Source of the DNA: Urbifossiella limnaea
Lineage (GTDB): Bacteria; Planctomycetota; Planctomycetia; Gemmatales; Gemmataceae
DNA length: 64,000 nt
NCBI RefSeq assembly: GCF_007747215.1
Contig: NZ_CP036273.1
Coordinates: forward strand, 1,054,001-1,118,000
Reading direction: 5' to 3'
Numbering within the stretch: position 1 is the first letter of the stretch; the number at the start of each line of letters is the position of its first letter. The notes below the pieces were generated by a model, which was not told where the DNA came from, did not search any database, and was given only the letters and a program-made list of their open reading frames with translations. Shown here in pieces: positions 1 to 64,000 of the stretch. A program made the position numbers and the translations under genes.

Positions 1-3000
1 ACCCACTCCTCGGCCTCCTCTACCCCGAGGACGGCACCGGCCGCGGCCAGGGGTCGTTCAGCTACCGCATCCGCCCCCTCGCCGGCCTGCCGACCGGCAC
101 CGTGATCGAGAACCGCGCCCGCATCACCTTCGACCAGAACGACCCGATCGACACCCCGGCCGTCCGCAACACCCTCGACGCCGCCGGCCCCACCAGCCGC
201 GTCACCACGCCGACCGCGACGATCACCGGCGACACCCTCACCCTGACGTGGGCGGGCGAGGACGACCCGGGCGGGTCCGGGGTCGCGGGATACGACGTGT
301 TCGCGTCCGTGGACGGCGGGGCGTGGTTCCGGGTCGTGTTCGGCGCCACCGCGACGAGTACGACGTTCTCGGTCGTCCCCGGCCACGCCTACGGCTTCTA
401 CTCCGTCGCCCGCGACCTCGTCGGCCACACCGAAGCCGCCCCCGCCACTGCCGACGCCGTCGTCACCGTGGTGAACACGCCGCCGGTCCTCGCCCCGATC
501 GGCAACCGCACCGTCAACGAGGGCAACACCTTCACGTTCACCGCCACGGCCACCGACCCGGACGCGGGGCAGACCCTGCGGTTCACCCTCGACGCGGGTG
601 CCCCGGCCGGGGCCGGCATCGACCCCACCACCGGCGTGTTCACCTGGGCGACGACCGAGGCCGACGGGCCGGGCGTGTACGCGGTCACCGTCCGCGTGAC
701 CGACGACGCCAACCCGGCCGCGACCGCCTTCGAGACGATCACCGTCACCGTCGGCGAGGTGAACCTCGCCCCGGTCCTCGCCGCGGTCGGCGACCGCACC
801 GTCAACGAGGGCGAACTGGTCACCATCCCGGCGACGGCCGCTGACCCCGATCTGCCGGCGAACGCCCTCACGTTCACTCTGACCGGCGCGCCCGCGGGCG
901 CGAGCATCGACCCGACCACGGGCGTCTTCACCTGGACGCCGACCGAGGCCCAGGGGCCGGCCACGTTCACGTTCACCGTCCGCGTCACCGACAACGGCAC
1001 CCCGGCCCTGTTCGACGAGGAGGCGATCACCGTCACGGTGGGTGAGGTCAACACCCCGCCCGTGCTGGACCCGATCCCGGACCAGACCGTCGACGAGGGG
1101 AATTCTCTCACCTTCACGGTAACGGCCCACGACGGCGATCTGCCGGCTAATACGCTCACGCTCAGCGCCACCGGGTTGCCCGCTGGCGCGACGTTCGTTC
1201 CCGCGACCGGCGTGTTCACCTGGACGCCGACCGAGCTTCAGGACGACGCCTTCGCGTTCGACGTGCATGTGAGCGACGGCACCGCCACCGTCACCCGGAC
1301 GGTCCGTGTCACGGTTCGCGAAGTCAACGCGGCCCCGGTGCTGACCAGCCCCGGCGACCAGACGGTCGACGAACTGACACCGCTAAACTTCACCCTCGGC
1401 GCGTCCGACGTCGATCGGGTCGCCGGCTCGCCCAACACGTTCACCTACGCCGTCCTCAGCGGCGCGCAACCGGGGATGACGCTGGACCCGGTCACCGGCG
1501 CGTTCTCCTGGACCCCGACCGAGGCCCAAGACGGCACCTACGCCGTCACGTTCCGCGTGGCCGACAACGGCAGTCCGAGCCTGGCCGACACGAAGACCGT
1601 CACGATCACCGCTCGCGAGGCCAACCAGGCCCCGGTCCTCGCCCCCGTCGGCGACCGGAGCATCGACGAGGGGAGTTTGCTCACCGTCACGGCACTCGCC
1701 GCCGACGCCGACCTGCCCGGCAACACGCTGACGTTCAGTCTCGCCGGCGGACCGGCCGGGGCCGCGATCGACCCGGTGACCGGGGTCTTCACCTGGGCCC
1801 CGACCGACGGCCCGGGTTCGACCACGATCGCGGTTCGCGTGACCGACGACGGCAGCCCCGCACTCAGCGCCACCCGGACCTTCACGGTCACCGTGGGCAA
1901 CGTCGCCCCGACCGCGGCCGTCACGGGCCCGGCGACCGCCACCCTCGGCCAGCCCGTGACCTTCACCCTGACCGCGGCCGACCCGTCCCCGGCCGACCAG
2001 GCCGCGGGCTTCACGTTCGAGATCGACTGGGACGGCGACGGGCTCGTCGATCAGACCGTGACCGGCCCGTCGGGCACGCTGGTCGCCCACACGTTCGCCG
2101 GGGCCGGCCCGCAGCAGGTGACCGTCACCGCGACCGACAAGGACGGCGGGGCGAGCGAGGAGGCGGTCGCGGTCCTGTCCGTCGGCGGCACCCCGGGCGG
2201 GAGCGGGACGGCCGTGATGAGCGGGACGACGCTGGTCGTCACCGGGTCCGACGGCGACGACGTAATCACCGTCCGCCGGTGGCACGGTTCCGCGGCCACC
2301 CTGGTGGTGCGGATCAACGGGGTGACGGTCGGCACCTTCACGAGCGTCACGGACATTCTGGCCCGCGGCATGACCGGCAACGACCGGATCGTCGTCGGCC
2401 ACCACGTCACGCAAAACGCCCGCCTCGAAGGCGGCGACGGCGACGACTACCTCCAGGGCGGTGCGGGCGACGACACCCTGCTCGGGCAGGGCGGCGACGA
2501 CGAGGTGCGGGCCACCCGCGGGGACGACGCCCTCGACGGCGGCGCCGGGGACGACCGCCTCGTCGCCGGCAGCGGCCGCGACCTGCTGGTCGGCGGCGCC
2601 GGGAGCGACACGCTCCGCGCCGGCAGCGGCGGCGACGTGCTGTACGGCGGCCCGGGCGGCGACGTGCTGTCCGGCGGCAGCGGCTCCGACACGCTCGACG
2701 GCGAGGACGGCAACGACACCGTGTCCGCCGGCGGCGGCGCCGACACCGTCCGCGGCGGGGCCGGCGACGACTACCTGGACGGCGAGGGCGGCGCCGACTC
2801 CATCGCCGGCGGGGCCGGGAACGACACCCTGGTCGGCGGGGCCGGCGAGGACGTGCTCGACGCCGGCGACGGGGACGACGTGTTCCTCGGCTGGGGTGGC
2901 GTGTTCGTGGGCGACACCCTCCGCGGCGGCGCCGGCACCGACCGCATCGTGAACCCGGGCGAGGACGGCGGGCTGGCGCTGACCGCGTTCGGCGCCGCCG

Positions 3001-3431
3001 AGTCGGTCGAGGAGGTCGTGGGCGCGGCGTGTGGGTCGAACCAGCACGTCGCGGGCACGTCCGGGGCCGACGTGCTGAACTTCGCCGCGACGCGGCTCAC
3101 GAACCTCCTGTACGTGGACGGCCGCGGCGGGGCCGACGCCATTACCGCGTCGGCCCTCACGACCGGGATGCGGTACGTCGGCGGGAGCGGCGGCGACACG
3201 TTCGCCGTGGCCGCGGCCGCGGCCGGGACGGAGCACGTCCTCGGCGACTTCCGCACCGGCACCGACCGGCTCGACCTGCGGGCGCTCGGCGTGCAGTTCT
3301 CGGACCTGATGTTCGTGGCGGCCGGGGCCGACCGGCTGGTCCGCATCCGGCTGGCGTCCGGCGCCGTCATTACCCTGCGGCTGAAGAACGTGAGCACGAA
3401 CCCGCCGGCGTCCGACTTCCTGTTCGCGTGA
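1..3431 (+). CDS. Secreted cadherin-like / RTX-repeat adhesin-type protein, 5' end missing
   Basis: The reading frame is open from base 3, so the gene begins upstream; about 1142 residues are visible. An N-terminal stretch contains the planctomycete motif IENRARITFDQNDPIDTP and then a fibronectin-like segment (YDVFASVDGG). Five tandem Ig/cadherin-like repeats follow (about bases 470-1905), each with a core like VNEG...TFT and DPTTGVFTWTPTEAQ. A PKD-like domain (about 1906-2190, EIDWDGDGLVD) comes next, then a block of calcium-binding nonapeptides of GGxGxDxLxGG type (about 2400-2900), and a C-terminal domain ending in DFLFA. Such architecture belongs to very large exported cell-surface or biofilm proteins that need calcium to fold and that leave by a type I or related route. 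The ligand cannot be told. The next gene is on the other strand. Confidence 0.88.
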   Translation, partial: PLLGLLYPEDGTGRGQGSFSYRIRPLAGLPTGTVIENRARITFDQNDPIDTPAVRNTLDAAGPTSRVTTPTATITGDTLTLTWAGEDDPGGSGVAGYDVFASVDGGAWFRVVFGATATSTTFSVVPGHAYGFYSVARDLVGHTEAAPATADAVVTVVNTPPVLAPIGNRTVNEGNTFTFTATATDPDAGQTLRFTLDAGAPAGAGIDPTTGVFTWATTEADGPGVYAVTVRVTDDANPAATAFETITVTVGEVNLAPVLAAVGDRTVNEGELVTIPATAADPDLPANALTFTLTGAPAGASIDPTTGVFTWTPTEAQGPATFTFTVRVTDNGTPALFDEEAITVTVGEVNTPPVLDPIPDQTVDEGNSLTFTVTAHDGDLPANTLTLSATGLPAGATFVPATGVFTWTPTELQDDAFAFDVHVSDGTATVTRTVRVTVREVNAAPVLTSPGDQTVDELTPLNFTLGASDVDRVAGSPNTFTYAVLSGAQPGMTLDPVTGAFSWTPTEAQDGTYAVTFRVADNGSPSLADTKTVTITAREANQAPVLAPVGDRSIDEGSLLTVTALAADADLPGNTLTFSLAGGPAGAAIDPVTGVFTWAPTDGPGSTTIAVRVTDDGSPALSATRTFTVTVGNVAPTAAVTGPATATLGQPVTFTLTAADPSPADQAAGFTFEIDWDGDGLVDQTVTGPSGTLVAHTFAGAGPQQVTVTATDKDGGASEEAVAVLSVGGTPGGSGTAVMSGTTLVVTGSDGDDVITVRRWHGSAATLVVRINGVTVGTFTSVTDILARGMTGNDRIVVGHHVTQNARLEGGDGDDYLQGGAGDDTLLGQGGDDEVRATRGDDALDGGAGDDRLVAGSGRDLLVGGAGSDTLRAGSGGDVLYGGPGGDVLSGGSGSDTLDGEDGNDTVSAGGGADTVRGGAGDDYLDGEGGADSIAGGAGNDTLVGGAGEDVLDAGDGDDVFLGWGGVFVGDTLRGGAGTDRIVNPGEDGGLALTAFGAAESVEEVVGAACGSNQHVAGTSGADVLNFAATRLTNLLYVDGRGGADAITASALTTGMRYVGGSGGDTFAVAAAAAGTEHVLGDFRTGTDRLDLRALGVQFSDLMFVAAGADRLVRIRLASGAVITLRLKNVSTNPPASDFLFA

Positions 3432-3536
3432 CGGCATGACCATCCCGCCGGTCGCTTGGTACTACGACCCCGACGCCGACGTCAAGCGGACCGGCCCACC
3501 GCCCGACCCACAGGCCGGCGGCGTCCGATTGACCGC

Positions 3537-3837
3537 GTCGAGGGGCCTTCACACATGTCCCCCTGAAGTCCGGCGGAAGGGGCGTGAGCCCGTGCCGGCG
3601 TGGCGGGCGATCACCCAGCACGCGGCCGGGTCTGCGGACAGATTGTGGCGGCGCCTCTACTGTTTGGCGCGTTCCGGCTCGGGCCGGGCAAGGGCTAAAG
3701 AAAGGCCACCGGTGCCCGCCAGCCGGCGGGCACGGGCGACACGATCGGATGGGGTCGATTCACCCGGCGCTCGGGCTGGCCCGCCCCGGTGGGCAGGCAT
3801 ATCGGCCGTCGGCAGCCTCGCCCCGCCCTGGGGCGTG
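3537..3837 (-). repeat. Diverged copy of the 3' flank of the MoxR-VWA operon (partner at 14826-15128)
   Basis: The block between the RTX gene and the hydrolase gene (3432-4126) shows no credible intact gene. From 3537 it aligns with 14826 onward: shared landmarks are GTCGAGGGGCCTTCAC, TCTGCGGAC, GGCGCC and CAAGGGCTAAAG. A hairpin is conserved with changed bases: GTGCCCGCC at 3712-3720 pairs with 3725-3733 here, and a longer GC stem lies at 15001-15026 in the partner. The paired changes suggest selection on an RNA hairpin, perhaps a terminator of the minus-strand transcript. The pseudogene entry at 3838 is the continuation of the same copy. Confidence 0.65.
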
Positions 3838-3990
3838 TCAGAGCAGGCCGTACCGGCGGGCGGCGGCGCGGGCCCACAGCCCGCCGGTACGGCCAGGGCC
3901 AGGCCCGACCCGCCGGCCCCGGCGACGGCCGCCGTCGCCGCGGGCCGGACCCGGCGACGGCGGGCGGCCAGCCGGGCCTTGAGCCGGGTC
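3838..3990 (-). pseudogene. Relic of the 184-aa membrane protein gene at 15129-15683
   Basis: On the minus strand this piece reads RLKARLAARRRRVRPA, then GAGGSGLALAV, then after a one-base frame change GGLWARAAARRYGLL and a stop. The gene at 15129-15683 has RLKARLAALRDRVRPA, GVGGSGLALAV and the same C-terminal GGLWARAAARRYGLL. The first transmembrane segment and roughly 60 codons between these parts are deleted here, and no start codon or N-terminal half is present. It is therefore a dead, truncated duplicate. It matters because it shows that the last gene and 3' flank of the MoxR-VWA operon have been copied to, or left at, a second place. Confidence 0.7.
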
Positions 3991-4126
3991 AACCCGGACG
4001 CCCGAGAGCCGCCACGCGGGCCTCGCGCAAGCGCACCGATCTCAGCCCGGTGGAAGGTCACGCCCTTCGACGGCCACCGGGTCCGTCGTCCGGGCTTCAG
4101 GTCGGGCCCGGCGACCGCGACCCGGG

Positions 4127-5224
4127 TCAGCGCCGGGCACCCGCCGGCACCACCCAGCTCACCTGGGTGATGAACTGGTTGAGGGACGCGAACGAGACGT
4201 GCGCGTTGGTGGCGAACCGCGGGGTGTCGTTCGCCGGAAACGTGGCCAGCGTCGCGTCGCCGACGAGGAACACGTCGAAGTCGCGCGACAGGTTCTCGTA
4301 CCCGGCGGTCGTACGGCAGAAGCACATGTCGGTCGCGTACCCGGTCAGGAGGACGTGCCGCACGCCGTTCCGCCGCAGGAAGTCGCGCAGCGGGGCGTAC
4401 CCCTCGGCGTCGTAAATCACCACGTCGGACGGGTAGACGGTGACCGCCGTGCTCACCGGGATCGGCAGCTTCCAGAACCCGTCGCCGTTGTACCGCGGGC
4501 CGGCGTCGAGGCCGGGGAACTGATTGAAGTAGTCGATCGCTGGCCGGTCGGTGCGGAGCGTCAGCTTCGCCGGCAGCGGGTCGCCCGTGTACCGGTACGC
4601 GGCGAGCGCCGCCCGCAGTTCCTTCTCGCCGGCGGCGCGCTCGGCGGGCGTTGGCGTCTTCGCGAACGAGCGGTAGACCTTCGTGCGGACGGGGTCGGCC
4701 GGGCCGGGGAGGCTGTACATCACGAACGCGACGCGGTCGCGGAGGCGGGTCAGGAACGGGTCGATTACCTCCTTCGTGTGCCGGCCGGCGAGCGCGTTCT
4801 TCTCGGGCGTGCAGAAGTCCACCACGCCGTTCGGCTCGGGCGTCTTCCAGCCCCAGCTGTCGTCCACCGCCCACGGGTGGACCATGATCACGGCCGTGTC
4901 CTTCGCCCGCAGCCGGTTGGGCACCTCGACGATCCCGCGGGCGTTGTACGACCACCGCCACGCCCGCACGTCGAGGTCGCCGTCGGGGTCGTCCACGAGC
5001 CGCGGCGCCTCGAACCGCCGCGCGGCGACGACCGGCTCGACGTACTGAGGGTAGTCGGCGAGCAGCGGCCGCGGGTTCGCGATCGGCGTGAGCGTGTTCT
5101 CATAGACGCGCGTGGCCGGGGGCTCCTGCGCGCCGAGAGCCGGCGTGTCGGGGAGGCCGCGCGGGAACACGGCCGCGGTGGCGAGCGAGCCGAGGGCGAA
5201 GCCGAGGACGAGTGAGCGGTTCAC
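4127..5224 (-). CDS. Exported isochorismatase-like cysteine hydrolase
   Basis: 365 residues from the GTG at 5224, chosen because GGGAG lies 6 bases upstream and a hydrophobic signal segment (LVLGFALGSLATAAVF) follows at once; a TTG further upstream lies inside the neighbouring IS end. The core has the isochorismatase-family pattern: an acidic residue in DTAVIMVHPWAVDD near residue 115, and the nucleophile motif GYATDMCF with its cysteine about residue 300, followed by LVGDAT. This family hydrolyses small amides or related bonds; the substrate is unknown. The N-terminal signal suggests a periplasmic enzyme. It is longer than the usual 180-220 residues because of an N-terminal extension and an insert of about 90 residues before the cysteine. 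An ISAs1-like element sits 9 bases before the start codon and separates it from the divergent haem-protein gene. Confidence 0.75.
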   Translation of the reverse strand: MNRSLVLGFALGSLATAAVFPRGLPDTPALGAQEPPATRVYENTLTPIANPRPLLADYPQYVEPVVAARRFEAPRLVDDPDGDLDVRAWRWSYNARGIVEVPNRLRAKDTAVIMVHPWAVDDSWGWKTPEPNGVVDFCTPEKNALAGRHTKEVIDPFLTRLRDRVAFVMYSLPGPADPVRTKVYRSFAKTPTPAERAAGEKELRAALAAYRYTGDPLPAKLTLRTDRPAIDYFNQFPGLDAGPRYNGDGFWKLPIPVSTAVTVYPSDVVIYDAEGYAPLRDFLRRNGVRHVLLTGYATDMCFCRTTAGYENLSRDFDVFLVGDATLATFPANDTPRFATNAHVSFASLNQFITQVSWVVPAGARR

Positions 5225-5233
5225 GATGGGCTC

Positions 5234-6470
5234 CCAGGACGATTGCAAAGTCGCAGGTATCAGCGGGTCATGAGGTTGATGGCGCGTTCGATGTCCCAGT
5301 TGAGGGCGTCGGCTTGCGCCTTGAGCGGCTCGCCCTTACCCCCGGGGTTGAGTACCCGCAACACGCTCACGGCCGCGCTCAGCAGGGTCGTGAAGCGCTC
5401 GGCCAACCCCGGCCGGCGGCACACGTGCCGGTCCTCGTCCCACCACCGGTCCTTCTCGAAGTGCAGGCTGTTCTCCACCGACCAGTGCCCGCGAACGAGC
5501 CGGAGCAACGCGGCGGCGGTCACCACGGCCGGGTCGAGACTGGTGGCGAAGTACCGCGTCTCGCACGTCCGGGCGCCGTCCGCCCCTCGGGTCTCCCGGT
5601 CCACCCGCACGACCGCCCGCAGGCCGGGGACGTTCAGCGCCTCGCGGGCGTAGTCCGCCGTCGCCGCGTCGCACCAGACCCGCCGGGTCTCGACCGCCCC
5701 GCGTTTTTTCCCCGCGCCGTCGCGCTCGCCGACGCCGGGGTGGCGTCGGCGAACGCGGCCCGGATCGTCTCGTGCAGGTCGGGCTGGTTGTCCTTGACCG
5801 CCAGCACGTAGTCCCGCCCGGCCTCGACGATCGCCCGGGCCAGCGGGCGCTGGCAGAACAGGGCGTCCCCGGTCAGCACCCGGAGCGACGGCCAGGCGGC
5901 GAACAACTCGTCCAGGTGGGCCTTGAGGACCTCGGGCTCGGTCTCCTTCCCGTCCCCGATCGGCCAGTCGGCCAGGCACACCCGGGCGTCGTGGGCGAAC
6001 ACGTTGAGGACGTGGATCGGGTCGCCGTCGGCGTCGTGGGCCTGCTTGCTCGTCTTCCCGTCCACCGCGGCCGCGGTCGGGGCGTCGGCCATCACCCGGG
6101 CGAGCCACCCGGCCAGGGCGCCGCGGAACTCGTCGATCGAGAAGGCGGCGGCCGCGCGGCTGTAGGTCGTCGCGTGCGGGGCGTACGGGCGGGTCAGCCC
6201 GAACGCCTCCCGGAGGGCCGGCCAGTGCCGCTTGGCCCACCGGGCGAGGGAGGCGAAGTCGGGGTGCCGGCTCAGCAGCCCCAGGAAGACGACGGACAGT
6301 AACCCCGCGAACGGGTGGCGGACACCACGGCGGTGGCGAGGGTCCGTGAGTTGGCGGAACGCGGCGACCAGTGAGTCGGAAGTGGGTGACATCGGGGCTC
6401 CATCCCGAGGTGAGTAACTCGCAACCCGTCAACACGTTAACCGGAATTCTGGACTTTGCAATCGTCCTGG
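5234..6470 (-). mobile_element. Complete ISAs1-like insertion sequence with target duplication
   Basis: The 1237-bp element is bounded by perfect 19-bp inverted repeats: CCAGGACGATTGCAAAGTC at 5234-5252 and its reverse complement at 6452-6470. It is flanked by the 8-bp direct repeat ATGGGCTC (5226-5233 and 6471-6478). Both size and target duplication fit the ISAs1 family. It landed in the divergent intergenic region between the hydrolase gene (4127-5224) and the CxxCH haem gene (6524-9526). Perfect repeats and an intact duplication indicate a recent insertion. Confidence 0.92.
5260..6392 (-). CDS. ISAs1-like DDE transposase, read in two frames joined by a -1 shift
   Basis: The N-terminal part (start 6392, GGATGGAG upstream) has LTDPRHRRGVRHPF and the first catalytic region TAAAVDGKTSKQA, followed by LTGDALFCQRPLARAI and VLAVKDNQPDL. 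The C-terminal part, in the -1 frame, has RGHWSVENSLHFEKDRWWDEDRH, carrying the last catalytic glutamate, and ends at 5260. The frames meet at 5703-5709, which reads A_AAA_AAC on the coding strand in exactly the phase needed for canonical -1 slippage; frame 0 stops soon after in unrelated sequence. The joined protein is about 376 residues, normal for the family. Either programmed slippage (ribosomal or transcriptional) or a one-base loss in a run of seven A explains it. The intact element ends favour an active or very recent element. Confidence 0.85.
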
Positions 6471-6523
6471 ATGGGCTCCGCGGGTGGTCGCGGCGGGCGG
6501 CGGGGTGCGGTATACTATGCCCG

Positions 6524-9500
6524 ATGCGCGACCGCACCGCCACCCTCCTGCTCGCCGCCGTCGCCGCGGCGGTGCCGTCGGCCCCCGCGGCCGGGCCCGG
6601 CGGCGTCCCGCCGGCCGAGGCGGCGCGGCGGATGGCCCCCGCCGACGGGCTGGCGGTGCGCGTGTTCGCGGCCGAGCCGGACGTGCGGCAGCCGATCTTC
6701 GTGCGGTGCGACGACCGCGGCCGGGTGTGGACGATCCAGTACCTGCAGTACCCGAACCCGGCCGGCCTCAAGCGGGTGGCGGTGGACCGCTGGTCGCGCA
6801 CCGTCTACGACCGCGTCCCCGAGCCGCCGCCGCAGGGGCCGCGCGGCGCCGACCGCATCACCATCTGCGAGGACACCGACGGCGACGGCACGGCCGACAC
6901 GTTCAAGGACTTCGTGGCCGGGTTGAACCTCTGCACCGGGGTCGAGTTTGGCCACCACGGCGTGTACGTGCTCCAGGCGCCGTACCTCCTCCACTACCCC
7001 GACCGCGACCGCGACGACGTGCCCGACGCCGACCCCGAGGTGCTGCTGTCCGGGTTCGGCATGGAGGACGCGCAGTCGCTGGCGAACCACCTGACCTGGG
7101 GGCCGGACGGCTGGCTGTACGGCCTCAACGGCAGCACCACGACGTGCCGCGTCCGCGGCGTCGAGTTCCAGCAGGGCGTGTGGCGGTACCACCCCGGCAC
7201 GCGGGAGTTCGAGCTGTTCTGTGAGGGCGGCGGGAACGTCTTCGGCCTCACCTTCGACGACGCCGGCAACCTGTTCTACTCGTCGAACCTCGGCCTGTTC
7301 TGGCACGCCTTCCAGGGCGGCTACTACCTGAAGAACGTGGGCAAGCACGGCCCGCTGCACAACCCCTACGCCTACGGCCACCTGTCGCACGTCGCCCACG
7401 ACGCCCCGACCGGCGGCCCCACCACCGGCGGCACGGTCTACCGCGGCGACAGCTTCCCGCCGCGGTTCCGCGGCCGCTTCCTCGCCGGCGACTTCCTCCG
7501 CCACACGGCGTCGAGCTGGGAGCTGAAGCCGAGCGGCGCGACGGTGACGGCGTCGTTCCGCGAACTCCTCCTCGACAGCCGCGACCCGTGGTTCGGTGCG
7601 ACCGACCTGTGCGTCGGGCCGGACGGCGCGGTGTACGTCGGCGACTTCTACGACAGGCGCACCGCCCACCCCGACCCGGACGCCGACTGGGACCGCTCGA
7701 ACGGCCGCGTTTACCGCGTGCAGGCCCTCGGCGCGAAGGCGGCGCCGAAGATCGACCTCGGCGCACTCCGGACGGAGGAGTTGGTCGCGCTGCTGCGCCA
7801 TCCGAACGGCTGGACCGCCGACCGGGCGCGGGTGCTGCTCGCGGGCAGGGCCGGGCGCGAGTCGTGGGCGGCACTCCGCGAACTCGCCCGGGACAAGGAG
7901 CCGCGGCTGGCGCTGCGCGGGCTGTGGGCGCTGCACGCCACCGGCGGGCTCGACCAGAAGTTCGCGGAGGAGCTACTGGCGAACCCGTCGGAACACGTCC
8001 GCGCGTGGGCCGTGCGCCTGCTCGGCGACAGGAAGGCCGTCTCGCCGCGCCTGGCGGAGCGGTTCGCGGAGTTGGCGAAGTCGGACCCGAGCATCGTGGT
8101 GCGGGCGCAGCTCCTCTGCACAGCCCGGCGGCTCCCTTCCGGTCAGGCGCTTCCGGTCGTCGAGCAGGCGCTGCGCCGCGGCGCGGACGTGGGCGACCCG
8201 GTGTTGGCCTGGCTGCTGTGGTGGGCGGTCGAGTCGCAGGCGATGGCGGCCGCCGGCCGCGTGACCGCGTTCTTCGCCGAGGCGGAGAATCGCGACCGCC
8301 CTGCCGTGCGCGCGAACCTCGGCCGGCTGGTGCGACGCTACGCCGCCGACGGCACCGCGGCCGGCTACCGCGCCGCCCACACCCTGCTCGCGGCCGAGAA
8401 GGTGACGCTCCTCCCCGACCTCGACCGCGGGCTCGCCGAGCGAGCTGTCGGCCGGCCGGCCGTGGGCCAGGGCGGGCTGTTCGACGCGCTCGCCGCCCCG
8501 GGCCGCGAGCTCCCGCCGCGGAAGTACGACCCGCTCGCGAGCGACCTCGCCGACGTCATCCGCGCCGCCTGGGCGGCCGCACCGGGCGACGCGGTCCGCA
8601 CCCGGCTGGCGCTCCGCGCCGGCGTCGCCGACGCGCGGGAGCGCGTCCACGCCGACGTTTCGGGTCCGAACACGACGCGGCCGGCGCGGCTCGCCCGGCT
8701 CGCCGTCCTGGAAGAACTCGGCGACACGGCGTGCTTGCCCGCCGTACTTCCACACCTCGCCTCGCGCGACGCGGACGTGCAGGCGGCGGCGCTCTCGGTG
8801 GTCGCCCGTGTCGGCGGCGCCGAGGCCGGGACCGCCGTCGTGCGGGCGTACCCGGCGCTGCCGGCGGCGCTGAAGCCGCGGGCGCGGGCGGTCCTGTTCG
8901 GCCGCGCGGACTGGGCGAAGGGGTTCCTCGCGCTGATCGACGCCCGCACGGTCGCGGCCGCCGACGTGCCGGTCGAACAGGTGCGCCTGCTCGCGCTGCT
9001 CGGGGATGCGCCGATCGACGCGGCCGTGCGCAAGCACTGGGGCCGCGTGTCGCCCGGGACGCCGGAGGAGAAGCTGGCGGAGGTGCGCCGCTTCCGCAAC
9101 GACCTGCGCGCCGGCCCCGGCGACGCCGCCCGCGGCAAGGCGCTGTTCGCCCAGCACTGCGGGGCGTGCCACAAGCTGTTCGGCGAGGGCGGCACGGTCG
9201 GGCCGGACCTCACGACCACCAGCCGCGCCGACACCGCCTGGCTGCTGGCGAGCGTCGTCGATCCGGGCGCCGTCGTCCGCGCCCCGTACGTGCCGGTGGC
9301 CGTGCGCACCGACGACGGCGTGGTCCGCACGGGAATCGTCGCCGAGCAGGACGGCGCGAGCCTGACCCTCGTGGACGCGAAGGCCGAGCGGACGCGCGTC
9401 CCGCGCGAGCGGATCGAGTCCGTGCGCGACCTGTCGGCGTCGCTGATGCCCGAGAAGCTCCTCGACGCGCTCACGCCGCAGGAGCGCCGCGACCTGTTCC

Positions 9501-9526
9501 GCTACCTCCAGCAGCCGGGGAGGTGA
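6524..9526 (+). CDS. PVC-type haem-binding CxxCH protein with beta-propeller and HEAT-like repeats
   Basis: 1000 residues. An N-terminal signal peptide (TATLLLAAVAAAVPSAPA) precedes a propeller domain of glucose/sorbosone dehydrogenase type (residues about 35-400; DGLAVRVFAAEPDV, GPDGWLYGLNG, GPDGAVYVGDFYD). A helical middle of HEAT-like repeats runs to about residue 850 (SEHVRAWAVRLLGD). A C-terminal cytochrome c domain has the single haem motif CGACH near residue 880 followed by GPDLT. Such proteins are typical of Planctomycetes and Verrucomicrobia and are thought to be periplasmic redox enzymes; the substrate is not known. The ATG at 6524 was chosen for the signal peptide; a TATACT hexamer sits at 6511-6516, too close to be a certain -10 box. 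The deacetylase gene begins 4 bases after the stop. Confidence 0.88.
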   Translation: MRDRTATLLLAAVAAAVPSAPAAGPGGVPPAEAARRMAPADGLAVRVFAAEPDVRQPIFVRCDDRGRVWTIQYLQYPNPAGLKRVAVDRWSRTVYDRVPEPPPQGPRGADRITICEDTDGDGTADTFKDFVAGLNLCTGVEFGHHGVYVLQAPYLLHYPDRDRDDVPDADPEVLLSGFGMEDAQSLANHLTWGPDGWLYGLNGSTTTCRVRGVEFQQGVWRYHPGTREFELFCEGGGNVFGLTFDDAGNLFYSSNLGLFWHAFQGGYYLKNVGKHGPLHNPYAYGHLSHVAHDAPTGGPTTGGTVYRGDSFPPRFRGRFLAGDFLRHTASSWELKPSGATVTASFRELLLDSRDPWFGATDLCVGPDGAVYVGDFYDRRTAHPDPDADWDRSNGRVYRVQALGAKAAPKIDLGALRTEELVALLRHPNGWTADRARVLLAGRAGRESWAALRELARDKEPRLALRGLWALHATGGLDQKFAEELLANPSEHVRAWAVRLLGDRKAVSPRLAERFAELAKSDPSIVVRAQLLCTARRLPSGQALPVVEQALRRGADVGDPVLAWLLWWAVESQAMAAAGRVTAFFAEAENRDRPAVRANLGRLVRRYAADGTAAGYRAAHTLLAAEKVTLLPDLDRGLAERAVGRPAVGQGGLFDALAAPGRELPPRKYDPLASDLADVIRAAWAAAPGDAVRTRLALRAGVADARERVHADVSGPNTTRPARLARLAVLEELGDTACLPAVLPHLASRDADVQAAALSVVARVGGAEAGTAVVRAYPALPAALKPRARAVLFGRADWAKGFLALIDARTVAAADVPVEQVRLLALLGDAPIDAAVRKHWGRVSPGTPEEKLAEVRRFRNDLRAGPGDAARGKALFAQHCGACHKLFGEGGTVGPDLTTTSRADTAWLLASVVDPGAVVRAPYVPVAVRTDDGVVRTGIVAEQDGASLTLVDAKAERTRVPRERIESVRDLSASLMPEKLLDALTPQERRDLFRYLQQPGR

Positions 9527-9529
9527 CCC

Positions 9530-10519
9530 GTGCCCGTCTCGCGCCGCCGGTTCCTCTCGGCCGTCACCGCCGGCGGCGTCGCGTCCGCCGCCGGGCTGTC
9601 GGTCGCCCAGCCGCGGCCGCGGCCCGCGCTCGTGGCGATCACGCTCGACCTGGAGATGTCGGCCGAGTACCCGCGCCGCGGCATGACCGAGTGGAATTAC
9701 CGCAAGGGCGACCTCGACGCCGACACGAAGCGGTACGCGGTCCGCGCCGCGGAGGAGGCGAAGGGGCTCGGCGGGCTCGTCCACTTCTTCGCGCTCGGGC
9801 AGACGCTGGAACAGGAGGATGCGGGCTGGCTGAAGGACCTTGCCGCGGCCGGACACCCGGTCGGCAACCACACCTACGACCACGTCAACCTGCTGGCGCG
9901 GACACTGGACGACGTTCAGTTCCGCTTCCGCCGCGCGCCGTGGCTCGTCCGCGGGAAGACGGTCGCCGAGGTGATCGAGCAGAACGTCGAGGCGGCCACG
10001 GCCGCGCTGAAGGAGCGGTGCGGCATCACGCCGAACGGGTTCCGCACGCCGGGCGGGTTCGCGACCGGCCTGCGCGACCGCGCCGACCTGCAGCGGATGC
10101 TGCTGCGGCAGGGCTTCACCTGGGTCAGCTCGCTCTACCCGCCGCACCCGTGCGGCACGCCGAAGGTCGAACCCGGCGCGGACGTGTACGCCGCGATCGT
10201 CCGCGCGCAGGCGGCGGCCCAGCCGTTCGCGTACCCGTCGGGGCTGGTCGAGGTGCCGATGAGCCCGGTCAGCGACGTGACCGCGTTCCGCACCCACTAC
10301 TGGAAGCTGGAGTGGTTCCTGAAGGCCGTCCGGCTGGCCGTCGAGGAGGCGGTCCGCACCGGGGGCTGCTTCGACTTCCTGGCGCACCCGTCGTGCCTGG
10401 TGGTGGAGGACCCGACGTTCGAGGCGGTGAAGCTGATCTGCGGGCTGGTGCGGGACGCGGGGCCGCGGGCGGCGCTGGTCGGCCTCGACCGCTTCGCCGC
10501 CCGCGCGGGGAAGGGGTAG
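9530..10519 (+). CDS. Tat-exported polysaccharide deacetylase (NodB-like)
   Basis: 329 residues from a GTG preceded by GGGGAGG. The N-terminus SRRRFLSAVTAGGVASAAGLSVA is a twin-arginine signal. The NodB fold is seen in ALVAITLDLEMS (the usual metal and base aspartates region, here in a variant form), NHTYDH (metal-binding histidines, motif 2) and FRTPGG (motif 3). The family removes acetyl groups from N-acetylated polysaccharides or peptidoglycan with a metal ion. Motif 1 departs from the textbook TFDDG, so the substrate or activity could differ. It overlaps nothing but is only 4 bases from the upstream haem gene, so both are probably one transcript. Its stop abuts the stop of the opposite DUF1501 gene, with no room for a separate terminator. 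Confidence 0.82.
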   Translation: MPVSRRRFLSAVTAGGVASAAGLSVAQPRPRPALVAITLDLEMSAEYPRRGMTEWNYRKGDLDADTKRYAVRAAEEAKGLGGLVHFFALGQTLEQEDAGWLKDLAAAGHPVGNHTYDHVNLLARTLDDVQFRFRRAPWLVRGKTVAEVIEQNVEAATAALKERCGITPNGFRTPGGFATGLRDRADLQRMLLRQGFTWVSSLYPPHPCGTPKVEPGADVYAAIVRAQAAAQPFAYPSGLVEVPMSPVSDVTAFRTHYWKLEWFLKAVRLAVEEAVRTGGCFDFLAHPSCLVVEDPTFEAVKLICGLVRDAGPRAALVGLDRFAARAGKG

Positions 10520-11935
10520 TCAGGTGCAGATGGCGCGGATGACCTCGCCGTGGTCGGCGTCGAGGCGCTTGCGGCCGGGCACGTCGAGGCGGGCCGGGTC
10601 GAGGCCGAGGCGGTCGAGCACGGTGGCGTGGATGTCCGTCACGTAGTGCGGGTGCTCGACCGCGTGGAACCCGAGTTCGTCCGTCGCCCCGTGGATCACG
10701 CCGCGCTTGATGCCGGCCCCGTAGAACCACACCGTGAACCCGTGCGGGTGGTGGTCGCGGCCGGTCGGCATCTTGTACGCGTCCCGCGTCTCCAGACCCG
10801 GCGTCCGGCCGAACTCGGTGCAGCACACGACCAGCACGTCCTCGTCCAGCCCCTTCCGCTTCAGGTCCTTCACGAGCCCGGCGAGCGGCCTGTCCACGCG
10901 GGCGGCGCTGCGGGCGTGCAGGTTCCGCAGGTCGTTGTGCGAGTCCCACTCGCCGTAGTCGCTGAGGTACACCAGCGTGAACCGCACGCCGCTCTCCGCC
11001 AGCCGGCGCGCGGCCAGGAGCCGACGGCCGTACACGGCGGTGGTCGGGTTGTCGATGCCGTACAGCGCCTGCACCTTCGCCGGCTCGCGGTTCAGGTCGA
11101 GGACGCCCGGCACCGCCCGCTGCATGCGGAACGCCAGCTCGTAGGCGCGGACGCGGGCGCGGGTCTGCTCGTCGTCCGGGTGGCGGGCGGCGGCGAGGCG
11201 GTTGAACTCGCCGGCCAGGTCGAACACCTGCGCCTGCTCCTCGGCCGACACGCCCGGCCCGCGGGCGGCGAACGGCAGCGGCCGGGCCGGGTCCAGCGAC
11301 AGTTCGACCCCGGCGTGGCGCGGGCCGAGGTAGTCGGCGGCAAAATCCTTCTTCACCCGCACGTCCTTGTACTGCCCGAGGAACACGAACGACGGCAGGT
11401 CGTCGTTCAGGCTGCCGAGGCCGTGGCTGGCCCACGCCCCGATGGTCGGCTGCTGCTCGTCGAGCTGGTGCCGGCCGGTGTGCATCTGGAACTCGGCCCC
11501 GTGGTCGTTGTCGGTCGTGTACATCGACCGCACGAACGCCAGCTCGTCGGCCACCCCGGCGACGTTCGGGAACCAGTCGGCGACGTCGATGCCGAGGCTG
11601 CCGTGCCGCTGGAAGCCGACCTGGAGCGGGAAGATTTTGGGGTACGGCCGGGTGCCGCCGACCACGTCGCGCGAGTGCTTCGCGAACAGCGGCGACCGGA
11701 GCGGGTCGGGGTACGGCGTCTCCGCGAACGTCTTCCCGGCGTAGCGCGTGAGCGCGGGCTTGGGGTCGAAGCTCTCCACGTGGCTGACCCCGCCGGACAG
11801 GAACACCCAGATCACCGACTTCGCCTTCGGCGCGTGGTGGGTCGGGGCGGCGTGGGCGTCGCGGCGGAGCATCGCCCCGAGGGCGAGGCTGCCGAACCCG
11901 AGCCCGGCGTCGGCGAGGAACGTGCGGCGGCGCAT
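10520..11935 (-). CDS. DUF1501 family exported protein (sulfatase-like fold)
   Basis: 471 residues with a Tat-type start MRRRTFLADAGLGFGSLALGAML. Motifs characteristic of the family are visible: SVIWVFLSGGVSHVESFDPKP, the NDHGAEFQMHTGRH block, GSWxSHGLGS-like AWASHGLGSLN, CTEFGRTPG, and the C-terminal GRDHHPHGFTVWFYGAGIKRG followed by DIHATVLDRLGLD. These resemble alkaline-phosphatase/sulfatase metal-binding elements. The gene lies 9 bases downstream of the DUF1549/DUF1553 gene, the standard planctomycete pairing, so the two products are presumed to act together in the periplasm. The biochemical function of the pair is not established. No anomalies are seen. Confidence 0.9.
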   Translation of the reverse strand: MRRRTFLADAGLGFGSLALGAMLRRDAHAAPTHHAPKAKSVIWVFLSGGVSHVESFDPKPALTRYAGKTFAETPYPDPLRSPLFAKHSRDVVGGTRPYPKIFPLQVGFQRHGSLGIDVADWFPNVAGVADELAFVRSMYTTDNDHGAEFQMHTGRHQLDEQQPTIGAWASHGLGSLNDDLPSFVFLGQYKDVRVKKDFAADYLGPRHAGVELSLDPARPLPFAARGPGVSAEEQAQVFDLAGEFNRLAAARHPDDEQTRARVRAYELAFRMQRAVPGVLDLNREPAKVQALYGIDNPTTAVYGRRLLAARRLAESGVRFTLVYLSDYGEWDSHNDLRNLHARSAARVDRPLAGLVKDLKRKGLDEDVLVVCCTEFGRTPGLETRDAYKMPTGRDHHPHGFTVWFYGAGIKRGVIHGATDELGFHAVEHPHYVTDIHATVLDRLGLDPARLDVPGRKRLDADHGEVIRAICT

Positions 11936-11944
11936 CGGCGGTCC

Positions 11945-14440
11945 TCAGCGGACGGTGACGAAGTCGGTGTGGTTGAACAGCGCCAGCACGAGGTTGGCGC
12001 GGGCCGCCGGCAGCGCCCGCTGCCGCGCGAGGAACGCCGCCGAGGCGGCGGACTCGTCGGCGTGCGGCGGCCGGCCGAGCACGCGCTCGAACGCGGCCCG
12101 CACGAACCCCTCGTCGGCCGCGGGGAGTTTCACGGCCAGCGCGCGGCTCGTCCGCAGGGCCAGCTCGCTGTTCGTCAGCGCGAGCGCCTGCTGCGGCAGC
12201 ACCGACGTGGTGCGGCGGTACGCGTCGCACGGGTTGGCGGCGTCGAACAGGTCGAGGAACTCGGTACGCGCCTCGCCGTGGTGCGCGAGGTAGAGGCTCC
12301 GCCGCCGCGAGGTCAGCCCCTGGTCCTGGGGGATCTCCGGGCCGCCGGCCGTGAGGTCGAGTTCCCCGGCGGCCGCGAGGAGGCCGTCGCGGACGGCCTC
12401 GGCTTCAAGGCGGAGCGTGGGGAACTTCCACAGGAAGACGTTGTCCGGGTCGGCCGCCGCGGCCGGCGCCCCGGCGCCCGCGGACGACATCCGGTAGGCC
12501 CGGCTGGTCACGATCAGCCGGTGCAGGGGCTTCATCTTCCAGCCGTTGTCCGCCAGCTCGGCGGCGAGCCAGTCGAGGAGCTCGGGGTGGCTCGGCGGCG
12601 AGCCGCTGCGGCCGAAGTTGTTGGTCGTTTCGACCAGCGGCCGGCCGAAGTGCCCGGCCCAGATGTGGTTCGCCGCCACGCGGGCCGTCAGCGGGTTGTC
12701 GCGGCCGGTGATCCACCGGGCGAGGGCCGTGCGGCGGCCGCTGCTCGTCCTCGCGGGGTAGACGTGGGTCAGCGGGGTGTAGCCGGTCACGGGCGCGTCG
12801 AGCGCCTTCACCGCAGCGTCGAGTTTCGCCCGCGCGGCTGGGGCGCCCTTCTCATCCGCACGCAGGAGCGCCAGCCGGGCCGCGTTCGCCGCGTGCCGCC
12901 GCTCGGCCCGGCCGGCGGCTTCGGTCGCGGCCTTCGGGTCGCCCTCCGCCCCGAGGTGAATCACGTCGTCCGCGGCGATCCGGGCGGTGAGCGCCGCGAG
13001 GTCCGAGCCGGCGGCGGTCCACGCGGCCTCGCCGGTGCGGAGGTCGCCCCCGGTCGCCAGCGCCGCGCCCGCGGCCACGAGCGCGAGTTCGCGCTTCTCG
13101 CGCTCCTCCCGGCGGACGAACGCCTTCGCCCCGGAGTACCACGCCGCCGCGGGCAGCGAAACCGGCTCGACCTTGAACACGCCGCCGAGCGCCGCCGGCA
13201 CTCCCGGCGCCACCGGCTCGCGGTCCTTCACCACGTTCCGCTCGTCGCCGCCGGTGTAGAAGTGCGTCTTCGCCTCGGGCCGATCCTCGGCCACCCGCAC
13301 CATCCCGGACGTGATCGGCTTGTACGCCGCCCCGTAGCTGTACTTCGGGTACACCCCCGGGTCGGCCTCGCCCGGCCAGCGGTCGTGGCGGATTTCCAGC
13401 GGCTCGAAGACGGCGCGGAAGCGGAAGTACTCCGCCTGCGTGACCGGGTCGTACTTGTGGTCGTGGCAGTGGCAGCAGTTGAGCGTGAGGCCCAAGAAAG
13501 CCTTCGCCGTGTGCTCCACGTTGTCCCGCATCCAGTTGTTGTAATTCCACCGGAAGAAGTTCCGCACCAGGAACCCGGTGGCCACGGCCTCGGCGTCGTC
13601 GCCCGGGGCCAGCTCGTCGGCCGCGAGCATCAGGCGGACCATCTCGTCGTACCCGCGGTCGGCGTTGAGCGACCGCACGGTCCAGTCGCGCCACCGCCAC
13701 ACCTGGCCGTAGCTGTTGAGCACGTCCGGCACGGACCGCCGCCCGTACCAGTCGGAGTACCGCCACACGTCGAGCCAGCGCCGGCCCCAGCGCTCGCCGT
13801 ACTGCGGCGACGCGAGCAGCCGATCGACCACCCGCTCGTAGGCGTCCGGCGCCGGGTCGGCGAGGAAGGCCCGGACCTCCTCCGGGCTCGGCGGCAGCCC
13901 GACGAGGTCGAAGTGGACGCGGCGGAGGAGTGTGGCCCGGTCGGCCTCGGGGAGCGGGTCGAGCCCGCGCTTCCCGCGCTCGGCCGCGAGGAAGGAGTCG
14001 ATCGGGTTGCCGGGTCCGGGCGCCGCGGGCCGCTTCACCGGCTGGAACGCCCAGTGCTTCGCCGGGTCTTCCTCGGGCCGCTCGTCCGCCGGCCCCTTCG
14101 CGCCTTCCGCGATCCACGTCCGCAGCGTCGTGATCTGCTCGGTCGTGAGTCGCTTCCCTTCCGGCGGCATCCGCGCGGCCTCGTCCGGGTCGCAGAGACG
14201 GGCGACGAGCGGGCTGCCGGTCGGGTCGCCGGCCTTCACCGCCGGCCCGGACCGTCCCCCGGTCGTCATCAGGGCGACGGTGTCGAGCCGCAGCTTCCCC
14301 TTCTGCTTGAGCGCCCCGTGGCAGGCGTAGCACCGCTCCCGGAGGAGCGGCTTGACCTCGCGGGCGTAATCCACCGGCGCGGCGGCGCCGCCGCGACACA
14401 CGGTCAGGCAGGCGAGGGTGGCGAGGGACCAGCGTGTCAT
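11945..14440 (-). CDS. Planctomycete cytochrome-like PSCyt1-DUF1549-DUF1553 protein
   Basis: 831 residues. A signal peptide (RWSLATLACLTVCRGGAAA) precedes a PSCyt1 domain with the haem motif CYACH near residue 37 and MPPEGKRLT. The DUF1549 domain follows (IDSFLAAERGKRGLDPLPEADRATLLRRV, LVGLPPSPEEVRAFL, YGERWGRRWLDVWRYSD) with [11 protein letters not shown] near residue 320. The C-terminal DUF1553 domain has RRTALARWITGRDNPLTARVAANHIW and ends with LFNHTDFVTVR. The two CxxCH motifs suggest haem attachment in the periplasm. It is the upstream gene of the pair with the DUF1501 gene at 10520-11935. No promoter could be assigned with confidence in the GC-rich upstream region. Confidence 0.9.
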   Translation of the reverse strand: MTRWSLATLACLTVCRGGAAAPVDYAREVKPLLRERCYACHGALKQKGKLRLDTVALMTTGGRSGPAVKAGDPTGSPLVARLCDPDEAARMPPEGKRLTTEQITTLRTWIAEGAKGPADERPEEDPAKHWAFQPVKRPAAPGPGNPIDSFLAAERGKRGLDPLPEADRATLLRRVHFDLVGLPPSPEEVRAFLADPAPDAYERVVDRLLASPQYGERWGRRWLDVWRYSDWYGRRSVPDVLNSYGQVWRWRDWTVRSLNADRGYDEMVRLMLAADELAPGDDAEAVATGFLVRNFFRWNYNNWMRDNVEHTAKAFLGLTLNCCHCHDHKYDPVTQAEYFRFRAVFEPLEIRHDRWPGEADPGVYPKYSYGAAYKPITSGMVRVAEDRPEAKTHFYTGGDERNVVKDREPVAPGVPAALGGVFKVEPVSLPAAAWYSGAKAFVRREEREKRELALVAAGAALATGGDLRTGEAAWTAAGSDLAALTARIAADDVIHLGAEGDPKAATEAAGRAERRHAANAARLALLRADEKGAPAARAKLDAAVKALDAPVTGYTPLTHVYPARTSSGRRTALARWITGRDNPLTARVAANHIWAGHFGRPLVETTNNFGRSGSPPSHPELLDWLAAELADNGWKMKPLHRLIVTSRAYRMSSAGAGAPAAAADPDNVFLWKFPTLRLEAEAVRDGLLAAAGELDLTAGGPEIPQDQGLTSRRRSLYLAHHGEARTEFLDLFDAANPCDAYRRTTSVLPQQALALTNSELALRTSRALAVKLPAADEGFVRAAFERVLGRPPHADESAASAAFLARQRALPAARANLVLALFNHTDFVTVR

Positions 14441-15128
14441 CGGTCACACCCGGGGGCGGCCGGCCCGCCCCCGTCCTCGCGGGGGTACGGGTCACCCGAA
14501 CAGACCCATTAGAATCACCTCGGCCCCGCCGCACAATGACCGCCCCGGGATTCGGCCCGCCGCCGGGTCTACGGCCTCCATCCCCGCGGTACTGGTGGTC
14601 GCCGGGCCGCACTCGCCGTTCCCCGGAGGGCGGCTCCCCCGCAGGACGGAACGAGTGATCCGGTCGTCCCCGGCTCACCCGGCCGGCGAAGGGGTGCGAC
14701 CAGGTGGTGTCACGCACGAAGTGGATGCGGGCCCGCCCCCCGCCGCCGGGTGCGCCCGCGCACGGGGCGTCGGCGGGCGGGCACCCGTCATCCCCGCCGT
14801 CGCCGACCCGGCACCCGGGGGCCGGCGTCGAGGGGCCTTCACCCGCGAGCCACCGGCGACCGACGGACCGGCCGCGAGTTGGCGCCGGTGCGGTAGTCGG
14901 TCGCCCAGGCTCCAGCCCGGTCTGCGGACGTAGTGTGGAGGCGCCGCCATTCTTGGGCGCGTCCACCGCCCGGGTGGTGCAAGGGCTAAAGGAAGGCCGT
15001 CCCCGCCCGCCGGCCGGCGGGCGGGGACGACACGACCGGGAGGAACCGGTTCTCACGGCGCGCGGGCTTGCACGCCCCGGCGGGGGCGCGCGGACCGGCC
15101 GTCGAAGTCGCCGGGTCCGGCGGGCGGG
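14441..15128. other. Intergenic region with the 3' hairpin of the MoxR-VWA operon
   Basis: No credible coding sequence is seen in 688 bases; short frames here have no family features or ribosome sites. The part from 14826 to 15128 is the downstream flank of the last gene of the minus-strand operon and is repeated in diverged form at 3537-3837. It contains a perfect 26-base GC palindrome at 15001-15026, with the conserved CAAGGGCTAAAGGAAGG just before it on the plus strand. This may be the operon's transcription terminator, though no T-run follows. The 14441-14650 part must hold the promoter of the DUF1549/DUF1553 gene; no clear -35/-10 pair is visible. Confidence 0.5.
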
Positions 15129-15683
15129 TCAGAGGAGGCCGTACCGGCGGGCGGCGGCCCGGGCCCACAGCCCGCCCTGGACGGCCAGGGCCAGCCCCGA
15201 CCCGCCGACCCCGGCGACCGAGGCGGCCACCGCCGGCGGGGCCAGGTACACCGCGGCCCCGACGAGTACGCCGGCCGCGGCCGCGACCAGCAGCGGCGTC
15301 CGCAGCCGCCACCCGAGCCGGGCGGTCCGGCCCGCGGCCGCGACGGCCGGGGCGACGTCCCGATACCGGGCGGCCACCGCCGGCCGGACCCGGTCGCGGA
15401 GGGCGGCCAGCCGGGCCTTCAGCCGCACCCACGCCGCCGGCGGGGGCGGTGCCGATTGTGGAGGCGCGTCCACAGTTCTCGGGGCGGCCAGCCGCGCCCG
15501 CAGGTCGGGGCTGGTGAGCACCTCGATGACCGCCTCGCGGACGGCCGCGCGGGCGCCGTCCCGGCAGGCGTCGGCCACCGCCTCGTTCAGGTTCACGGCC
15601 AGCAGGTCGATCAGGCCGTCGAGCCGGTCGAGCTGGTCGGCCAGCTGCCGGCGGGGCCGGCCGTTCGTCGTCGTCGCGGTCAT
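15129..15683 (-). CDS. Small membrane protein, last gene of the MoxR-VWA-clamp operon
   Basis: 184 residues from ATG 15683, with GAGGAG upstream. The N-terminal third is acidic and helical (QLADQLDRLDGLIDLLAVNLNEAVADACRDG), followed by a proline-rich linker, a basic helix (RLKARLAALRDRVRPA), and two likely membrane helices: LLVAAAAGVLVGAAVYLAPP and VAASVAGVGGSGLALAV. It ends ARAAARRYGLL. I do not recognise a named family. Because of its position 75 bases after the preceding small protein gene, it is probably part of the operon that starts at 24090 and may anchor the complex to the membrane. A broken copy of this gene lies at 3838-3990. Confidence 0.65.
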   Translation of the reverse strand: MTATTTNGRPRRQLADQLDRLDGLIDLLAVNLNEAVADACRDGARAAVREAVIEVLTSPDLRARLAAPRTVDAPPQSAPPPPAAWVRLKARLAALRDRVRPAVAARYRDVAPAVAAAGRTARLGWRLRTPLLVAAAAGVLVGAAVYLAPPAVAASVAGVGGSGLALAVQGGLWARAAARRYGLL

Positions 15684-15758
15684 GTCGCGTCCTCCTCGAA
15701 CGGTTGAGGGTTCGGGCGGGGAGACGGGCGGCGGCCCGGTCGGGCCGCCGCGGGGGAA

Positions 15759-16298
15759 TCAGTCGCGGGCGGGGCGGCCCAGGGCCGCGGCGGCGGCCGC
15801 CAGGTCGACGGCCGCGGCCAGCACCGCCGCCCCGGCCCGGCCGGCCGGGCCGCTGGCGGCCACGCCCAGGGCGACGGCCGCCCCGACGGCGGCGGCCGCG
15901 GGGACCGACCCGCCCCGGCCGACCCACCACCGGGCGGCGGCCCACCCGGCGGCGGCCGCCGCGGCCGGGGCGTCGGCGGACGGCTCGTCCGCGCCCGGGT
16001 CGGGCGGCCGGTCCCGGCCCGGGGCGCCCGGCGGGGCGGACCCGTCGAACCCGTCGGCCGGGTCGTCGTCCCACCACCCCTCGTCGCTCCGGGCCGCGGC
16101 GCGGCCCGCGGCCGCCCGGGGTATCGGGCGGGGCGCGGCGAGCGGGGGCGGCACGGTGAGCGCGAGGGCGGCCGCCTCGCGGGCGGCCGCCCCGACCGCC
16201 CGGGCGACCTCTCCGGCCAGGGCGACGCGGGCCCGCCCGCGGAGGTCGGTCAGCGCCCCCGCCAGCCGGCGGAGGGGGTCGGTCAGTACGTCGTGCAT
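15759..16298 (-). CDS. Small Ala/Gly-rich protein with C-terminal membrane helices
   Basis: 179 residues from ATG 16298, with GAGGAG 6 bases upstream. The first 55 residues form a helical segment (LTDPLRRLAGALTDLRGRARVALAGEVARAV). An acidic, tryptophan-containing linker (SDEGWWDDDPADGFDG) follows, then an alanine-rich hydrophobic C-terminus (VPAAAAVGAAVALGVAASGPAGRAGAAVLAAAVDL, quoted only as a description of two likely helices near residues 125-170). No family is recognised. It starts 14 bases after the clamp-like gene ends, so it is almost certainly co-transcribed. Its layout resembles that of the next gene, a soluble helical N-terminus plus a membrane hairpin, and the two could form a membrane partner pair. 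Confidence 0.6.
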   Translation of the reverse strand: MHDVLTDPLRRLAGALTDLRGRARVALAGEVARAVGAAAREAAALALTVPPPLAAPRPIPRAAAGRAAARSDEGWWDDDPADGFDGSAPPGAPGRDRPPDPGADEPSADAPAAAAAAGWAAARWWVGRGGSVPAAAAVGAAVALGVAASGPAGRAGAAVLAAAVDLAAAAAALGRPARD

Positions 16299-16312
16299 GC
16301 GCGTCTCCTCGG

Positions 16313-17740
16313 TCACGGGCGGTCGGGTGTCAGGTTCAGGGCCCGGAGGCTCGACCACGCCTGGGTCAGGGCCTTCTGCTCCCGCCGGCGGTGCTTCAGG
16401 GCGGCCACCAGCCGCCCGGCGCGGGCGGCCGCCTCGGCCAGCGCGGCGCGCAGGGCCTCGGCCTCGGCCAGCGGGTCGGGGGCCTCGGCCGGCGGCGGGT
16501 CGGCCCGGCCCGGGCCGGGCACCCCGGTCGTGTCGGGCGGTGGCATCGTGGTCCTCCGTTCGGGTCGGGGGTGTACCGGCCCGTGGGCAGCCGGGTCGGT
16601 GTGGGTGACGCGGGCGGCGGGGTCGGGGGCGACGGCCGCGTCCGGGTCGAGGGCGACGGTGACGAGCGTCAGCCCGGCCCCCTCGAACGCCACCGGGCGG
16701 CCGCCCCCGGCCGTCCGGACGGTGTGGCACCCGAGCCGCAGCGCGCGGCGGAGTGCCGCCCGGTCGACGGCCACGCGGGCCGGCGGACCGGCGGCCGGGG
16801 ACCGGCTCAGGCGGAGTTCGGCCACCCCGTCCGGCCCCCGCGCCCGGACGGCCACGCCGCCGTCGAGGTCGAGGGTGACGGGCCGGCCCTCCCCGTCCGC
16901 CCCCGGCAGCCCGGGGAGGGCGGCGAGGACCGCCGCGGCGTCGGCGGCGTCGAGCCCGGCGACGGCCCCGGCGCCCGCCCGCGGCACGACCCCGTCGAGG
17001 TCCGGGTACCGCCCGCCGGCGTCGGCCGGGAGCCACACGGTCCACGGCCCGGCCCGGACGGCCAGGTGTCCGCCGGCGCGGCCGACGTGGACGGCGGCCG
17101 TCCCGGCCAGCTCGCGGCACCCGAACGCCGGGACGGCCGGGACGAGGAGGTCCTCCCCGAACGGGAACTCGAACCCGCCGGCGACCAGCGCGGTCCGGCC
17201 GTCGGTGCCGACCACCGCGCCGGCCCCGCCCCGGACCTGGACGCGGTGGAGGGCGTACCGGCCGGGGTCGCGGGCCGCCGTCCGCCCGCACTCGTGCAGG
17301 GCGGCCAGCAGTCGGGGCGGCACGGGGTGCCACTCGGCCGGGTCCGGCGGCGGGTCGTCCGGGCGACCGGGGGATGGCGCCTCGAACGGGAGCGACCGGG
17401 GCGTGCCCGCGTCGACCCACCGGGCCTCCCCCGAATGCCCGCCCGAAACCCGCAACTCGACGGGCCCGGCCCCGGCCCCTTCGACCGCCTCCAGCACAGC
17501 CATCGGGGCGACCAGGACCCCCGCGGGTCCCGGCGGGGCCGGGGTGGTCACGCCCAGGGTCACGCCGTCGAACCGGGCGGTCAGGGTGACCGTGTCGCCG
17601 GACGCCCGGGCGACGACCGGCGGGGCCGGGCCGCGCCGGCGGCCGGCGGCACACGTCGCGGCGACCGCCCGGAACCGCCGGGCCAGGTCGCGGGTGATCA
17701 CGACCACGGCGCTCACTCCCGCCGGGGTTCGAGCGATCAT
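16313..17740 (-). CDS. Beta-sliding-clamp-like protein with C-terminal coiled-coil extension
   Basis: 475 residues. It looks like a distant DnaN-fold protein: an N-terminal clamp-domain-like helix and strands (VITRDLARRFRAVAATC), a middle domain with VVGTDGRTALVAGG (compare ATDGHRLA of true clamps) and ADAGGRYPDLDGVVPRA (compare DGRFPDYRRVLP), and a third domain with RVAVDRAALRRALRLG. After about residue 395 comes a proline-rich linker and a charged helix (AEALRAALAEAAARAGRLVAALKHRRREQ). The ATG at 17740 overlaps the preceding stop (TGATG), implying translational coupling. An internal ATG at 16546 has a strong GGAGG site, so a separate 77-residue C-terminal polypeptide may also be made. The replicative clamp normally sits beside dnaA, so this is an accessory paralogue of unknown use. 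Confidence 0.68.
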   Translation of the reverse strand: MIARTPAGVSAVVVITRDLARRFRAVAATCAAGRRRGPAPPVVARASGDTVTLTARFDGVTLGVTTPAPPGPAGVLVAPMAVLEAVEGAGAGPVELRVSGGHSGEARWVDAGTPRSLPFEAPSPGRPDDPPPDPAEWHPVPPRLLAALHECGRTAARDPGRYALHRVQVRGGAGAVVGTDGRTALVAGGFEFPFGEDLLVPAVPAFGCRELAGTAAVHVGRAGGHLAVRAGPWTVWLPADAGGRYPDLDGVVPRAGAGAVAGLDAADAAAVLAALPGLPGADGEGRPVTLDLDGGVAVRARGPDGVAELRLSRSPAAGPPARVAVDRAALRRALRLGCHTVRTAGGGRPVAFEGAGLTLVTVALDPDAAVAPDPAARVTHTDPAAHGPVHPRPERRTTMPPPDTTGVPGPGRADPPPAEAPDPLAEAEALRAALAEAAARAGRLVAALKHRRREQKALTQAWSSLRALNLTPDRP

Positions 17741-18039
17741 CAGTCGACCTCCCAGCCGGCAGCCACCAGCTCGTCCCCCGAGTCGAACGCCTCCCGCGGC
17801 GAGGCGAGGAGGGCCGGGAGCGTCGGCGGCAGCGCGTAGAGGTTCGTGAGGAACACGGTGGCGGAGTACCCGGTCAGGCCGACAGCCCCCCGGGCGTCGA
17901 ACAGCACCCCCAGCTCGGCGGCCCCGCGGGCCCGCCGGACGAGGGGGAGGAACGGCCACGCCGGCCACAGGGCCGGCGTAGCGACGAGCAGCCGGTGCCG
18001 GGCGACGGACACCGGCCCGGGTGCGGACGGAACGGACAT
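17740..18039 (-). CDS. 99-aa protein of unknown family, coupled to the clamp-like gene
   Basis: Starts at ATG 18039 with GAGGATC upstream. The sequence (RHRLLVATPALWPAWPFLPLVRR, then ELGVLFDARGAVGLTGYSATVFLTNLYALP, ending SGDELVAAGWEVD) looks like a compact alpha/beta protein with no membrane segment. No named family is recognised. The stop codon shares a base with the clamp-like gene's start, and it begins 23 bases after the preceding gene, so it is embedded in the operon. An adaptor or regulator role would fit but is only a guess. Confidence 0.6.
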   Translation of the reverse strand: MSVPSAPGPVSVARHRLLVATPALWPAWPFLPLVRRARGAAELGVLFDARGAVGLTGYSATVFLTNLYALPPTLPALLASPREAFDSGDELVAAGWEVD

Positions 18040-18062
18040 GGCGATCCTCGTGCGTGTGCGGT

Positions 18063-18929
18063 TCAGGCACCGACGGGAGCCGGGGCCAGGGCCTCGACCT
18101 TGGCGCGGAGCTCCCGCTGGGCGGCGGCCAGCTCCCGCTCCAGCCGCCCCCGCTCGTCGGCCAGGTACTCGGCGTACGCCTCCACCTTGAACCGCGCCGC
18201 GCGGATCTTCTCGGCCGCCCGCTCGACCGTCCCCGGGCGGGTGTCGGCGTCGAACCCGGCCACCGCCCGGCGGTAGTCGGCGATCAGCCCGGACAGCCCG
18301 TCGGCCACCGCCTCCTTCACGGACCGGTCGCCCTCGGGGGTGCCGGCCGGGACCGGGAAGCGAAGGGTCTGGCCGTTGAGCCGGCCGAGCATCGCCTGGA
18401 CCTTGTCCACGAAGGCGGCGTGCCGCGCCGGGACGAAGTAGACGCCCCCCTGGGGCCGCACCGGGAACAGGTCGGCGTGGCGGTCGAACAGCTTCTGGAT
18501 CACTCTGGTGACATCCGCCCCGCTGCGGGCGTCGATCGCCCGGTCGAGCTCCTCCTGGGCCAGCGTCGCCAGCCCCGGGAGGTCGCACCTCACCGTGCCG
18601 GTCTTCTTGTCGAGGGTGAGCATCGTCTCCAGCTCGTACTCGAACCGGTCGCCGTCGCGGGACTCGGCCGTGAACTGGAAGGTGACGGTGGCGTCGTCCT
18701 CGCCGACCTGGCGGATGATGCGGCGGTCGCACAGCTTCTTGCAGGCGCGGGTGAAGGCGTGGCGGGGGGCCAGCTCGCGGGCGACGCCCTCGTCGAGGCC
18801 GGCGTCGCGGAGGGCGGTGAGCAGCGCCGGGTGGGTGACGGCGACGCCGGCGCACGTCCAGGCGATCACCTCCCCGAGGAGGCGGGTGCCGGCGGGCAGC
18901 GCGGGCGGGGCCGGGCGGGTCGAGGTCAT
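18063..18929 (-). CDS. DUF6744-like protein in the MoxR-VWA operon
   Basis: 288 residues from ATG 18929, chosen for AAGGA 10 bases upstream and for operon spacing. The N-terminal part (GEVIAWTCAGVAVTHPALLTALRDAGLDEG...PRHAFTRACKKLCDRR) suggests a helical, perhaps winged-helix-like, domain. A central beta-rich segment follows (DATVTFQFTAESRDGDRFEYELETMLTLDKKTG), and then a long C-terminal coiled coil (AAEKIRAARFKVEAYAEYLADERGRLERELAAAQRELRAKVEAL). The overall pattern recalls DUF6744, a family of unknown function; I cannot verify this by a search. It lies between the VWA gene (19035) and the 99-aa gene. It may be the substrate or adaptor of the ATPase pair. Confidence 0.6.
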   Translation of the reverse strand: MTSTRPAPPALPAGTRLLGEVIAWTCAGVAVTHPALLTALRDAGLDEGVARELAPRHAFTRACKKLCDRRIIRQVGEDDATVTFQFTAESRDGDRFEYELETMLTLDKKTGTVRCDLPGLATLAQEELDRAIDARSGADVTRVIQKLFDRHADLFPVRPQGGVYFVPARHAAFVDKVQAMLGRLNGQTLRFPVPAGTPEGDRSVKEAVADGLSGLIADYRRAVAGFDADTRPGTVERAAEKIRAARFKVEAYAEYLADERGRLERELAAAQRELRAKVEALAPAPVGA

Positions 18930-19034
18930 GGCGGAGTCCTTTCGTGTTCGGGAGGGAACCGGGAACGTCACCGCCCGCGGACCCGCCCCGGGCGGGCCGG
19001 CGGCGCGTCGCAGGCGGCGGGAAACGACGTGGGG

Positions 19035-20417
19035 TCAGACGGACAGGGCGCGGCCGACGGCCGGGTCGTCTGGCGAGAGGGCGGCGACGCGGTGGCACTC
19101 GTCGCTGACGCGGGCCAGGTCGCCCGGCTCGCTCCCGACGACGAGCGACACCACCCGGGCCTTGACCGCCCGCCGCCAGGCGTTGAACCGGGCGGCCAGG
19201 TCGGCCGGGATCTGGCAGAGGGCGTCGGTGACGAACAGGACGTCGGTCACCCCCGGCGGGGCGCCGAGCCGGCGGTAGTAGTCGGGCAACTCCCGGATCG
19301 GCAGGTCGAGCGACGACCCGCGGCCGAGGAAGGCGGCCACCCAGTCGCACAGCGCCGCCTCGTCCCACCGGCCGGGCGGGAGGGTGAGGAGCCGCTCGCC
19401 GGTGTCCCCGGCGTAGGCGACGAGGCCGCACCACCGCCGCTGCCGGCGGGCGACCCACGCCAGGGCCAGGGCCAGGGCCTTGGCCGTCTCGGCCTTGGCC
19501 CCCTGCATGCTGCCGCTCTCGTCCACGACGGCGATGACCGGCCCCTTTCCCGCCGGCTCGACGGCATGGTGCTCGCGACACAACGCCTGGTGCTCGGCGA
19601 CCCGCCGCAGGGTTTCCAGCTCCAGCTCCGGGACCACGAGCCGCGCCAGCTCGCTCGTCAGCAGCCGGCCGACGTCGCCGCCGGTGGTGACCCCGACGAC
19701 GTCGTCGACCCCGTGGGCGGCCTTCATCCGCTGCCGGGACTGGGCGACCCGGCGGAACCGCCCGGCCAGGTCGCACACCCGCCGCAGGCCCGGGTCCGAG
19801 CGCACCCGCCGGAACAGCGCGGCCACGGCCCCCGGGTCGACCGAGCCGGGACCGCCCGCCCCGAGGCCGAGCCCGAGCGCGGCGGCCGCGTCGAACACCT
19901 CGCCGACCTCCTTCCCGGCCTCGGCCGCGGCCCGGGCGGCGGCCCGAAGAGCAGCCATCTCCCGCCCGGCCGGGTCGGGGTCGGGGCGGGCGGCCTGCTC
20001 GCCCGCCAGCGCCGCGAACTGCTCGGCGAAGGCGACCGCGGCGACGGCCGCGGCCGGGTCGCACAGGGCGGTGGCGGCGTGCAGCGCCCGGTAGTCCGGG
20101 GTGTCGAACAGCTGGGCCAGGAACTCGCGGCGGAGCGGGTCGGCGCAGGCCGGGGCGAGCCGCGGGTCGGGGTCGAAGGCGGCGGCCAGGAAGTCGGCCG
20201 CGGCCGGCTCCCCGGGGTCGAGCCGCCGGAGCCGGTCGCTGTCGGCCAGGAGGTCCCGCCCGCGGCGGAGGGCCCAGGCGTCGAGCTCCAGGGCGGTCGG
20301 GCCGGCGGGTACCCCGGGCGGGCTGTCCGCCGGGGAGAGGAGCGGGGCGTCCGGGCCGGCGGGCGGGGCGTCCTCGCCCCCGAGGTCGAGGAGCCGGAGC
20401 AGGTCGTCGGGGGTCAT
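19035..20417 (-). CDS. ViaA-like VWA-domain partner of the MoxR ATPase
   Basis: 460 residues. The helical N-terminal 285 residues lack a recognised enzyme motif. The C-terminal domain is a von Willebrand A fold with a complete-looking MIDAS start, VIAVVDESGSMQG (D299, S301, S303), then ALALALAWVARRQRRWCGLVAYAGD, GRGSSLDLPIRELP (threonine/serine of the metal site) and TDVLFVTDALCQIP. This arrangement, with the VWA domain last, matches ViaA, the partner of the MoxR-type AAA+ protein RavA in enterobacteria. In such pairs the VWA protein is thought to bring substrates to the ATPase, which remodels them or inserts metals. It is 139 bases downstream of the ATPase gene on the same strand. Confidence 0.85.
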   Translation of the reverse strand: MTPDDLLRLLDLGGEDAPPAGPDAPLLSPADSPPGVPAGPTALELDAWALRRGRDLLADSDRLRRLDPGEPAAADFLAAAFDPDPRLAPACADPLRREFLAQLFDTPDYRALHAATALCDPAAAVAAVAFAEQFAALAGEQAARPDPDPAGREMAALRAAARAAAEAGKEVGEVFDAAAALGLGLGAGGPGSVDPGAVAALFRRVRSDPGLRRVCDLAGRFRRVAQSRQRMKAAHGVDDVVGVTTGGDVGRLLTSELARLVVPELELETLRRVAEHQALCREHHAVEPAGKGPVIAVVDESGSMQGAKAETAKALALALAWVARRQRRWCGLVAYAGDTGERLLTLPPGRWDEAALCDWVAAFLGRGSSLDLPIRELPDYYRRLGAPPGVTDVLFVTDALCQIPADLAARFNAWRRAVKARVVSLVVGSEPGDLARVSDECHRVAALSPDDPAVGRALSV

Positions 20418-20556
20418 GGCGCCCCCCGGGGTTGCCGGCCGGCCGGCCGGGCGCGGGGGGACTCGCGGGCGGTCACAGGTGACCTCCTTCGTCGTGGGTG
20501 TGGGGTTGAGGGATGAGTCGGGACGGGCGGGACCGGGCGGGGGAGACGGGTCGGGG

Positions 20557-23500
20557 TCAGATCGCCTCGATGGAGGCGAGCTTGAGCTTCTTGAGCTGGT
20601 CCTTGACGTACGCCCGGGCCCGCTCGACCCGGCCGTTCCCGGTCACCGCCGCCAGCTGCCGCTCGATCTCGGCCAGCTTGGCCGCGGCCGTGGCGGCGCT
20701 CGTGAGGTTGCGGGCGTCGGTCGCGGCGAGCACCTGCTCGGCCTCGACCAGGAGGGCCGTCACTCGCATCCCGGCCGGGTTGGCGACCTTCGCGATCACC
20801 CGGGCGCAGGCCGCCGGCTGCTCCTCCGGGTCGTCCCACAGGACGCTGGCCAGCACCTCCAGGTGCTCGGGCTCGACCCGGTCGGCTCCGCCCAGCCAGG
20901 CGAACGCCCGGGCGACCCCGACCGCCTTCCGCTGCCGCCGGTCGCCCGGCCGCACCCCCTCCTTGGCCAGCTCCCGGAGGACCGTCTCCATCGCGTCCTT
21001 CGCGTCGTCCGCCCACGGGAGGGCGGCCGCCTCCCGGCCGGCCTGGTCGACCTCGGCCGGGGTGACGGTCGCGGCGAGGGCCGGGGTCAGGTCGTCGGCC
21101 CACAGGAGCCGCTTCCGCCCGTCCCCGCTCATCACCGGGCGGACGGCCTTGCGCAGCGCGAACCGGTCGAACACGGCGGCCAGCTCCTTGCCGCCCTCGA
21201 ACGCGCTCGGCCACTCGTTCGACGCGGCCACGCACAGCCGGAGCGGGACCGGGCGGGCGACCCCGCCGCCGTCGTCGAACGTCCGCTCGTTGAGGACGCG
21301 GAGGAGGGTGTTGAGGATGGCGCTCGACGCCTGTTGCCTAAGCCGGGGTATCGCTACCCAGACTCGGCTCCAGAACCGGACGTGCGAGTTTCCCCGCATC
21401 CGGCTCCTCAGTTCCTTGGTACTTGTCACGTACACCTCGCTTGTCTTCCGACGTTTTCCCGTGGTGACAGTGACGGTGAAGTAGCTGGAGGTTGCTCACG
21501 CTGTTCGTCCCGCCCTGCGAGCGGGCCCGCAGATGGTCCACCTCCGTCGCGTCACCGTGCTCGAAGTACAGTCCGCATCGGGGGCACATGCCCCGCTGCC
21601 GCTTCAGCAGCCGGGCGACCCACGGCATCACGCCGGGGTAGTGTCCAAGCCGACCGCTCCAATACAGCCAGTCCCCGTCGAACGGGCTGCGGGCACCTTG
21701 CACCTTCGCGTGCCGCACGATCTTGGTCTGCTCGTGCCGCACCAGGCGCAACCGGAACGTCTGGTTCTCGAACCGCCATCCCTGACCGGGGACGATCCGC
21801 CAGTACCGCTCCGCCGCCCACTTCTTGCCCTTGCCGGGGTGACGGCGATAGCACCAGCGCAGGAGCCGCCGGAACAGCACCGTGCCGATCTTCGAGAAGG
21901 ACCGCTTGCTGTTGGCGATGGAGAAGTAGTTGCTCCACCCCCGGATCAGCGGGTTCAGCGACCCGATCAGGGTGACCTGATGCGCGTCCTGATACCGTTC
22001 GATCACCTCCCGCAGGCGGGCGTAGTGCCGCTTCAACGACTCCTTGCTGGGCCGGATGAGGGTCTTGAACCCGAGCTTCTTCCCGTTGGTGCTACACCCG
22101 GATCGCGACGCCCCCGCGGGGAACTGTCGGACGGTGAACCCCAGGAAGTCGAACCCGGCACGGCCGCCCTCCTCGCGGAGGGTGTGGCCGATCCGGGTCT
22201 TGCTCGGCTTCAACTCCAGCCCCATCTCGCGCAACCACTCGGTCACGATCTGTTGGCACTGCTCGACGACCGCCCGGTCCTTGTGAAGGACCACGAAGTC
22301 GTCGGCGTAGCGGATCACGTCCGGCACCGCGGTGTTGGACCGGGTGCCGGGGATGTGTCGCCGGGGGAATCGTTCCCGGAGCAGGGTCTCCAGACCGTGG
22401 AGCGCGATGTTCGCCAGCAGCGGCGAGATCGCGCCGCCCTGCGGCGTCCCCTCTTCGGTTGGGAAAAGGGTGTCGCCGTCCAGTACGCCCGCCTTGAGCC
22501 ACGCTCGGAGTTGGCGGGCGAGGGCCGGGAAGGTGTTCACCTTCCGCAGCAGGGCCTCGTGGTCGATCCGGTCGAAGCACTTCGCGATGTCGGCGTCGAG
22601 GACGTACTTGTCCTTCCGGCCGACCGCGATGTAGATCGCCATGATCGCGTCCCAGCAGGACCGACCGGGGCGGAACCCGTAGCTGTTGGGCTCGAACCTG
22701 GCTTCCCATTCGGGTTCCAGCGCGAACCGGACCAGGGTCTGCAACGCCCGGTCGTGGATCGTCGGGATGCCCAGCGGGCGGAGTTCGTCGGTCCCCGGCT
22801 TGGGGATGTGAACCCGTCGCACCGGGTCGGCTTCGTCGGACAGGCGTAGCGAAGCCGCCACCGCAAGACGCGCGCGGGGGTGAAGTGACTTGACCCCATC
22901 GACGCCGGCGGTGTTCTTCCCGCCGTTGTCCTGCGTCACCCTTCGGACCGCCAACAGCTTGGCCGCTCGGTTGGCCAGCAAGAGCTTTTGGAGCTTGCGA
23001 ACAGAACTCGTGTCGCCTCGGGTCGAGGCTCGGTAGATCCGCTTTTGGAGCTTGAAGACGTCCCGCTCGATCTGGGACCAGGGGAGCGTCTCCCACCCAT
23101 CCATCGGACTCTCGTCCGTGGTCATGGTGTCTGAACTCGTACTCACAGCCCTACCTCCCAAGGAACCGTGCCCACGTCAGCATGTCCCCGGGCTTTCCCC
23201 GGGGCGTTCGCTTCTTGGGCAATCCCACCCGGCCGCGACATGCGGTTGACACCTGCTCCGGCACGCGCCGGAGAGTTGCGGTCGGGTTACCTCGTTCCTC
23301 ATTCCGGTGTTGCGCTGGACGACGGGCCTTGCTATTCGCCGGGGTACTTGAGGATGCGAACCGGATCGGTAAGGAACCCGTCCGGCGGTGTGGCTCCGTA
23401 TTCAAGCGGGCCACCTGTTCCCCATGCCCTTTTGGGCCAAGCCGATAACCCGAGTAGGCTTGTTGACGATGACGGCGATTCGGACGCAAGTTCGTGTTCC

Positions 23501-24090
23501 TACCCATGTCCAGCCGAGCTTGATGGGATTCCCGGTCGGATTCCGGGTTACCACCGTTCAGGCCCGCTTCAGGGATTGATGGTCAGTCGCTACCCTGGGG
23601 CCTGTGCTTCACCTCTCGCATCTGAGGGGCGGGAGTCTCACCCGCACCGGAACGAAGTTGTCGTGACCGCTTGGTCACGCCGTCGAACCCCGACTGCTCA
23701 CGCAGCCGTTTCCGACGAACGAGTCGCACTGAAGATCTCGTCGAGGAAGCACACGTCGGCCTCGGGGAGGCGGCCGGTGGTCACGCGGACGAACCGGTCC
23801 TCCTTCAGGCCGGCGAGCGACACCGGGCCGAATAGCTCGTCCGGCTGGGTGAACTTGGTCAGCAGGGCGGTGAACCGGCGCCCGTCCAGCCACCGGGCGA
23901 CGGCGTCGAGGAGCAGGCTCTTGGCGGTCCCGGGGGGGCCGACGAGGAGCACGTGCTCGCGGGCGACGAGGGCGGTGAGGACGAGGTCGACCTCGTCGTC
24001 CCGCTCGATGAGCGCGGCGGCCAGCCCGGCGCGGGCGGCGAGGAACTTGTCTCGCACCGGGGTGCGGGACGGCGGGCGGACCAGCTTCAT
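20557..24090 (-). CDS. RavA-like MoxR AAA+ ATPase, gene split by a group II intron
   Basis: The coding parts are 23730-24090 and 20557-21332 on the minus strand. Joined they give 378 residues in one frame. Exon 1 starts at ATG 24090 (GGAGG upstream) and holds Walker A GPPGTAKS at residues 51-58, TKFTQPDELFGP, GRLPEAD and Walker B VCFLDEIF at 113-120. After splicing the next residues are KASSAILNTLL, the invariant MoxR continuation, then VAASNEWP (sensor 1) and a C-terminal helical domain. The closest described relative is RavA. Splicing of the intron (21333-23729) is required for an active ATPase, as the unspliced frame stops a few codons into the intron. First gene of the operon running to 15129. 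Confidence 0.88.
21333..23729 (-). mobile_element. Group II intron inserted in the moxR gene
   Basis: 2397 bases. The 5' end is GTGCGACTCG (the GUGYG signature, starting at 23729) and the 3' end is ...GGCAAC (the AY signature, ending at 21333). Domain V is clear just before the end: GAGCCGGATGCGGGG, AAAC, then TCGCACGTCCGGTTC; domain VI follows. About 580 bases of ribozyme domain I-III sequence precede the maturase gene. Joining the flanking exons gives GAC GAG ATC TTC A|AG GCG, that is DEIFKA, exactly the conserved MoxR sequence, which fixes both splice sites. The element is in the sense orientation of the host gene, so it can be removed from the mRNA. Confidence 0.93.
21338..23146 (-). CDS. 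ltrA: Group II intron reverse transcriptase/maturase with HNH endonuclease domain
   Basis: About 602 residues from GTG 23146, preceded by GGAGGT. It has the RT palm motifs (IPTIHDRALQTLVRFALEPEWEARFEPNSYGFRPGRS, DADIAKCFDRIDH, TPQGGAISPLLANIALHGL, and the catalytic VIRYADDFVVL), a maturase X domain (LIRGWSNYFS... RRLLRWCYRRHP), and a C-terminal HNH nuclease with paired cysteines (MCPRCGLYFEHGDATEVDHL, LLHRHCHHGKTS). These act in splicing and in retrohoming of the intron. The frame stays open through domain V and VI and stops only 5 bases before the intron end, so the last 30 or so residues are encoded by catalytic RNA sequence and may have no protein role. Confidence 0.92.
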   Translation of the reverse strand: MSTSSDTMTTDESPMDGWETLPWSQIERDVFKLQKRIYRASTRGDTSSVRKLQKLLLANRAAKLLAVRRVTQDNGGKNTAGVDGVKSLHPRARLAVAASLRLSDEADPVRRVHIPKPGTDELRPLGIPTIHDRALQTLVRFALEPEWEARFEPNSYGFRPGRSCWDAIMAIYIAVGRKDKYVLDADIAKCFDRIDHEALLRKVNTFPALARQLRAWLKAGVLDGDTLFPTEEGTPQGGAISPLLANIALHGLETLLRERFPRRHIPGTRSNTAVPDVIRYADDFVVLHKDRAVVEQCQQIVTEWLREMGLELKPSKTRIGHTLREEGGRAGFDFLGFTVRQFPAGASRSGCSTNGKKLGFKTLIRPSKESLKRHYARLREVIERYQDAHQVTLIGSLNPLIRGWSNYFSIANSKRSFSKIGTVLFRRLLRWCYRRHPGKGKKWAAERYWRIVPGQGWRFENQTFRLRLVRHEQTKIVRHAKVQGARSPFDGDWLYWSGRLGHYPGVMPWVARLLKRQRGMCPRCGLYFEHGDATEVDHLRARSQGGTNSVSNLQLLHRHCHHGKTSEDKRGVRDKYQGTEEPDAGKLARPVLEPSLGSDTPA

Positions 24091-24339
24091 GCGACGACCT
24101 CCGTTGACGTGTCGTGGGATACCCGGGCCGCGCCCGGGCGGCCGACGGGGGGCTGCGGCCCGCCCGCGGCAGCACCGAGCGAAACCCCGAGCCGTGACGG
24201 CTACGTGGGGTTCAACCAAGAATGACACGAACGTGACCGGGATTAAGCTCGCGCCCGACGCGCATCGGAAACGACGACCGTGGCCTCCTCCGACGCGTCT
24301 CCAGACCGGCTCGGTGGGCTCCACAAGCAGGTGCGGGGG
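24091..24339. promoter_or_regulatory. Upstream region of the MoxR-VWA operon
   Basis: 249 bases between the ATPase start and the small gene on the same strand. It contains a GC-rich segment (GGGCGGCCGACGGGGGGC, 24138-24155) and a relatively AT-richer stretch around 24205-24245. The promoter of the seven-gene operon is expected here, but I see no convincing -35/-10 pair. No gene is visible. Confidence 0.3.
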
Positions 24340-24516
24340 TCACACCGCACTCGCGGACGGCCGCTTGCGGGCCGGCTTCTCGGTCAACGTGCGGCAGAGC
24401 TCCGCGTACTCGTCGGTCCGATGCCCCCGGCGAAAGGCGTCGACCAGACCGGCGATCTCCTCGACGGCGGGTCGCACGTCGTCGGCGCTCCCGCCGCCGG
24501 GGGGTCGTTTCGCCAT
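24340..24516 (-). CDS. Short DUF6398-like protein, probably a truncated remnant
   Basis: 58 residues from ATG 24516 (GGAG 7 bases upstream): an N-terminal RPAVEEIAGLVDAFRRGHRTDEYAELCRTLTEKPARKRP and then ASAV and stop. The pattern EIAxLVDAFCxExLxDEYAxLCRxLxxKLARKRPSP is how I remember the start of the DUF6398 domain, which normally runs on for about 60 more residues. The C-terminal half is missing here, so this is likely a decayed gene still carrying its ribosome site. A related fragment (LTDQFCREHLT) ends the broken gene at 60109-60806. Confidence 0.5.
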   Translation of the reverse strand: MAKRPPGGGSADDVRPAVEEIAGLVDAFRRGHRTDEYAELCRTLTEKPARKRPSASAV

Positions 24517-24942
24517 CGCTGACTCCAGTCTCGACCCGAAAAGCGCTGATGCCGCTACCGGACGCCCAACTCGGCGGCGACGGCGGCCACCTTCCGCACC
24601 GCAGCCGGGCGGGTCATACGCCGCGTCTCTCCCAGGAAGCGGATCGCCTCCTCCTTCCTGCCCGTCCGCACCAGCCCGTACAGCCGCATCTCCCACCTGG
24701 ATTCGACGCCGGGGGCGGCGGCGTTCAACCACTCCACCCGGACCTTGCCGTCCGGGATGCCGCAGGTGAGAATCCGTCGGCGGTCGTCGGGGTAGTGCGT
24801 CTGCTTGTACCGGACGAGGCCGTCGATCATGCCGTGAACGTCGTCGGACGCGAACTCGGCCCACAGGTCGGGGTTCTCGGCCTCGATCACCTCCCACGCC
24901 TTGCGGTAGCCCTCCCGGGCACCCTCGAGGCCCACGCACTAG

Positions 24943-26800
24943 TCCTTAACGAAGCGTGATCTCAGCCGCGTTGATTGGTCTGCTTCTCAAAATGCTTGAA
25001 ATCCTCGGCCGTTTCCAGGGTTTGTGGGAGTAGCTGCTTCCCCTTCGCCCGGAATCCACCGAGGAGTTCAAGTGAAGCCCATCTTCCGCTCGTGGTTCCG
25101 CTCCCGCAAGTCCCGGATCGAGCGCCGACTCGACACGACACGCGACACCGCCACCCACCGCCCCGTGCTCTCGGCTCGCCCCCTCGACTACGACGTGTCG
25201 CGCCGCGACCGGGCCATCGCCCACGGCGGCATCGGGCTCATCCACACCCTCGCCCGGGAGGTCGGGCTACCCCGGGCCATCGACGACCGCCTGCACCTGC
25301 TCAAGGTGCACCTCCCCTACCACGAGTCCGACCACGTCCTCAACATCGCCTACAACGCGCTGTGCCACGGGACCTGCCTCCAGGACATCGACCTGCGGCG
25401 CAACGACGACGCCTTCCTCGACGCCCTCGGGGCGCGACGCATCCCGGACCCGACCACCGCCGGCGACTTCTGCCGACGCTTCACGGCCGCGGACCTCGAC
25501 ACGCTCCAGGACGCCATCGACGTAGCCCGACGGAACGTCTGGGCCGAGCAGCCCGCGTCGTTCTTCGACCGGGCCACGCTCGACATGGACGGCACGCTCG
25601 TCGCGACCACCGGGGCCTGCAAGGCCGGCATGGACATCGCCTACGACGGCACGTGGGGCTACCACCCCCTCGTCGTGACCCTGGCCGAGACCGGCGAGGT
25701 GCTGCGGCTGGTGAACCGGCCCGGCAACCGGCCCTCGCACGAGGGGGCCGCCGGCCAGGTCGATCGAGCCATTCTGCTCTGCCTGCGGGCCGGCTTCCGC
25801 CGCATCGTCCTCCGCGGCGACACCGACTTCTCGCAGACCGAGCACCTCGACCGCTGGCACGCCCTCCCGTGGGTCCGCTTCGTCTTCGGCTACGACGCCC
25901 GGCCCAACCTCCGTGCGGAAGCCGAGGACGTGCCGGCTTCCCAGTGGAAGCCGTTGCGTCGCCCGCCGTGCTACGACGTGAAGACGCGGCCCCGCACACG
26001 GCCCGAGGCCGTGAAGGATCGCATCGTCCGCGAGCGTGGCTTCGAGGTCTTACGGCTCAAGTCCGAGGAGGTCGCCGAGTTCGACTACCAGCCGACCGCG
26101 TGTGCCAACACCTTCCGCATGGTCGTGGTCCGCAAGCACATCTCGCGTGAGAAGGGGGAGCAGGTGCTGTTCCCCGAGGTGCGGTACTTCTTCTACCTCA
26201 CCAACGACCGGGACCTCACCGCCGCGGAGGTGGTGTTCGAGGCCAACGCCCGGTGCGACCAGGAGAACCTGCTGGCCCAGTTGCACGGCGGCACGCACGC
26301 CCTCGCCGCGCCGGTGGACGCCCTGGTCAGCAACGGGGCGTGGATGGTGATGACGGCCCTGGCGTGGACGTTGAAGGCGTGGTGGGCGTTGCTGCTGCCG
26401 GAGTCGCCGGGCCGGTGGCAGGAGCACCACCGGGCGGAGAAGATGCGCGTGCTGCGGATGGAGTTCAGGACGTTCGTGAACGCCTTCGTGACGATCCCGT
26501 GTCAGGTGCTCCAGACCAGCCGTCGCGTGGTGTTGCGACTGCTGGGCTGGAACCCGTACCTGATGACGTTCTTCCGCCTGGTGACACGGCTGCGTCAGTG
26601 AAGGTTCGTCATCGAAGTCGGGATCCGGATGTCCCGATCCGTGCGCACGCCGAGAGCGACACGCAGGAAGGAGAAGCGGGCGGATGACGTGAGAATCGCG
26701 TGGCGAGGCGGAACCAAGAGGGCTCCGCACGGTGAGGGTGTCGCTTCATCGAAGCGCGATCGACTCCGCAACAGACGGCCCAGGTCTCGCTTGTTTAAGG
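24943..26800 (+). mobile_element. IS1380-family insertion sequence
   Basis: The element, about 1858 bp, carries one transposase gene. Ends are imperfect inverted repeats: TCCTTAACGAAGCG at the left and CGCTTGTTTAAGGA at the right. CTAG lies outside each end (24939-24942 and 26801-26804), consistent with a 4-bp target duplication; as ACTAGT is palindromic at both borders the exact limits may be off by one or two bases. It inserted opposite in direction to the host operon. The 200 bases after the transposase stop show no further gene. Confidence 0.85.
25072..26601 (+). CDS. IS1380-family DDE transposase
   Basis: 509 residues from the GTG at 25072, which follows GAGGAGTTCAA. The family signature is present: the DDE catalytic core includes TLDMDGTLVATTG (first aspartate), RGDTDFSQ (second aspartate, about residue 250) and ARCDQENLLAQL (glutamate, about residue 405). 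Length and spacing are normal for the family, and no frame break is seen, so the enzyme is probably active. It mobilises the element that splits the gene at 24555-26936. Confidence 0.9.
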   Translation: MKPIFRSWFRSRKSRIERRLDTTRDTATHRPVLSARPLDYDVSRRDRAIAHGGIGLIHTLAREVGLPRAIDDRLHLLKVHLPYHESDHVLNIAYNALCHGTCLQDIDLRRNDDAFLDALGARRIPDPTTAGDFCRRFTAADLDTLQDAIDVARRNVWAEQPASFFDRATLDMDGTLVATTGACKAGMDIAYDGTWGYHPLVVTLAETGEVLRLVNRPGNRPSHEGAAGQVDRAILLCLRAGFRRIVLRGDTDFSQTEHLDRWHALPWVRFVFGYDARPNLRAEAEDVPASQWKPLRRPPCYDVKTRPRTRPEAVKDRIVRERGFEVLRLKSEEVAEFDYQPTACANTFRMVVVRKHISREKGEQVLFPEVRYFFYLTNDRDLTAAEVVFEANARCDQENLLAQLHGGTHALAAPVDALVSNGAWMVMTALAWTLKAWWALLLPESPGRWQEHHRAEKMRVLRMEFRTFVNAFVTIPCQVLQTSRRVVLRLLGWNPYLMTFFRLVTRLRQ

Positions 26801-26935
26801 ACTAGTTCCAGGCGACGTTGGCGAAGAACAGGGCGACGTGCATCGCCTCCGTCGAGTGATCGGCGTCGGGATTCAGGAGCAGGCGTTCCGCCATCTCCTT
26901 CATGATCTCGGACATCTTGCGCGGGTGGTGTGGCA

Positions 26936-27058
26936 TCACGTCACCTTCCTCATCGCCTTCGTCGCCATCTTTGGATCGAACTCGTCCGGGTCGAACCGGC
27001 CCCCGATCCAGGCCAGCATGTTCGCGTGTTCGTCGTGCTCGGGGGGTACTCGACTCAT
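26936..27058 (-). CDS. 40-aa protein resembling the C-terminus of pRiA4b ORF-3 family proteins
   Basis: It reads SRVPPEHDEHANMLAWIGGRFDPDEF...MRKVT. The segment DPxHDExxxMLxWxGGxFDPExFD is what I know as the end of plasmid pRiA4b ORF-3-like proteins, whose body is missing here. Start (ATG 27058) overlaps the upstream stop as ATGA and its stop overlaps the next start as TGATG, so it sits in a chain of translational coupling and may be a real domesticated mini-protein rather than chance. A very similar C-terminus occurs in debris at 59978-60074. Confidence 0.5.
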   Translation of the reverse strand: MSRVPPEHDEHANMLAWIGGRFDPDEFDPKMATKAMRKVT

Positions 27059-28740
27059 TCCGCCGCCCCGCTGCCCTCGACGAAGGTGTGGTCCACGGTC
27101 GCCAACACCCGGCACCGGACGGCCCGGCCGCGGATGCGTCCCGGAGCGAACCGGAGCCGCGCGAGCAGCGGCGGGTAGGTGCCCCACTCCCCGCCCGAGT
27201 AGACCCCGCTCCCGTTGGCCACGGCCGAGGTCACCGCCCCCGCCTCGTCCACCATCAGGAAGTACGCGATGCCGTCCTTGAACGTGTTCCAGTCCTCGTA
27301 GTCACTCCTCGTCGCGCCCGCGAGGTTCCGCTCGTACACCTCCCGCAGGAACCCGGGCACGCGCAGGTCCGCGCGGACGGCGTCCAGGTTGGGCGGTCGG
27401 GGGTGCTCGTCGACGGGGATGTGCCCCCAGGCGGCGTACAGTTCCGCGTCCGCCCGCGTGTCGAGTACTACGGCCGGGACCGGCCGGTCGAACTTCGGGT
27501 ACGACCGGGGCTCGCCCGGCTTTCCACGGGCGTGGACCGTCACCGACCGGACCCGGCCGTTGTCCCAGTACGTCGTCGCCTCCCCGTCCTGGACCCCGTT
27601 CCGGTAGGCCGACACGCCCCAGAGCCGGCCGTTGTGGAAGGTGGTCACCCGGCCGTGCTTCCGCCCGCCCTTCAGCTCCGCCTCGGTGGTGAAGCTGTGC
27701 TCGATGTAGACGTCGTACCCCCAGTTGATGCTCCGGCCGTCCTCCCGGAACGTGCCCGTCCCGTTCTTCACGACCTGCCGGCGGCCGTCGTCCCAGGCGT
27801 TGCGGACGACCGGCAGCCCGGCCGCGTCGTGGTCGGCCTCCAGCCGCGGTGCCCCGTCGTCGAAGAACTTCAACCACGGCCCCCGCGGCTCGGTCCCGGC
27901 GACCGCCAACTCCTCGGCCAGATGCCCGTTCTCGTGGTACAGCCGCACCGGCTCGACGACGTAACCGTCTTTGTCCCTCACGTACCGCTTGTGGAGCCGG
28001 CCGCTCGGGTAGAACCACTCGACGACGGTCAGCCCGCCCCGCTTGGCCTGCTTCCGCATGGGCTGGCCGGACGGCCAGAAGTCGCCGCTGACCTTGCCGG
28101 ACTTGTAGAATCGGGCCTGGCGGACGGTCCCGTCCTCGAAGAACTCGCGGTACGCCCCGTGCGGCCGGCCGGCCTTCACCTCCAGGTACTCCCGCACGCC
28201 CCCGTCCGTCCCGCGGATCTCGACCGCTCCGGTGAAGTGGGGGTCGATGGGTTCCCCGGTCTCGTCCGCCGCCAGCTCGCCGATGTGGGAGCGGACCCAA
28301 TCCTCGACCGCCCGGTTGACCCGGGAGACCACTCCCTTGAAGGCCCGGTCGAGACCGTCGAACTCGGTGATGCTGCCGAACAGCCCGTCCCACGGGTTCG
28401 CCACGTCGAACGCCTTGCGGTGCCGGCGGTAGACGGCGGCCGCGTCCCGCACCGCCGCCGCGGCCTTCGGGTCGCCGAGGTCGGCCAGCAGGTCGGCCAG
28501 CGGGGTCAGCCCGTCCTCGCCGCGGTGGTTGTAGAAGAACTGGGTGAACCCGCCGTTGGGCACGTCGGCCTGCATCCGCCCCCACGCGGCCACGGCCCGC
28601 TGGGTCGGGCCGAGCCTCGTTGACGGACGTCGGCTGGCCGCGGCCGCGAAGGCGTCACCGAGCGCGGCGGCGAGATCGCCGCCGGTACTGAGGAAGAAGC
28701 TCACCCGGCTGATCCGCGGGAGGCGGGCTGGACTGGGCAT
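27055..28740 (-). CDS. DUF4375 (DMP19-like) and MORN-repeat protein
   Basis: 561 residues. Residues about 45-150 carry a DUF4375/DMP19-like domain (RAVAAWGRMQADVPNGGFTQFFYNHRGEDG). From about 170 to 450 there are YwqK/MORN-type repeats (GRPHGAYREFFEDGTVRQARFYKSGK, GRLHKRYVRDKDGY, NGVQDGEATTYWDNGRV). The last 90 residues have YFLMVDEAGAVTSAVANGSG, reminiscent of a C-terminal exported or TonB-like domain, but this is uncertain. YwqK-type repeats are often annotated as antitoxin-like; no toxin is evident beside it. ATG 28740 has a weak ribosome site, and a GTG 11 codons later is an alternative. It follows the Dna2-like gene by 44 bases on the same strand. Confidence 0.7.
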   Translation of the reverse strand: MPSPARLPRISRVSFFLSTGGDLAAALGDAFAAAASRRPSTRLGPTQRAVAAWGRMQADVPNGGFTQFFYNHRGEDGLTPLADLLADLGDPKAAAAVRDAAAVYRRHRKAFDVANPWDGLFGSITEFDGLDRAFKGVVSRVNRAVEDWVRSHIGELAADETGEPIDPHFTGAVEIRGTDGGVREYLEVKAGRPHGAYREFFEDGTVRQARFYKSGKVSGDFWPSGQPMRKQAKRGGLTVVEWFYPSGRLHKRYVRDKDGYVVEPVRLYHENGHLAEELAVAGTEPRGPWLKFFDDGAPRLEADHDAAGLPVVRNAWDDGRRQVVKNGTGTFREDGRSINWGYDVYIEHSFTTEAELKGGRKHGRVTTFHNGRLWGVSAYRNGVQDGEATTYWDNGRVRSVTVHARGKPGEPRSYPKFDRPVPAVVLDTRADAELYAAWGHIPVDEHPRPPNLDAVRADLRVPGFLREVYERNLAGATRSDYEDWNTFKDGIAYFLMVDEAGAVTSAVANGSGVYSGGEWGTYPPLLARLRFAPGRIRGRAVRCRVLATVDHTFVEGSGAAE

Positions 28741-28784
28741 TCGACGGGCTCGGAAAGCGTGGGGGGCTGCGCCGACCGGACGCG

Positions 28785-31700
28785 TTACTGCCGCCGCCCG
28801 GTCGGTCGGGACGGCTCGGAATCCGCCACGGTCCGCACGGGAGGCGGCGACGGCGCACCACCGCCCCAGACCCGGACTGGCGTACTGTCCCGGTCGCCCT
28901 CCCAGAGGAGGGTGGTGCAGGTCCGCAGGAGGAGGTTCTTCCACAGCAGGGCGTTGGCAAACGTCTCCTCGTCCGGGCTGAACAGCTCGAACACGCTCCG
29001 CGCCGCCACCAGCACCATCTTCCGCTTCGCCCGGCTGACCGCCACCGTCAGCCGCCGCGGGTCGAGCAGGAACCCGGCCGCCGCCAGCAGGTAGCCGCGG
29101 TCGCTCTCGGTCGCGCTCACCACGACGACCGTCCGCTCCCCGCCCTGGAACCGCTCGACCGTGTCCACCGCCGACCGGGCCGGCAGCCCGGTCGCCGGGT
29201 CGACCACGCTCAGCTCCGGGAACGCCTGCTGCAACGCCGCCCGCTGCGCCCGGTGCGGGACCACCACCCCCAGCCCGTCGACCGGGTCCAGCCCGTGCCC
29301 GGCCGGGTCGACCAGGGCCGTCAGCACCGGGCCGACCAGGGCCTGCTCGAACGGGTTGCGGACCTGGCTCCCGCACTCGTCGTGGACGACTACGACCAGC
29401 GGGTACGCCGGGTCCAGCACCGCCGCCGTGAAGGGGTCCGCGTGCGGCCAGGCCGGGAGCAGGTCGGTCTTCTTCGAGTGGTAGGCGATCCCGTCGTGTC
29501 GGTAGACCTCCTGGCGCAGAAACTCGGCCATCGCCGCGTGCAGCCGGAAGCTCTCGGCGAACCGGATCACCGGCGGGGGCGGGGCCTGCGCCAGCAGCGT
29601 GTCGAACAGGCTCTGGTACACCTGGTACTGGGCGAACGTCCGCCGGGCCTCGGCGTCCCAGTCGTGCTTGACAATCGGCGGCATCTGCCGGTGGTCCCCG
29701 ACCACCACCACCGGGGCGTCGGCTTTCAGCGGGAGGGCGGCCATGAGGGCCGCGGGCAGGCTCAGCTGGCTCGCCTCGTCGAGCACCAGGAGGTCGCACA
29801 GCTCGTGGCCGAACACCCCCTTCGACCACTTCTGCTTGAGCAGCTGGTAGGTGCCGCCGGCGGTCACCCCGATCACCGCCCACTCGTGCCCCTGGATGAC
29901 GTCCGCGTTGTACTGCTCCTCCGTCGTCTTCTCGGCGTCCTTGGCCAGCGGGATTACCCCGTCCGGGGGCGGGTCGTTCGGGGCCACCCGGTACAGCGGC
30001 ACGTCCAGCAGCCGGGCGTCGAAGTGCCGGTCGAACAACTTCGGGTCGGCCGCCCGCAGCTCCCGCAGCTTCTCCCGCACGGCCAGGACGTTGGCCACCA
30101 GCACGTCGATGGCGGCGTGGGTGTGGCAGGTGAGGAACGCCCGGCACGGCCGGCCGGCCCGCATCGCCCCCTGGAGGCGGGCCAGCACCGCGAACGCGGT
30201 GGCGTACGACTTGCCCGTTCCCGGCGGCCCCTGGACGAGCAGGACCGGGGTGGCGGCGTGGCCGCCGATGAACGCCCGCTTGCCCGGCTCGAAGTCGTGC
30301 AGCAGGCCCGCGTCCCGGAACGCGTCGAGCCCGGCCAGGAACGCCGCCTGGCCCGGCGACCCGGCCCCGTCCCCGGCCGCCGGCGGGCTCGCCAGCCGGT
30401 CATACAGGGCGTTCGGCTGCCCCGCACACAGCCCCTCCACCACCTTCGCGTGCCAGTACCCGGAGATGTCGTTCGGGCACGGGTCGAGGGTGTACGCTGC
30501 CCCGGGGACGAGGGGCCGGCTGATCGCCGAGAAGACGAACGGCTTCATGCTGTCGTTGCCGAACCCGTCGGTCAGCTCGACCTCGGCGACGGCCTCCTCG
30601 GCCCGGCCGGCGGCGTCGGCCCGGGTCACCACCACCCGCCGGAACACCGCCCGGGTGCCGTAGAGCATCTGCTTCGGGGTCGGGGTGAACTCGGTCTGTT
30701 GGTCCGCCGGGAGCCGCTCGTCGACCGTCCACCGCGGGTAGACGACGACCCGCTCACCGTCCCGCAGGGTGGACAGGAGGAGGGCCTCGGGGAGGTCGCA
30801 GTCGACCCCGGCGGCCTCCACCCGGAGCCGGACCCGGAGCCCGTCGGCCGACCACTTGCACTCGGCCGACTGCTCCTTGTTGAGCCGGAATTGTTTGCCG
30901 GGGTTGGCGGCCTTGAACGCCGCCGCATACCCCTCCCGCTTGAGCCGCCGCCGCTCGTTCTCCCGGTTCCGCTCGGCGACGCCGGGCTCCTGGTCGGCCT
31001 CGACGTACCGGACCAGGAGGCACTCGCCCATGAGCACCCGCCGCTCCGGCTGGGCGTGCCGGGTCGCCTTCCAGTCGGCGAGCGCGACCAGCCGCTCGAT
31101 GGTGACGAACTCGTCCAGGGCGTGGGCCAGGTCGCGGGCCTTGTCCTCGTAGGCCGCCACGTCCGGCAGGACGAACGGCGTCTTGGCCGTGTTCGGGTTC
31201 CCGGCGACCGACCCGGCGACGTGCGCGATCGCCTCCAGCCGCTGTGCCTGGAACGCGGTCACAAGATCCACCGTGGCCCCGCGGAAGTCGGCGAACTCGT
31301 CCCCCCGGCCGGCGGCCGGCTGCGGGAGCTGCCCCCAGGCGGCGTAGGCGTACTCCAGCGGGACCGAGCTGGCGAACCGGGACCGGCGGGTGTACCACTC
31401 GGCCTGCCCGTCCACGTCGACCTTGCCCAGGTAGTCGAACAGCCGGGCCTTGAAGCGGTCCCGGAAGGGGTGGGGCGTGTTCCAGTCGAACTTCAGGTAG
31501 GCGGCCAGGGACTGGAGGGACTGGCAGGTCATCGGGAAGTTCTTGAACGCCCGGACCTCGTCGGCCAGGTAGCTGGCGATCGGGGAGTCGAAGGCCGCGA
31601 GCTGGGTCAGGAAGTCGTACAGCGGCGGCGTGGTCCCGAGGATCGCGGGGAAGTTGCGGGCCAGCCCGTCCAGGAGCAGCCGCTGCTCGTGCCGGTCGAA

Positions 31701-33170
31701 GAAGACGACGTGGACCGGGGCGGCCTTCTTCTCGGCCGCCGGGTCGGACGGGGCGGCCAGCTCGACCACCGCGTCGAGGAGCCCGCGGGTCCAGCCGACG
31801 AACAGGTCGCGCTCGGCGGCGGCCGAATCGGGCGGGCCGGCGGTCATCCTGACCACCGTGCGGCGGCGAACCGGGGCGCCGTTCTCGCACGCCACGACCC
31901 GCGCACCGAGCAGGTACACCCGGCCTTCGAGGTAGTCGAACTGGGCGTCGACGTACACCCACACGAGGTTCGGGTTCAGGTCCGGGCGGGCCACCGGCAG
32001 CGAACTGTTCCCCTTGTCCGGGATGAACGGCAGGGCCACTGTGCCGTCCTTCTTCGTGGAGCGGCGGAACTGTTTGGCCCGGTGGACCAGCTCGTCGAGC
32101 CGCGGGCCGACCGGCCAGGTGGCGGCCAGCTTCTTGACCAGTGCTTCGCGGCCCGGGGAGGGGACCAGATCAGTGGTCGTTTCACCTGCCCCGACCGGGG
32201 CGAACTCCTTGAGCCCCGCCAGCTCGCGGACCGTCGTCACCCCGGCCCGCCGGAGGGCGTCCTTCTCGGTGCCGCTCAGGTACGGCAGGAGGGACAGGTC
32301 TTCCCGCTCCGCGCTCCACTTCATGCAGAACTCGGTGTACAGGCACCCGTCGCACTTGAACGACAGCGAGTACGGCAGGTCGTCGAACGGGGTGCCGGCG
32401 ACCCGGCGGGCGGCCGAGGTGGGGCCGAGGACGAGGTCGCGGGCCGACTGGGCGTACGCCTCGGAGTCGGCGACCAGTTCCAGCAGGTAGTCGCCGAGCC
32501 CGAACTCGGTCTTCGCGGCGTCCCGGAGCGGGGCCGCGGCGGCCTCTTCCTCCGGCGTCGGGTCGACCGGTGTGCGGAACAGGATGCCGGTCCGGGTCGC
32601 GGCGTGGGCCACCCCCTCGGTGGCGAGGAGGGCTTCCAGCATGAGGCGGTAGAAGGTGACCTGGAGGCGGTGCTCGACCTTGGCCGCGGCGGTCGCCTTC
32701 ATATCGGCAATAAGGGGGTAGAGGGTGCCGTCGGCCGCCCGCTCCAGCTTGAGCAGGTCGACGTCGCCGCGGAGCCGCCACCCGTGCAGCTCGACGTCCA
32801 GGCGGACCTGGAACAGGAGCACCGTCTGCCCGGGTGCGAGCGTGCGGGCCTCGGCGGCGACCTGCGCGTTGTTCGGCGGGCGGGCGTGGGAGCCGCCGGC
32901 CAGGGCCGCGTAGTCGACCGCCCGGAACCGGGCCGCGAGGTCGGCCGCGACCGCGTCCTCGAAGGACTTGCCGGAGAGGGACAGGAGCGGGGTGATCCGC
33001 TGGGGGGCAACCCCGTACGGCTCCATGAACTCCTGCCCGGCCCGGTCCGCGAGGCGGAAGCGGAGATACCGCTCGCATTGCTCCAGCCGGACGAACTGGG
33101 TCACGTCCGTCGGGGTCAGGCGCAGGGGCTGCAATTTGGAGAGCACGGGCAGTGAAACGGACGCGCTCAT
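28785..33170 (-). CDS. Dna2-like RecB-family nuclease fused to an SF1B helicase
   Basis: 1461 residues. N-terminal PD-(D/E)xK nuclease: C32 in LEQCERYLRF, then GDVDLL near residue 133 and IADMKAT near 155 (metal-binding D and D/E-x-K), then CDGCLYTEFC near 274-283, which with C32 can form a 4Fe-4S cluster as in Dna2 and AddB. The C-terminal half is a UPF1/DNA2-type helicase: Walker A GPPGTGKS near 981, LCDLLVLDEASQLSLPAAL (DEAS motif II) near 1130, GDHRQMPP, and VERFQGGERTVVVVSATESD plus TVAVSRAKRKMVLVAA near the end. Such proteins cut and unwind DNA ends. It faces the type I restriction operon across a 191-base divergent gap, so a defence role is likely. The C-terminal 45 residues are proline-rich and unconserved in look. 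Confidence 0.87.
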   Translation of the reverse strand: MSASVSLPVLSKLQPLRLTPTDVTQFVRLEQCERYLRFRLADRAGQEFMEPYGVAPQRITPLLSLSGKSFEDAVAADLAARFRAVDYAALAGGSHARPPNNAQVAAEARTLAPGQTVLLFQVRLDVELHGWRLRGDVDLLKLERAADGTLYPLIADMKATAAAKVEHRLQVTFYRLMLEALLATEGVAHAATRTGILFRTPVDPTPEEEAAAAPLRDAAKTEFGLGDYLLELVADSEAYAQSARDLVLGPTSAARRVAGTPFDDLPYSLSFKCDGCLYTEFCMKWSAEREDLSLLPYLSGTEKDALRRAGVTTVRELAGLKEFAPVGAGETTTDLVPSPGREALVKKLAATWPVGPRLDELVHRAKQFRRSTKKDGTVALPFIPDKGNSSLPVARPDLNPNLVWVYVDAQFDYLEGRVYLLGARVVACENGAPVRRRTVVRMTAGPPDSAAAERDLFVGWTRGLLDAVVELAAPSDPAAEKKAAPVHVVFFDRHEQRLLLDGLARNFPAILGTTPPLYDFLTQLAAFDSPIASYLADEVRAFKNFPMTCQSLQSLAAYLKFDWNTPHPFRDRFKARLFDYLGKVDVDGQAEWYTRRSRFASSVPLEYAYAAWGQLPQPAAGRGDEFADFRGATVDLVTAFQAQRLEAIAHVAGSVAGNPNTAKTPFVLPDVAAYEDKARDLAHALDEFVTIERLVALADWKATRHAQPERRVLMGECLLVRYVEADQEPGVAERNRENERRRLKREGYAAAFKAANPGKQFRLNKEQSAECKWSADGLRVRLRVEAAGVDCDLPEALLLSTLRDGERVVVYPRWTVDERLPADQQTEFTPTPKQMLYGTRAVFRRVVVTRADAAGRAEEAVAEVELTDGFGNDSMKPFVFSAISRPLVPGAAYTLDPCPNDISGYWHAKVVEGLCAGQPNALYDRLASPPAAGDGAGSPGQAAFLAGLDAFRDAGLLHDFEPGKRAFIGGHAATPVLLVQGPPGTGKSYATAFAVLARLQGAMRAGRPCRAFLTCHTHAAIDVLVANVLAVREKLRELRAADPKLFDRHFDARLLDVPLYRVAPNDPPPDGVIPLAKDAEKTTEEQYNADVIQGHEWAVIGVTAGGTYQLLKQKWSKGVFGHELCDLLVLDEASQLSLPAALMAALPLKADAPVVVVGDHRQMPPIVKHDWDAEARRTFAQYQVYQSLFDTLLAQAPPPPVIRFAESFRLHAAMAEFLRQEVYRHDGIAYHSKKTDLLPAWPHADPFTAAVLDPAYPLVVVVHDECGSQVRNPFEQALVGPVLTALVDPAGHGLDPVDGLGVVVPHRAQRAALQQAFPELSVVDPATGLPARSAVDTVERFQGGERTVVVVSATESDRGYLLAAAGFLLDPRRLTVAVSRAKRKMVLVAARSVFELFSPDEETFANALLWKNLLLRTCTTLLWEGDRDSTPVRVWGGGAPSPPPVRTVADSEPSRPTGRRQ

Positions 33171-33361
33171 CAGCCCTCACTCGTCATCGAGCCGGAACCG
33201 ATACAGCCAGATCACGCCCAAATGAACATCCTGCCAACCTATGCAGCATCCGGCCTGCTTGCTACAGTAACACACCGCCTCCGCTTCAACCTCCCGGTCT
33301 ACGTCACAGATCCAGAGCCCGGACTCCGGGATGACGGAAATCGACACGCAGGTGATTCGCC
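33171..33361. promoter_or_regulatory. Divergent intergenic region of the defence island
   Basis: 191 bases between the Dna2-like gene (minus) and hsdR (plus), with more A and T than its surroundings around 33215-33300 (TTGCTACAGTAACACACC at 33259-33276). Promoters for both operons are expected here, but no box can be assigned with confidence. A 20-codon ORF at 33330-33392 overlaps the hsdR start and is not called. Confidence 0.35.
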
Positions 33362-36300
33362 GTGGGTACGACGCCGCCCGCTACACCCAGTAACACTGCC
33401 GGAAAAGATCATCTGAAGTCCCCCAACTTCCAATTCCTGACGGATCACCACACGCTGTTGGTGCACTTCGCGGCCCTGGCCGAGCGATACCTGTTCGACG
33501 ACCCCAGCACCGCCCTCTTCAAGCTGCGGCAGTTCGCCGAACTCCTCGCCCGGCAAGCCTGCGCCCACGTCGGGATCGCCACCTTGCCGGCCGACGACCA
33601 GGTCGCGGTGCTGAACCTGCTGCGCGACCGCCGGGTCGCGGCGGCCGACACCCTCGACCTGTTCCACGCCCTGCGGAAGACCGGGAACGCCGCGGTACAC
33701 GAGGGCGCGGGGACGCAGTCCGACGCCCTCCACCACCTGCGGATGGCCCGGCAGCTGGCGATCTGGTTCGACCGCTCGTTCGGGAACTCGAAGCAGCCGT
33801 ACGGCCCGTTCGTCCCGCCCCCGAACCCGGCCGCCGCCACCGCCGCCCTGGTCGCCGAACTCGACCGGCTCCGCACCGAAGCCCTCGCGCAAACCGAGGC
33901 GGTCGAGAAGCTCAAGCTCACCGCGGCCGGGGAGGCGGAGCGCAGGCGGGACGCCGAGGCCGCCGCCGCAACCGCGTACTCCGAGTTGCAGGTGGCCCTG
34001 GAACTCGCGGGAGAAAGCTCGTCGCTCCTGGAGGCCGAGCGCAAGGCGTTCGACCAGCAGCTGGCCGCGGTGCAGGCCGCCGTCGCCGTGAGGCCGTCGG
34101 CCGAGGTGGAAGCGGTCCTCGAACGCACGCGCAAGGCTGCTGCGTTGGTCGAGCTGGACGAGGTGGCCACCAGGCGGAAGATCGACCAGCAACTCCGCGA
34201 GGCCGGGTGGGAGGCCGATACCGAGACGATCCGGCACTCACTCGGCGTTCGCCCCCAGAAAAACAAGAACCTCGCCATCGCCGAGTGGCCAACGGCCGAA
34301 GGCCCGGCGGATTACGTCCTGTTCGTCGGGCTGAAGCCGGTGGCGGCGGTCGAGGCGAAGAAGGTGAACGTGGATGTCGCCGGCAAGGTCGGCCAGGCCA
34401 AGCGGTACAGCCGCGGCCTCCAGGTCGATACAACACTGACCGCCCCCGGCGGCCCGTGGGACGGGCACAACCTGCCGTTCTGCTTCTCAACCAACGGCCG
34501 CCCCTACTTGCGCCAGCTCGAAACCAAGTCGGGCATTTGGTTCTGCGACGTGCGCAAGCCGACCAACCTGTCGCGGGCGTTGGAGGGGTGGTACACGCCC
34601 GCCGGGCTCGACGCCCTCCTCGCGTCGGACGCCGGGGCGGCGCAGGGCAAGCTCGCGGCCGAGCCGACCGACTACCTGCCGCTCCGCGACTACCAGTTGG
34701 CCGCCGTGCGGTCGGTGGAGGACGCGCTCGCCGCGGGCCGGCGGTCGATGCTGGTGGCGATGGCGACCGGGACCGGCAAGACGGTCACCTGCCTCGGCAT
34801 GATCTACCGCCTGCTGAAGGCGGGCCGGTTCCGCCGGGTGCTGTTCCTGGTGGACCGCACCTCGCTCGAAACGCAGGCGTTCGAGAAGTTCGAGGCGATC
34901 AAGCTCGAAGGGCTGCGGCCGATCACCGAGATCTACGACGTGAAGCGGCTCGGCGACCTCGTGCCGGACCCGAACACCCGGCTCCACTTCGGCACCGTGC
35001 AGGGGATGGTGAAGCGCATCCTGTACGCCGCCGACCCGGCCGAGGTGCCTCCGGTCGACGCGTACGACTGCGTCGTCGTGGACGAGTGCCACCGCGGGTA
35101 CACGATCGACCGCGAGCTGTCGGACTCGGAACTCACGTTCCGCGACGAGGCCGACTACGTCTCGAAGTACCGCCGGGTGCTCGACCACTTCGACGCCGTG
35201 AAGATCGGGCTGACCGCCACCCCGGCCCAGCACACGGAAGAGATCTTCGGCCCGCCGGTCGCCCAGTACAGCTACCGGCAGGCCGTAATCGACGGCTGGT
35301 TGGTGGACCACGAGCCGCCGCTCCAGATCGTCACGAAGCTCGGCCGCGACGGGATCAACTGGGCCACCGGCGAGGTCGTCGAGTACATCGTCCCCCGCCG
35401 CGACCCGGCCGAGATTCTCAAGGAGGCCGCCCCCGACGCAGTCAACATCGAGATCGACGACTTCCACCGGAAGGTCATCACCGAGAACTACAACCGGGTC
35501 GTCTGTGCGGTCCTCGCCGCCCACATCGACCCGTCGCTGCCGGGCAAGACGATCGTCTTCTGCGTCAACGACGCCCACGCCGACCTGGTCGTCACGCTCC
35601 TGAAGAAGGCGTTCGAGGCCCAGTACGGGGAGGTTGAGGACGACGCGGTAATGAAGCTCACCGGCAAGGCCGACAAGCCGATGAAGCTGATCAAGCGGTT
35701 CCAGAACGAGCGGCTGCCGAACGTGGCCGTCACCGTGGACCTGATCACCACCGGCACCGACGTGCCGGCCGTGACGAACCTCGTGTTCCTGCGCCGGGTG
35801 CGGAGCCGCATCCTGTACGAGCAGATGCTCGGCCGCGGCACGCGGCTCTGCGAGAACCTGTTCGGCCCCAAGGAAGACAAGTCGTCGTTCCGCGTGTACG
35901 ACGCGGTCAACCTGTACGCCGCGTTGCTCCCGCACTCCGAGATGCGGCCCGTCGTCACGCGGCCGAAGCTGCCCTTCGTCCAGCTCGCCGCCGAGTTGCA
36001 CGCGTTGACCGACGCCGACGCCCGTGCCGAGGTTCACGACCAGTTCCTGGCCAAGCTGCGGGCGAAGCGGCGGGTGCTGGAGTCGAACGAGGTCAACTTC
36101 GAGGGGTGCCAGAAGCTCACCGGGATGGCCCCGTGCGACTTCGTCACGCACATGGCGACGCTCACACCGGAGGAGACCCGCGACTGGTTCCAGGCGCACC
36201 CCAAGGTGCCGGAGTTCCTCGACCTCGCCCGGCTCGAGGCCGACCGCGTCTTCATCTCGTCCCACGCCGACGAGGTGGTGCGGGTCGAGCACGGGTACGG

Positions 36301-36820
36301 GGCCGGCGGCCAGAAGCCGGGCGACTACCTCGAATCCTTCCGCACGTTCGTGGCCGCCAACCGCGACGCCATCGCCACGCTGAAGCTGGTGACCCAGCGG
36401 CCCCGCGACCTGACGCGACAGGCCCTTAAGGAACTGAAGGTCGCGTTGCAGGAGGCCGGGTTCACCGAGACCCACCTCCAAACCGCCTGGCGGGAGACGC
36501 GGAACGAGGACATCGCCGCGACCATCATCGGCTACGTTCGGCACGTGATGACTGGGGAAGCACTTCGCCCGTACAAAGAGCGGGTTGCCGCCGCGATGAA
36601 GACGGTCCTCGCCGCCCGCCCGTGGACCCCGCCGCAGCGGAAGTGGCTGGAGCGGATCGGCAAGCAGCTCGAAACCGAAACGGTCGTGGACCGCCAGGCG
36701 TTCGACCACGGCCAGTTCCAGGCTGAGGGCGGGTTCAACCGGCTCAACAAGGTGTTCAACGGCGAACTGGAGTCGATCCTCGGGGAGATCGTCGAAGCCA
36801 TCTGGCCAGTGGCGGCGTAG
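33362..36820 (+). CDS. hsdR: Type I restriction endonuclease subunit R
   Basis: 1152 residues from GTG 33362. The N-terminus (residues about 20-150) is a DUF4145-like domain (LRQFAELLARQACAHVG). A long helical linker follows, then the nuclease domain (IRHSLGVRPQKNKNLAIAEWP, and PVAAVEAKK with the catalytic E-x-K near residue 340). The SF2 translocase has Walker A MATGTGKT near 469, DECHRGY near 576, LTATPAQ, and the C-terminal RecA motifs DLITTGTDVP and EQMLGRGTRL. The C-terminal helical region binds the methylase. HsdR cuts DNA after translocation when the site is unmethylated. It is the first gene of an operon to 41455; two genes intervene before hsdM. Confidence 0.95.
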   Translation: MGTTPPATPSNTAGKDHLKSPNFQFLTDHHTLLVHFAALAERYLFDDPSTALFKLRQFAELLARQACAHVGIATLPADDQVAVLNLLRDRRVAAADTLDLFHALRKTGNAAVHEGAGTQSDALHHLRMARQLAIWFDRSFGNSKQPYGPFVPPPNPAAATAALVAELDRLRTEALAQTEAVEKLKLTAAGEAERRRDAEAAAATAYSELQVALELAGESSSLLEAERKAFDQQLAAVQAAVAVRPSAEVEAVLERTRKAAALVELDEVATRRKIDQQLREAGWEADTETIRHSLGVRPQKNKNLAIAEWPTAEGPADYVLFVGLKPVAAVEAKKVNVDVAGKVGQAKRYSRGLQVDTTLTAPGGPWDGHNLPFCFSTNGRPYLRQLETKSGIWFCDVRKPTNLSRALEGWYTPAGLDALLASDAGAAQGKLAAEPTDYLPLRDYQLAAVRSVEDALAAGRRSMLVAMATGTGKTVTCLGMIYRLLKAGRFRRVLFLVDRTSLETQAFEKFEAIKLEGLRPITEIYDVKRLGDLVPDPNTRLHFGTVQGMVKRILYAADPAEVPPVDAYDCVVVDECHRGYTIDRELSDSELTFRDEADYVSKYRRVLDHFDAVKIGLTATPAQHTEEIFGPPVAQYSYRQAVIDGWLVDHEPPLQIVTKLGRDGINWATGEVVEYIVPRRDPAEILKEAAPDAVNIEIDDFHRKVITENYNRVVCAVLAAHIDPSLPGKTIVFCVNDAHADLVVTLLKKAFEAQYGEVEDDAVMKLTGKADKPMKLIKRFQNERLPNVAVTVDLITTGTDVPAVTNLVFLRRVRSRILYEQMLGRGTRLCENLFGPKEDKSSFRVYDAVNLYAALLPHSEMRPVVTRPKLPFVQLAAELHALTDADARAEVHDQFLAKLRAKRRVLESNEVNFEGCQKLTGMAPCDFVTHMATLTPEETRDWFQAHPKVPEFLDLARLEADRVFISSHADEVVRVEHGYGAGGQKPGDYLESFRTFVAANRDAIATLKLVTQRPRDLTRQALKELKVALQEAGFTETHLQTAWRETRNEDIAATIIGYVRHVMTGEALRPYKERVAAAMKTVLAARPWTPPQRKWLERIGKQLETETVVDRQAFDHGQFQAEGGFNRLNKVFNGELESILGEIVEAIWPVAA

Positions 36821-36838
36821 CTCAAGTAATGGACTCTT

Positions 36839-37699
36839 ATGCTGAATCGACAGAAGATGATCGTCGAGATGCTCCGTCAAGCCGGTCGCCCCGTGACGAA
36901 GCTGGAACTCGTGAAATGGGCGTTCGTACTGTCTCGGGAAACTCCCGCCCGCGGGGGGGCCTCGTTTTACGAATTTCTGCCCTATCACTTTGGCCCTTAC
37001 TCGTTTTCGCTCCAGCGGGAGCTCGACACACTCGTTGCTGAAGGCGTAATCGCTGCGACCGAAAAGACCTGGGCGTGCGAAGATCAACGACACCGCACCG
37101 ACTTGCCACAAGCCATCAAAAACGACATCCGCTACATCGTTGGTCGGTTTCAGAACTGGTCGTCCGGCGAAGTCATCGACTACGTCTACCGCACGTACCC
37201 TGCCTACACCGTGAACAGCAAGCGTGAAAGACTCGCCGAGCGAAAAGTCGCCGTACCCGCGGTATACACCGCCGGCTATGAAGGATTGCAGATCGACGGG
37301 TTCTTGGATCTCCTCGTTCAGTCGGGTATTCGCCGCCTCATCGACGTACGCAACAATCCGGTGGCGCGGCGCTTTGGGTTCCATAAGTCGACGCTGGACC
37401 GACTCTGTGGCCATCTGGGCATCGAGTACGTCCACATCCCCGAGCTAGGAATCGTCTCCGAGGAGCGGAGAAATCTTAACACGATGTCCGAGTTTGATCA
37501 GCTATTCGATGTCTACGAGCGAACGATTTTGACGACTCAACGCCTGGCAGTGGAGCGTGTCGGCGAACTGATGACCGGAACTGCAAGCGTGTTGGTTTGC
37601 ATGGAAGCAGAAGCATGCCGTTGTCACCGAAGCCGTCTAGGAGCCGAGGTGTCACGCCGCACGAAACTGCCCATCAAGCACCTGCGGGGCACACGATGA
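36839..37699 (+). CDS. DUF488 protein with N-terminal winged-helix-like domain
   Basis: 286 residues. Residues 1-120 (MLRQAGRPVTKLELVKWAFVL, FLPYHFGPYSFSLQRELDTLVAEGVI) resemble the DUF4065/SocA-like helical domain. Residues about 140-286 are DUF488: VYTAGYEGLQIDGFLDLLVQSGIRRLIDVRNNP, then FGFHKSTLDRLCGHLGIEYVHIPELG and the cysteine-rich VLVCMEAEACRCHRSRLG. DUF488 proteins are common in restriction and DNA-modification loci, role unclear. It begins 18 bases after hsdR and its stop overlaps the next start (ATGA). Base composition is visibly less GC-rich than hsdR and hsdM, which suggests a separate origin. Confidence 0.82.
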   Translation: MLNRQKMIVEMLRQAGRPVTKLELVKWAFVLSRETPARGGASFYEFLPYHFGPYSFSLQRELDTLVAEGVIAATEKTWACEDQRHRTDLPQAIKNDIRYIVGRFQNWSSGEVIDYVYRTYPAYTVNSKRERLAERKVAVPAVYTAGYEGLQIDGFLDLLVQSGIRRLIDVRNNPVARRFGFHKSTLDRLCGHLGIEYVHIPELGIVSEERRNLNTMSEFDQLFDVYERTILTTQRLAVERVGELMTGTASVLVCMEAEACRCHRSRLGAEVSRRTKLPIKHLRGTR

Positions 37700-38544
37700 A
37701 CATCAAGGTGCCTCCTGGCCCGGTAAGAACGCGCGTGCTCGTCACCGTGATGACCTACCCGCACCCTTCCCTGAAGTACCAGGAACTGGTCTGCACGGCC
37801 GGGATCACGGAAGCAGGGGAATGGGTTCGTTTGTACCCGATCGATTATCGCTACCGTTCAGTGAATCAGCGCTTTCGCAAGTACCAGTGGATCGACGTCG
37901 ACCTCTGGCCTAACGGTGAAGGGAACGACAACCGGAAAGAAAGCCGACGCCCGGAACTCGATTCCATTGCCGTCGTGAGCGAACCGTTACCGACCGCCAA
38001 CGGTTGGGCGGCCCGTCGCGCCATCATTGACGCTATGCCCCATCACACGCACAAACAACTCGCGGCGCGTTTCGACTCCGACAAGACTTCGCTCGGTATT
38101 CTTCGACCGACGAAAATCCACGATCTCGAAATCCGTCCAGCCGACCGCGATTGGAAGCCGGAATGGCAGCAGCTATTCTCACAGCTAACGCTGTTCGGCC
38201 CCCCTCAGAAGCCGCTTCGCAAATTGCCGTACACGTTCCACTACAAGTTCGAGTGTGACGACGATACTAAGCCGCATTACGCGATGTGCGAAGACTGGGA
38301 ACTCGGAGTGCTCTTCCTCAATGAAGTGGCCCGGCTCGGGTCCGAGGAAGCCGCCGCCGAGAGTGTGAAGAAAAAGTTCCTTGGCGAACTTTGCTCCCCA
38401 GCGAAGGACACCCGATTCTTCATGGGCACTTTCTTCCCCTACAACACTTGGCTTGTGCTGGGTGTTTTTTGGCCACCGAGAGAAGCCAAACCGTCCGCCA
38501 AGAAGGATGTGTCTCTGTTTGACGAGATCGACGAAGCGACATGA
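37696..38544 (+). CDS. Unknown partner protein coupled to the DUF488 gene
   Basis: 282 residues from ATG 37696, which overlaps the DUF488 stop as ATGA; longer starts upstream would overlap the DUF488 frame and are rejected. The N-terminal VRTRVLVTVMTYPHPSLKYQELVCTAGI and EWVRLYPIDYRYRSVNQRFRKYQWIDVDL suggest a beta-barrel, perhaps nucleic-acid-binding domain. The middle has LGILRPTKIHDLEIRPADRDW; the C-terminal part FHYKFECDDDTKPHYAMCEDWELGVLFLNEVARLG and MGTFFPYNTWLVLGVF. I do not recognise a named family. The stop overlaps the hsdM start (ATGA), so it is locked into the restriction operon. Base use matches the DUF488 gene rather than hsdM. Confidence 0.7.
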   Translation: MNIKVPPGPVRTRVLVTVMTYPHPSLKYQELVCTAGITEAGEWVRLYPIDYRYRSVNQRFRKYQWIDVDLWPNGEGNDNRKESRRPELDSIAVVSEPLPTANGWAARRAIIDAMPHHTHKQLAARFDSDKTSLGILRPTKIHDLEIRPADRDWKPEWQQLFSQLTLFGPPQKPLRKLPYTFHYKFECDDDTKPHYAMCEDWELGVLFLNEVARLGSEEAAAESVKKKFLGELCSPAKDTRFFMGTFFPYNTWLVLGVFWPPREAKPSAKKDVSLFDEIDEAT

Positions 38545-39971
38545 CCACTCAAGACATCGTCGCCAAGCTGTGGAACCTGTGCAACATCCTCCGGGATGAC
38601 GGGGTCCACTACTCCCACTACGTCACCGAATTAACGTACTTGCTCTTCCTGAAGATGCTCAAGGAGACGGGGCAGGAGTCGCTCCTGCCGGCCGGCTACC
38701 GCTGGGACGACCTCAAGGGCAAGGACGGCATCGAGCAGTTCAACTTCTACCGCTCGCTCCTGGTCCACCTCGGCAACGAGGGCCGCGGGCGGGTGCAGGA
38801 GGTGTTCGCCAACTCGTCCACGCACCTGCGGCAGCCGAAGGATCTCGCCAAGCTCGTCACCGACCTCGACGGCCTCGACTGGTACGACGCGAAGTCCGAC
38901 CCGGACGGGCTCGGCAAGCTGTACGAGGGACTGCTGGAGAAGAACGCCGCCGAGAAGAAGAGCGGAGCCGGGCAGTATTTCACGCCCCGGCCGCTCATCC
39001 AGTGTATCGTTGAGTTGGTGAAGCCGAAGGCGGGCGAGGTGGTCCAAGACCCGGCCGCGGGCACCGGCGGGTTCCTCATCGCCGCCCACGAGTACGTCAA
39101 GAAGCACACCGGCGACCTCTTCGACCTGAGCGAGAAGCAGGCGAACTTCCAGCGCAAGCAAGCCTACGTCGGCCTCGAACTGGTGCAGGAGACGCACCGC
39201 CTGCTGCTGATGAACGCGATGCTGCACGGCATCGAGAGCCCGATCACGCTCGGCGACGCCCTCGGCGACGCCGGGGCCAAGCTCCCCCGGGCCGATGTCA
39301 TCCTGACCAACCCGCCGTTTGGCACCAAGAAGGGCGGCGGGCTGCCCACGCGGCCCGACCTCACCTACGCCACCAGCAACAAGCAGCTCGCCTTCCTCCA
39401 GCACATCTACCGCAACCTGAAGCCCGGCGGGCGGGCCGCGGTGGTGCTGCCGGATAACGTGCTGTTCGAGGACGGCACCGGCGTCGAGGTCCGCCGCGAT
39501 CTCATGAACAAGTGCGACCTGCACACCGTCCTGCGGCTGCCGACCGGCATCTTCTACGCCCAGGGGGTGAAAACGAACGTCCTGTTCTTCCGCAAGGGCG
39601 AGACGAAGGACACGGGCAACACGAAGGCCGTGTGGGTGTTCGACCTGCGGACCAACATGCCGCAGTTCGGCAAGCGGACGCCGCTGACGCCGGCCACATT
39701 CAAGGACTTCGAGCACGCATTCGGCACCGACCCGCACGGCCAGAGCAGGCGGAAGGACCAGGGCGAGGAGGGGCGGTTCCGCAAGTTCACCCGCGAGCAG
39801 ATCGCTGCCCGCTCCGACAACCTCGACATCACCTGGCTGCGGGACGAGAACGCCACCAATGCCGCCGACCTGCCCCCGCCGGACGAGATCGCCGCCCGCA
39901 TCACCGCAAGGCTGAAGACGGCGTTGCAGGAGATGGACAAGCTCACCGCCGCGGTCGGGGGTGAGGCATGA
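38541..39971 (+). CDS. hsdM: Type I restriction-modification DNA methyltransferase subunit M
   Basis: 476 residues. HsdM_N helical domain first (DIVAKLWNLCNILRDDGVHYSHYVTELTYLLFLKML). The N6-adenine methylase fold follows: GAGQYFTPRPLIQCIV, SAM-binding DPAAGTGGFLIAA near residue 176, and the catalytic NPPFGTKKGGG near residue 256. VLPDNVLFEDGTG and NVLFFRKGE come later. It methylates adenine at the sequence chosen by HsdS to protect host DNA. Start and stop overlap both neighbours by ATGA, so translation of the M and S subunits is coupled. Confidence 0.96.
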   Translation: MTTQDIVAKLWNLCNILRDDGVHYSHYVTELTYLLFLKMLKETGQESLLPAGYRWDDLKGKDGIEQFNFYRSLLVHLGNEGRGRVQEVFANSSTHLRQPKDLAKLVTDLDGLDWYDAKSDPDGLGKLYEGLLEKNAAEKKSGAGQYFTPRPLIQCIVELVKPKAGEVVQDPAAGTGGFLIAAHEYVKKHTGDLFDLSEKQANFQRKQAYVGLELVQETHRLLLMNAMLHGIESPITLGDALGDAGAKLPRADVILTNPPFGTKKGGGLPTRPDLTYATSNKQLAFLQHIYRNLKPGGRAAVVLPDNVLFEDGTGVEVRRDLMNKCDLHTVLRLPTGIFYAQGVKTNVLFFRKGETKDTGNTKAVWVFDLRTNMPQFGKRTPLTPATFKDFEHAFGTDPHGQSRRKDQGEEGRFRKFTREQIAARSDNLDITWLRDENATNAADLPPPDEIAARITARLKTALQEMDKLTAAVGGEA

Positions 39972-41455
39972 CCGACGCGGAAGACTTGCCCGACGGCTGG
40001 GCGGTGGCGACGCTCGGCGAGATCGGCTTCGGGAAGTCACAGCCAATCGACCCCGCGAAGGAACCAGAGGTTCTGTTTGAACTCTGGAGCGTGCCTTCGT
40101 TCGCCTCTGGAGAGCCAGAAGCCCGGTACGGCCGTGAAATCGAGTCAGGCAAACAACGGGTCCAGCCTGGAGACGTGTTGCTTTGCAAAATCAACCCGCG
40201 AATCAACCGTGTCTGGATTGTCGGCCCCTACCGAGGGAACCCTCAGATCGCATCAACCGAATGGATGGTGATTCGCACCCAGCATCTCGATAGCAGGTTC
40301 CTCGTTCACCAACTCCGCGAATGCTCATTCCGTGAGCGGTTGCTTGAGAACGTATCGGGGGTCGGTGGTTCACTCATGCGGGCACGTCCAGAGGGCGTCC
40401 GAGAACTGGAGGCCATGATTCCTCCGCTCGCGGAGCAACGGCGGATCGTGGCGAAGGTCGAGGAGTTGACGGCCCGGAGTCGGGCGGCACGGGTGGCACT
40501 GGTCGAGGTGCCGACGCTGTTGGAGCAGTTCCGACAGAGTGTGCTGGCGTCCGCGTTCCGCGGCGACCTCACCACCGACTGGCGGGCCAAGCACCCACAC
40601 ACCGAACCCGCCTCCGAATTCCTGGCCCGCATCCGCACCGAACGCCGCAAACAATGGGAAGCCAAATACCCGAAGAAGAAGTACGTCGAACCCGACCCGG
40701 TTGATGACGCCGACCTGCCGGAGCTACCGGAGGGCTGGTGCTGGGCGACAATCGAAGAACTTAACGATCCTTGCCGCCCGATCTCGTACGGCATCTTGAA
40801 ACCCGGAGACTACGAATCAAACGGAATCGCCATGTTGCGAATCACCGATATGGTCTCAGGAGAAATTAATGACGAGCGTGTCCATCGAGTTTCTCAGGAA
40901 CTCTCAGATCAGTACTCTCGAACATTGCTGTGTGGCGGCGAGTTACTGGTATCCCTCGTAGGGACTATTGGAGTGGTTGCCAGTGTTCCGAACTCCTGCC
41001 GCGGCTTCAATATTCACCGGAATTTGGGCCTGATCGCGGTATTGAGTCATGCTTCATGTGACTGGATCAAATACTATTTGCGATCCCCGAATGGCAGAAA
41101 GCAAATCAGCGAATGTACTACCGGAGGTAACCAACCACTTTTCAATCTGGGTGATCTAAGGCTAGTTGCAGTTCCAGTTGCACCACAAGTTGAGCAAGCC
41201 CTGATAATCGAACGCATTTCTCACGAATTGAATGTTACCAAAGCTACCGATCTCATATTACGGGAAATCAGTACGGGACTCGGCCAACTCGATCAATCCA
41301 TCCTGGCCAAGGCGTTCCGCGGGGAGTTGGTGCCGCAAGACCCGGACGACGAGCCGGCCACTTTGCTGCTGGAACGCCTCCGCACCAGCCAGGCCGAGGC
41401 GAGCATGAACGGCACGGGCAAACGCACCCGCCGCAAACAATCGACCCAAGAGTGA
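39968..41455 (+). CDS. hsdS: Type I restriction-modification specificity subunit S
   Basis: 495 residues with the two-fold layout of HsdS. TRD1 covers about residues 1-140 and ends in IPPLAEQRRIVAKVEELTARSRAAR; the central conserved helix has FRQSVLASAFRGDLTTDWR. TRD2 covers about 255-420 (LPEGWCWATIEELNDPCRPISYGILKPGDYESNGI) and is followed by LGQLDQSILAKAFRGELVPQDPDDEPA. TRDs decide the bipartite target sequence, which cannot be read from sequence alone. The TRD2 coding stretch (about 40750-41270) is much richer in A and T than the rest, as expected for a domain swapped in from elsewhere. Confidence 0.95.
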   Translation: MTDAEDLPDGWAVATLGEIGFGKSQPIDPAKEPEVLFELWSVPSFASGEPEARYGREIESGKQRVQPGDVLLCKINPRINRVWIVGPYRGNPQIASTEWMVIRTQHLDSRFLVHQLRECSFRERLLENVSGVGGSLMRARPEGVRELEAMIPPLAEQRRIVAKVEELTARSRAARVALVEVPTLLEQFRQSVLASAFRGDLTTDWRAKHPHTEPASEFLARIRTERRKQWEAKYPKKKYVEPDPVDDADLPELPEGWCWATIEELNDPCRPISYGILKPGDYESNGIAMLRITDMVSGEINDERVHRVSQELSDQYSRTLLCGGELLVSLVGTIGVVASVPNSCRGFNIHRNLGLIAVLSHASCDWIKYYLRSPNGRKQISECTTGGNQPLFNLGDLRLVAVPVAPQVEQALIIERISHELNVTKATDLILREISTGLGQLDQSILAKAFRGELVPQDPDDEPATLLLERLRTSQAEASMNGTGKRTRRKQSTQE

Positions 41456-41486
41456 TCAAACCTGCCCTGTGTGATGGAGAGCACCC

Positions 41487-42044
41487 GTGAGCACCATTCC
41501 CCTCTCCCCCTCGTCTGGTCCACTCGCGTTCGAGCCGGGGGCCACCGACTTCAACGAAATCTGCACGTTCACGGCACTCCGAGAGAGCAACGGGAGGCGG
41601 GTGCTCCGTGCCTTCACCGTGACCGGCGACGCCACCCCCGTTCGCCCGAACGTCGATGCCCTGGGCCTGGGCCTCTGCCTGGAGATCGCACTCGGTGCGA
41701 GCGGCAGCCATAAGGTCACGTATTACCGCGTGGGCGGCGAGCCGATCCGGTTCATCTTCGAGTCGCGGTTGCCGGTTCCCAATCCGCCCGAACCGTGGCC
41801 CAACACGTTGCCTGCGGGTGAAAGCTGGCCCGTGACCTGGTATCGCTGCCGAGTTCTACCGGACACGATCGACATCACCGTCGCGGGGAAGAATTTCGTC
41901 TTCGGTGTGACCCGCAGCGAGAATTGGGCCGAAGTTGCCCACCTCATCACCGCCCTGACCGCCGGCAGCCCCGACAAGGCCGCCGTCGAGTGCGACCCGG
42001 CCACCGGGCACCCGCATCTGAGAATCAGTCGGGCCGTCTCCTGA
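41487..42044 (+). CDS. Hypothetical protein after the restriction operon
   Basis: 185 residues from GTG 41487. A beta-rich protein by look: FEPGATDFNEICTFTALRES, LCLEIALGASGSHKVTYYRVGGEPIRFIFESRLP, WYRCRVLPDTIDITVAGKNFVFGV and WAEVAHLITALTAG. No family is recognised and there is no signal peptide or membrane helix. It starts 32 bases after hsdS, so it may belong to the same transcript. The next 55-aa gene follows after 14 bases. Confidence 0.6.
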   Translation: MSTIPLSPSSGPLAFEPGATDFNEICTFTALRESNGRRVLRAFTVTGDATPVRPNVDALGLGLCLEIALGASGSHKVTYYRVGGEPIRFIFESRLPVPNPPEPWPNTLPAGESWPVTWYRCRVLPDTIDITVAGKNFVFGVTRSENWAEVAHLITALTAGSPDKAAVECDPATGHPHLRISRAVS

Positions 42045-42058
42045 GGGCTGAACTGCCG

Positions 42059-42226
42059 ATGAACGCCCACCAACTCAACGCGATCCTCGACCTCGCCTCG
42101 GGTCTGATTCGGCGGTCGAGCGAAGCCGATTCGCCCCTCAAGCCGACGGACTTCTACTGCGAAGGGTGGCTGACCGCCCTGACCGCCCTGATTGTCACCG
42201 TCGAAGAACTGACCAGCCGGAGGTAG
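42059..42226 (+). CDS. 55-aa hypothetical protein
   Basis: Reads NAHQLNAILDLASGLIRRSSEADSPLKPTDFYCEGWLTALTALIVTVEELTSRR. Two amphipathic helices separated by a proline-containing loop are likely. GAGGG precedes the ATG by about 11 bases. Unknown family. It is between the beta-rich gene at 41487 and the broken SIR2 gene, each within a few bases, so all three look like one transcript. Confidence 0.5.
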   Translation: MNAHQLNAILDLASGLIRRSSEADSPLKPTDFYCEGWLTALTALIVTVEELTSRR

Positions 42227-42228
42227 GT

Positions 42229-42755
42229 ATGCGCGGTCACGTGTTCATCGTCCGCGGCGACCTCCGCAAACTCGCCTGCGACGCCTGGCTCATCCCGACC
42301 AGCGGCCGCGCCCGGCCCGGGAGCGAGTGGTTCCTGCCCGGGTACGACGGCCCCCGGCAGGGTGAGCCGTTCGCCGACGGCGGGCCGCGGGTCAAGCCGC
42401 TCCTCGACCCCGCCCCGGGCCGCCCCCGGCCGTGGCTCGGGCGGATCGGCAGTCACGGCCGGCCGGTGTCCTGGTACGCCGACGGGGCGCCCTGCGCGGC
42501 GAGCTGGCCCTGTTTCTCGGGGCCGGGGTGAGCATGGCCGCCGGGCTCCGGAGCTGGGGCGGGCTGCTCGACGAGATCGCCCTGCGGGCCGGGATGACGG
42601 TCGACGAGCGGGACGGGCTGAAGGAGCTGCGGAACGTCCTCGACCAGGCGACGGTGGTCGAGCGGCGGCTGACGGAACGGGGCGACTCCATCGGCCGGGC
42701 GGTCGCCGGCGGGCGGACAGGGGTGTCGCCAAAAGCGAGAGTCGGGACGCACTGA
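42229..42755 (+). pseudogene. Decayed SIR2-family defence gene
   Basis: The 5' part, from ATG 42229 to about 42483, encodes RGHVFIVRGDLRKLACDAWLIPTSGRARPGSEWFLPGYDGP and GSHGRPVSWYADG. The SIR2-like part RGELALFLGAGVSMAAGLRSWGGLLDEIALRAGM follows in another frame, with the NAD-pocket GAGVS. In relatives as I recall them about 100 residues lie between these parts, so an internal deletion caused the frame change. After GRAVA the sequence loses similarity and stops at 42755; several hundred residues are missing. SIR2 effectors deplete NAD in abortive antiphage defence; this copy is dead. Confidence 0.65.
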
Positions 42756-42837
42756 GGACACGGTGACGGATCTGACCGTACCCAGTTCTCGGGGCGGTTG
42801 GCGACGTCAGCCTCTCATCGGAGGGGGATGAGGTAGA

Positions 42838-45800
42838 ATGACGGAACACACTCCGCACGCCTTGAGGCGTTCCATGCGTCGGTCCGCCGCCCTCTTGTTG
42901 TTGCTGGCGATTCCGACGCAGGGTGTGGCGCAGCCGACCCCGGTCGATTTCGGCCGCGACGTGCTGCCAATTCTGTCGGACGCTTGCTTCGCGTGCCACG
43001 GGCCGGACCCGACGGCCCGCAAGTCCCGGCTCCGGCTCGACGACAAGGACAGCCCGTTCGCCCGCGGCGTGATCGTGCCCGGGAAGGCCGCCGAGAGCGA
43101 CCTGATTGCCCGCCTCACCGACCCCGATCCCGAACACGTCATGCCGCCTCCGAGCGTCAAGCGGCCGCTCACCGCGCGGCAGATCGACACGCTCACCCGC
43201 TGGGTAAACCAGGGCGCCAAGTGGGGCACGCACTGGGCGTTCGAGCGGCCGAAGGCCGCCGCCCCGCCCGGTGGGGGGCAGCCGATCGACGCCTTCATCC
43301 GCGCCCGACTCGACCGCGACGGGCTGAAGCCGGCGCCGCCCGCCGACAAGGAACGGCTCCTCCGCCGCGTTACGTTCGACATCACCGGCCTGCCGCCGAC
43401 GCCGGGCGAGATGGATTCGTTCCTCGCGGACGCCGCCCCCGACGCCTACGAGAAGGTGCTCGACCGGCTGCTCGCGTCGCCGCGGTACGGCGAGCGGATG
43501 GCGGCGGAGTGGCTCGACGTGGCCCGGTTCGCCGACACCCACGGCTACCAGATGGACCGCTACCGGGCCGTCTGGCCGTACCGCGATTGGGTCATCGCCG
43601 CGTTCAACCGGAACCTCCGGTTCGACCAGTTCGTGACGTGGCAACTCGCCGGCGACTTGCTCCCAACCGCGACGCGGGAACAGCGTCTCGCCACCGCGTT
43701 CAACCGGCTCCACATGCAGAACGAGGAGGGCGGGGTCGTCGAGGAGGAGTTCCGCGTAGCCTACGTGGTGGACCGGGTGAACACGTTCGGCACCGCCTTC
43801 CTCGGGCTGACGTTCGAGTGCTGCCGGTGCCACGACCACAAGTACGACCCGATCTCGATGCGCGACTTCTACTCGCTGTTCGCGTTCTTCCAGAACATCG
43901 ACGAGAGCGGGCAGACGAGCTACTTCACCGCCGCGACGCCGGTCCCGGCGCTGCTCCTCACGACCGACGCGCAGGACAAGCAGCACGCCGCGCTGCGGGC
44001 CACGGTCGCCGAAAAGGAAACGGCGCTCGCGGCGCTGGCCGAAGCCCCGAAAGCGGATTTCGCGGCGTGGAAGCGGCCGGCAAAGCTCGACGTGCCGGGG
44101 CTCGTTGCGGCGTACTCGTTCGACGAGCTCACGGGCAACAAGTTGACGAACGCCGCCGACGCGACGAAGCCCGGGAGTGCCCACGAGAAACCGAAGCTCG
44201 TCGCCGGCAGGTCGGGGCAAGCGGCGCTGCTCGACGGCGAGAACGGGTTCACGTTCCCCGGCGTCGGCGGGTTCTCGCGCGACGACCCGTTTTCGCTCAG
44301 CCTGTTCGTGAAGCCCGCCGACCACGCCCCGCGTGCCGTCGTCGCCCACCAGAGCCGCGCCCCGATCGACGCCGGCAGCCGCGGCTGGGAACTGCTGCTG
44401 GAGAACGGCCGCGTCGCCGTCGGGCTGCACCACATGTGGCCGGGCAACTCGCTGAAGGTGCGAACGAAGACCGCCGTGCCCGTCGGCGCGTGGACGCAGG
44501 TGGCTGTGACCTACGACGGGTCTGGCCAGGCCCGGGGCGTGCGGGTCTACCTCGACGGCCGACCGGTCGAAGCCGAAGTCGTCCGCGACAAGCTCACCCG
44601 GGACATCCTGTACGGCGGTGGCGAACCGCCGCTGACCATCGGCTACCGCTTCCGCGACAACGGCTTCAAGGGCGGGGCAGTGGACGAGTTCCGCGTCTAC
44701 GACCGCGCCCTGACGCGCGCCGAAGTCGCGTCCGGGTTCGGCCTCGCGGTTTCGGACGAGGTGATGTACGAGTACTACGCCGCGACGCAACACGAGCCGA
44801 CGCGCGGCGCCACGGACGCCCTCCGCGCCGCCCGCAAGGCGCTGACCGCGTTCGTCACGCCGATCCCCGAGATCATGGTGATGGACGAGCTGCCCGAGCC
44901 GAAGCCGGCGTTCCTCCTGAGCCGCGGCGCTTACGACGCCCGCGGCGACCGCGTGACTGCCGACACGCCGAAGGTGCTACCACCGTTCCCGGCCGGCGCC
45001 CCGCGGAACCGCCTCGGCCTCGCCCGCTGGCTCACCGACCCCGACCACCCGCTGCTCGCCCGCGTCACGGTCAACCGGGCGTGGCAGATGATGTTCGGCC
45101 GCGGGCTCGTCGAGACGGCCGACAACTTCGGCACGCAAGGTTCCCGCCCGACGCACGCCGACCTGCTCGACTGGCTCGCCCGCGACTTCGTCGCGTCCGG
45201 GTGGGACCACAAACAGCTACTCCGCACCATCGCCATGTCGGCGACGTACCGACAGAGTTCGCGGGCAACGCCCGACCTGCTCGCCCGCGACCCGCACAAC
45301 GAACTCCTCGCCCGCGGCCCGGCCCAGCGGCTGAGCGCCGAGATGCTCCGCGACCAGGCGCTCGCGTCCGGCGGCCTGCTGGTCGAGAAGCTGGGCGGCC
45401 CGAGCGTTCGGCCGTACCAGCCGGCCGGGCTGTGGGAGCAGCTGGCGATGGGCCGCCCACGCTACGACCAGGGGAAGGGCGACGACCTGTACCGCCGCAG
45501 CCTGTACACGTTCTGGAAGCGGACCGTCCCGCCGCCGGCGATGATGACGCTCGACGCCGCCGACCGCAGCAACTGCTCGGTGAAGCGGCAGGCGACTAGC
45601 ACCCCGCTGCAAGCGCTCGTGCTGCTCAACGACGTGCAGTTCGTCGAAGCGGCGCGACACGTTGGGGAACGAATGTTGCGCGAGGGCGGGGCGACGCCGG
45701 CCGAGCGGGCGGCGTGGGGGTTCCGCCTGCTGACCGGCCGCCGCCCGACCGACGCCGAGCGGGCGGTGCTGGCGCGGATGTACGCCGAGCAGAAGGCGGC

Positions 45801-45948
45801 GTTCGACCGCGACCCGGCCGCCGCCCGCCGGTTGTTGGCGGTCGGCGAGAAGCCCGCTGACAGTGCGTTGTCACCGACCGACCTCGCCGCCGCCGCCTCG
45901 GTCGCCAACGCGCTGATGAGTCACGACGAGGCCGTGACGCGCCGATGA
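42838..45948 (+). CDS. PSCyt1-DUF1549-LamG-DUF1553 exported protein
   Basis: 1036 residues from ATG 42838 (GAGGTAGA upstream); a second ATG at 42874 immediately before the hydrophobic signal ([16 protein letters not shown]) is an alternative. PSCyt1 haem motif CFACH near residue 50 with [24 protein letters not shown]1549 with [42 protein letters not shown] and [11 protein letters not shown] near 335. A LamG/concanavalin-like insert occupies about 420-640 ([11 protein letters not shown]... [16 protein letters not shown]). The DUF1553 domain closes the protein ([31 protein letters not shown]). Pairs with the DUF1501 gene at 46376, but an inverted-repeat unit has entered between the two. Confidence 0.9.
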
Positions 45949-45954
45949 AGCCGA

Positions 45955-46352
45955 TTTTTTGACAGGATGAACAGGACAGACAGGATGCAGCCAAGCCCAA
46001 AACTGAAACGCCTGTGCCGGCGGGTGCAGACGTGGACTCCCGGGATCGTAAACGACTCGAAGAGCTGAAGTTCTCGGCCGAGGTCATCGCAAAGACCGAG
46101 GCCGTGTTGTCCCTGTGGGGCGTAGACGAGCTGTTCGCGCGCTGCACCTACTGCAAGAAGATCTGCTTCAGCCCGTATCTTCCGAAGGGCAAACACATGC
46201 GGAAGAAACTGCCAGCAGATCTCTTCCTGAGGCGTGAATTGGTCGGCTTTCGAGACGAGTCAGGTGAAGTGATTTGCTGGCCGTGCGATGAATTCCAGTT
46301 CGAGTATGGTTGATTTTTGAATCCTGTCCGTCCTGTTCATCCTGTCAAAAAA
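45955..46352. repeat. 398-bp unit bounded by 32-bp inverted repeats
   Basis: The arms at 45955-45986 and 46321-46352 are inverted copies with a single mismatch, each ending outward in a run of six T (or A) and built of short AACAGGA / GACAGGAT units. Between them lies one 99-aa ORF. The unit interrupts the usual tight spacing of a DUF1549/1553 and DUF1501 pair. It could be a small non-autonomous mobile unit or two folded-back copies of a dispersed repeat; no transposase or clear target duplication is seen. Confidence 0.75.
46014..46313 (+). CDS. 99-aa cysteine-pair protein inside the inverted-repeat unit
   Basis: The frame opens at GTG 46014, but the GTG at 46032 is as likely; no good ribosome site is seen for either. 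It contains DRKRLEELKFSAEVIAKTEAVLSLWGVDELFARCTYCKKICFSPYLP, then a basic stretch and DESGEVICWPCDEFQFEYG. The two pairs CxxCxxxC and CxxC look like a zinc ribbon split by a 40-residue loop. Unknown family. It would be a nucleic-acid- or protein-binding mini-protein. Codon use is far less GC-biased than in neighbours, in line with foreign origin. Confidence 0.5.
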   Translation: MPAGADVDSRDRKRLEELKFSAEVIAKTEAVLSLWGVDELFARCTYCKKICFSPYLPKGKHMRKKLPADLFLRRELVGFRDESGEVICWPCDEFQFEYG

Positions 46353-46375
46353 TGCCTTGATTCCTTGGAGCTGCC

Positions 46376-47812
46376 GTGTTCTGCCGCAACGTCGATGTCG
46401 CCGTGAACCGCCGGGCGCTGTTCGCCCGGTTCGGGCTGGGCCTCGCCGGCGCCGCGCTCACGGATCTGCTCCGCGCCGACGCGCAGGAGCGGAACCCGTT
46501 CGCCGGCGTCCTCGACCGCCCGCACCACGCCCCGAAAGCGAAGCGGATCATCTCGCTGTTCATGGCCGGCGGGCCGAGCCAGCTCGACCTGTTCGACCAC
46601 AAGCCGCTCCTCAACCGGCGCAACGGCGAAGACCTGCCCGACGCCGTGCGGATGGGCCAGCGCGTCACCGGCATGACGGCGAACCAGGCGACGCTGCCGA
46701 TGGCCGGCTCCGTCTTCAAGTTCGACCGCCACGGCCAGAGCCGCGCTACCGTCAGCGAGTTGCTGCCGTGGACCGCCCGCGTCGCCGACGACCTGTGCTT
46801 CGTGAAGTCGGTCCACACCGAGCACATCAACCACGACCCGGCCATCACCTTCTGCCAGACCGGCCACCACCTCGCCGGCCGCCCGAGCATGGGCAGCTGG
46901 CTCAGCTACGGCCTCGGCGGGGCGAACCGCAACCTGCCCGCGTTCCTGGTGCTCGTGTCGAAGGACCGCATCGATCAGCCGCTGTACGCCCGCCTGTGGG
47001 GCAACGGCTTCCTGCCGAGCGCCCACCAGGGGGTGCAGTTCCGCGCCGGCGGCGCGCCCGTGCTGTACCTCGACAACCCGCCCGGCCTCACCGCCGATGC
47101 CCGCCGGCAGGCGTTGAACGGCCTCGCCGAGCTGCACCGCCTCCAGGCCGCCGACCTGGGCGACCCCGAGGTCAACGCCCGCACCGCCCAGTACGAGATG
47201 GCGTTCCGGATGCAGACGAGCGTGCCCGAGGTCGCCGACGTAACGCGCGAAACCGCCGAGACGCTGGACCTGTACGGCCCCGAGGTGAAGACGCCGGGCA
47301 CGTTCGCGGCGAACTGCCTGCTCGCCCGCCGTCTCGCCGAACGCGACGTGCGGTTCGTGCAGCTGTACCACCCCGGGTGGGACCACCACGGCGGCTTGCC
47401 CGCCGGTATCCGCCGCCAGTCCGCCGACGTGGACCGGGCGTGCTACGGGCTGCTCACCGACCTGAAGCGGCGCGGCATGTTGAACGACACGCTGGTGGTG
47501 TGGGGCGGCGAGTTCGGGCGGACGAACTACAGCCAGGGCAAGCTGACGGCGACCGACTACGGCCGCGACCACCACCCGCGCTGCTTCACCGTCTGGCTCG
47601 CCGGCGCCGGGGTGAAGGCCGGCACGACGTTCGGGGCGACCGACGACTTCGGGTACAACGTGGCCGAGCACCCGGTCAGCGTCCACGACCTGCAGGCGAC
47701 GGTGTTCCACCTGCTCGGCATCGACCACGAGCGGCTGACGTTCCGCCACCAGGGCCGCTACTACCGGTTGACGGACGTCCACGGCGAGGTCGTGAAGCCG
47801 ATCCTGAGTTGA
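46376..47812 (+). CDS. DUF1501 family exported protein
   Basis: 478 residues from GTG 46376 with GGAG 5 bases upstream. A Tat-like start lies slightly inside: NRRALFARFGLGLAGAALTDLL. Family motifs: RIISLFMAGGPSQLDLFDHKP, HTEHINHDPAITFCQTGHHLAGRPSMGSWLSYGLG, WDHHGGLPAGIRRQSADVD, VVWGGEFGRTNYSQ, GRDHHPRCFTVWLAGAGVKAG and DLQATVFHLLGID. Presumed partner of the upstream PSCyt1-DUF1549-DUF1553 protein. Intact. Confidence 0.9.
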   Translation: MFCRNVDVAVNRRALFARFGLGLAGAALTDLLRADAQERNPFAGVLDRPHHAPKAKRIISLFMAGGPSQLDLFDHKPLLNRRNGEDLPDAVRMGQRVTGMTANQATLPMAGSVFKFDRHGQSRATVSELLPWTARVADDLCFVKSVHTEHINHDPAITFCQTGHHLAGRPSMGSWLSYGLGGANRNLPAFLVLVSKDRIDQPLYARLWGNGFLPSAHQGVQFRAGGAPVLYLDNPPGLTADARRQALNGLAELHRLQAADLGDPEVNARTAQYEMAFRMQTSVPEVADVTRETAETLDLYGPEVKTPGTFAANCLLARRLAERDVRFVQLYHPGWDHHGGLPAGIRRQSADVDRACYGLLTDLKRRGMLNDTLVVWGGEFGRTNYSQGKLTATDYGRDHHPRCFTVWLAGAGVKAGTTFGATDDFGYNVAEHPVSVHDLQATVFHLLGIDHERLTFRHQGRYYRLTDVHGEVVKPILS

Positions 47813-47828
47813 CCCCGGGGGCCGCGTC

Positions 47829-48281
47829 ATGCCGGCCGACCGCGGAAAGCGGCACGCCGCCGCGCACCTCGCCGCGATCCTGACGGTCGTCGCCGTGCTG
47901 GTCGCGCACGCCGTCCCGCTCGCCCCGCGGCCCGGCAACGTGCGGCACCTCGTCGCCGCCTACCTCGCCGACGAGGACGCGGCCCGGGAGGCGTACCGCG
48001 ACGTTCGGTTCACCGCGTCCGGAACGGTGAACTGGTCGCACCGGACCATCGACATCATGTCGCGGCTGTTCAACGACGACGAGGCCGAGCGATCGCCAGA
48101 CCTCGAACGGGCGGCGCGGGAAGCAACCGTCTACACCACGCTCCCCGGCGGGCACCAGGTACTGGCCGACTTCGACCCGGACCGCCAGGCCGAGGCACTC
48201 GCCATCCGGCCCGGCGACCGCGTGACCGTGACCGGCCGGCACACCGGGAGCTGGTTCGGGGGGGGCGGTCTTCCGCGGTAA
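47829..48281 (+). pseudogene. Membrane-anchored OB-fold-like protein, frameshifted near the 3' end
   Basis: The frame gives 150 residues: a membrane segment (HLAAILTVVAVLVAHAVPLA) and a segment RPGDRVTVTGRHTGSWFG that looks like a tRNA_anti-like OB fold. At a run of eight G (48257-48264) the frame goes into LPR and stop. With one G fewer it would continue GAVFRGKFVYLTLVACEIVRLVV, the natural completion of the OB fold, to a stop near 48394. So either a real frameshift or a sequencing error in the homopolymer. Follows the DUF1501 gene by 16 bases. Confidence 0.55.
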
Positions 48282-48368
48282 GTTCGTGTACCTCACGCTC
48301 GTCGCGTGCGAGATCGTCCGCCTAGTCGTGACCCATCATCTCACGGCGGTCTCGGGCGGAGGAATGCC

Positions 48369-48599
48369 TCAGGCAACCGCGCCAGGCACCCCGTAGAGGT
48401 TGCCGTCGCTGTCCGCGAGTGACTTGTCGTCGGCCAAGTCGAACACGTCGAACTCTTCGTGAAGATCCAACTCGGGGAGCCACTGGGAAGCCCTGGGGTC
48501 CGCTCCGTGATGCTTCGGGGTGGACTGATAGCCGAGTTGGGTGCGGGAGGTCACCTCTTCGTGGACGTAGATCTCTGTCAGGATGGGCATGCCGTTCAT
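48369..48599 (-). CDS. 76-aa acidic hypothetical protein
   Basis: Reads NGMPILTEIYVHEEVTSRTQLGYQS, WLPELDLHEEFDVFDLADDKSLADSDGNLYGVPGAVA. GGGG is near the ATG at 48599, a weak ribosome site. It is acidic, soluble and of unknown family. The opposite strand also has an open frame, but with a less protein-like composition. Low certainty. Confidence 0.4.
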   Translation of the reverse strand: MNGMPILTEIYVHEEVTSRTQLGYQSTPKHHGADPRASQWLPELDLHEEFDVFDLADDKSLADSDGNLYGVPGAVA

Positions 48600-48809
48600 C
48601 CCCGCAGGGGCGTCGAGGTGACGGGCATTCTACCAGAAACCGGGGCACCCGCCGGTGGTACGGAATCGGCCATTCCGGTACAGAATCCCTAACACTCGGT
48701 ACACAATCGCGCTAAAATACACCACGTCACGGCCTCGGAGGCGAGGTCCGCACCGCTGGAAAATACGGCATTTCCTAGGAGTTTGTGGGTTACGCAGCCG
48801 GGAGACTTC

Positions 48810-48856
48810 CCGACTGAAAATCGCTAGGTCCCCAGTTCAACCCTGGGACTGCCCAC
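48810..48856 (+). other. tRNA 3'-half-like sequence, candidate attachment site
   Basis: The sequence has a canonical seven-base anticodon loop CTGAAAA (GAA anticodon), a five-base variable loop and a perfect T arm, CCCAG-TTCAACC-CTGGG at 48831-48847, then ACTGCCCA as a possible acceptor strand. The bases upstream do not form matching D and acceptor strands, and the anticodon stem pairs only next to the loop. This is the picture expected when an integrase has crossed over in a tRNA gene and left only its 3' half. A tyrosine integrase gene starts 118 bases downstream. A CCA end is not encoded. The bases 48600-48809 show no gene. Confidence 0.35.
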
Positions 48857-48932
48857 TGTCGGTAAAGCACCTCGGCTGAAGCACTTACGCTTACCCCGGG
48901 ACGGTCCCGGGCGCGGCCGGAAGCCCTTGGTT

Positions 48933-48952
48933 TCGTGGTAGTACTACCACGA
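48933..48952. promoter_or_regulatory. Perfect 20-bp palindrome before the integrase gene
   Basis: TCGTGGTAGT followed by its exact inverse, ACTACCACGA, 22 bases upstream of the integrase start codon. A second imperfect hairpin, CCCGGGAC / GTCCCGGG, lies just before at 48896-48912. Position and symmetry suit an operator for a repressor or an integrase/excisionase arm site. No regulator gene is next to it. Confidence 0.5.
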
Positions 48953-48974
48953 TTCCCTTCCGGAGCCGCGACAC

Positions 48975-50216
48975 ATGGCCCGTGGCAAGCAGACCGTCCC
49001 CTCGTACCTCCTCCACAAACCGACCGGTCAGGCCCGCGTCCGCATCAACGGCCGCGACGTTTACCTCGGCGTCTACGACTCGCCCGAGAGCCGGGCCGAG
49101 TACGCCCGCGTCGTCGCCGAACTGGCCGTCCACCCGACGCCCGCGGACCCCACGCCCCTCACGCCGGGCCGTCACCAGGTGAGCGTCAACGAGTTGCTCC
49201 TCGGGTTCTGGGCCTACGCCGACCGCCACTACCGCCGGGCGGACGGCACCCCGACGAACGAGCTCCCCCAGTTCCGCCAGACGTTCCGCCTCGTCCGCGA
49301 GTTGTACGGCCACACCCCGGCCCGGGAGTTCGGCCCGCTCGCGCTGAAGGCGGTCCGGCAGAAGATGATCGACACGGGGTGGAACCGGAAGCTCGTCAAC
49401 CAGCGGGTCGGCCGCGTCCGCCGGGCGTTCCGGTGGGCCGTCGAGAACGAACTCGTCCCGGTCGCCGTCCACCAGGCGCTCAAGACCGTGTCCGGGCTCC
49501 AGGCGGGACGGACGGACGCGCGGGAGCCCGACCCCGTCCTCCCCGTGGACGACGAGGCCGTCCGGGCGACGCTGCCGTTCCTGGGGCAGGTGGTGCGGGG
49601 GATGGTCGAGGTGCAGTTGTTGACCGGGATGCGGCCGGGCGAGGTGTGCCAGCTCCGGCCGTGCGACATCGACACGGCCACGGACGTGTGGGTGTTCCGC
49701 CCCCGGCAGTTCAAGACCCGGCACCGGGGCAAGGCCCGCGCCGTGGCCATCGGGCCGCGGGCGCGGGCGGTCCTGGAGGCCCTGACGCCGGCCGAGCCGA
49801 CGGCGCACTACTTCGACCCGCGGCGGACGGTCGCGGAGTTCCGCGCGGCGCGGTCGGCCGGCCGCAAAACCCCGCGGTACGCCTCGCACATGGCGCGGAA
49901 CACAGCCGTGAGGGTGGCGACTCCGAAGCGAGAGCCGGCGGACCGGTACACGGTCAGCAGCTACGGGCACGCGGTCGCCCGCGCGGTCGAGCGGGCGAAC
50001 CGGCGGCGGGAGCGGCTGGCCGGGGCGGGGAACTTCGATGCGGTGCCGCACTGGCACCCGAACCAACTCCGGCACGCCCACGGGACCGCGGTCCGCCACC
50101 GCTTCGGGTTGGAGGCGGCCCAGGTCGCCCTCGGCCACGAGCGGGCGGACGTGACCCAGGTGTACGCCGAGCGGAACCTGACCCTGGCGGTGAGGGTAGC
50201 GGCCGAGATCGGGTAG
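48975..50216 (+). CDS. Tyrosine recombinase / phage-type integrase
   Basis: 413 residues. N-terminal AP2-like arm-binding part (QARVRINGRDVYLGVYDSPESR), a core-binding helical domain (residues about 60-170), then the catalytic domain with LLTGMRPGEVCQL (Arg I near 217), a lysine in RQFKTRHRGK, HPNQLRHAHGT (H-x-x-R) near 360, LGHERADVTQ and the nucleophile in VYAERN near 396. All catalytic residues appear present. This lineage is common in Gemmata genomes beside tRNA-like sequences. It is likely the integrase of a small integrated element whose other end is unclear. Confidence 0.9.
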   Translation: MARGKQTVPSYLLHKPTGQARVRINGRDVYLGVYDSPESRAEYARVVAELAVHPTPADPTPLTPGRHQVSVNELLLGFWAYADRHYRRADGTPTNELPQFRQTFRLVRELYGHTPAREFGPLALKAVRQKMIDTGWNRKLVNQRVGRVRRAFRWAVENELVPVAVHQALKTVSGLQAGRTDAREPDPVLPVDDEAVRATLPFLGQVVRGMVEVQLLTGMRPGEVCQLRPCDIDTATDVWVFRPRQFKTRHRGKARAVAIGPRARAVLEALTPAEPTAHYFDPRRTVAEFRAARSAGRKTPRYASHMARNTAVRVATPKREPADRYTVSSYGHAVARAVERANRRRERLAGAGNFDAVPHWHPNQLRHAHGTAVRHRFGLEAAQVALGHERADVTQVYAERNLTLAVRVAAEIG

Positions 50217-50250
50217 TAGGTCAACGGACGAACTGCGGTGAGGGTCGGTC

Positions 50251-50303
50251 GAGCTGTAGGCGCCATCAAGGCGCCGCCTTATTGGAGCCTTGATGGCCAG
50301 CTC
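50251..50303 (+). terminator. Hairpin after the integrase gene
   Basis: GCCATCAAGGC at 50262-50272 pairs perfectly with GCCTTGATGGC at 50287-50297 around a 14-base loop, and the outer GAGCTG / CAGCTC (50251-50256, 50298-50303) extends the stem after a small bulge. It begins 34 bases after the integrase stop. No T-run follows, so it may be a weak terminator or an element end. Confidence 0.5.
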
Positions 50304-50971
50304 TTCCACCCTACCCTGTACTGAATCGGGCCGATGGCAGATTGACCTCTACAGTGGACCCCATTGTCTAGACCAAAAAGTGGCGATCCTTCGCTACTGT
50401 TTCGTCAGGCCGTCTTGGCCCCGACGCCGTACACCTCGGCCGGGGTGCGGTAGTCCAGGGACTGGTGCCGCCGCTCGGTGTTGTAGAACCCGAAGTACGC
50501 CCGCAGCCCGCCCTCCAACTCCGGCACCCGCTCGTACCCCTTCAGGTACACGTCCTCGTACTTCACGCTCCGCCACAGCCGCTCGACGAGCACGTTGTCC
50601 AGGCACCGCCCCCGACCGTCCATGCTCACCGCCACCCCGGCCCGCTCCAGCCGCCCGGTCCACGCACCGGCCGTGAACTGCACCCCCTGGTCCGTGTTGA
50701 ACACCTCCGGTCTGCCCCGGCCCAACGCCTCCTCCAGCATCTCCTGGCAGAACGCCCCGTCGAGCGTGTTGGACAGCCGCCAGGCGACCACGTACCGGCT
50801 GAACCAGTCGATCGTCGCCGCCAGGTACATGAACCCACCCGGCAGCGGCACGTAGGTGATGTCGGCACTCCACACCTGGTTGACCCGCTCGACCGCCACG
50901 CCCCTCAGCAGGTACGGGTAGACCTTGTGCCCACGGCCTGCCAGCGACAGTTTCGGCTTGGGGTAGATGGC

Positions 50972-52470
50972 CCAGGCCATTCACGGTGTGAGACTCACGG
51001 ATTCCGGCTGACTTTCGCCTGACGGGTCTTCTTCCCCTCGTCGAGCAACCGGGCCGTGGAAACATGTGGGCTCTTGTCCTTGATCCGTCGGGTCGCCGTC
51101 CTCGTCGGCTTCCGGGGCGGCGCTTTCTTGATCCTCCCAAGGTCGACCTTGCCCGCCCACTCGCGGAGGTGGCCGGCCAACTCCGGGCTGGGCATCGGAC
51201 CGAACGCCTCCCATTCCGACGCGGGCAGGGCGATCATCATCCCCGCGTACACCATCGCCCACTCCAGCGCCAGGTAATACCCCGACACCTCCTCCTGCAC
51301 CTTCTTCTCACCATGCACCGCCCGCAGGGCCGCCTTCAGTACGGCCAGCACGTTGTACGCGGCCACCGCCACGCAGAACCCGAACAGCGCGGCCCTGGGG
51401 TACCCCAGGGTGTTCACCTCACAGTTCAAGGCGACTGTCAACTCGTGGAAGGCCCCCTCGATCTTCCACCGCTTGAGGTAGATCTCGGCCACCTTCTTGG
51501 CCGGCACCTTCGCCGGCAGGTTGGTCAGGATCTCCACCTCCGCGTCCCCGTCCGCGGTCGGCGCCCGCAGCCGCACCCGCACCTGCCGCAGGCGCACCAA
51601 CCGCGCCCCACCCCAGCAGACCCAGACCCGCCGCTCGCCCACCCAGCCCCGGTCCGTCGCGACCTCGGCCCCGTACCCGGCTTCGGCCTCGACGCTCAGG
51701 TTCCCGTGGCGTCGGATGACGACGTAGGCCCGCCGGGCGGCCACCTCACACAGGAACTCCGCCGTGCAGAAGTTGCGGTCCGCGACCCACACGTCCCGCT
51801 CCCGCACCAGCGGCACAATCTGGTCGATCAGCGCCCGCTCCTGGGTGTGGGCGTCCTCGCACGGGACGATGTCGGTGACCAGCATCAGGGCCGGGTCGAG
51901 CACGACCAAACTCTGCCCGGGCAAGGGGCCGGCGGTGTGCCCCCGGGTGACGCCCAGCCGCCGCTGGGTGGCGGCCAGGTGGTTGCCGTCGAGGACCCGC
52001 ACCCGGTAGCCCGGCAGCAGGCTCTTGCACCCCCCGCCCAGCGCGGTGATCAGCCCCTCGCACCGGCCCGACACGTGCGCGACCAGCCCCGCGGACACGC
52101 CCGTCTCGATGTTCCGGAGCTTGTCGTAGACGCACTTGAGGGTGACCGGGACGCGGTCCCGCAGGTGCCGGTAGGCGGCCTGGACGTGGAGGGCCTTGCC
52201 GCCGACCACCAGGGTCATCAGATCGACCGTCGTGGAGAACAGCAACTCCCGGGTGTACCCGCGCTCGGCGGTCCGGTCGAACAGCGCGTCGAGGGCCGAG
52301 GCCGAGAGGGCGTGCTCGATGGTCGCCCGGGACATCACGCTGAGCGGGCTCTCCTCTAGGAACCGCTCGAAGACCCCACCGAACAGCATGGGCGCGCCCT
52401 CTCCCTGGCTTGGCCAAGTCCCTGCCAGCGGACGGCTTACGACCGGGATGCGTCACCGTGAATGGCCTGG
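50972..52470 (-). mobile_element. IS4-type element nested in IS3 orfB
   Basis: 1499 bp with perfect 17-bp inverted repeats CCAGGCCATTCACGGTG (50972-50988 and 52454-52470) and a 9-bp direct repeat GTAGATGGC on each side (50963-50971 and 52471-52479). Carries one transposase gene in the same direction as the host element. It is younger than the IS3 insertion. Confidence 0.93.
50995..52389 (-). CDS. IS4-type DDE transposase
   Basis: 464 residues. N-terminal helical part (RATIEHALSASALDALFDRTAERGYTRELLFSTTVDLM). Catalytic core with VRVLDGNHLAAT (first D, about residue 133), VWVADRNFCTAEFLCEVA (second D, about 200) and YLKRWKIEGAFHEL (glutamate, the Y-x2-R-x3-E signature of IS4). Length is usual. 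The frame is intact, so the element is probably active. Confidence 0.9.
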   Translation of the reverse strand: MLFGGVFERFLEESPLSVMSRATIEHALSASALDALFDRTAERGYTRELLFSTTVDLMTLVVGGKALHVQAAYRHLRDRVPVTLKCVYDKLRNIETGVSAGLVAHVSGRCEGLITALGGGCKSLLPGYRVRVLDGNHLAATQRRLGVTRGHTAGPLPGQSLVVLDPALMLVTDIVPCEDAHTQERALIDQIVPLVRERDVWVADRNFCTAEFLCEVAARRAYVVIRRHGNLSVEAEAGYGAEVATDRGWVGERRVWVCWGGARLVRLRQVRVRLRAPTADGDAEVEILTNLPAKVPAKKVAEIYLKRWKIEGAFHELTVALNCEVNTLGYPRAALFGFCVAVAAYNVLAVLKAALRAVHGEKKVQEEVSGYYLALEWAMVYAGMMIALPASEWEAFGPMPSPELAGHLREWAGKVDLGRIKKAPPRKPTRTATRRIKDKSPHVSTARLLDEGKKTRQAKVSRNP

Positions 52471-52744
52471 GTAGATGGCCTCCAGCCCCATCACCCGCAT
52501 CAGCCGCCGCACCCGCTTGCGGTTCACCTCGTGGCCCCGGCCGATGAGCCACTGCGTGATCTTTCGGCTCCCGAAGAACGGGTGGGCCGTGTACTCCTGG
52601 TCGATGAGCCGCATCAACTCCAGGTTCTCGGGCGTCTCCGGGGTCGGCTCGTAGTACCGGGTCGAGCGGTTCAGACCGACCAACTCGCACTGCCGGCGGA
52701 TGCTCAGCTCGGGGTGATCCTCGTCGATCAACGCCCGCCGGGCG

Positions 52745-53032
52745 TCAGCCGAGGGGGGCAGATTTTTTTTTCACCCAGTCGAGTTCGACCTTGAGTCGCC
52801 CGATCTGCTCGAACAGCTCGGCCGTCTTGTCCTCCGGGGGTCCGGTGGTCTTGGCTCCCGAGGCGAACACGGCCTCGACCCCGGCCAGGAGTTGCTTCTT
52901 CCACCCGTGGATCAACGTCGGGTGGACGCCGTAGTGGGACGCCAGTTCGTTGATGGTCTTGTCACCCTTGACCGCCGCCAGGGCGACCTGAGCCTTGAAC
53001 GCCGCCGAGTGGCTCTTCCGCTTGCCCGCCAT
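52745..53032 (-). CDS. IS3-family orfA helix-turn-helix protein
   Basis: 95 residues: GKRKSHSAAFKAQVALAAVKGDKTINELASHYGVHPTLIHGWKKQLL is the typical orfA helix-turn-helix, followed by a leucine-zipper-like helix (KTAELFEQIGRLKVELDWVKKK). It binds the IS ends. It ends shortly after a run of nine A where the frame may change into orfB. As orfB is disrupted, no working fusion transposase can be made. Confidence 0.9.
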   Translation of the reverse strand: MAGKRKSHSAAFKAQVALAAVKGDKTINELASHYGVHPTLIHGWKKQLLAGVEAVFASGAKTTGPPEDKTAELFEQIGRLKVELDWVKKKSAPLG

Positions 53033-53113
53033 CGGTTCCCCTTTCCTGGCTCGCCGGTGTAGCTTAACCGGCGGTCCAGTTTTCGGGGTCCACTATAGTA
53101 GTGAGCAGGATTC

Positions 53114-53163
53114 CGCCGCTTGCGGCGTTGCAGCGCTGCAGCGCTGCAGCGCCGCAAGCGGCG
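53114..53163. repeat. Perfect 14-bp inverted repeat with GCAGC-rich loop
   Basis: CGCCGCTTGCGGCG at 53114-53127 pairs with CGCCGCAAGCGGCG at 53150-53163; the 22-base loop is itself built from GCAGCGCT units and self-complementary, so the whole 50 bases can fold as one long near-palindrome. It lies just downstream of the DUF1501 gene's stop (53178) on the minus strand, a terminator position, but no U-tract is present. Confidence 0.55.
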
Positions 53164-53177
53164 ATGCCCCGAGCCCC

Positions 53178-54512
53178 TCACACGATCGCCTCGCGGATCA
53201 GCGGCGCATCCTCCACAACCAACTTCACCGGCCGGTTGGCCGGCGTCGTCACGATCGTCTCGGGGTCGATGCCGAGCAGGTGGTACAGCGTCCGGCCGAA
53301 GCTCTCCACCTTGTAGAACTTGTCGGTCACGCGCTCGCCGAGGCGGTCGGTGGCGCCGACCACGCACCCGCCCTTGAACCCGCCGCCGGCCGCCAGCACG
53401 AACTGCGCGTAGTCCCAGTGGTCGCGGCCGGCGCCTGCCGCCTTCGGGTTGTCGATCTTCGGCTTCCGCCCCATCTCGCCGAGCGCCAGCACGATCGTGC
53501 TGTCCAGCAGCCCGCGCACCTCCAGGTCGTCGAGCAGCGCCGACAGGCCGGCGTCGAACATCGGCATCTGCTGCCGGCCGGCCGTGAAGTTGTCGCCGTG
53601 CCAGTCCCAGTAGCCGAGGTTGAAGTGGACGACCGGCACGCCGGCCTCGATGAGCCGCCGCGCCAGCAGGAAGTGGAGCGGGTCGCCGGCCGGGTAGCGC
53701 GTCTGCTTCGGCTTCACCCGGTAGCGGTCGATCGACCGCGCCGGTTCCCTCGACAGGTCGAGCGCCTGCCGCAGCTTCGGCGACCGCAGCAGGTTGAACG
53801 CCGTCTGCTGGTACTGGTCGAGGCCGGCGATGAGTTCGTCGGCGCGGTCGTGCTGGCGGAGGCGGGTGTCGAGCGTCCGCAGCAGGTCGGTGTTGCGGTC
53901 GAGCGCCGGCACCTCGAGTTCGGGGGTGAGCATCCGGGTGACGGAGTCCTTGTCCTTCATCGGGTCGAACACGAGCGGGGCGTGCGCCGGGCCGAGGAAC
54001 GAGCGGGCCAGCGCGTTGTGGGTGTGGACGTCGACTTCGCCCAGAACGGCGTGCGTCGGTAGGTCGGCGGGGCCGGGGCGGAGGCGCTGTACGACACTGC
54101 CGTACATCGGGTACTCGTCGGAGCCCGTGGTGAGGCGCGGGTTCCCGGTGAGCCAGTAGAGCGGCGCCTGGCTGTGGTCGCCGGGCTTGTTCAGCGTGCT
54201 GACGGACCGGATTACCGTGTAGCGGTCGGCCCGCTGCGCGAGCCGCGGCAGCAGCTCGCCGACCTGGAGGCCGACGACGTTCGACGGGATGGGCCGCCAC
54301 TGGCCGCGGTATTCTTCGGGCGAGTCGGGCTTCATGTCGAACATGTCGGTGTGCGGGGGGCCGCCGCCGAGCCAGCAGACGATCATCTGCCGGGCGCGGG
54401 GGGCGGCGCCGGGGGCGGCGTGGGCGCGAAGCACGTCGAGGGCGCCGACGCCGCACAGGCCGAGCCCGCCGGCCCGCAGGAAGTCGCGGCGGGAGGAACG
54501 GGGCGAGGTCAC
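53178..54512 (-). CDS. DUF1501 family exported protein
   Basis: 444 residues from GTG 54512, which overlaps the preceding stop (GTGA). Tat signal SSRRDFLRAGGLGLCGVGALDVL. Family motifs include MIVCWLGGGPPHTDMFDMKPD, QAPLYWLTGNPRL, VVHFNLGYWDWHGDNF, VLALGEMGRKPKIDN, GRDHWDYAQFVLAAGGGFKGG and TLYHLLGIDPETIV. Last gene of the WD40 - DUF1549/1553 - small protein - receiver operon. Probably works with the DUF1549/DUF1553 protein at 55382-57949. Confidence 0.9.
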   Translation of the reverse strand: MTSPRSSRRDFLRAGGLGLCGVGALDVLRAHAAPGAAPRARQMIVCWLGGGPPHTDMFDMKPDSPEEYRGQWRPIPSNVVGLQVGELLPRLAQRADRYTVIRSVSTLNKPGDHSQAPLYWLTGNPRLTTGSDEYPMYGSVVQRLRPGPADLPTHAVLGEVDVHTHNALARSFLGPAHAPLVFDPMKDKDSVTRMLTPELEVPALDRNTDLLRTLDTRLRQHDRADELIAGLDQYQQTAFNLLRSPKLRQALDLSREPARSIDRYRVKPKQTRYPAGDPLHFLLARRLIEAGVPVVHFNLGYWDWHGDNFTAGRQQMPMFDAGLSALLDDLEVRGLLDSTIVLALGEMGRKPKIDNPKAAGAGRDHWDYAQFVLAAGGGFKGGCVVGATDRLGERVTDKFYKVESFGRTLYHLLGIDPETIVTTPANRPVKLVVEDAPLIREAIV

Positions 54513-54967
54513 GGCTGACTCCTCGGCTGGCGGGCCTTGCGGACGGGGCCGACGATCGCCCGCCGCACGGCGGGGAACCAGTCAGATTCGATCCAGGCCA
54601 TGTCATCGAACGGGATAACGCGGCGGGTCTTCCACCCGGCGCAGCGGAGAGCTTCTTCCATCGCCCCGGCGGCCGGTGAATTCGTCGTGTGTATGACAAC
54701 CGGGCAGGCCGGCGGCCGGGCGGCGAGGAACTCGGCCACCTGCCGCCCCTCGCCCTGATCGATCCCACGGCCGTCGGGGCCGGGCTTCAGGTCCAGGTCG
54801 TTGTCGAGGGCCACGAGGATCGTGTCCGGGAGGTGAACCGCGAGGAACGCAATCGCGTCCGGGGCGTTATCGAAGAATCGGAGGTCGAAGGTGTAGAACC
54901 GGTCGGCCAACAGGCGGCGCATGACCGCCTGCCGGTCGGCGTTGTCTTCGACGATCACGATCTTCAT
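54509..54967 (-). CDS. Receiver-like protein (cyclic-phosphate-processing receiver type)
   Basis: 152 residues from ATG 54967. It starts like a response regulator (KIVIVEDNADRQAVMRRLL), with acidic residues E7-D8, and then has TILVALDNDLDLKPGPDGRG, GRQVAEFLAARPPACPVVIHTTNSPAAGAMEEALRCAGW and RRVIPFDDMAWIESDWFPAVRRAI. The DNDLD and HTTNS motifs are those I associate with the cPPR receiver family, predicted to process cyclic phosphates instead of acting in phosphorelay. No output domain. It lies between the 122-aa gene (17 bases) and the DUF1501 gene (overlap). Confidence 0.65.
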   Translation of the reverse strand: MKIVIVEDNADRQAVMRRLLADRFYTFDLRFFDNAPDAIAFLAVHLPDTILVALDNDLDLKPGPDGRGIDQGEGRQVAEFLAARPPACPVVIHTTNSPAAGAMEEALRCAGWKTRRVIPFDDMAWIESDWFPAVRRAIVGPVRKARQPRSQP

Positions 54968-54983
54968 GGCCACCGCGGAGCCC

Positions 54984-55352
54984 TCACGCCAGAACCACTG
55001 GCCGCGACCCGTCCGCCGGGAAGAATCGGACGGCACCACGTTCGACCGTCAATCCCGCCCGCCGCAACTCGTCCGCCACGTCCCGGAGCCCGTCCTCGTC
55101 GTCGAACTTGAACGTACCGGACAGGTTCGTCAGGTCCACGACCCGCCCGCGCCGGACCGTCATGTCCCCGGCGTACATCGCCGGCTGCGCCCCGCCCAGC
55201 ACCTTCGGGTGAAGGTGCGGGCCGTCCGGTAGGACGTGAACCGTTCCGTTCGCGTCCCGGACGTACACGTCTCCCCCGTCTGCGAGGCCGGCCGCCACGG
55301 GGCGGGTACGCGGGTCGGCCGGGGAGGGTGTCGGGTCGAGGGGCGATTTCAT
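54984..55352 (-). CDS. 122-aa hypothetical protein next to the receiver gene
   Basis: Reads KSPLDPTPSPADPRTRPVAAG, GDVYVRDANGTVHVLPDGPHLHPKVLGGAQPAMYAGDMTVRRGRVVDLTNLSGTFKFDDEDGLRDVADELRRAGLTV and ends RPVVLA. The beta-rich segment with HPxxLxGxxPxxYAGDMTV and TNxSGTF is a pattern met in toxin- or immunity-type modules, but I cannot name the family. ATG 55352 has only a weak ribosome site. Located 29 bases after the DUF1549/1553 gene stop, so probably co-transcribed. Confidence 0.5.
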   Translation of the reverse strand: MKSPLDPTPSPADPRTRPVAAGLADGGDVYVRDANGTVHVLPDGPHLHPKVLGGAQPAMYAGDMTVRRGRVVDLTNLSGTFKFDDEDGLRDVADELRRAGLTVERGAVRFFPADGSRPVVLA

Positions 55353-55381
55353 CGAACCCGCCGTCGCTTCATGATACCCGC

Positions 55382-57949
55382 TCAGTGCTGCAGCACGAAC
55401 TCCCGCGTGTTCAGTAGCCCCCATAGGACGCCGTGCAACCCGGCCTCGGGCGTCGGGGCCGTCCGCACGTACTCGGCGCACGCCGCCCGCTCCGCGGCCG
55501 ACGGCAACCGGCCCAGCGCCGCCAGGAACAGCTCCTCCACCTTGTCGGCGCCGGCCGCCTTCGACAGCTTCGCCACGCGGCCGTTCGGGTCACGGATCTT
55601 GAGCCACACCTGCGGGTGGTTCGCCAGCGTCAACACCTGCAGCACCGACGCCCCGCCGTCGCGCTCGCAGTCGCACTGCACCGCCGCGTTCCGCGTCGGC
55701 CGGCCGTACTGCTCCAGCACGAACACCACGAACGGGTTCCGCGGCGCGAACGGCACCTCCACCGCCTTCACGTCGGCCGGCCAGTGGTGGTACTGCATGT
55801 CCATCTTCTCGGCCACGCCGGTCGCGGTGCTCAGCGCGTCGAGGAACACCTCGGCCGGCAGCCGCCGCAGCGGGAACGCGGCGTAGTTCGCCCGGTCGGT
55901 CGAGGCTTCCGGCCGCGGCGTACTCGATTGCTGATACGTGCGGCTGAGTAGGATCGTGCGGTGGAGCCAGCGCAGGTCGTACTTGTTGGCGATGAACCCG
56001 TCGCGCAACTCCTTCAGCAGCGCCGGGTGGGTGGCGGGGTTGAACGCCGACAGGTTGTCCGGCGGGTCGATCAGGCCGCGGCCAAAGTAGTGCGCCCAGA
56101 CGCGGTTCACGATCGCCCGCGCGAAGTACGGGTTGTCCGGCCGCCGCATCCACGCCACCACCGCCGCGCGCGGGTCCACGTCGGGAGGCAGTTCCAGCAC
56201 CTCCGCCGCCCCCGGCAGACGCAACCCGGCCGCCTCGCGGGTGCCGAGCGGGCTCGTCACCGACGCGGCCTTCGCCGTCGGCAGGAGGCGAATCTCGGCG
56301 TGCATCACGCGGCGGGCGACCTCGGGCATGAGCTTCGACTTCTTCTCCAGCTGCTGCGTCTCGCGGCGGAAGTCGTCGGCCATCGCCATCACGGCCTTGT
56401 GGTTCGCCAGCTCGGCCGCCGGCCGCTTGCCGAGCTTGTCGAGGTCGGCCTTCGCGGCCTTCGCCAGCTCGTCGAGCCGCTTACCGTCGCCCTCCTTCCG
56501 CTGCTTCACGACGGCTTCGAGGCGCTTCCCCTCGGCGTCGTAGCGCTTCTGCTGCTCGGCCGCGTCGGGGAAGCGCTTCTCGTTGTCGCCCTGGAAGCCG
56601 ACCTTGCGGACGCGGGTGAAGAAGTTGGCGAACTGGAGCAGGTCGTCCTGCTGCCACACGTCGTGCGGGTGGCGGTGGCACTGGGCGCACTCCAGCCGTA
56701 GGCCGAGGAAGCTGTGCGCCACCTGCATCGCCCCGCCGACGCCGTCGGCCCCGCGGCGCTGCCAGTACAGGTCGAGCGTGCGGCGGTTGCGGTACAGGTC
56801 CAGGTCCGGCCGGCCGGGGCGATACCCCTCGAACAGTGCCTCCACCTCCGCGGCGTACTCCGCGGCCGTGCGCCCGTCGCGGCTCGTCGCCGTCAGGATG
56901 CGTTCGACGAACACGTCGTAGGGCGTGTTCTCCTCCAGCCGCGCCCGCACCCACGCCTGGAAGCGCGGGGCGTCGGCTTCCAGCGTCAGGGCGTCGGCGT
57001 AGACGCCGAAGTCGGCGGCCTTCAGCAGGTCGCAGAAGCGGAGCGTCCACAGCGCGGCGTGGCCGGGGCGGCGCAACAGCTCGTCGATCTTCTTGACGCG
57101 CTTGTCGGCGGCGGTGTCGGCGAGAAAGGCGCGCACCTCGTCGGGCGTCGGCAGCTCGCCGGTCACGTCGAGGTGCGCGCGGCGGAGGAACGTGGCGTCG
57201 TCCGCGAGGTCAGCGGGCGGCAGGTTCAGCTGCCGCAGCCGGGCGAGGACGTGCGCGTCCACGAAGTTGTTCGCGGTCACGTCGGGGAACGCACCCACCG
57301 CTGGGCGTGGGATCAGCACCCGCGCCAGCGTCGGTTCGGCGCGGTATCGCACGACCAGCGCCGCCTCGCCGGCCGTCTTCGCGGTCACGCGGCCGGCGGC
57401 GTCCACGGTCGCGGCGGCCCGGTCCTGCGACTCGAAGGAGCAGAACGCCGTCACGTCTTCGGTGCGGCCGTGGGCGAATGTCGCCTGCACCTTCAGGGCG
57501 TAATCGTCGCCGGGCTTCGCGACGTGTTCCACCGGCGTGACCCGCAGCGCGGTCACCCGCGACGGCGCGTCCGCGGGGGCGCCGGCGGCGATCCAGCGGC
57601 GCAGCACCTCGTACTCGGCGCCGCCCGGCCGCAACCGCACACCGCCCCCGTGCTCGGCCTCGCCGGTCGCCTTGCGAAGCAAGAGGCTGGCCGCGGGGTC
57701 GGCGAAGTTCACCCGGCGGCCGCCGAACTCGCGCAGCAGCCGCTCGCGGTCGCCGGCGGGGTCGGCGCCGAACAGCGACAGCTTGAACCCGTTCTGCCCG
57801 CGGACGGCGCCGTGGCAGGCGCCGCCGTTGCACCCCAGCCGGCTGAACAGCGCCGCGACGTGCCGGTCGTAGGACGGCGCGTCGTCAGCCCGCGCCGCGG
57901 CGGGGACGAGGAGCAGGGCGAGCAGGGCGAGCGCGGCGAGGCGTGTCAT
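55382..57949 (-). CDS. Cytochrome-like DUF1549/DUF1553 protein with Ig-like domain
   Basis: 855 residues from ATG 57949. Signal peptide (LAALALLALLLVPAAARA), then an unusual haem-type motif CNGGACHGA near residue 40 (C-x4-C-H instead of CxxCH), a bacterial Ig-like (BIG2) domain near 155-225 (DDYALKVQATFAHGRTEDVTAFCSFESQD), DUF1549 (VDAHVLARLRQLNLPPADLADDATFLRRAHLDVTG, with CAQCHRHPHDVW near 430), a lysine-rich helical insert (about 470-550), and DUF1553 (YFARAIVNRVWAHYFGRGLIDPPDNLS). The ATG overlaps the WD40 stop (ATGA). Confidence 0.9.
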   Translation of the reverse strand: MTRLAALALLALLLVPAAARADDAPSYDRHVAALFSRLGCNGGACHGAVRGQNGFKLSLFGADPAGDRERLLREFGGRRVNFADPAASLLLRKATGEAEHGGGVRLRPGGAEYEVLRRWIAAGAPADAPSRVTALRVTPVEHVAKPGDDYALKVQATFAHGRTEDVTAFCSFESQDRAAATVDAAGRVTAKTAGEAALVVRYRAEPTLARVLIPRPAVGAFPDVTANNFVDAHVLARLRQLNLPPADLADDATFLRRAHLDVTGELPTPDEVRAFLADTAADKRVKKIDELLRRPGHAALWTLRFCDLLKAADFGVYADALTLEADAPRFQAWVRARLEENTPYDVFVERILTATSRDGRTAAEYAAEVEALFEGYRPGRPDLDLYRNRRTLDLYWQRRGADGVGGAMQVAHSFLGLRLECAQCHRHPHDVWQQDDLLQFANFFTRVRKVGFQGDNEKRFPDAAEQQKRYDAEGKRLEAVVKQRKEGDGKRLDELAKAAKADLDKLGKRPAAELANHKAVMAMADDFRRETQQLEKKSKLMPEVARRVMHAEIRLLPTAKAASVTSPLGTREAAGLRLPGAAEVLELPPDVDPRAAVVAWMRRPDNPYFARAIVNRVWAHYFGRGLIDPPDNLSAFNPATHPALLKELRDGFIANKYDLRWLHRTILLSRTYQQSSTPRPEASTDRANYAAFPLRRLPAEVFLDALSTATGVAEKMDMQYHHWPADVKAVEVPFAPRNPFVVFVLEQYGRPTRNAAVQCDCERDGGASVLQVLTLANHPQVWLKIRDPNGRVAKLSKAAGADKVEELFLAALGRLPSAAERAACAEYVRTAPTPEAGLHGVLWGLLNTREFVLQH

Positions 57950-58896
57950 CGGGGGAGGGTCCACACTTTCACGGGCTTGTCCCAACTGCCGGCGGCGAGG
58001 CGGGGGCGGGTCGGGTCGAAGGCCAGAGCCAGCACCTCGCCGGTGTGGCGGAGGGCGGCACGCTCGGTCCAGTCGGCGGTGTTCCAGAGGCGGACGTCGC
58101 CGGGGCGGTGCCAGTCGCCGTCGCCGCTGGCGAGGGTGCGGCCGTCGGCCGAGAAGCCCACCGCCCACACGTCGCCGGCGTGGCCCTTGAGGCAGGCGAC
58201 GTCCTCGGTCGTGCGGGCGTTGGGCACCCGCACGACGCCGTACCGGGTGCCGGCCGCGAGTCATTTCCCGTCCGGCGACACGGCCAGCGACCGCACCTCG
58301 GCGGCCCGGAGGTTCGTCGCCCGGGTGTCGTGCGCCAGGTCTGTCAGGTTCCAGAAGCGGACGGTGTCGTCCGAGCCGGCGGAGAGCAGCCGCGACCCGT
58401 CCGGGGCGAAGGAGACGGCGTTCACCCACGACCTATGGCCGTCCAGCTTCGCCGTTTCCTTCGCGGTCGCGGCGTTCCACAGGCGGATGGTGGCGTCGAT
58501 GCCCCCGGTGGCGACGGTCTTCCCGTCGGGCGACACGGCTACCGTCATGACGACGCCCGTGTGGCCGGTGAGGGTGTGGCGCATCTCGCCGGTCGCGGCG
58601 TCCCACAGCCTCGCGGTGTGGTCGAAGCTGGCGGTGGCGAGCGTCTTGCCGTCGGGGGTCCCCGCCACGGCTGAGGCGTTATCGGTGTGGCCCTTCAGCG
58701 TCGCCATCTCGCGACAGGTGTCGGCGTCCCACAGCTTGACGGTCTTGTCGGCGCTGGCGGTGGCGAGGTGCTTGCCGTCCGGCGAGAAGGCGACGCCCGC
58801 GACCCAGCCGGTGTGGCCCTTGAGCGTGCGCGCGTCGTCGACCGGCTGGGCGGCGACGAGGGCGAGCACGGCGGACGCGACCAGGAGGCGGGGCAA
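57946..58896 (-). pseudogene. Exported WD40-repeat protein gene with an in-frame TGA
   Basis: From the TTG at 58896 a signal peptide (RLLVASAVLALVAAQP) leads into WD40 repeats with the GHTxxVxxVAFSPDGKxLATASxDxTVKLWD core. After five repeats the frame meets TGA at 58263-58261, in SPDGK*LAAGTRYG, and then continues in the same frame with two more repeats (GHAGDVWAVGFSADGRTLASGDGD) to the true end at 57946. Full length would be 316 residues, a seven-bladed propeller. A single G-to-A change (TGG to TGA) could explain the stop. Usually the first gene of WD40 - DUF1549/1553 - DUF1501 operons. Read-through or sequencing error are alternatives. Confidence 0.75.
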
Positions 58897-58962
58897 GGGG
58901 AGTGTCCCCGGGGGTAGGCAGTGGGATTATCGCACAGCGGGGCGGCGGGGGCAAGCGTTCGG

Positions 58963-59021
58963 CGTGGGGCCGGTTTCCAACCGGCCTGCCTGGGCAAGGC
59001 CGGTTGGAAACCAGCCCCACG
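58963..59021. repeat. 24-bp inverted repeat (REP-like) between divergent genes
   Basis: Arms at 58963-58986 and 58998-59021 match with one mismatch around an 11-base loop (TGCCTGGGCAA). The arm core GGTTTCCAACCGGCC is itself partly self-complementary. It fills the space between the WD40 gene (minus) and the terpene-cyclase-like gene (plus). Its form suggests a dispersed REP-type element rather than a terminator, as both flanking genes point away. Confidence 0.65.
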
Positions 59022-59076
59022 TCAAGCCCCCGACTCGCCTGTTGCCCCCGCGCGGCCCCCGGTGTGGCGTGGGGCC

Positions 59077-59463
59077 ATGCGCACCGCCGTCCTTCTCGCC
59101 ACACTCGTCGCCACGATCCCGGCCCCGGCCGCCGAGCCCGCCGACACCCTCGCCGACCTCCGCGGCTTCTTCGCCAAAACCGCCCGCCCCGACGGCTCGT
59201 TCCGCCCCGGCACCGAACCCGCCTACGAGGGCATGTCCGACAGCGCGTTCAGCGACCTCGCCCCGGTCGCCTACGCCGTCGTGCTCCACAGGACGTTCGG
59301 CTGGAAGCTCCCCGACGAGGCCAAGACGCGCGAGTTCCTCCTCAGCCGCCAGCGCGACGACGGCTCGTTCGTCAACGTGGCCGGCACCGTCGGCCCCGAC
59401 TCGGCCGCGGGCCGGGCCTACAACACGACGATGGCCGTGATGGCGCTGAACAGGTCGCGGTAG
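59077..59463 (+). pseudogene. 5' part of a prenyltransferase/terpene-cyclase-like (alpha-toroid) gene
   Basis: A signal peptide (RTAVLLATLVATIPAPAA) is followed by repeats with the family's QW-type look: LRGFFAKTARPDGSFRPG, FSDLAPVAYAVVLHRTFGWKLP and FLLSRQRDDGSFVNVAGTVG, then AAGRAYNTTMAVMALNR. At 59461 the sequence changes abruptly into the 3' end of a group II intron lying in the other direction, which supplies the stop codon. Relatives have several more repeats, so at least half of the protein is lost. The original role, inferred from family members in planctomycetes, would be an exported alpha/alpha-barrel protein, not necessarily a cyclase. Confidence 0.6.
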
Positions 59464-59655
59464 GGACGGCCCTTTCGGGCTGCCCCCCGCACAGATGCGG
59501 ACGAGCGGAATTACCGCATCCGGCTCTTACCTCGGGTGCTCGGCGTCGAACCGCACGTTCGGATAGGGATGCTGGATCTTGGGCCGCGGAACGAAGAAGG
59601 CAATCCGCGGGCGGAACCGCTCCCAGTTCATCCGGCCCTTCTGGCCCCGGCGTTC
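59461..59655 (-). mobile_element. 3' remnant of a second group II intron (class-C-like)
   Basis: On the minus strand the region reads the C-terminus of an intron reverse transcriptase (GRMNWERFRPRIAFF, KIQHPYPNVRFDAEHPR, stop), then domain V beginning AGAGCCGGATGCGGTAATTC and GTGCGGGGGGC, then domain VI, ending CCCTAC at 59461. The form of domain V differs from that of the intron at 21.3 kb. Upstream parts (domains I-IV and most of the RT) are absent. It is inserted antisense in the terpene-cyclase-like gene. Confidence 0.7.
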
Positions 59656-59664
59656 GTGCAGGCC

Positions 59665-60074
59665 ACCGGCGGCAACCGGCTACTGACCTTCGGCACGGTC
59701 GAGGGGGTCATCGAGCGGGGGTTCCCCGCCGCCAGCTACCAGGCCACGCTGTTCGCCTGCACCCGCCGCCTGCCGACGCCGGTGCTGTACCTGGAGGCGA
59801 CGCTGGCCCACAAGAAGGACGTGAAGCGGCGGATGGCAACGCCAGGCATGATTCTCGACGACCCGCAGCCGGGCGAACTGCGGGCGGTGAAGGTGATCCC
59901 GAACCCGGCGGCGCAGGAGGACGGGTTCTTCATCCCGACCAACATGCGGGTTCCCCCCCGCCTCGGTGACCCCAGGCACGAGCAGCACGAGGAGATGCTG
60001 GAATGGCGGGGCCGTTCGACCCCAAAGCCTTCGACCCCAAGAAGGCGACGAGGGAGATGAGGAAGGTGACGTGA
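59665..60074 (+). pseudogene. Debris with a pRiA4b ORF-3-like C-terminus
   Basis: The frame carries GGNRLLTFGTVEGVIERGFPAASYQATLFACTRRLPTPVLYLEATLAHKKDVKRRMATPGMIL, of unknown family, then HEQHEEMLEWRG; after a one-base shift it continues FDPKAFDPKKATREMRKVT and stop at 60074. The last part closely resembles the 40-aa gene at 26936-27058. At least one frameshift and no start codon, so the piece is dead. It may be a join of two unrelated fragments. Confidence 0.5.
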
Positions 60075-60108
60075 CCGAGATCACATCGCTTGCGGATTGG
60101 TGAACGCC

Positions 60109-60806
60109 ATGCTCCTCGAACCCCAGGATGTCGAACTGTTCTTCCGGCTGCACCGGACGCTGATGTTCTTCGTGAACCAGCGCCTCCGGGTGATCCCCGA
60201 CACGCTCGACACCCCCGGAACAATTCGCCGCCGTGTCCCCGGAAGTCCGGCTCAAGGTCCGTGACGCCTTCCTCGCCGACGTCGGCCTGATCGAGTCCTT
60301 CGCCGCCGAGAACCCGGCCCGGTTGCCGGAGGACGACCTCGCCATCGTCCGCTCCTGGCGGCATCTCGTGGCGGGCAAGTTCTACGTCTTCCGGGAACTG
60401 GCGAAGTACACGGTGCTCCTCTCGACCGAGCGGCAACCCGTCGCCTACGGCGTCCTGGCCCTGTCGCAGCCGTTCGAGGACTTGATCGGCCCCTACCTGC
60501 CGGTCCTGACGCAGACGGTCCTGCTGCCCTTCAAGGGCAGGATCGTGTACGACGGTCTGATGACCAGCTACCGCATCTCGTTCGGCCCCGGCATCCGGCG
60601 GAATCTGACCGAGGATTTCAAGGGGGCCAAGCTGCGGCACGGGATCGTCACGTCGCTCCCGATGTCGGGCGAGCCGGTGGCGCCGGCGGCGATCACCCCG
60701 AAGGCCACGCCCCGCCCGAAGGCTCAACCGCCGAAAACGGAGGCGGCTGACGTTTCGAAAGTCATCGTCGGACTGACCGACCAGTTCTGCCGGGAGCATC
60801 TAACAC
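60109..60806 (+). pseudogene. Frameshifted and truncated gene ending in a DUF6398-like start
   Basis: From ATG 60109: LLEPQDVELFFRLHRTLMFFVNQRLRVIPDTLDTP. At a run of five C (60212-60216) the frame moves; with four C it would read TPEQFAAVSPEVRLKVRDAFLADVGLIESF and on to KFYVFRELAKYTVLL and YDGLMTSYRISFGPGIRRNLTEDF. The end, VSKVIVGLTDQFCREHLT, matches the DUF6398-type start seen at 24340-24516, after which homology is lost at the border with transposase debris (about 60806). Function unknown. Confidence 0.55.
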
Positions 60807-60818
60807 TACAGCGCTGGT

Positions 60819-61125
60819 TCAGGTCACACAGGCGTTCCGCCGCTTCTTATGCGACTTGGCGGCCTGGGCGTTCCGCCGCTGATGGTACAAGAGCACCTCG
60901 CTCGTGTGCCGGATCACCCCGACGCCGCGCCGCCGGCGGAACAGACCGGCGCACCTCACGTTTAACGCCCGGCTCACCTGCTTCTGCGGCACCCGCGGGT
61001 TTTCCCCCCTCAGCCGCTCGGTGTGAGCCGCGACGAATCCAAGCACGATCGCCTTGAGTTCGAGGCTGCACACCGCCAGCCCCAAGGAGATCGCCGCCAG
61101 CGGCGCGAGGGCACCGACAGGGCCG
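60819..61125 (-). pseudogene. Transposase C-terminal fragment
   Basis: Reads ISLGLAVCSLELKAIVLGFVAAHTERLRGENPRVPQKQVSRALNVRCAGLFRRRRGVGVIRHTSEVLLYHQRRNAQAAKSHKKRR and stop at 60819 (described in parts; basic C-terminus). The composition and the HTERLRGE element suggest the end of a DDE transposase, family not certain. No catalytic part remains. It separates two other fragments and is probably the scar of an insertion followed by deletion. Confidence 0.4.
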
Positions 61126-61129
61126 ACCC

Positions 61130-61574
61130 GGTGATTGACGACTTCACGCACGGGTGGGGGGACTGGTACACGTTGTCCGCCGACAACCCCCACCATTGGG
61201 AGTTCTCCACCCGGAAGCTGGCCGACCCGAAGTGGCGGGGGCAAGCCGGCCAGCGGCTCACGGTCGAGGTCCGGGCCGAGAAGCCGAACGAACTCGTCGT
61301 CGTGCTGACGGAGAACGTCTTCCGGTCGTATCGGGGCAAGCAGAAGGAGTTCGCGGCCCTCCTGAAACTCGTCGGGAGGGATACGCAGGCTGTCCCGCTG
61401 GGGCCGAAGGACTTCCGGGCCAACGATGGCGAGGCGTTGTCATCCTGGCAAAACGTCGATCTGCTCTCGTTCCGGGCGTACCACGAGCGGGGCGACAAGC
61501 TGCTCGGCAGCAAGGGCTGGGCGGGACCGCAGCCGGTGTTCACGAAGCTGTGGTGGCAGGCTGGTGGGAAATGA
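61130..61574 (+). pseudogene. 3' fragment of a gene for an exported-hydrolase-like protein
   Basis: In frame from about 61130: VIDDFTHGWGDWYTLSADNPHHWEFSTRKLADPKWRG, then RLTVEVRAEKPNELVVVLTENVFRSYRGKQKEFAALLKL, LSSWQNVDLLSFRAYHE and FTKLWWQAGGK, stop at 61574. It resembles the C-terminal beta-sandwich (carbohydrate-binding-like) domain of planctomycete secreted hydrolases. The enzymatic part is missing. An apparent start at 61023 belongs to the transposase debris, so this is not a real gene start. Confidence 0.45.
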
Positions 61575-61779
61575 CACCCCCATCGAATCGCTGCCCAGCC
61601 TCGGCCCCCCGGGGTGCCGAATGGCGACGGGCCATCGCCCATCAGGCCGACACCCCCCAGGTAGGGCGAGTAGCTGCGTGTGGAGCCTCCGTACAATCGA
61701 TCACCGGAACACCCGGGTGGCGGCCGACGGTCAACTCCGGTGCCGCCCGTCGAGCCCCACGGCGACGAGCACGGAGGCA

Positions 61780-61833
61780 CCGGAATTGGTGACCCGGGCG
61801 AGGCCGGCGGCCGGCCCGGGTCGCCGATTCCGG
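61780..61833. repeat. 20-bp inverted repeat in the 61575-61909 gap
   Basis: Arms at 61780-61799 and 61814-61833 (CCGGAAT... and ...ATTCCGG) match at 18 of 20 positions around a 14-base GC loop. It lies 77 bases downstream of the stop of the minus-strand DUF1552 gene and may act as its terminator. No gene is seen in the rest of the 335-base gap. Confidence 0.5.
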
Positions 61834-61909
61834 TACGACCACGGGGTGCGGCGGCGGGCGACGGGGCGGCGGGCGGGTCGCGTCGGCACGACCGTAAGCC
61901 CGGCCGGCA

Positions 61910-63316
61910 CTACGCCAGGAACTCGCGGATGGGGCCGCGTTGGTCGGGGACGAAACGGGCGAGGCCGGCGTCGAGCTCGCCGTAGTGGGCGACTGGGTTG
62001 CCGTAGGCGTTGAGCAGCGTGGTCCACCAGTTGCCGAGCGTCTTGTGGCCGGGGCGACCCCAGAACGGCAGACGGACGTAGCGGTTGCCGAGCTTCAGCC
62101 GGGCGTTGCGGCCCGACACCACCAGGAACGGGAACTCGGTGCCGACCGCGTGGTGCGTCTCCCCGCCGTCCGGGAAGTAGAAGATCGTCGTGTTGTCGAA
62201 CATCGTGCCGTCGCCCTCGGGTACGCCCTTGAGCCGGGTGACGATGGTGTTGATGAGCGACATGTGGTGGCGCTCGGTGCGCGCGCGGATCTCGGTCGCC
62301 TCGACGCCGCCGAAGGCCTGGTTGTGGCCGACGCTGTGCATGTTGACCCGCTCGCCCTCGATCCCGGGGATGCCGGTGTAGTGGTGGCCGAGCTCGTCCA
62401 CGGTGAACGCGACGACGTTGGTCAGGCCCGAGACGAGCGCGGCGAGCAGCACCTCGGTGTGCCCGGTCTGGCGGTCGAGCGTGGTCATGTCTTGGGCCAG
62501 GAACTTGGCGTCGAGCCGGGGGACGTGCCGGCGCAGGCGGTCGGCCATCGCCTCGACCCGGCGGTTGCGCTCGCGGACCGCGTCGATTGACTCGGCGTAG
62601 CCCTGGACCTTGCGCGCCTCGAGTGGGGTGAGGCCGGCGCCGGCGGCCCCCTCGCGGCCGCCGGTGAATTCGAGCAACTGGCGTTCGAGCCGGTACCGCA
62701 CCTGCTCGTCCCGCGACTCGGCGACGGAGCGGAACAGCTCGCGGACCGCCACCCGCGGCGAGCCGAAGGCGTAGTTCGGCTGTTCCCGGCCGCGGGCCGA
62801 GAAGCCCTGGGCGATCCCGTCGAGGTTGCCGCGCGGGTTGCCGCCGTCGAGCGGGAAGACGGCGAGTTCGACGTGCTCGACCGGCGACGGGAACATCCGG
62901 GCCAGTTCGAAATCGGCCGTCGCCCACTTGATCGACGACGGCCGCTCGTTCGCCCGCATCACGCCCAGCGCCGAGCACCACGAGTGGTGGCCCGTCGTAC
63001 ACATCTTGCCCGACAGCCCCTGGACGACGGCGAGGTCGTTCTTGTGGGCCGCGAGCGGGATCATCCAGTCGGGCAGGTCGAGCCGCCCGAGGTCCGCCGC
63101 GAACGCCTCCTTCCGCTGCTCCTGCTCCTGCTCCTGGCGGCTCAGCCCGCGCGGGACCATGACGTGCGGGAACAGCCCGTTGCCGCGGTGCATGAACACG
63201 AACCGCATCGGCAGCCGGGCCGACGGCGGCGCGTCGAGGGCCGAGAGCCGAAAATTCAGCAGGGCGGACGCGCCGGCGGCGGCGCTCGTCTGCAGGAATG
63301 CGCGGCGCGAGGTCAC
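61910..63316 (-). CDS. DUF1552 family exported protein
   Basis: 468 residues. Tat signal TSRRAFLQTSAAAGASALL. Family features: RFVFMHRGNGLFPHVMVPRGL, HKNDLAVVQGLSGKMCTTGHHSWCSALGVM, PLDGGNPRGNLDGIAQGFS, FRSVAESRDEQVRYRLERQLLEF, VVAFTVDELGHHYTGIPGIEG and MFDNTTIFYFPDGGETHHAVGTEFPFLVV. Function unknown; the family always pairs with DUF1587/1592/1588/1585 proteins, as here with the gene starting upstream, 9 bases away. Confidence 0.9.
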   Translation of the reverse strand: MTSRRAFLQTSAAAGASALLNFRLSALDAPPSARLPMRFVFMHRGNGLFPHVMVPRGLSRQEQEQEQRKEAFAADLGRLDLPDWMIPLAAHKNDLAVVQGLSGKMCTTGHHSWCSALGVMRANERPSSIKWATADFELARMFPSPVEHVELAVFPLDGGNPRGNLDGIAQGFSARGREQPNYAFGSPRVAVRELFRSVAESRDEQVRYRLERQLLEFTGGREGAAGAGLTPLEARKVQGYAESIDAVRERNRRVEAMADRLRRHVPRLDAKFLAQDMTTLDRQTGHTEVLLAALVSGLTNVVAFTVDELGHHYTGIPGIEGERVNMHSVGHNQAFGGVEATEIRARTERHHMSLINTIVTRLKGVPEGDGTMFDNTTIFYFPDGGETHHAVGTEFPFLVVSGRNARLKLGNRYVRLPFWGRPGHKTLGNWWTTLLNAYGNPVAHYGELDAGLARFVPDQRGPIREFLA

Positions 63317-63325
63317 GGGCTCTCC

Positions 63326-64000
63326 CTATTTCCGGTACACGAACGAGTCGGACGACAGCACCGACACCACCACCGCCCGGAAACTGCCGCCGCTCTCGAC
63401 GTAGGCGCGGTCGGCGTCGATGAGGGTCTGCGAGTCGGCGAGGGTCTCGTTCCGCCCCAGGAAGAAGCGGAACGCGTGCCGTACGATCGACTGCCGCGCC
63501 CGGGCGGAGCGGGCGAGCCGGTCGATCAGGTCGAACGGGTCTTTCACCTCGCCGTCGAGGCGGGGGTCGCCGGTGCCGTCGAGCCGGCCGGTGGTCACGA
63601 CCGGGACCGTCTTGTACGTGTCCGCCCCGTACTTGGTCTTGGTCCGAGCGATCACGTTGTCCGGGTGTTCAAGGCTCTCCCGCGTGCGGTACCGGCCGAA
63701 GTCGTCGAAGCACTCGAACGGCAGGCCGAGCGGGTTCATGTGCTGGTGGCACTTCCAGCACTCGGCCTTGCCGGTGGCGAGGTGGAGCCGGTCGCGGAGG
63801 CTCTTGTGCGGGTCTTCCGGAACCCGGGCGTCGACGGTGATCGGCACGTCGGGCACGCGGCCGGCGAGGAGCTTCTCGCGGACCCACTTGCCGCGGCGGA
63901 CCGGGTCGGTGGCGGTGTTGGCGGCGTGGGCGATCAGCCAGGCGGGGTGCGTGAGCATCCCCTTGCGGTGCGGGAGCGCGAACGGCTGCTCGCGCGGGTA
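63326..64000 (-). CDS. DUF1588/DUF1585 end of a DUF1592-type cytochrome-like protein, 5' part beyond the window
   Basis: The frame is open to the window edge. Visible: HRKGMLTHPAWLIAHAANTATDPVRRGKWVREKLLAGRVPDVP (DUF1588), ATGKAECWKCHQHMNPLGLPFECFDDFGRYR with a haem-type CWKCH, and GEVKDPFDLIDRLARSARARQSIVRHAFRFFLGRNET...YVESGGSFRAVVVSVLSSDSFVYRK (DUF1585). Such proteins normally run to 700-900 residues with an N-terminal PSCyt domain, DUF1587 and DUF1592. Pairs with the DUF1552 gene just downstream. Confidence 0.92.
   Translation of the reverse strand, partial: YPREQPFALPHRKGMLTHPAWLIAHAANTATDPVRRGKWVREKLLAGRVPDVPITVDARVPEDPHKSLRDRLHLATGKAECWKCHQHMNPLGLPFECFDDFGRYRTRESLEHPDNVIARTKTKYGADTYKTVPVVTTGRLDGTGDPRLDGEVKDPFDLIDRLARSARARQSIVRHAFRFFLGRNETLADSQTLIDADRAYVESGGSFRAVVVSVLSSDSFVYRK

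Follow-up and report, generated by a model that had tools for sequence, protein, structure and literature searches.

A 2,397-nt group II intron on the minus strand (21333-23729) interrupts the gene for a bpMoxR-type ATPase (24090-20557) in the 64,000-nt stretch of the Urbifossiella limnaea genome analysed here (the window). The explanation that we consider probable is that a chloroplast-like (CL) group IIB retroelement intron retrohomed into one of the four MoxR-vWA modules of this genome and splices there. Its RNA would recognise the exon through EBS2, directed at the codons of the Walker B Asp-Glu pair, together with EBS1 and EBS3, and its own maturase would assist excision and thereby restore the MoxR frame; the effect on the host would be nearly neutral, three intact paralogous modules remaining. 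The EBS1 stem-loop of domain I appears to have been duplicated, with hairpin 1 serving the present MoxR site and hairpin 2 being left over from a former target specificity or else providing an alternative to the present one. This second EBS1-type stem-loop, where relatives have one, is the novel element.

The interrupted MoxR gene and its intron

The intron interrupts the Lys codon of LDEIFK between its first and second bases, four codons past the Walker B Asp. Joining the two exons (Table 1) gives a single 378-codon frame with LDEIFKASSAILNTLL, and in the unspliced reading exon 1 runs into a stop a few codons inside the intron (directly after DEIFSATRSSETAA). The joined protein matches PF20030 (bpMoxR) at 183.9 bits (cut-off 27; E = 2.5e-54) and also AAA_5, both exons are open, and Walker A, Walker B and the sensor region are all intact; the PF20030 match and the intact Walker motifs place the protein in bpMoxR. 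With GPPGTAKS its P-loop conforms to the GXXXTAKS pattern known from beta-propeller MoxR systems.

Nine MoxR sequences from paralogs and other genomes are gapless over the junction when aligned, and at the intron-free site of the nearest copy, in genome G002 (TTCCTCGACGAGGTCTTCAAGGCGTCGAGCGCGATC), the DNA is almost identical to that of the spliced window, with a few bases different. On these two grounds the ends of the intron, 5' GTGCGAC and 3' GGCAAC, are exact. The paralogs and the copies in other genomes are continuous across the junction. The reading, in the initial annotation, of a group II intron in MoxR beside Walker B, removal of which restores the frame, stands, as do the GTGCG start, the AC end and the clear domain V. 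It had also put the intron within the catalytic motif, which is right in that the insertion adjoins Walker B, but the junction falls outside the Asp-Glu pair.

The last 76 nt of the intron match Rfam RF00029 at 54.9 bits (gathering score 40). A domain V with the catalytic triad, a domain VI and the 5' GUGYG and 3' AY termini mark the element as a group II intron, and its domain V is close to those of the plastid ndhA/ndhB introns. None of the Rfam D1 families matched in the intron; the EBS1, EBS2 and EBS3 positions and the hairpins were located in domain I. The intron-encoded maturase has RVT_N, RVT_1, GIIM and HNH domains and the active-site motif YADD, and it matches TIGR04416 at 326 bits (cut-off 300); reverse transcriptase (RT), X and endonuclease domains are thus all intact, as in an active retroelement. 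It is mostly 50-57% identical to proteins of cyanobacteria and of one Hymenobacter plasmid, and its best relative of solved structure is 6me0, the IIB maturase of Thermosynechococcus elongatus. Among 391 other genomes of the phylum no close relative (E <= 1e-100) was found, and viral contigs yielded no relatives of the maturase. The pairing of EBS2 at 5/5 positions and a site within coding sequence argue against group IIC. Judged by its sequence, the intron looks like a CL group IIB intron, the CL class being taken from its nearest relatives.

Table 1 Features of the interrupted gene, its intron and the adjoining module (positions in the window)
Feature	Position	Strand	Basis
Exon 1, bpMoxR-type ATPase	23730..24090	-	Start codon, Walker A GPPGTAKS, LDEIF; PF20030 on joined protein
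IBS2 GACGA	23738..23742	-	Inside codons of Walker B Asp-Glu pair
IBS1 TCTTCA	23730..23735	-	Pairing with EBS1
Group II intron, 2397 nt	21333..23729	-	Starts GTGCGAC, ends GGCAAC; Rfam, frame joining, alignment
EBS2 TCGTC	23465..23469	-	IBS2 GACGA paired 5/5; covariation
EBS1 hairpin 1, GTGGC CCG CTTGAATA CGG A GCCAC	23390..23414	-	Folding, relatives' hairpin form
EBS1 of hairpin 1, TGAATA	23399-23404	-	Pairs IBS1 at 5/6
EBS1-type hairpin 2, GCCGGA CGG GTTCCTTA CCG A TCCGGT	23360..23386	-	Folding, relatives' hairpin form
Loop of hairpin 2, TCCTTA	23370-23375	-	Pairs IBS1 at only 2/6
EBS3, intron T396	23334..23334	-	Pairs +1 A
Intron-encoded RT/maturase with HNH endonuclease, 595 aa	21338..23125	-	Profile matches; ORF through domain V into VI
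Domains V and VI	21333..21408	-	Rfam RF00029 match
Likely branch-point A	21339	-	Inferred from position only
Exon 2, MoxR	20557..21332	-	KASSAILNTLL ... stop; frame joining
IBS3, +1 base A	21332..21332	-	Pairing with EBS3
vWA partner gene (ViaA-like), next in module	19035..20417	-	ViaA similarity only
DUF6744 gene, third in module	18063..18971	-	Profile match, gene order

The window intron is the single full copy in its own genome, where no further one was found. A second, related group II intron is present at C1:2070582-2074800 (L058 12544-16801), outside any recognised gene; an intact MoxR paralog module lies a few kb upstream of it. A serine recombinase gene (L058 13142-15187, minus strand) has inserted into its RT ORF, leaving RT pieces within C1:2070582-2074679. 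Two more RT copies (C1:1000594-1001764 and C1:4662008-4663178), 37% identical to the query and accompanied by sub-threshold domain V matches, apparently form a second intron family of two copies.

Exon recognition and the two EBS1-type hairpins

Twenty-three introns of the lineage were mapped to their ends, and intron columns complementary to each intron's own exons were sought by covariation. In 21 of the 23 introns the EBS2 columns are complementary to exon positions -13 to -9, with four or all five of the bases paired. EBS1 consists of six bases that pair with exon positions -6 to -1 and lie in a hairpin of fixed form (an outer stem, 3 bp, an 8-nt loop, 3 bp and a bulged A); in the ten relatives having the canonical hairpin it pairs at 5-6 of 6 positions. 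The EBS3 column is complementary to 3' exon base +1 in 15 of 18 introns. The window intron shows the group IIB pattern throughout, with EBS1 pairing at 5/6 (the single mismatch being at exon position -5), EBS2 at 5/5 and EBS3 at 1/1. The probability of such pairing by chance is 0.001 for EBS2 at 5/5 and 0.005 for EBS1 at 5/6 or better.

The introns of T. elongatus likewise have an EBS1 of 6, an EBS2 of 5 and an EBS3 of 1 nt, and most of their copies lie at sites with at most one mismatch, suggesting retrohoming (Mohr 2010, PMC2882425). Because the window intron has the IIB pairing pattern, these same lengths (PMC2882425) and no more than one mismatch per element, it most likely entered the MoxR site by retrohoming and is predicted to be able to splice there. 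Its resemblance to the TeI4 introns of that species (IIB; TeI4h structure 6me0), which share the EBS lengths (PMC2882425), extends to the relationship of the maturases; unlike them, it occurs only once in its genome, within a gene, and bears a pair of EBS1-type hairpins. With the cyanobacterial plasmid introns that encode HNH maturases (for example in Trichormus, Acaryochloris, Gloeothece and Fischerella; maturases 50-57% identical) it has in common the GTGCGAYTCGTT start, the form of the EBS1 hairpin and in-frame residence in a gene, but its host is a planctomycete and not a cyanobacterium, and its EBS1 hairpin appears duplicated.

In an alignment with nine relatives the 28 nt made up of hairpin 1 and its spacer form a clean insertion. 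The one hairpin that the relatives possess falls opposite hairpin 2, although hairpin 1 is the one that matches the exon. A first alignment had placed the EBS1 of the window intron in hairpin 2; the exon pairing failed there, and from folding it emerged that the hairpin aligned by MAFFT was the other of the two. When a strict hairpin template was applied to 34 other intron 5' regions, one hairpin was found in 14, none in 20 and two in 0; since this template misses the EBS1 hairpin in those 20 relatives, the single-copy count rests on the other 14 and on the alignment.

These observations are most simply accounted for by a tandem duplication of the hairpin; one copy would then have adapted to the MoxR site, and the other would have kept an older specificity or been left free. 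The hairpins share only about half of their sequence, and it is from their form and place that the duplication is read. Such low identity, in a region of 61% G+C, might also be expected if hairpin 2 were a GC-rich stem-loop that arose by chance, with neither ancestry nor function; this alternative concerns only the duplication. We consider this unlikely, given that the hairpins are adjacent and alike in detailed form, that the 28-nt segment is lacking in relatives, and that the hairpin of the relatives corresponds to hairpin 2; in shuffled sequence of the same composition, moreover, such a hairpin arises per 280 nt at P of about 0.02.

With duplication as the preferred account, the extra EBS1-type hairpin points to a target specificity that is either additional to the present one or a former one. 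That both stem-loops work, hairpin 1 for MoxR and hairpin 2 for a target like GACGA-NN-TAAGGA, seems doubtful; no site of this kind with fewer than two mismatches was present in the stretches scanned. At the Walker B sites of two uninterrupted MoxR paralogs hairpin 2 forms 4 and 5 of 6 pairs, and the better match (5/6 with one G-U, at L060 9668) is only a lead, because its chance probability is roughly 0.07, about one in fourteen by a hand estimate. Among open-licence papers we found none on duplicated EBS1 hairpins.

The host module and the effect of the insertion

The interrupted gene leads a module in which it is followed by a vWA gene and a DUF6744 gene. The vWA partner gave no Pfam match. 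In the GXXXTAKS variant of the P-loop and the adjoining vWA gene the module resembles the MoxR-vWA beta-propeller ternary systems (bpMoxR, PF20030). The MoxR-vWA-DUF6744 order recurs in three more modules of the genome, each with an intact MoxR, which makes four MoxR-vWA modules in total. An IS1380 family transposase gene lies upstream of the interrupted module (25024-26601, plus strand).

In genome G006, from a related genus, a MoxR copy (L052 7177-9150) is broken just behind DEVFKASSAILNT by an IS66-like transposase (named from its ORF), within a few codons of the position that the intron occupies in the window. It was considered as a case of the same intron at the same site and rejected, the insertion being IS66-like and giving no Rfam match; the closeness of the two sites is probably coincidence.

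The dN of the interrupted MoxR to the other copies is 0.22-0.29, about twice that among the others (0.05-0.16), at similar pS, and pN is lower than pS in both of its exons. The elevated dN is compatible with relaxed constraint, and also with an older copy that has diverged. Loss of the interrupted MoxR may be borne because three intact modules remain, and for the same reason the effect of the intron on its host is probably close to neutral.

A less favourable reading is that the intron splices poorly and that this MoxR copy is redundant and decaying, so that the insertion is tolerated. The three intact paralogs agree with it, as do the raised dN, which would also fit a poorly expressed gene, and the broken MoxR copy of another genus with its insertion near the same place. 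Decay is harder to reconcile with two open exons that retain Walker A, Walker B and the sensor region, with pN below pS in both, and with an intact maturase and three intact exon-intron pairings; the divergence, besides, may be older than the intron. We regard decay as a lesser but real possibility.

The initial annotation had held that splicing controls the production of the ATPase and perhaps of the whole operon. For conditional splicing as such a control point, acting on the operon through polarity, speak the leading position of MoxR in a conserved gene order and the fact that its product requires splicing. However, the case is a single occurrence, with no intron in any other MoxR copy found, and related introns occupy many unrelated genes. 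With three intact modules and a dN about doubled there is no sign of regulation, and we hold a control point to be very improbable. Splicing would be needed for the product of the interrupted MoxR; a regulatory role is not supported. The reading that we prefer remains that of an intron that splices with little effect on its host.

Residence of related introns inside genes

In bacteria, housekeeping genes are not the usual residence of group II introns (PMC4424553), and the statement of the initial annotation that most lie outside genes or in other mobile elements is true in general in this sense. CL introns in housekeeping genes have already been reported, above all in cyanobacteria (PMC4424553). 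As in those cyanobacterial genes, expression of a conserved gene would need splicing here (PMC4424553); unlike them, the host gene in the window has three intact paralogs.

When the flanks are spliced, 17 of the 23 mapped introns leave an uninterrupted frame through the junction in a recognisable or annotated protein; in three of the 17 (L084, L086 and L088) the 3' end is shifted by one base from the Rfam end. The host proteins include ParA, ThyX, dUTPase, UmuC, coupling ATPases and the RT of another intron, and Pfam recognises the joined ThyX, dUTPase, UmuC, coupling ATPases, TnpB, ParA and Tn3 transposase. Residence in genes is common in the lineage of the window intron.

Several junctions fall in well-known motifs, namely Walker A of ParA, YRGE of dUTPase and GFRPGR of the RT of another intron. 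The conservation ranks of the insertion sites are 0.069 for MoxR, 0.015 for ParA, 0.134 for dUTPase, 0.415 for UmuC and 0.045 for the RT, with a combined Fisher p of 0.004 for conserved segments over the five host proteins (0.009 without MoxR); ThyX (one usable homolog) and TnpB and Tn3 (no usable set) were excluded, and 6-residue windows give weaker ranks. A tendency of the lineage toward conserved motifs is suggestive only, five host proteins being too few to settle it. The result is of interest because Swithers et al., working mostly with organelle introns, found that group II introns show no preference for conserved sites (PMC2814812).

Some relatives are found in more complex arrangements. 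The Microcoleaceae cyanobacterium MO_207.B10 (L073) carries three group II introns in a span of 9 kb. Two of them share a single thyX gene, the third interrupts motif 3 of a dUTPase gene, and all frames are restored on joining. On a plasmid of Calothrix sp. NIES-4105 (L088 1398-4372) a related intron lies in the YGFRPGR motif of the RT of another group II intron, a twintron-like arrangement that is also seen in the annotation of L210. In Elainella saxicola (L074 5785-5835) a related intron ends directly before an apparent 3' half of tRNA-Gly(TCC), which is followed by five tRNA genes in a row; no 5' half was found in the vicinity. The chloroplast trnG-UCC likewise contains a group II intron.

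Residence in MoxR is a clean non-cyanobacterial addition to the CL introns known from genes. If both hairpins work, an EBS1 hairpin that is duplicated and then diverges would provide a way for an intron to be retargeted without losing the ability to splice at its current site, and the duplicated hairpin, if functional, would be a testable route for the retargeting of group II introns.
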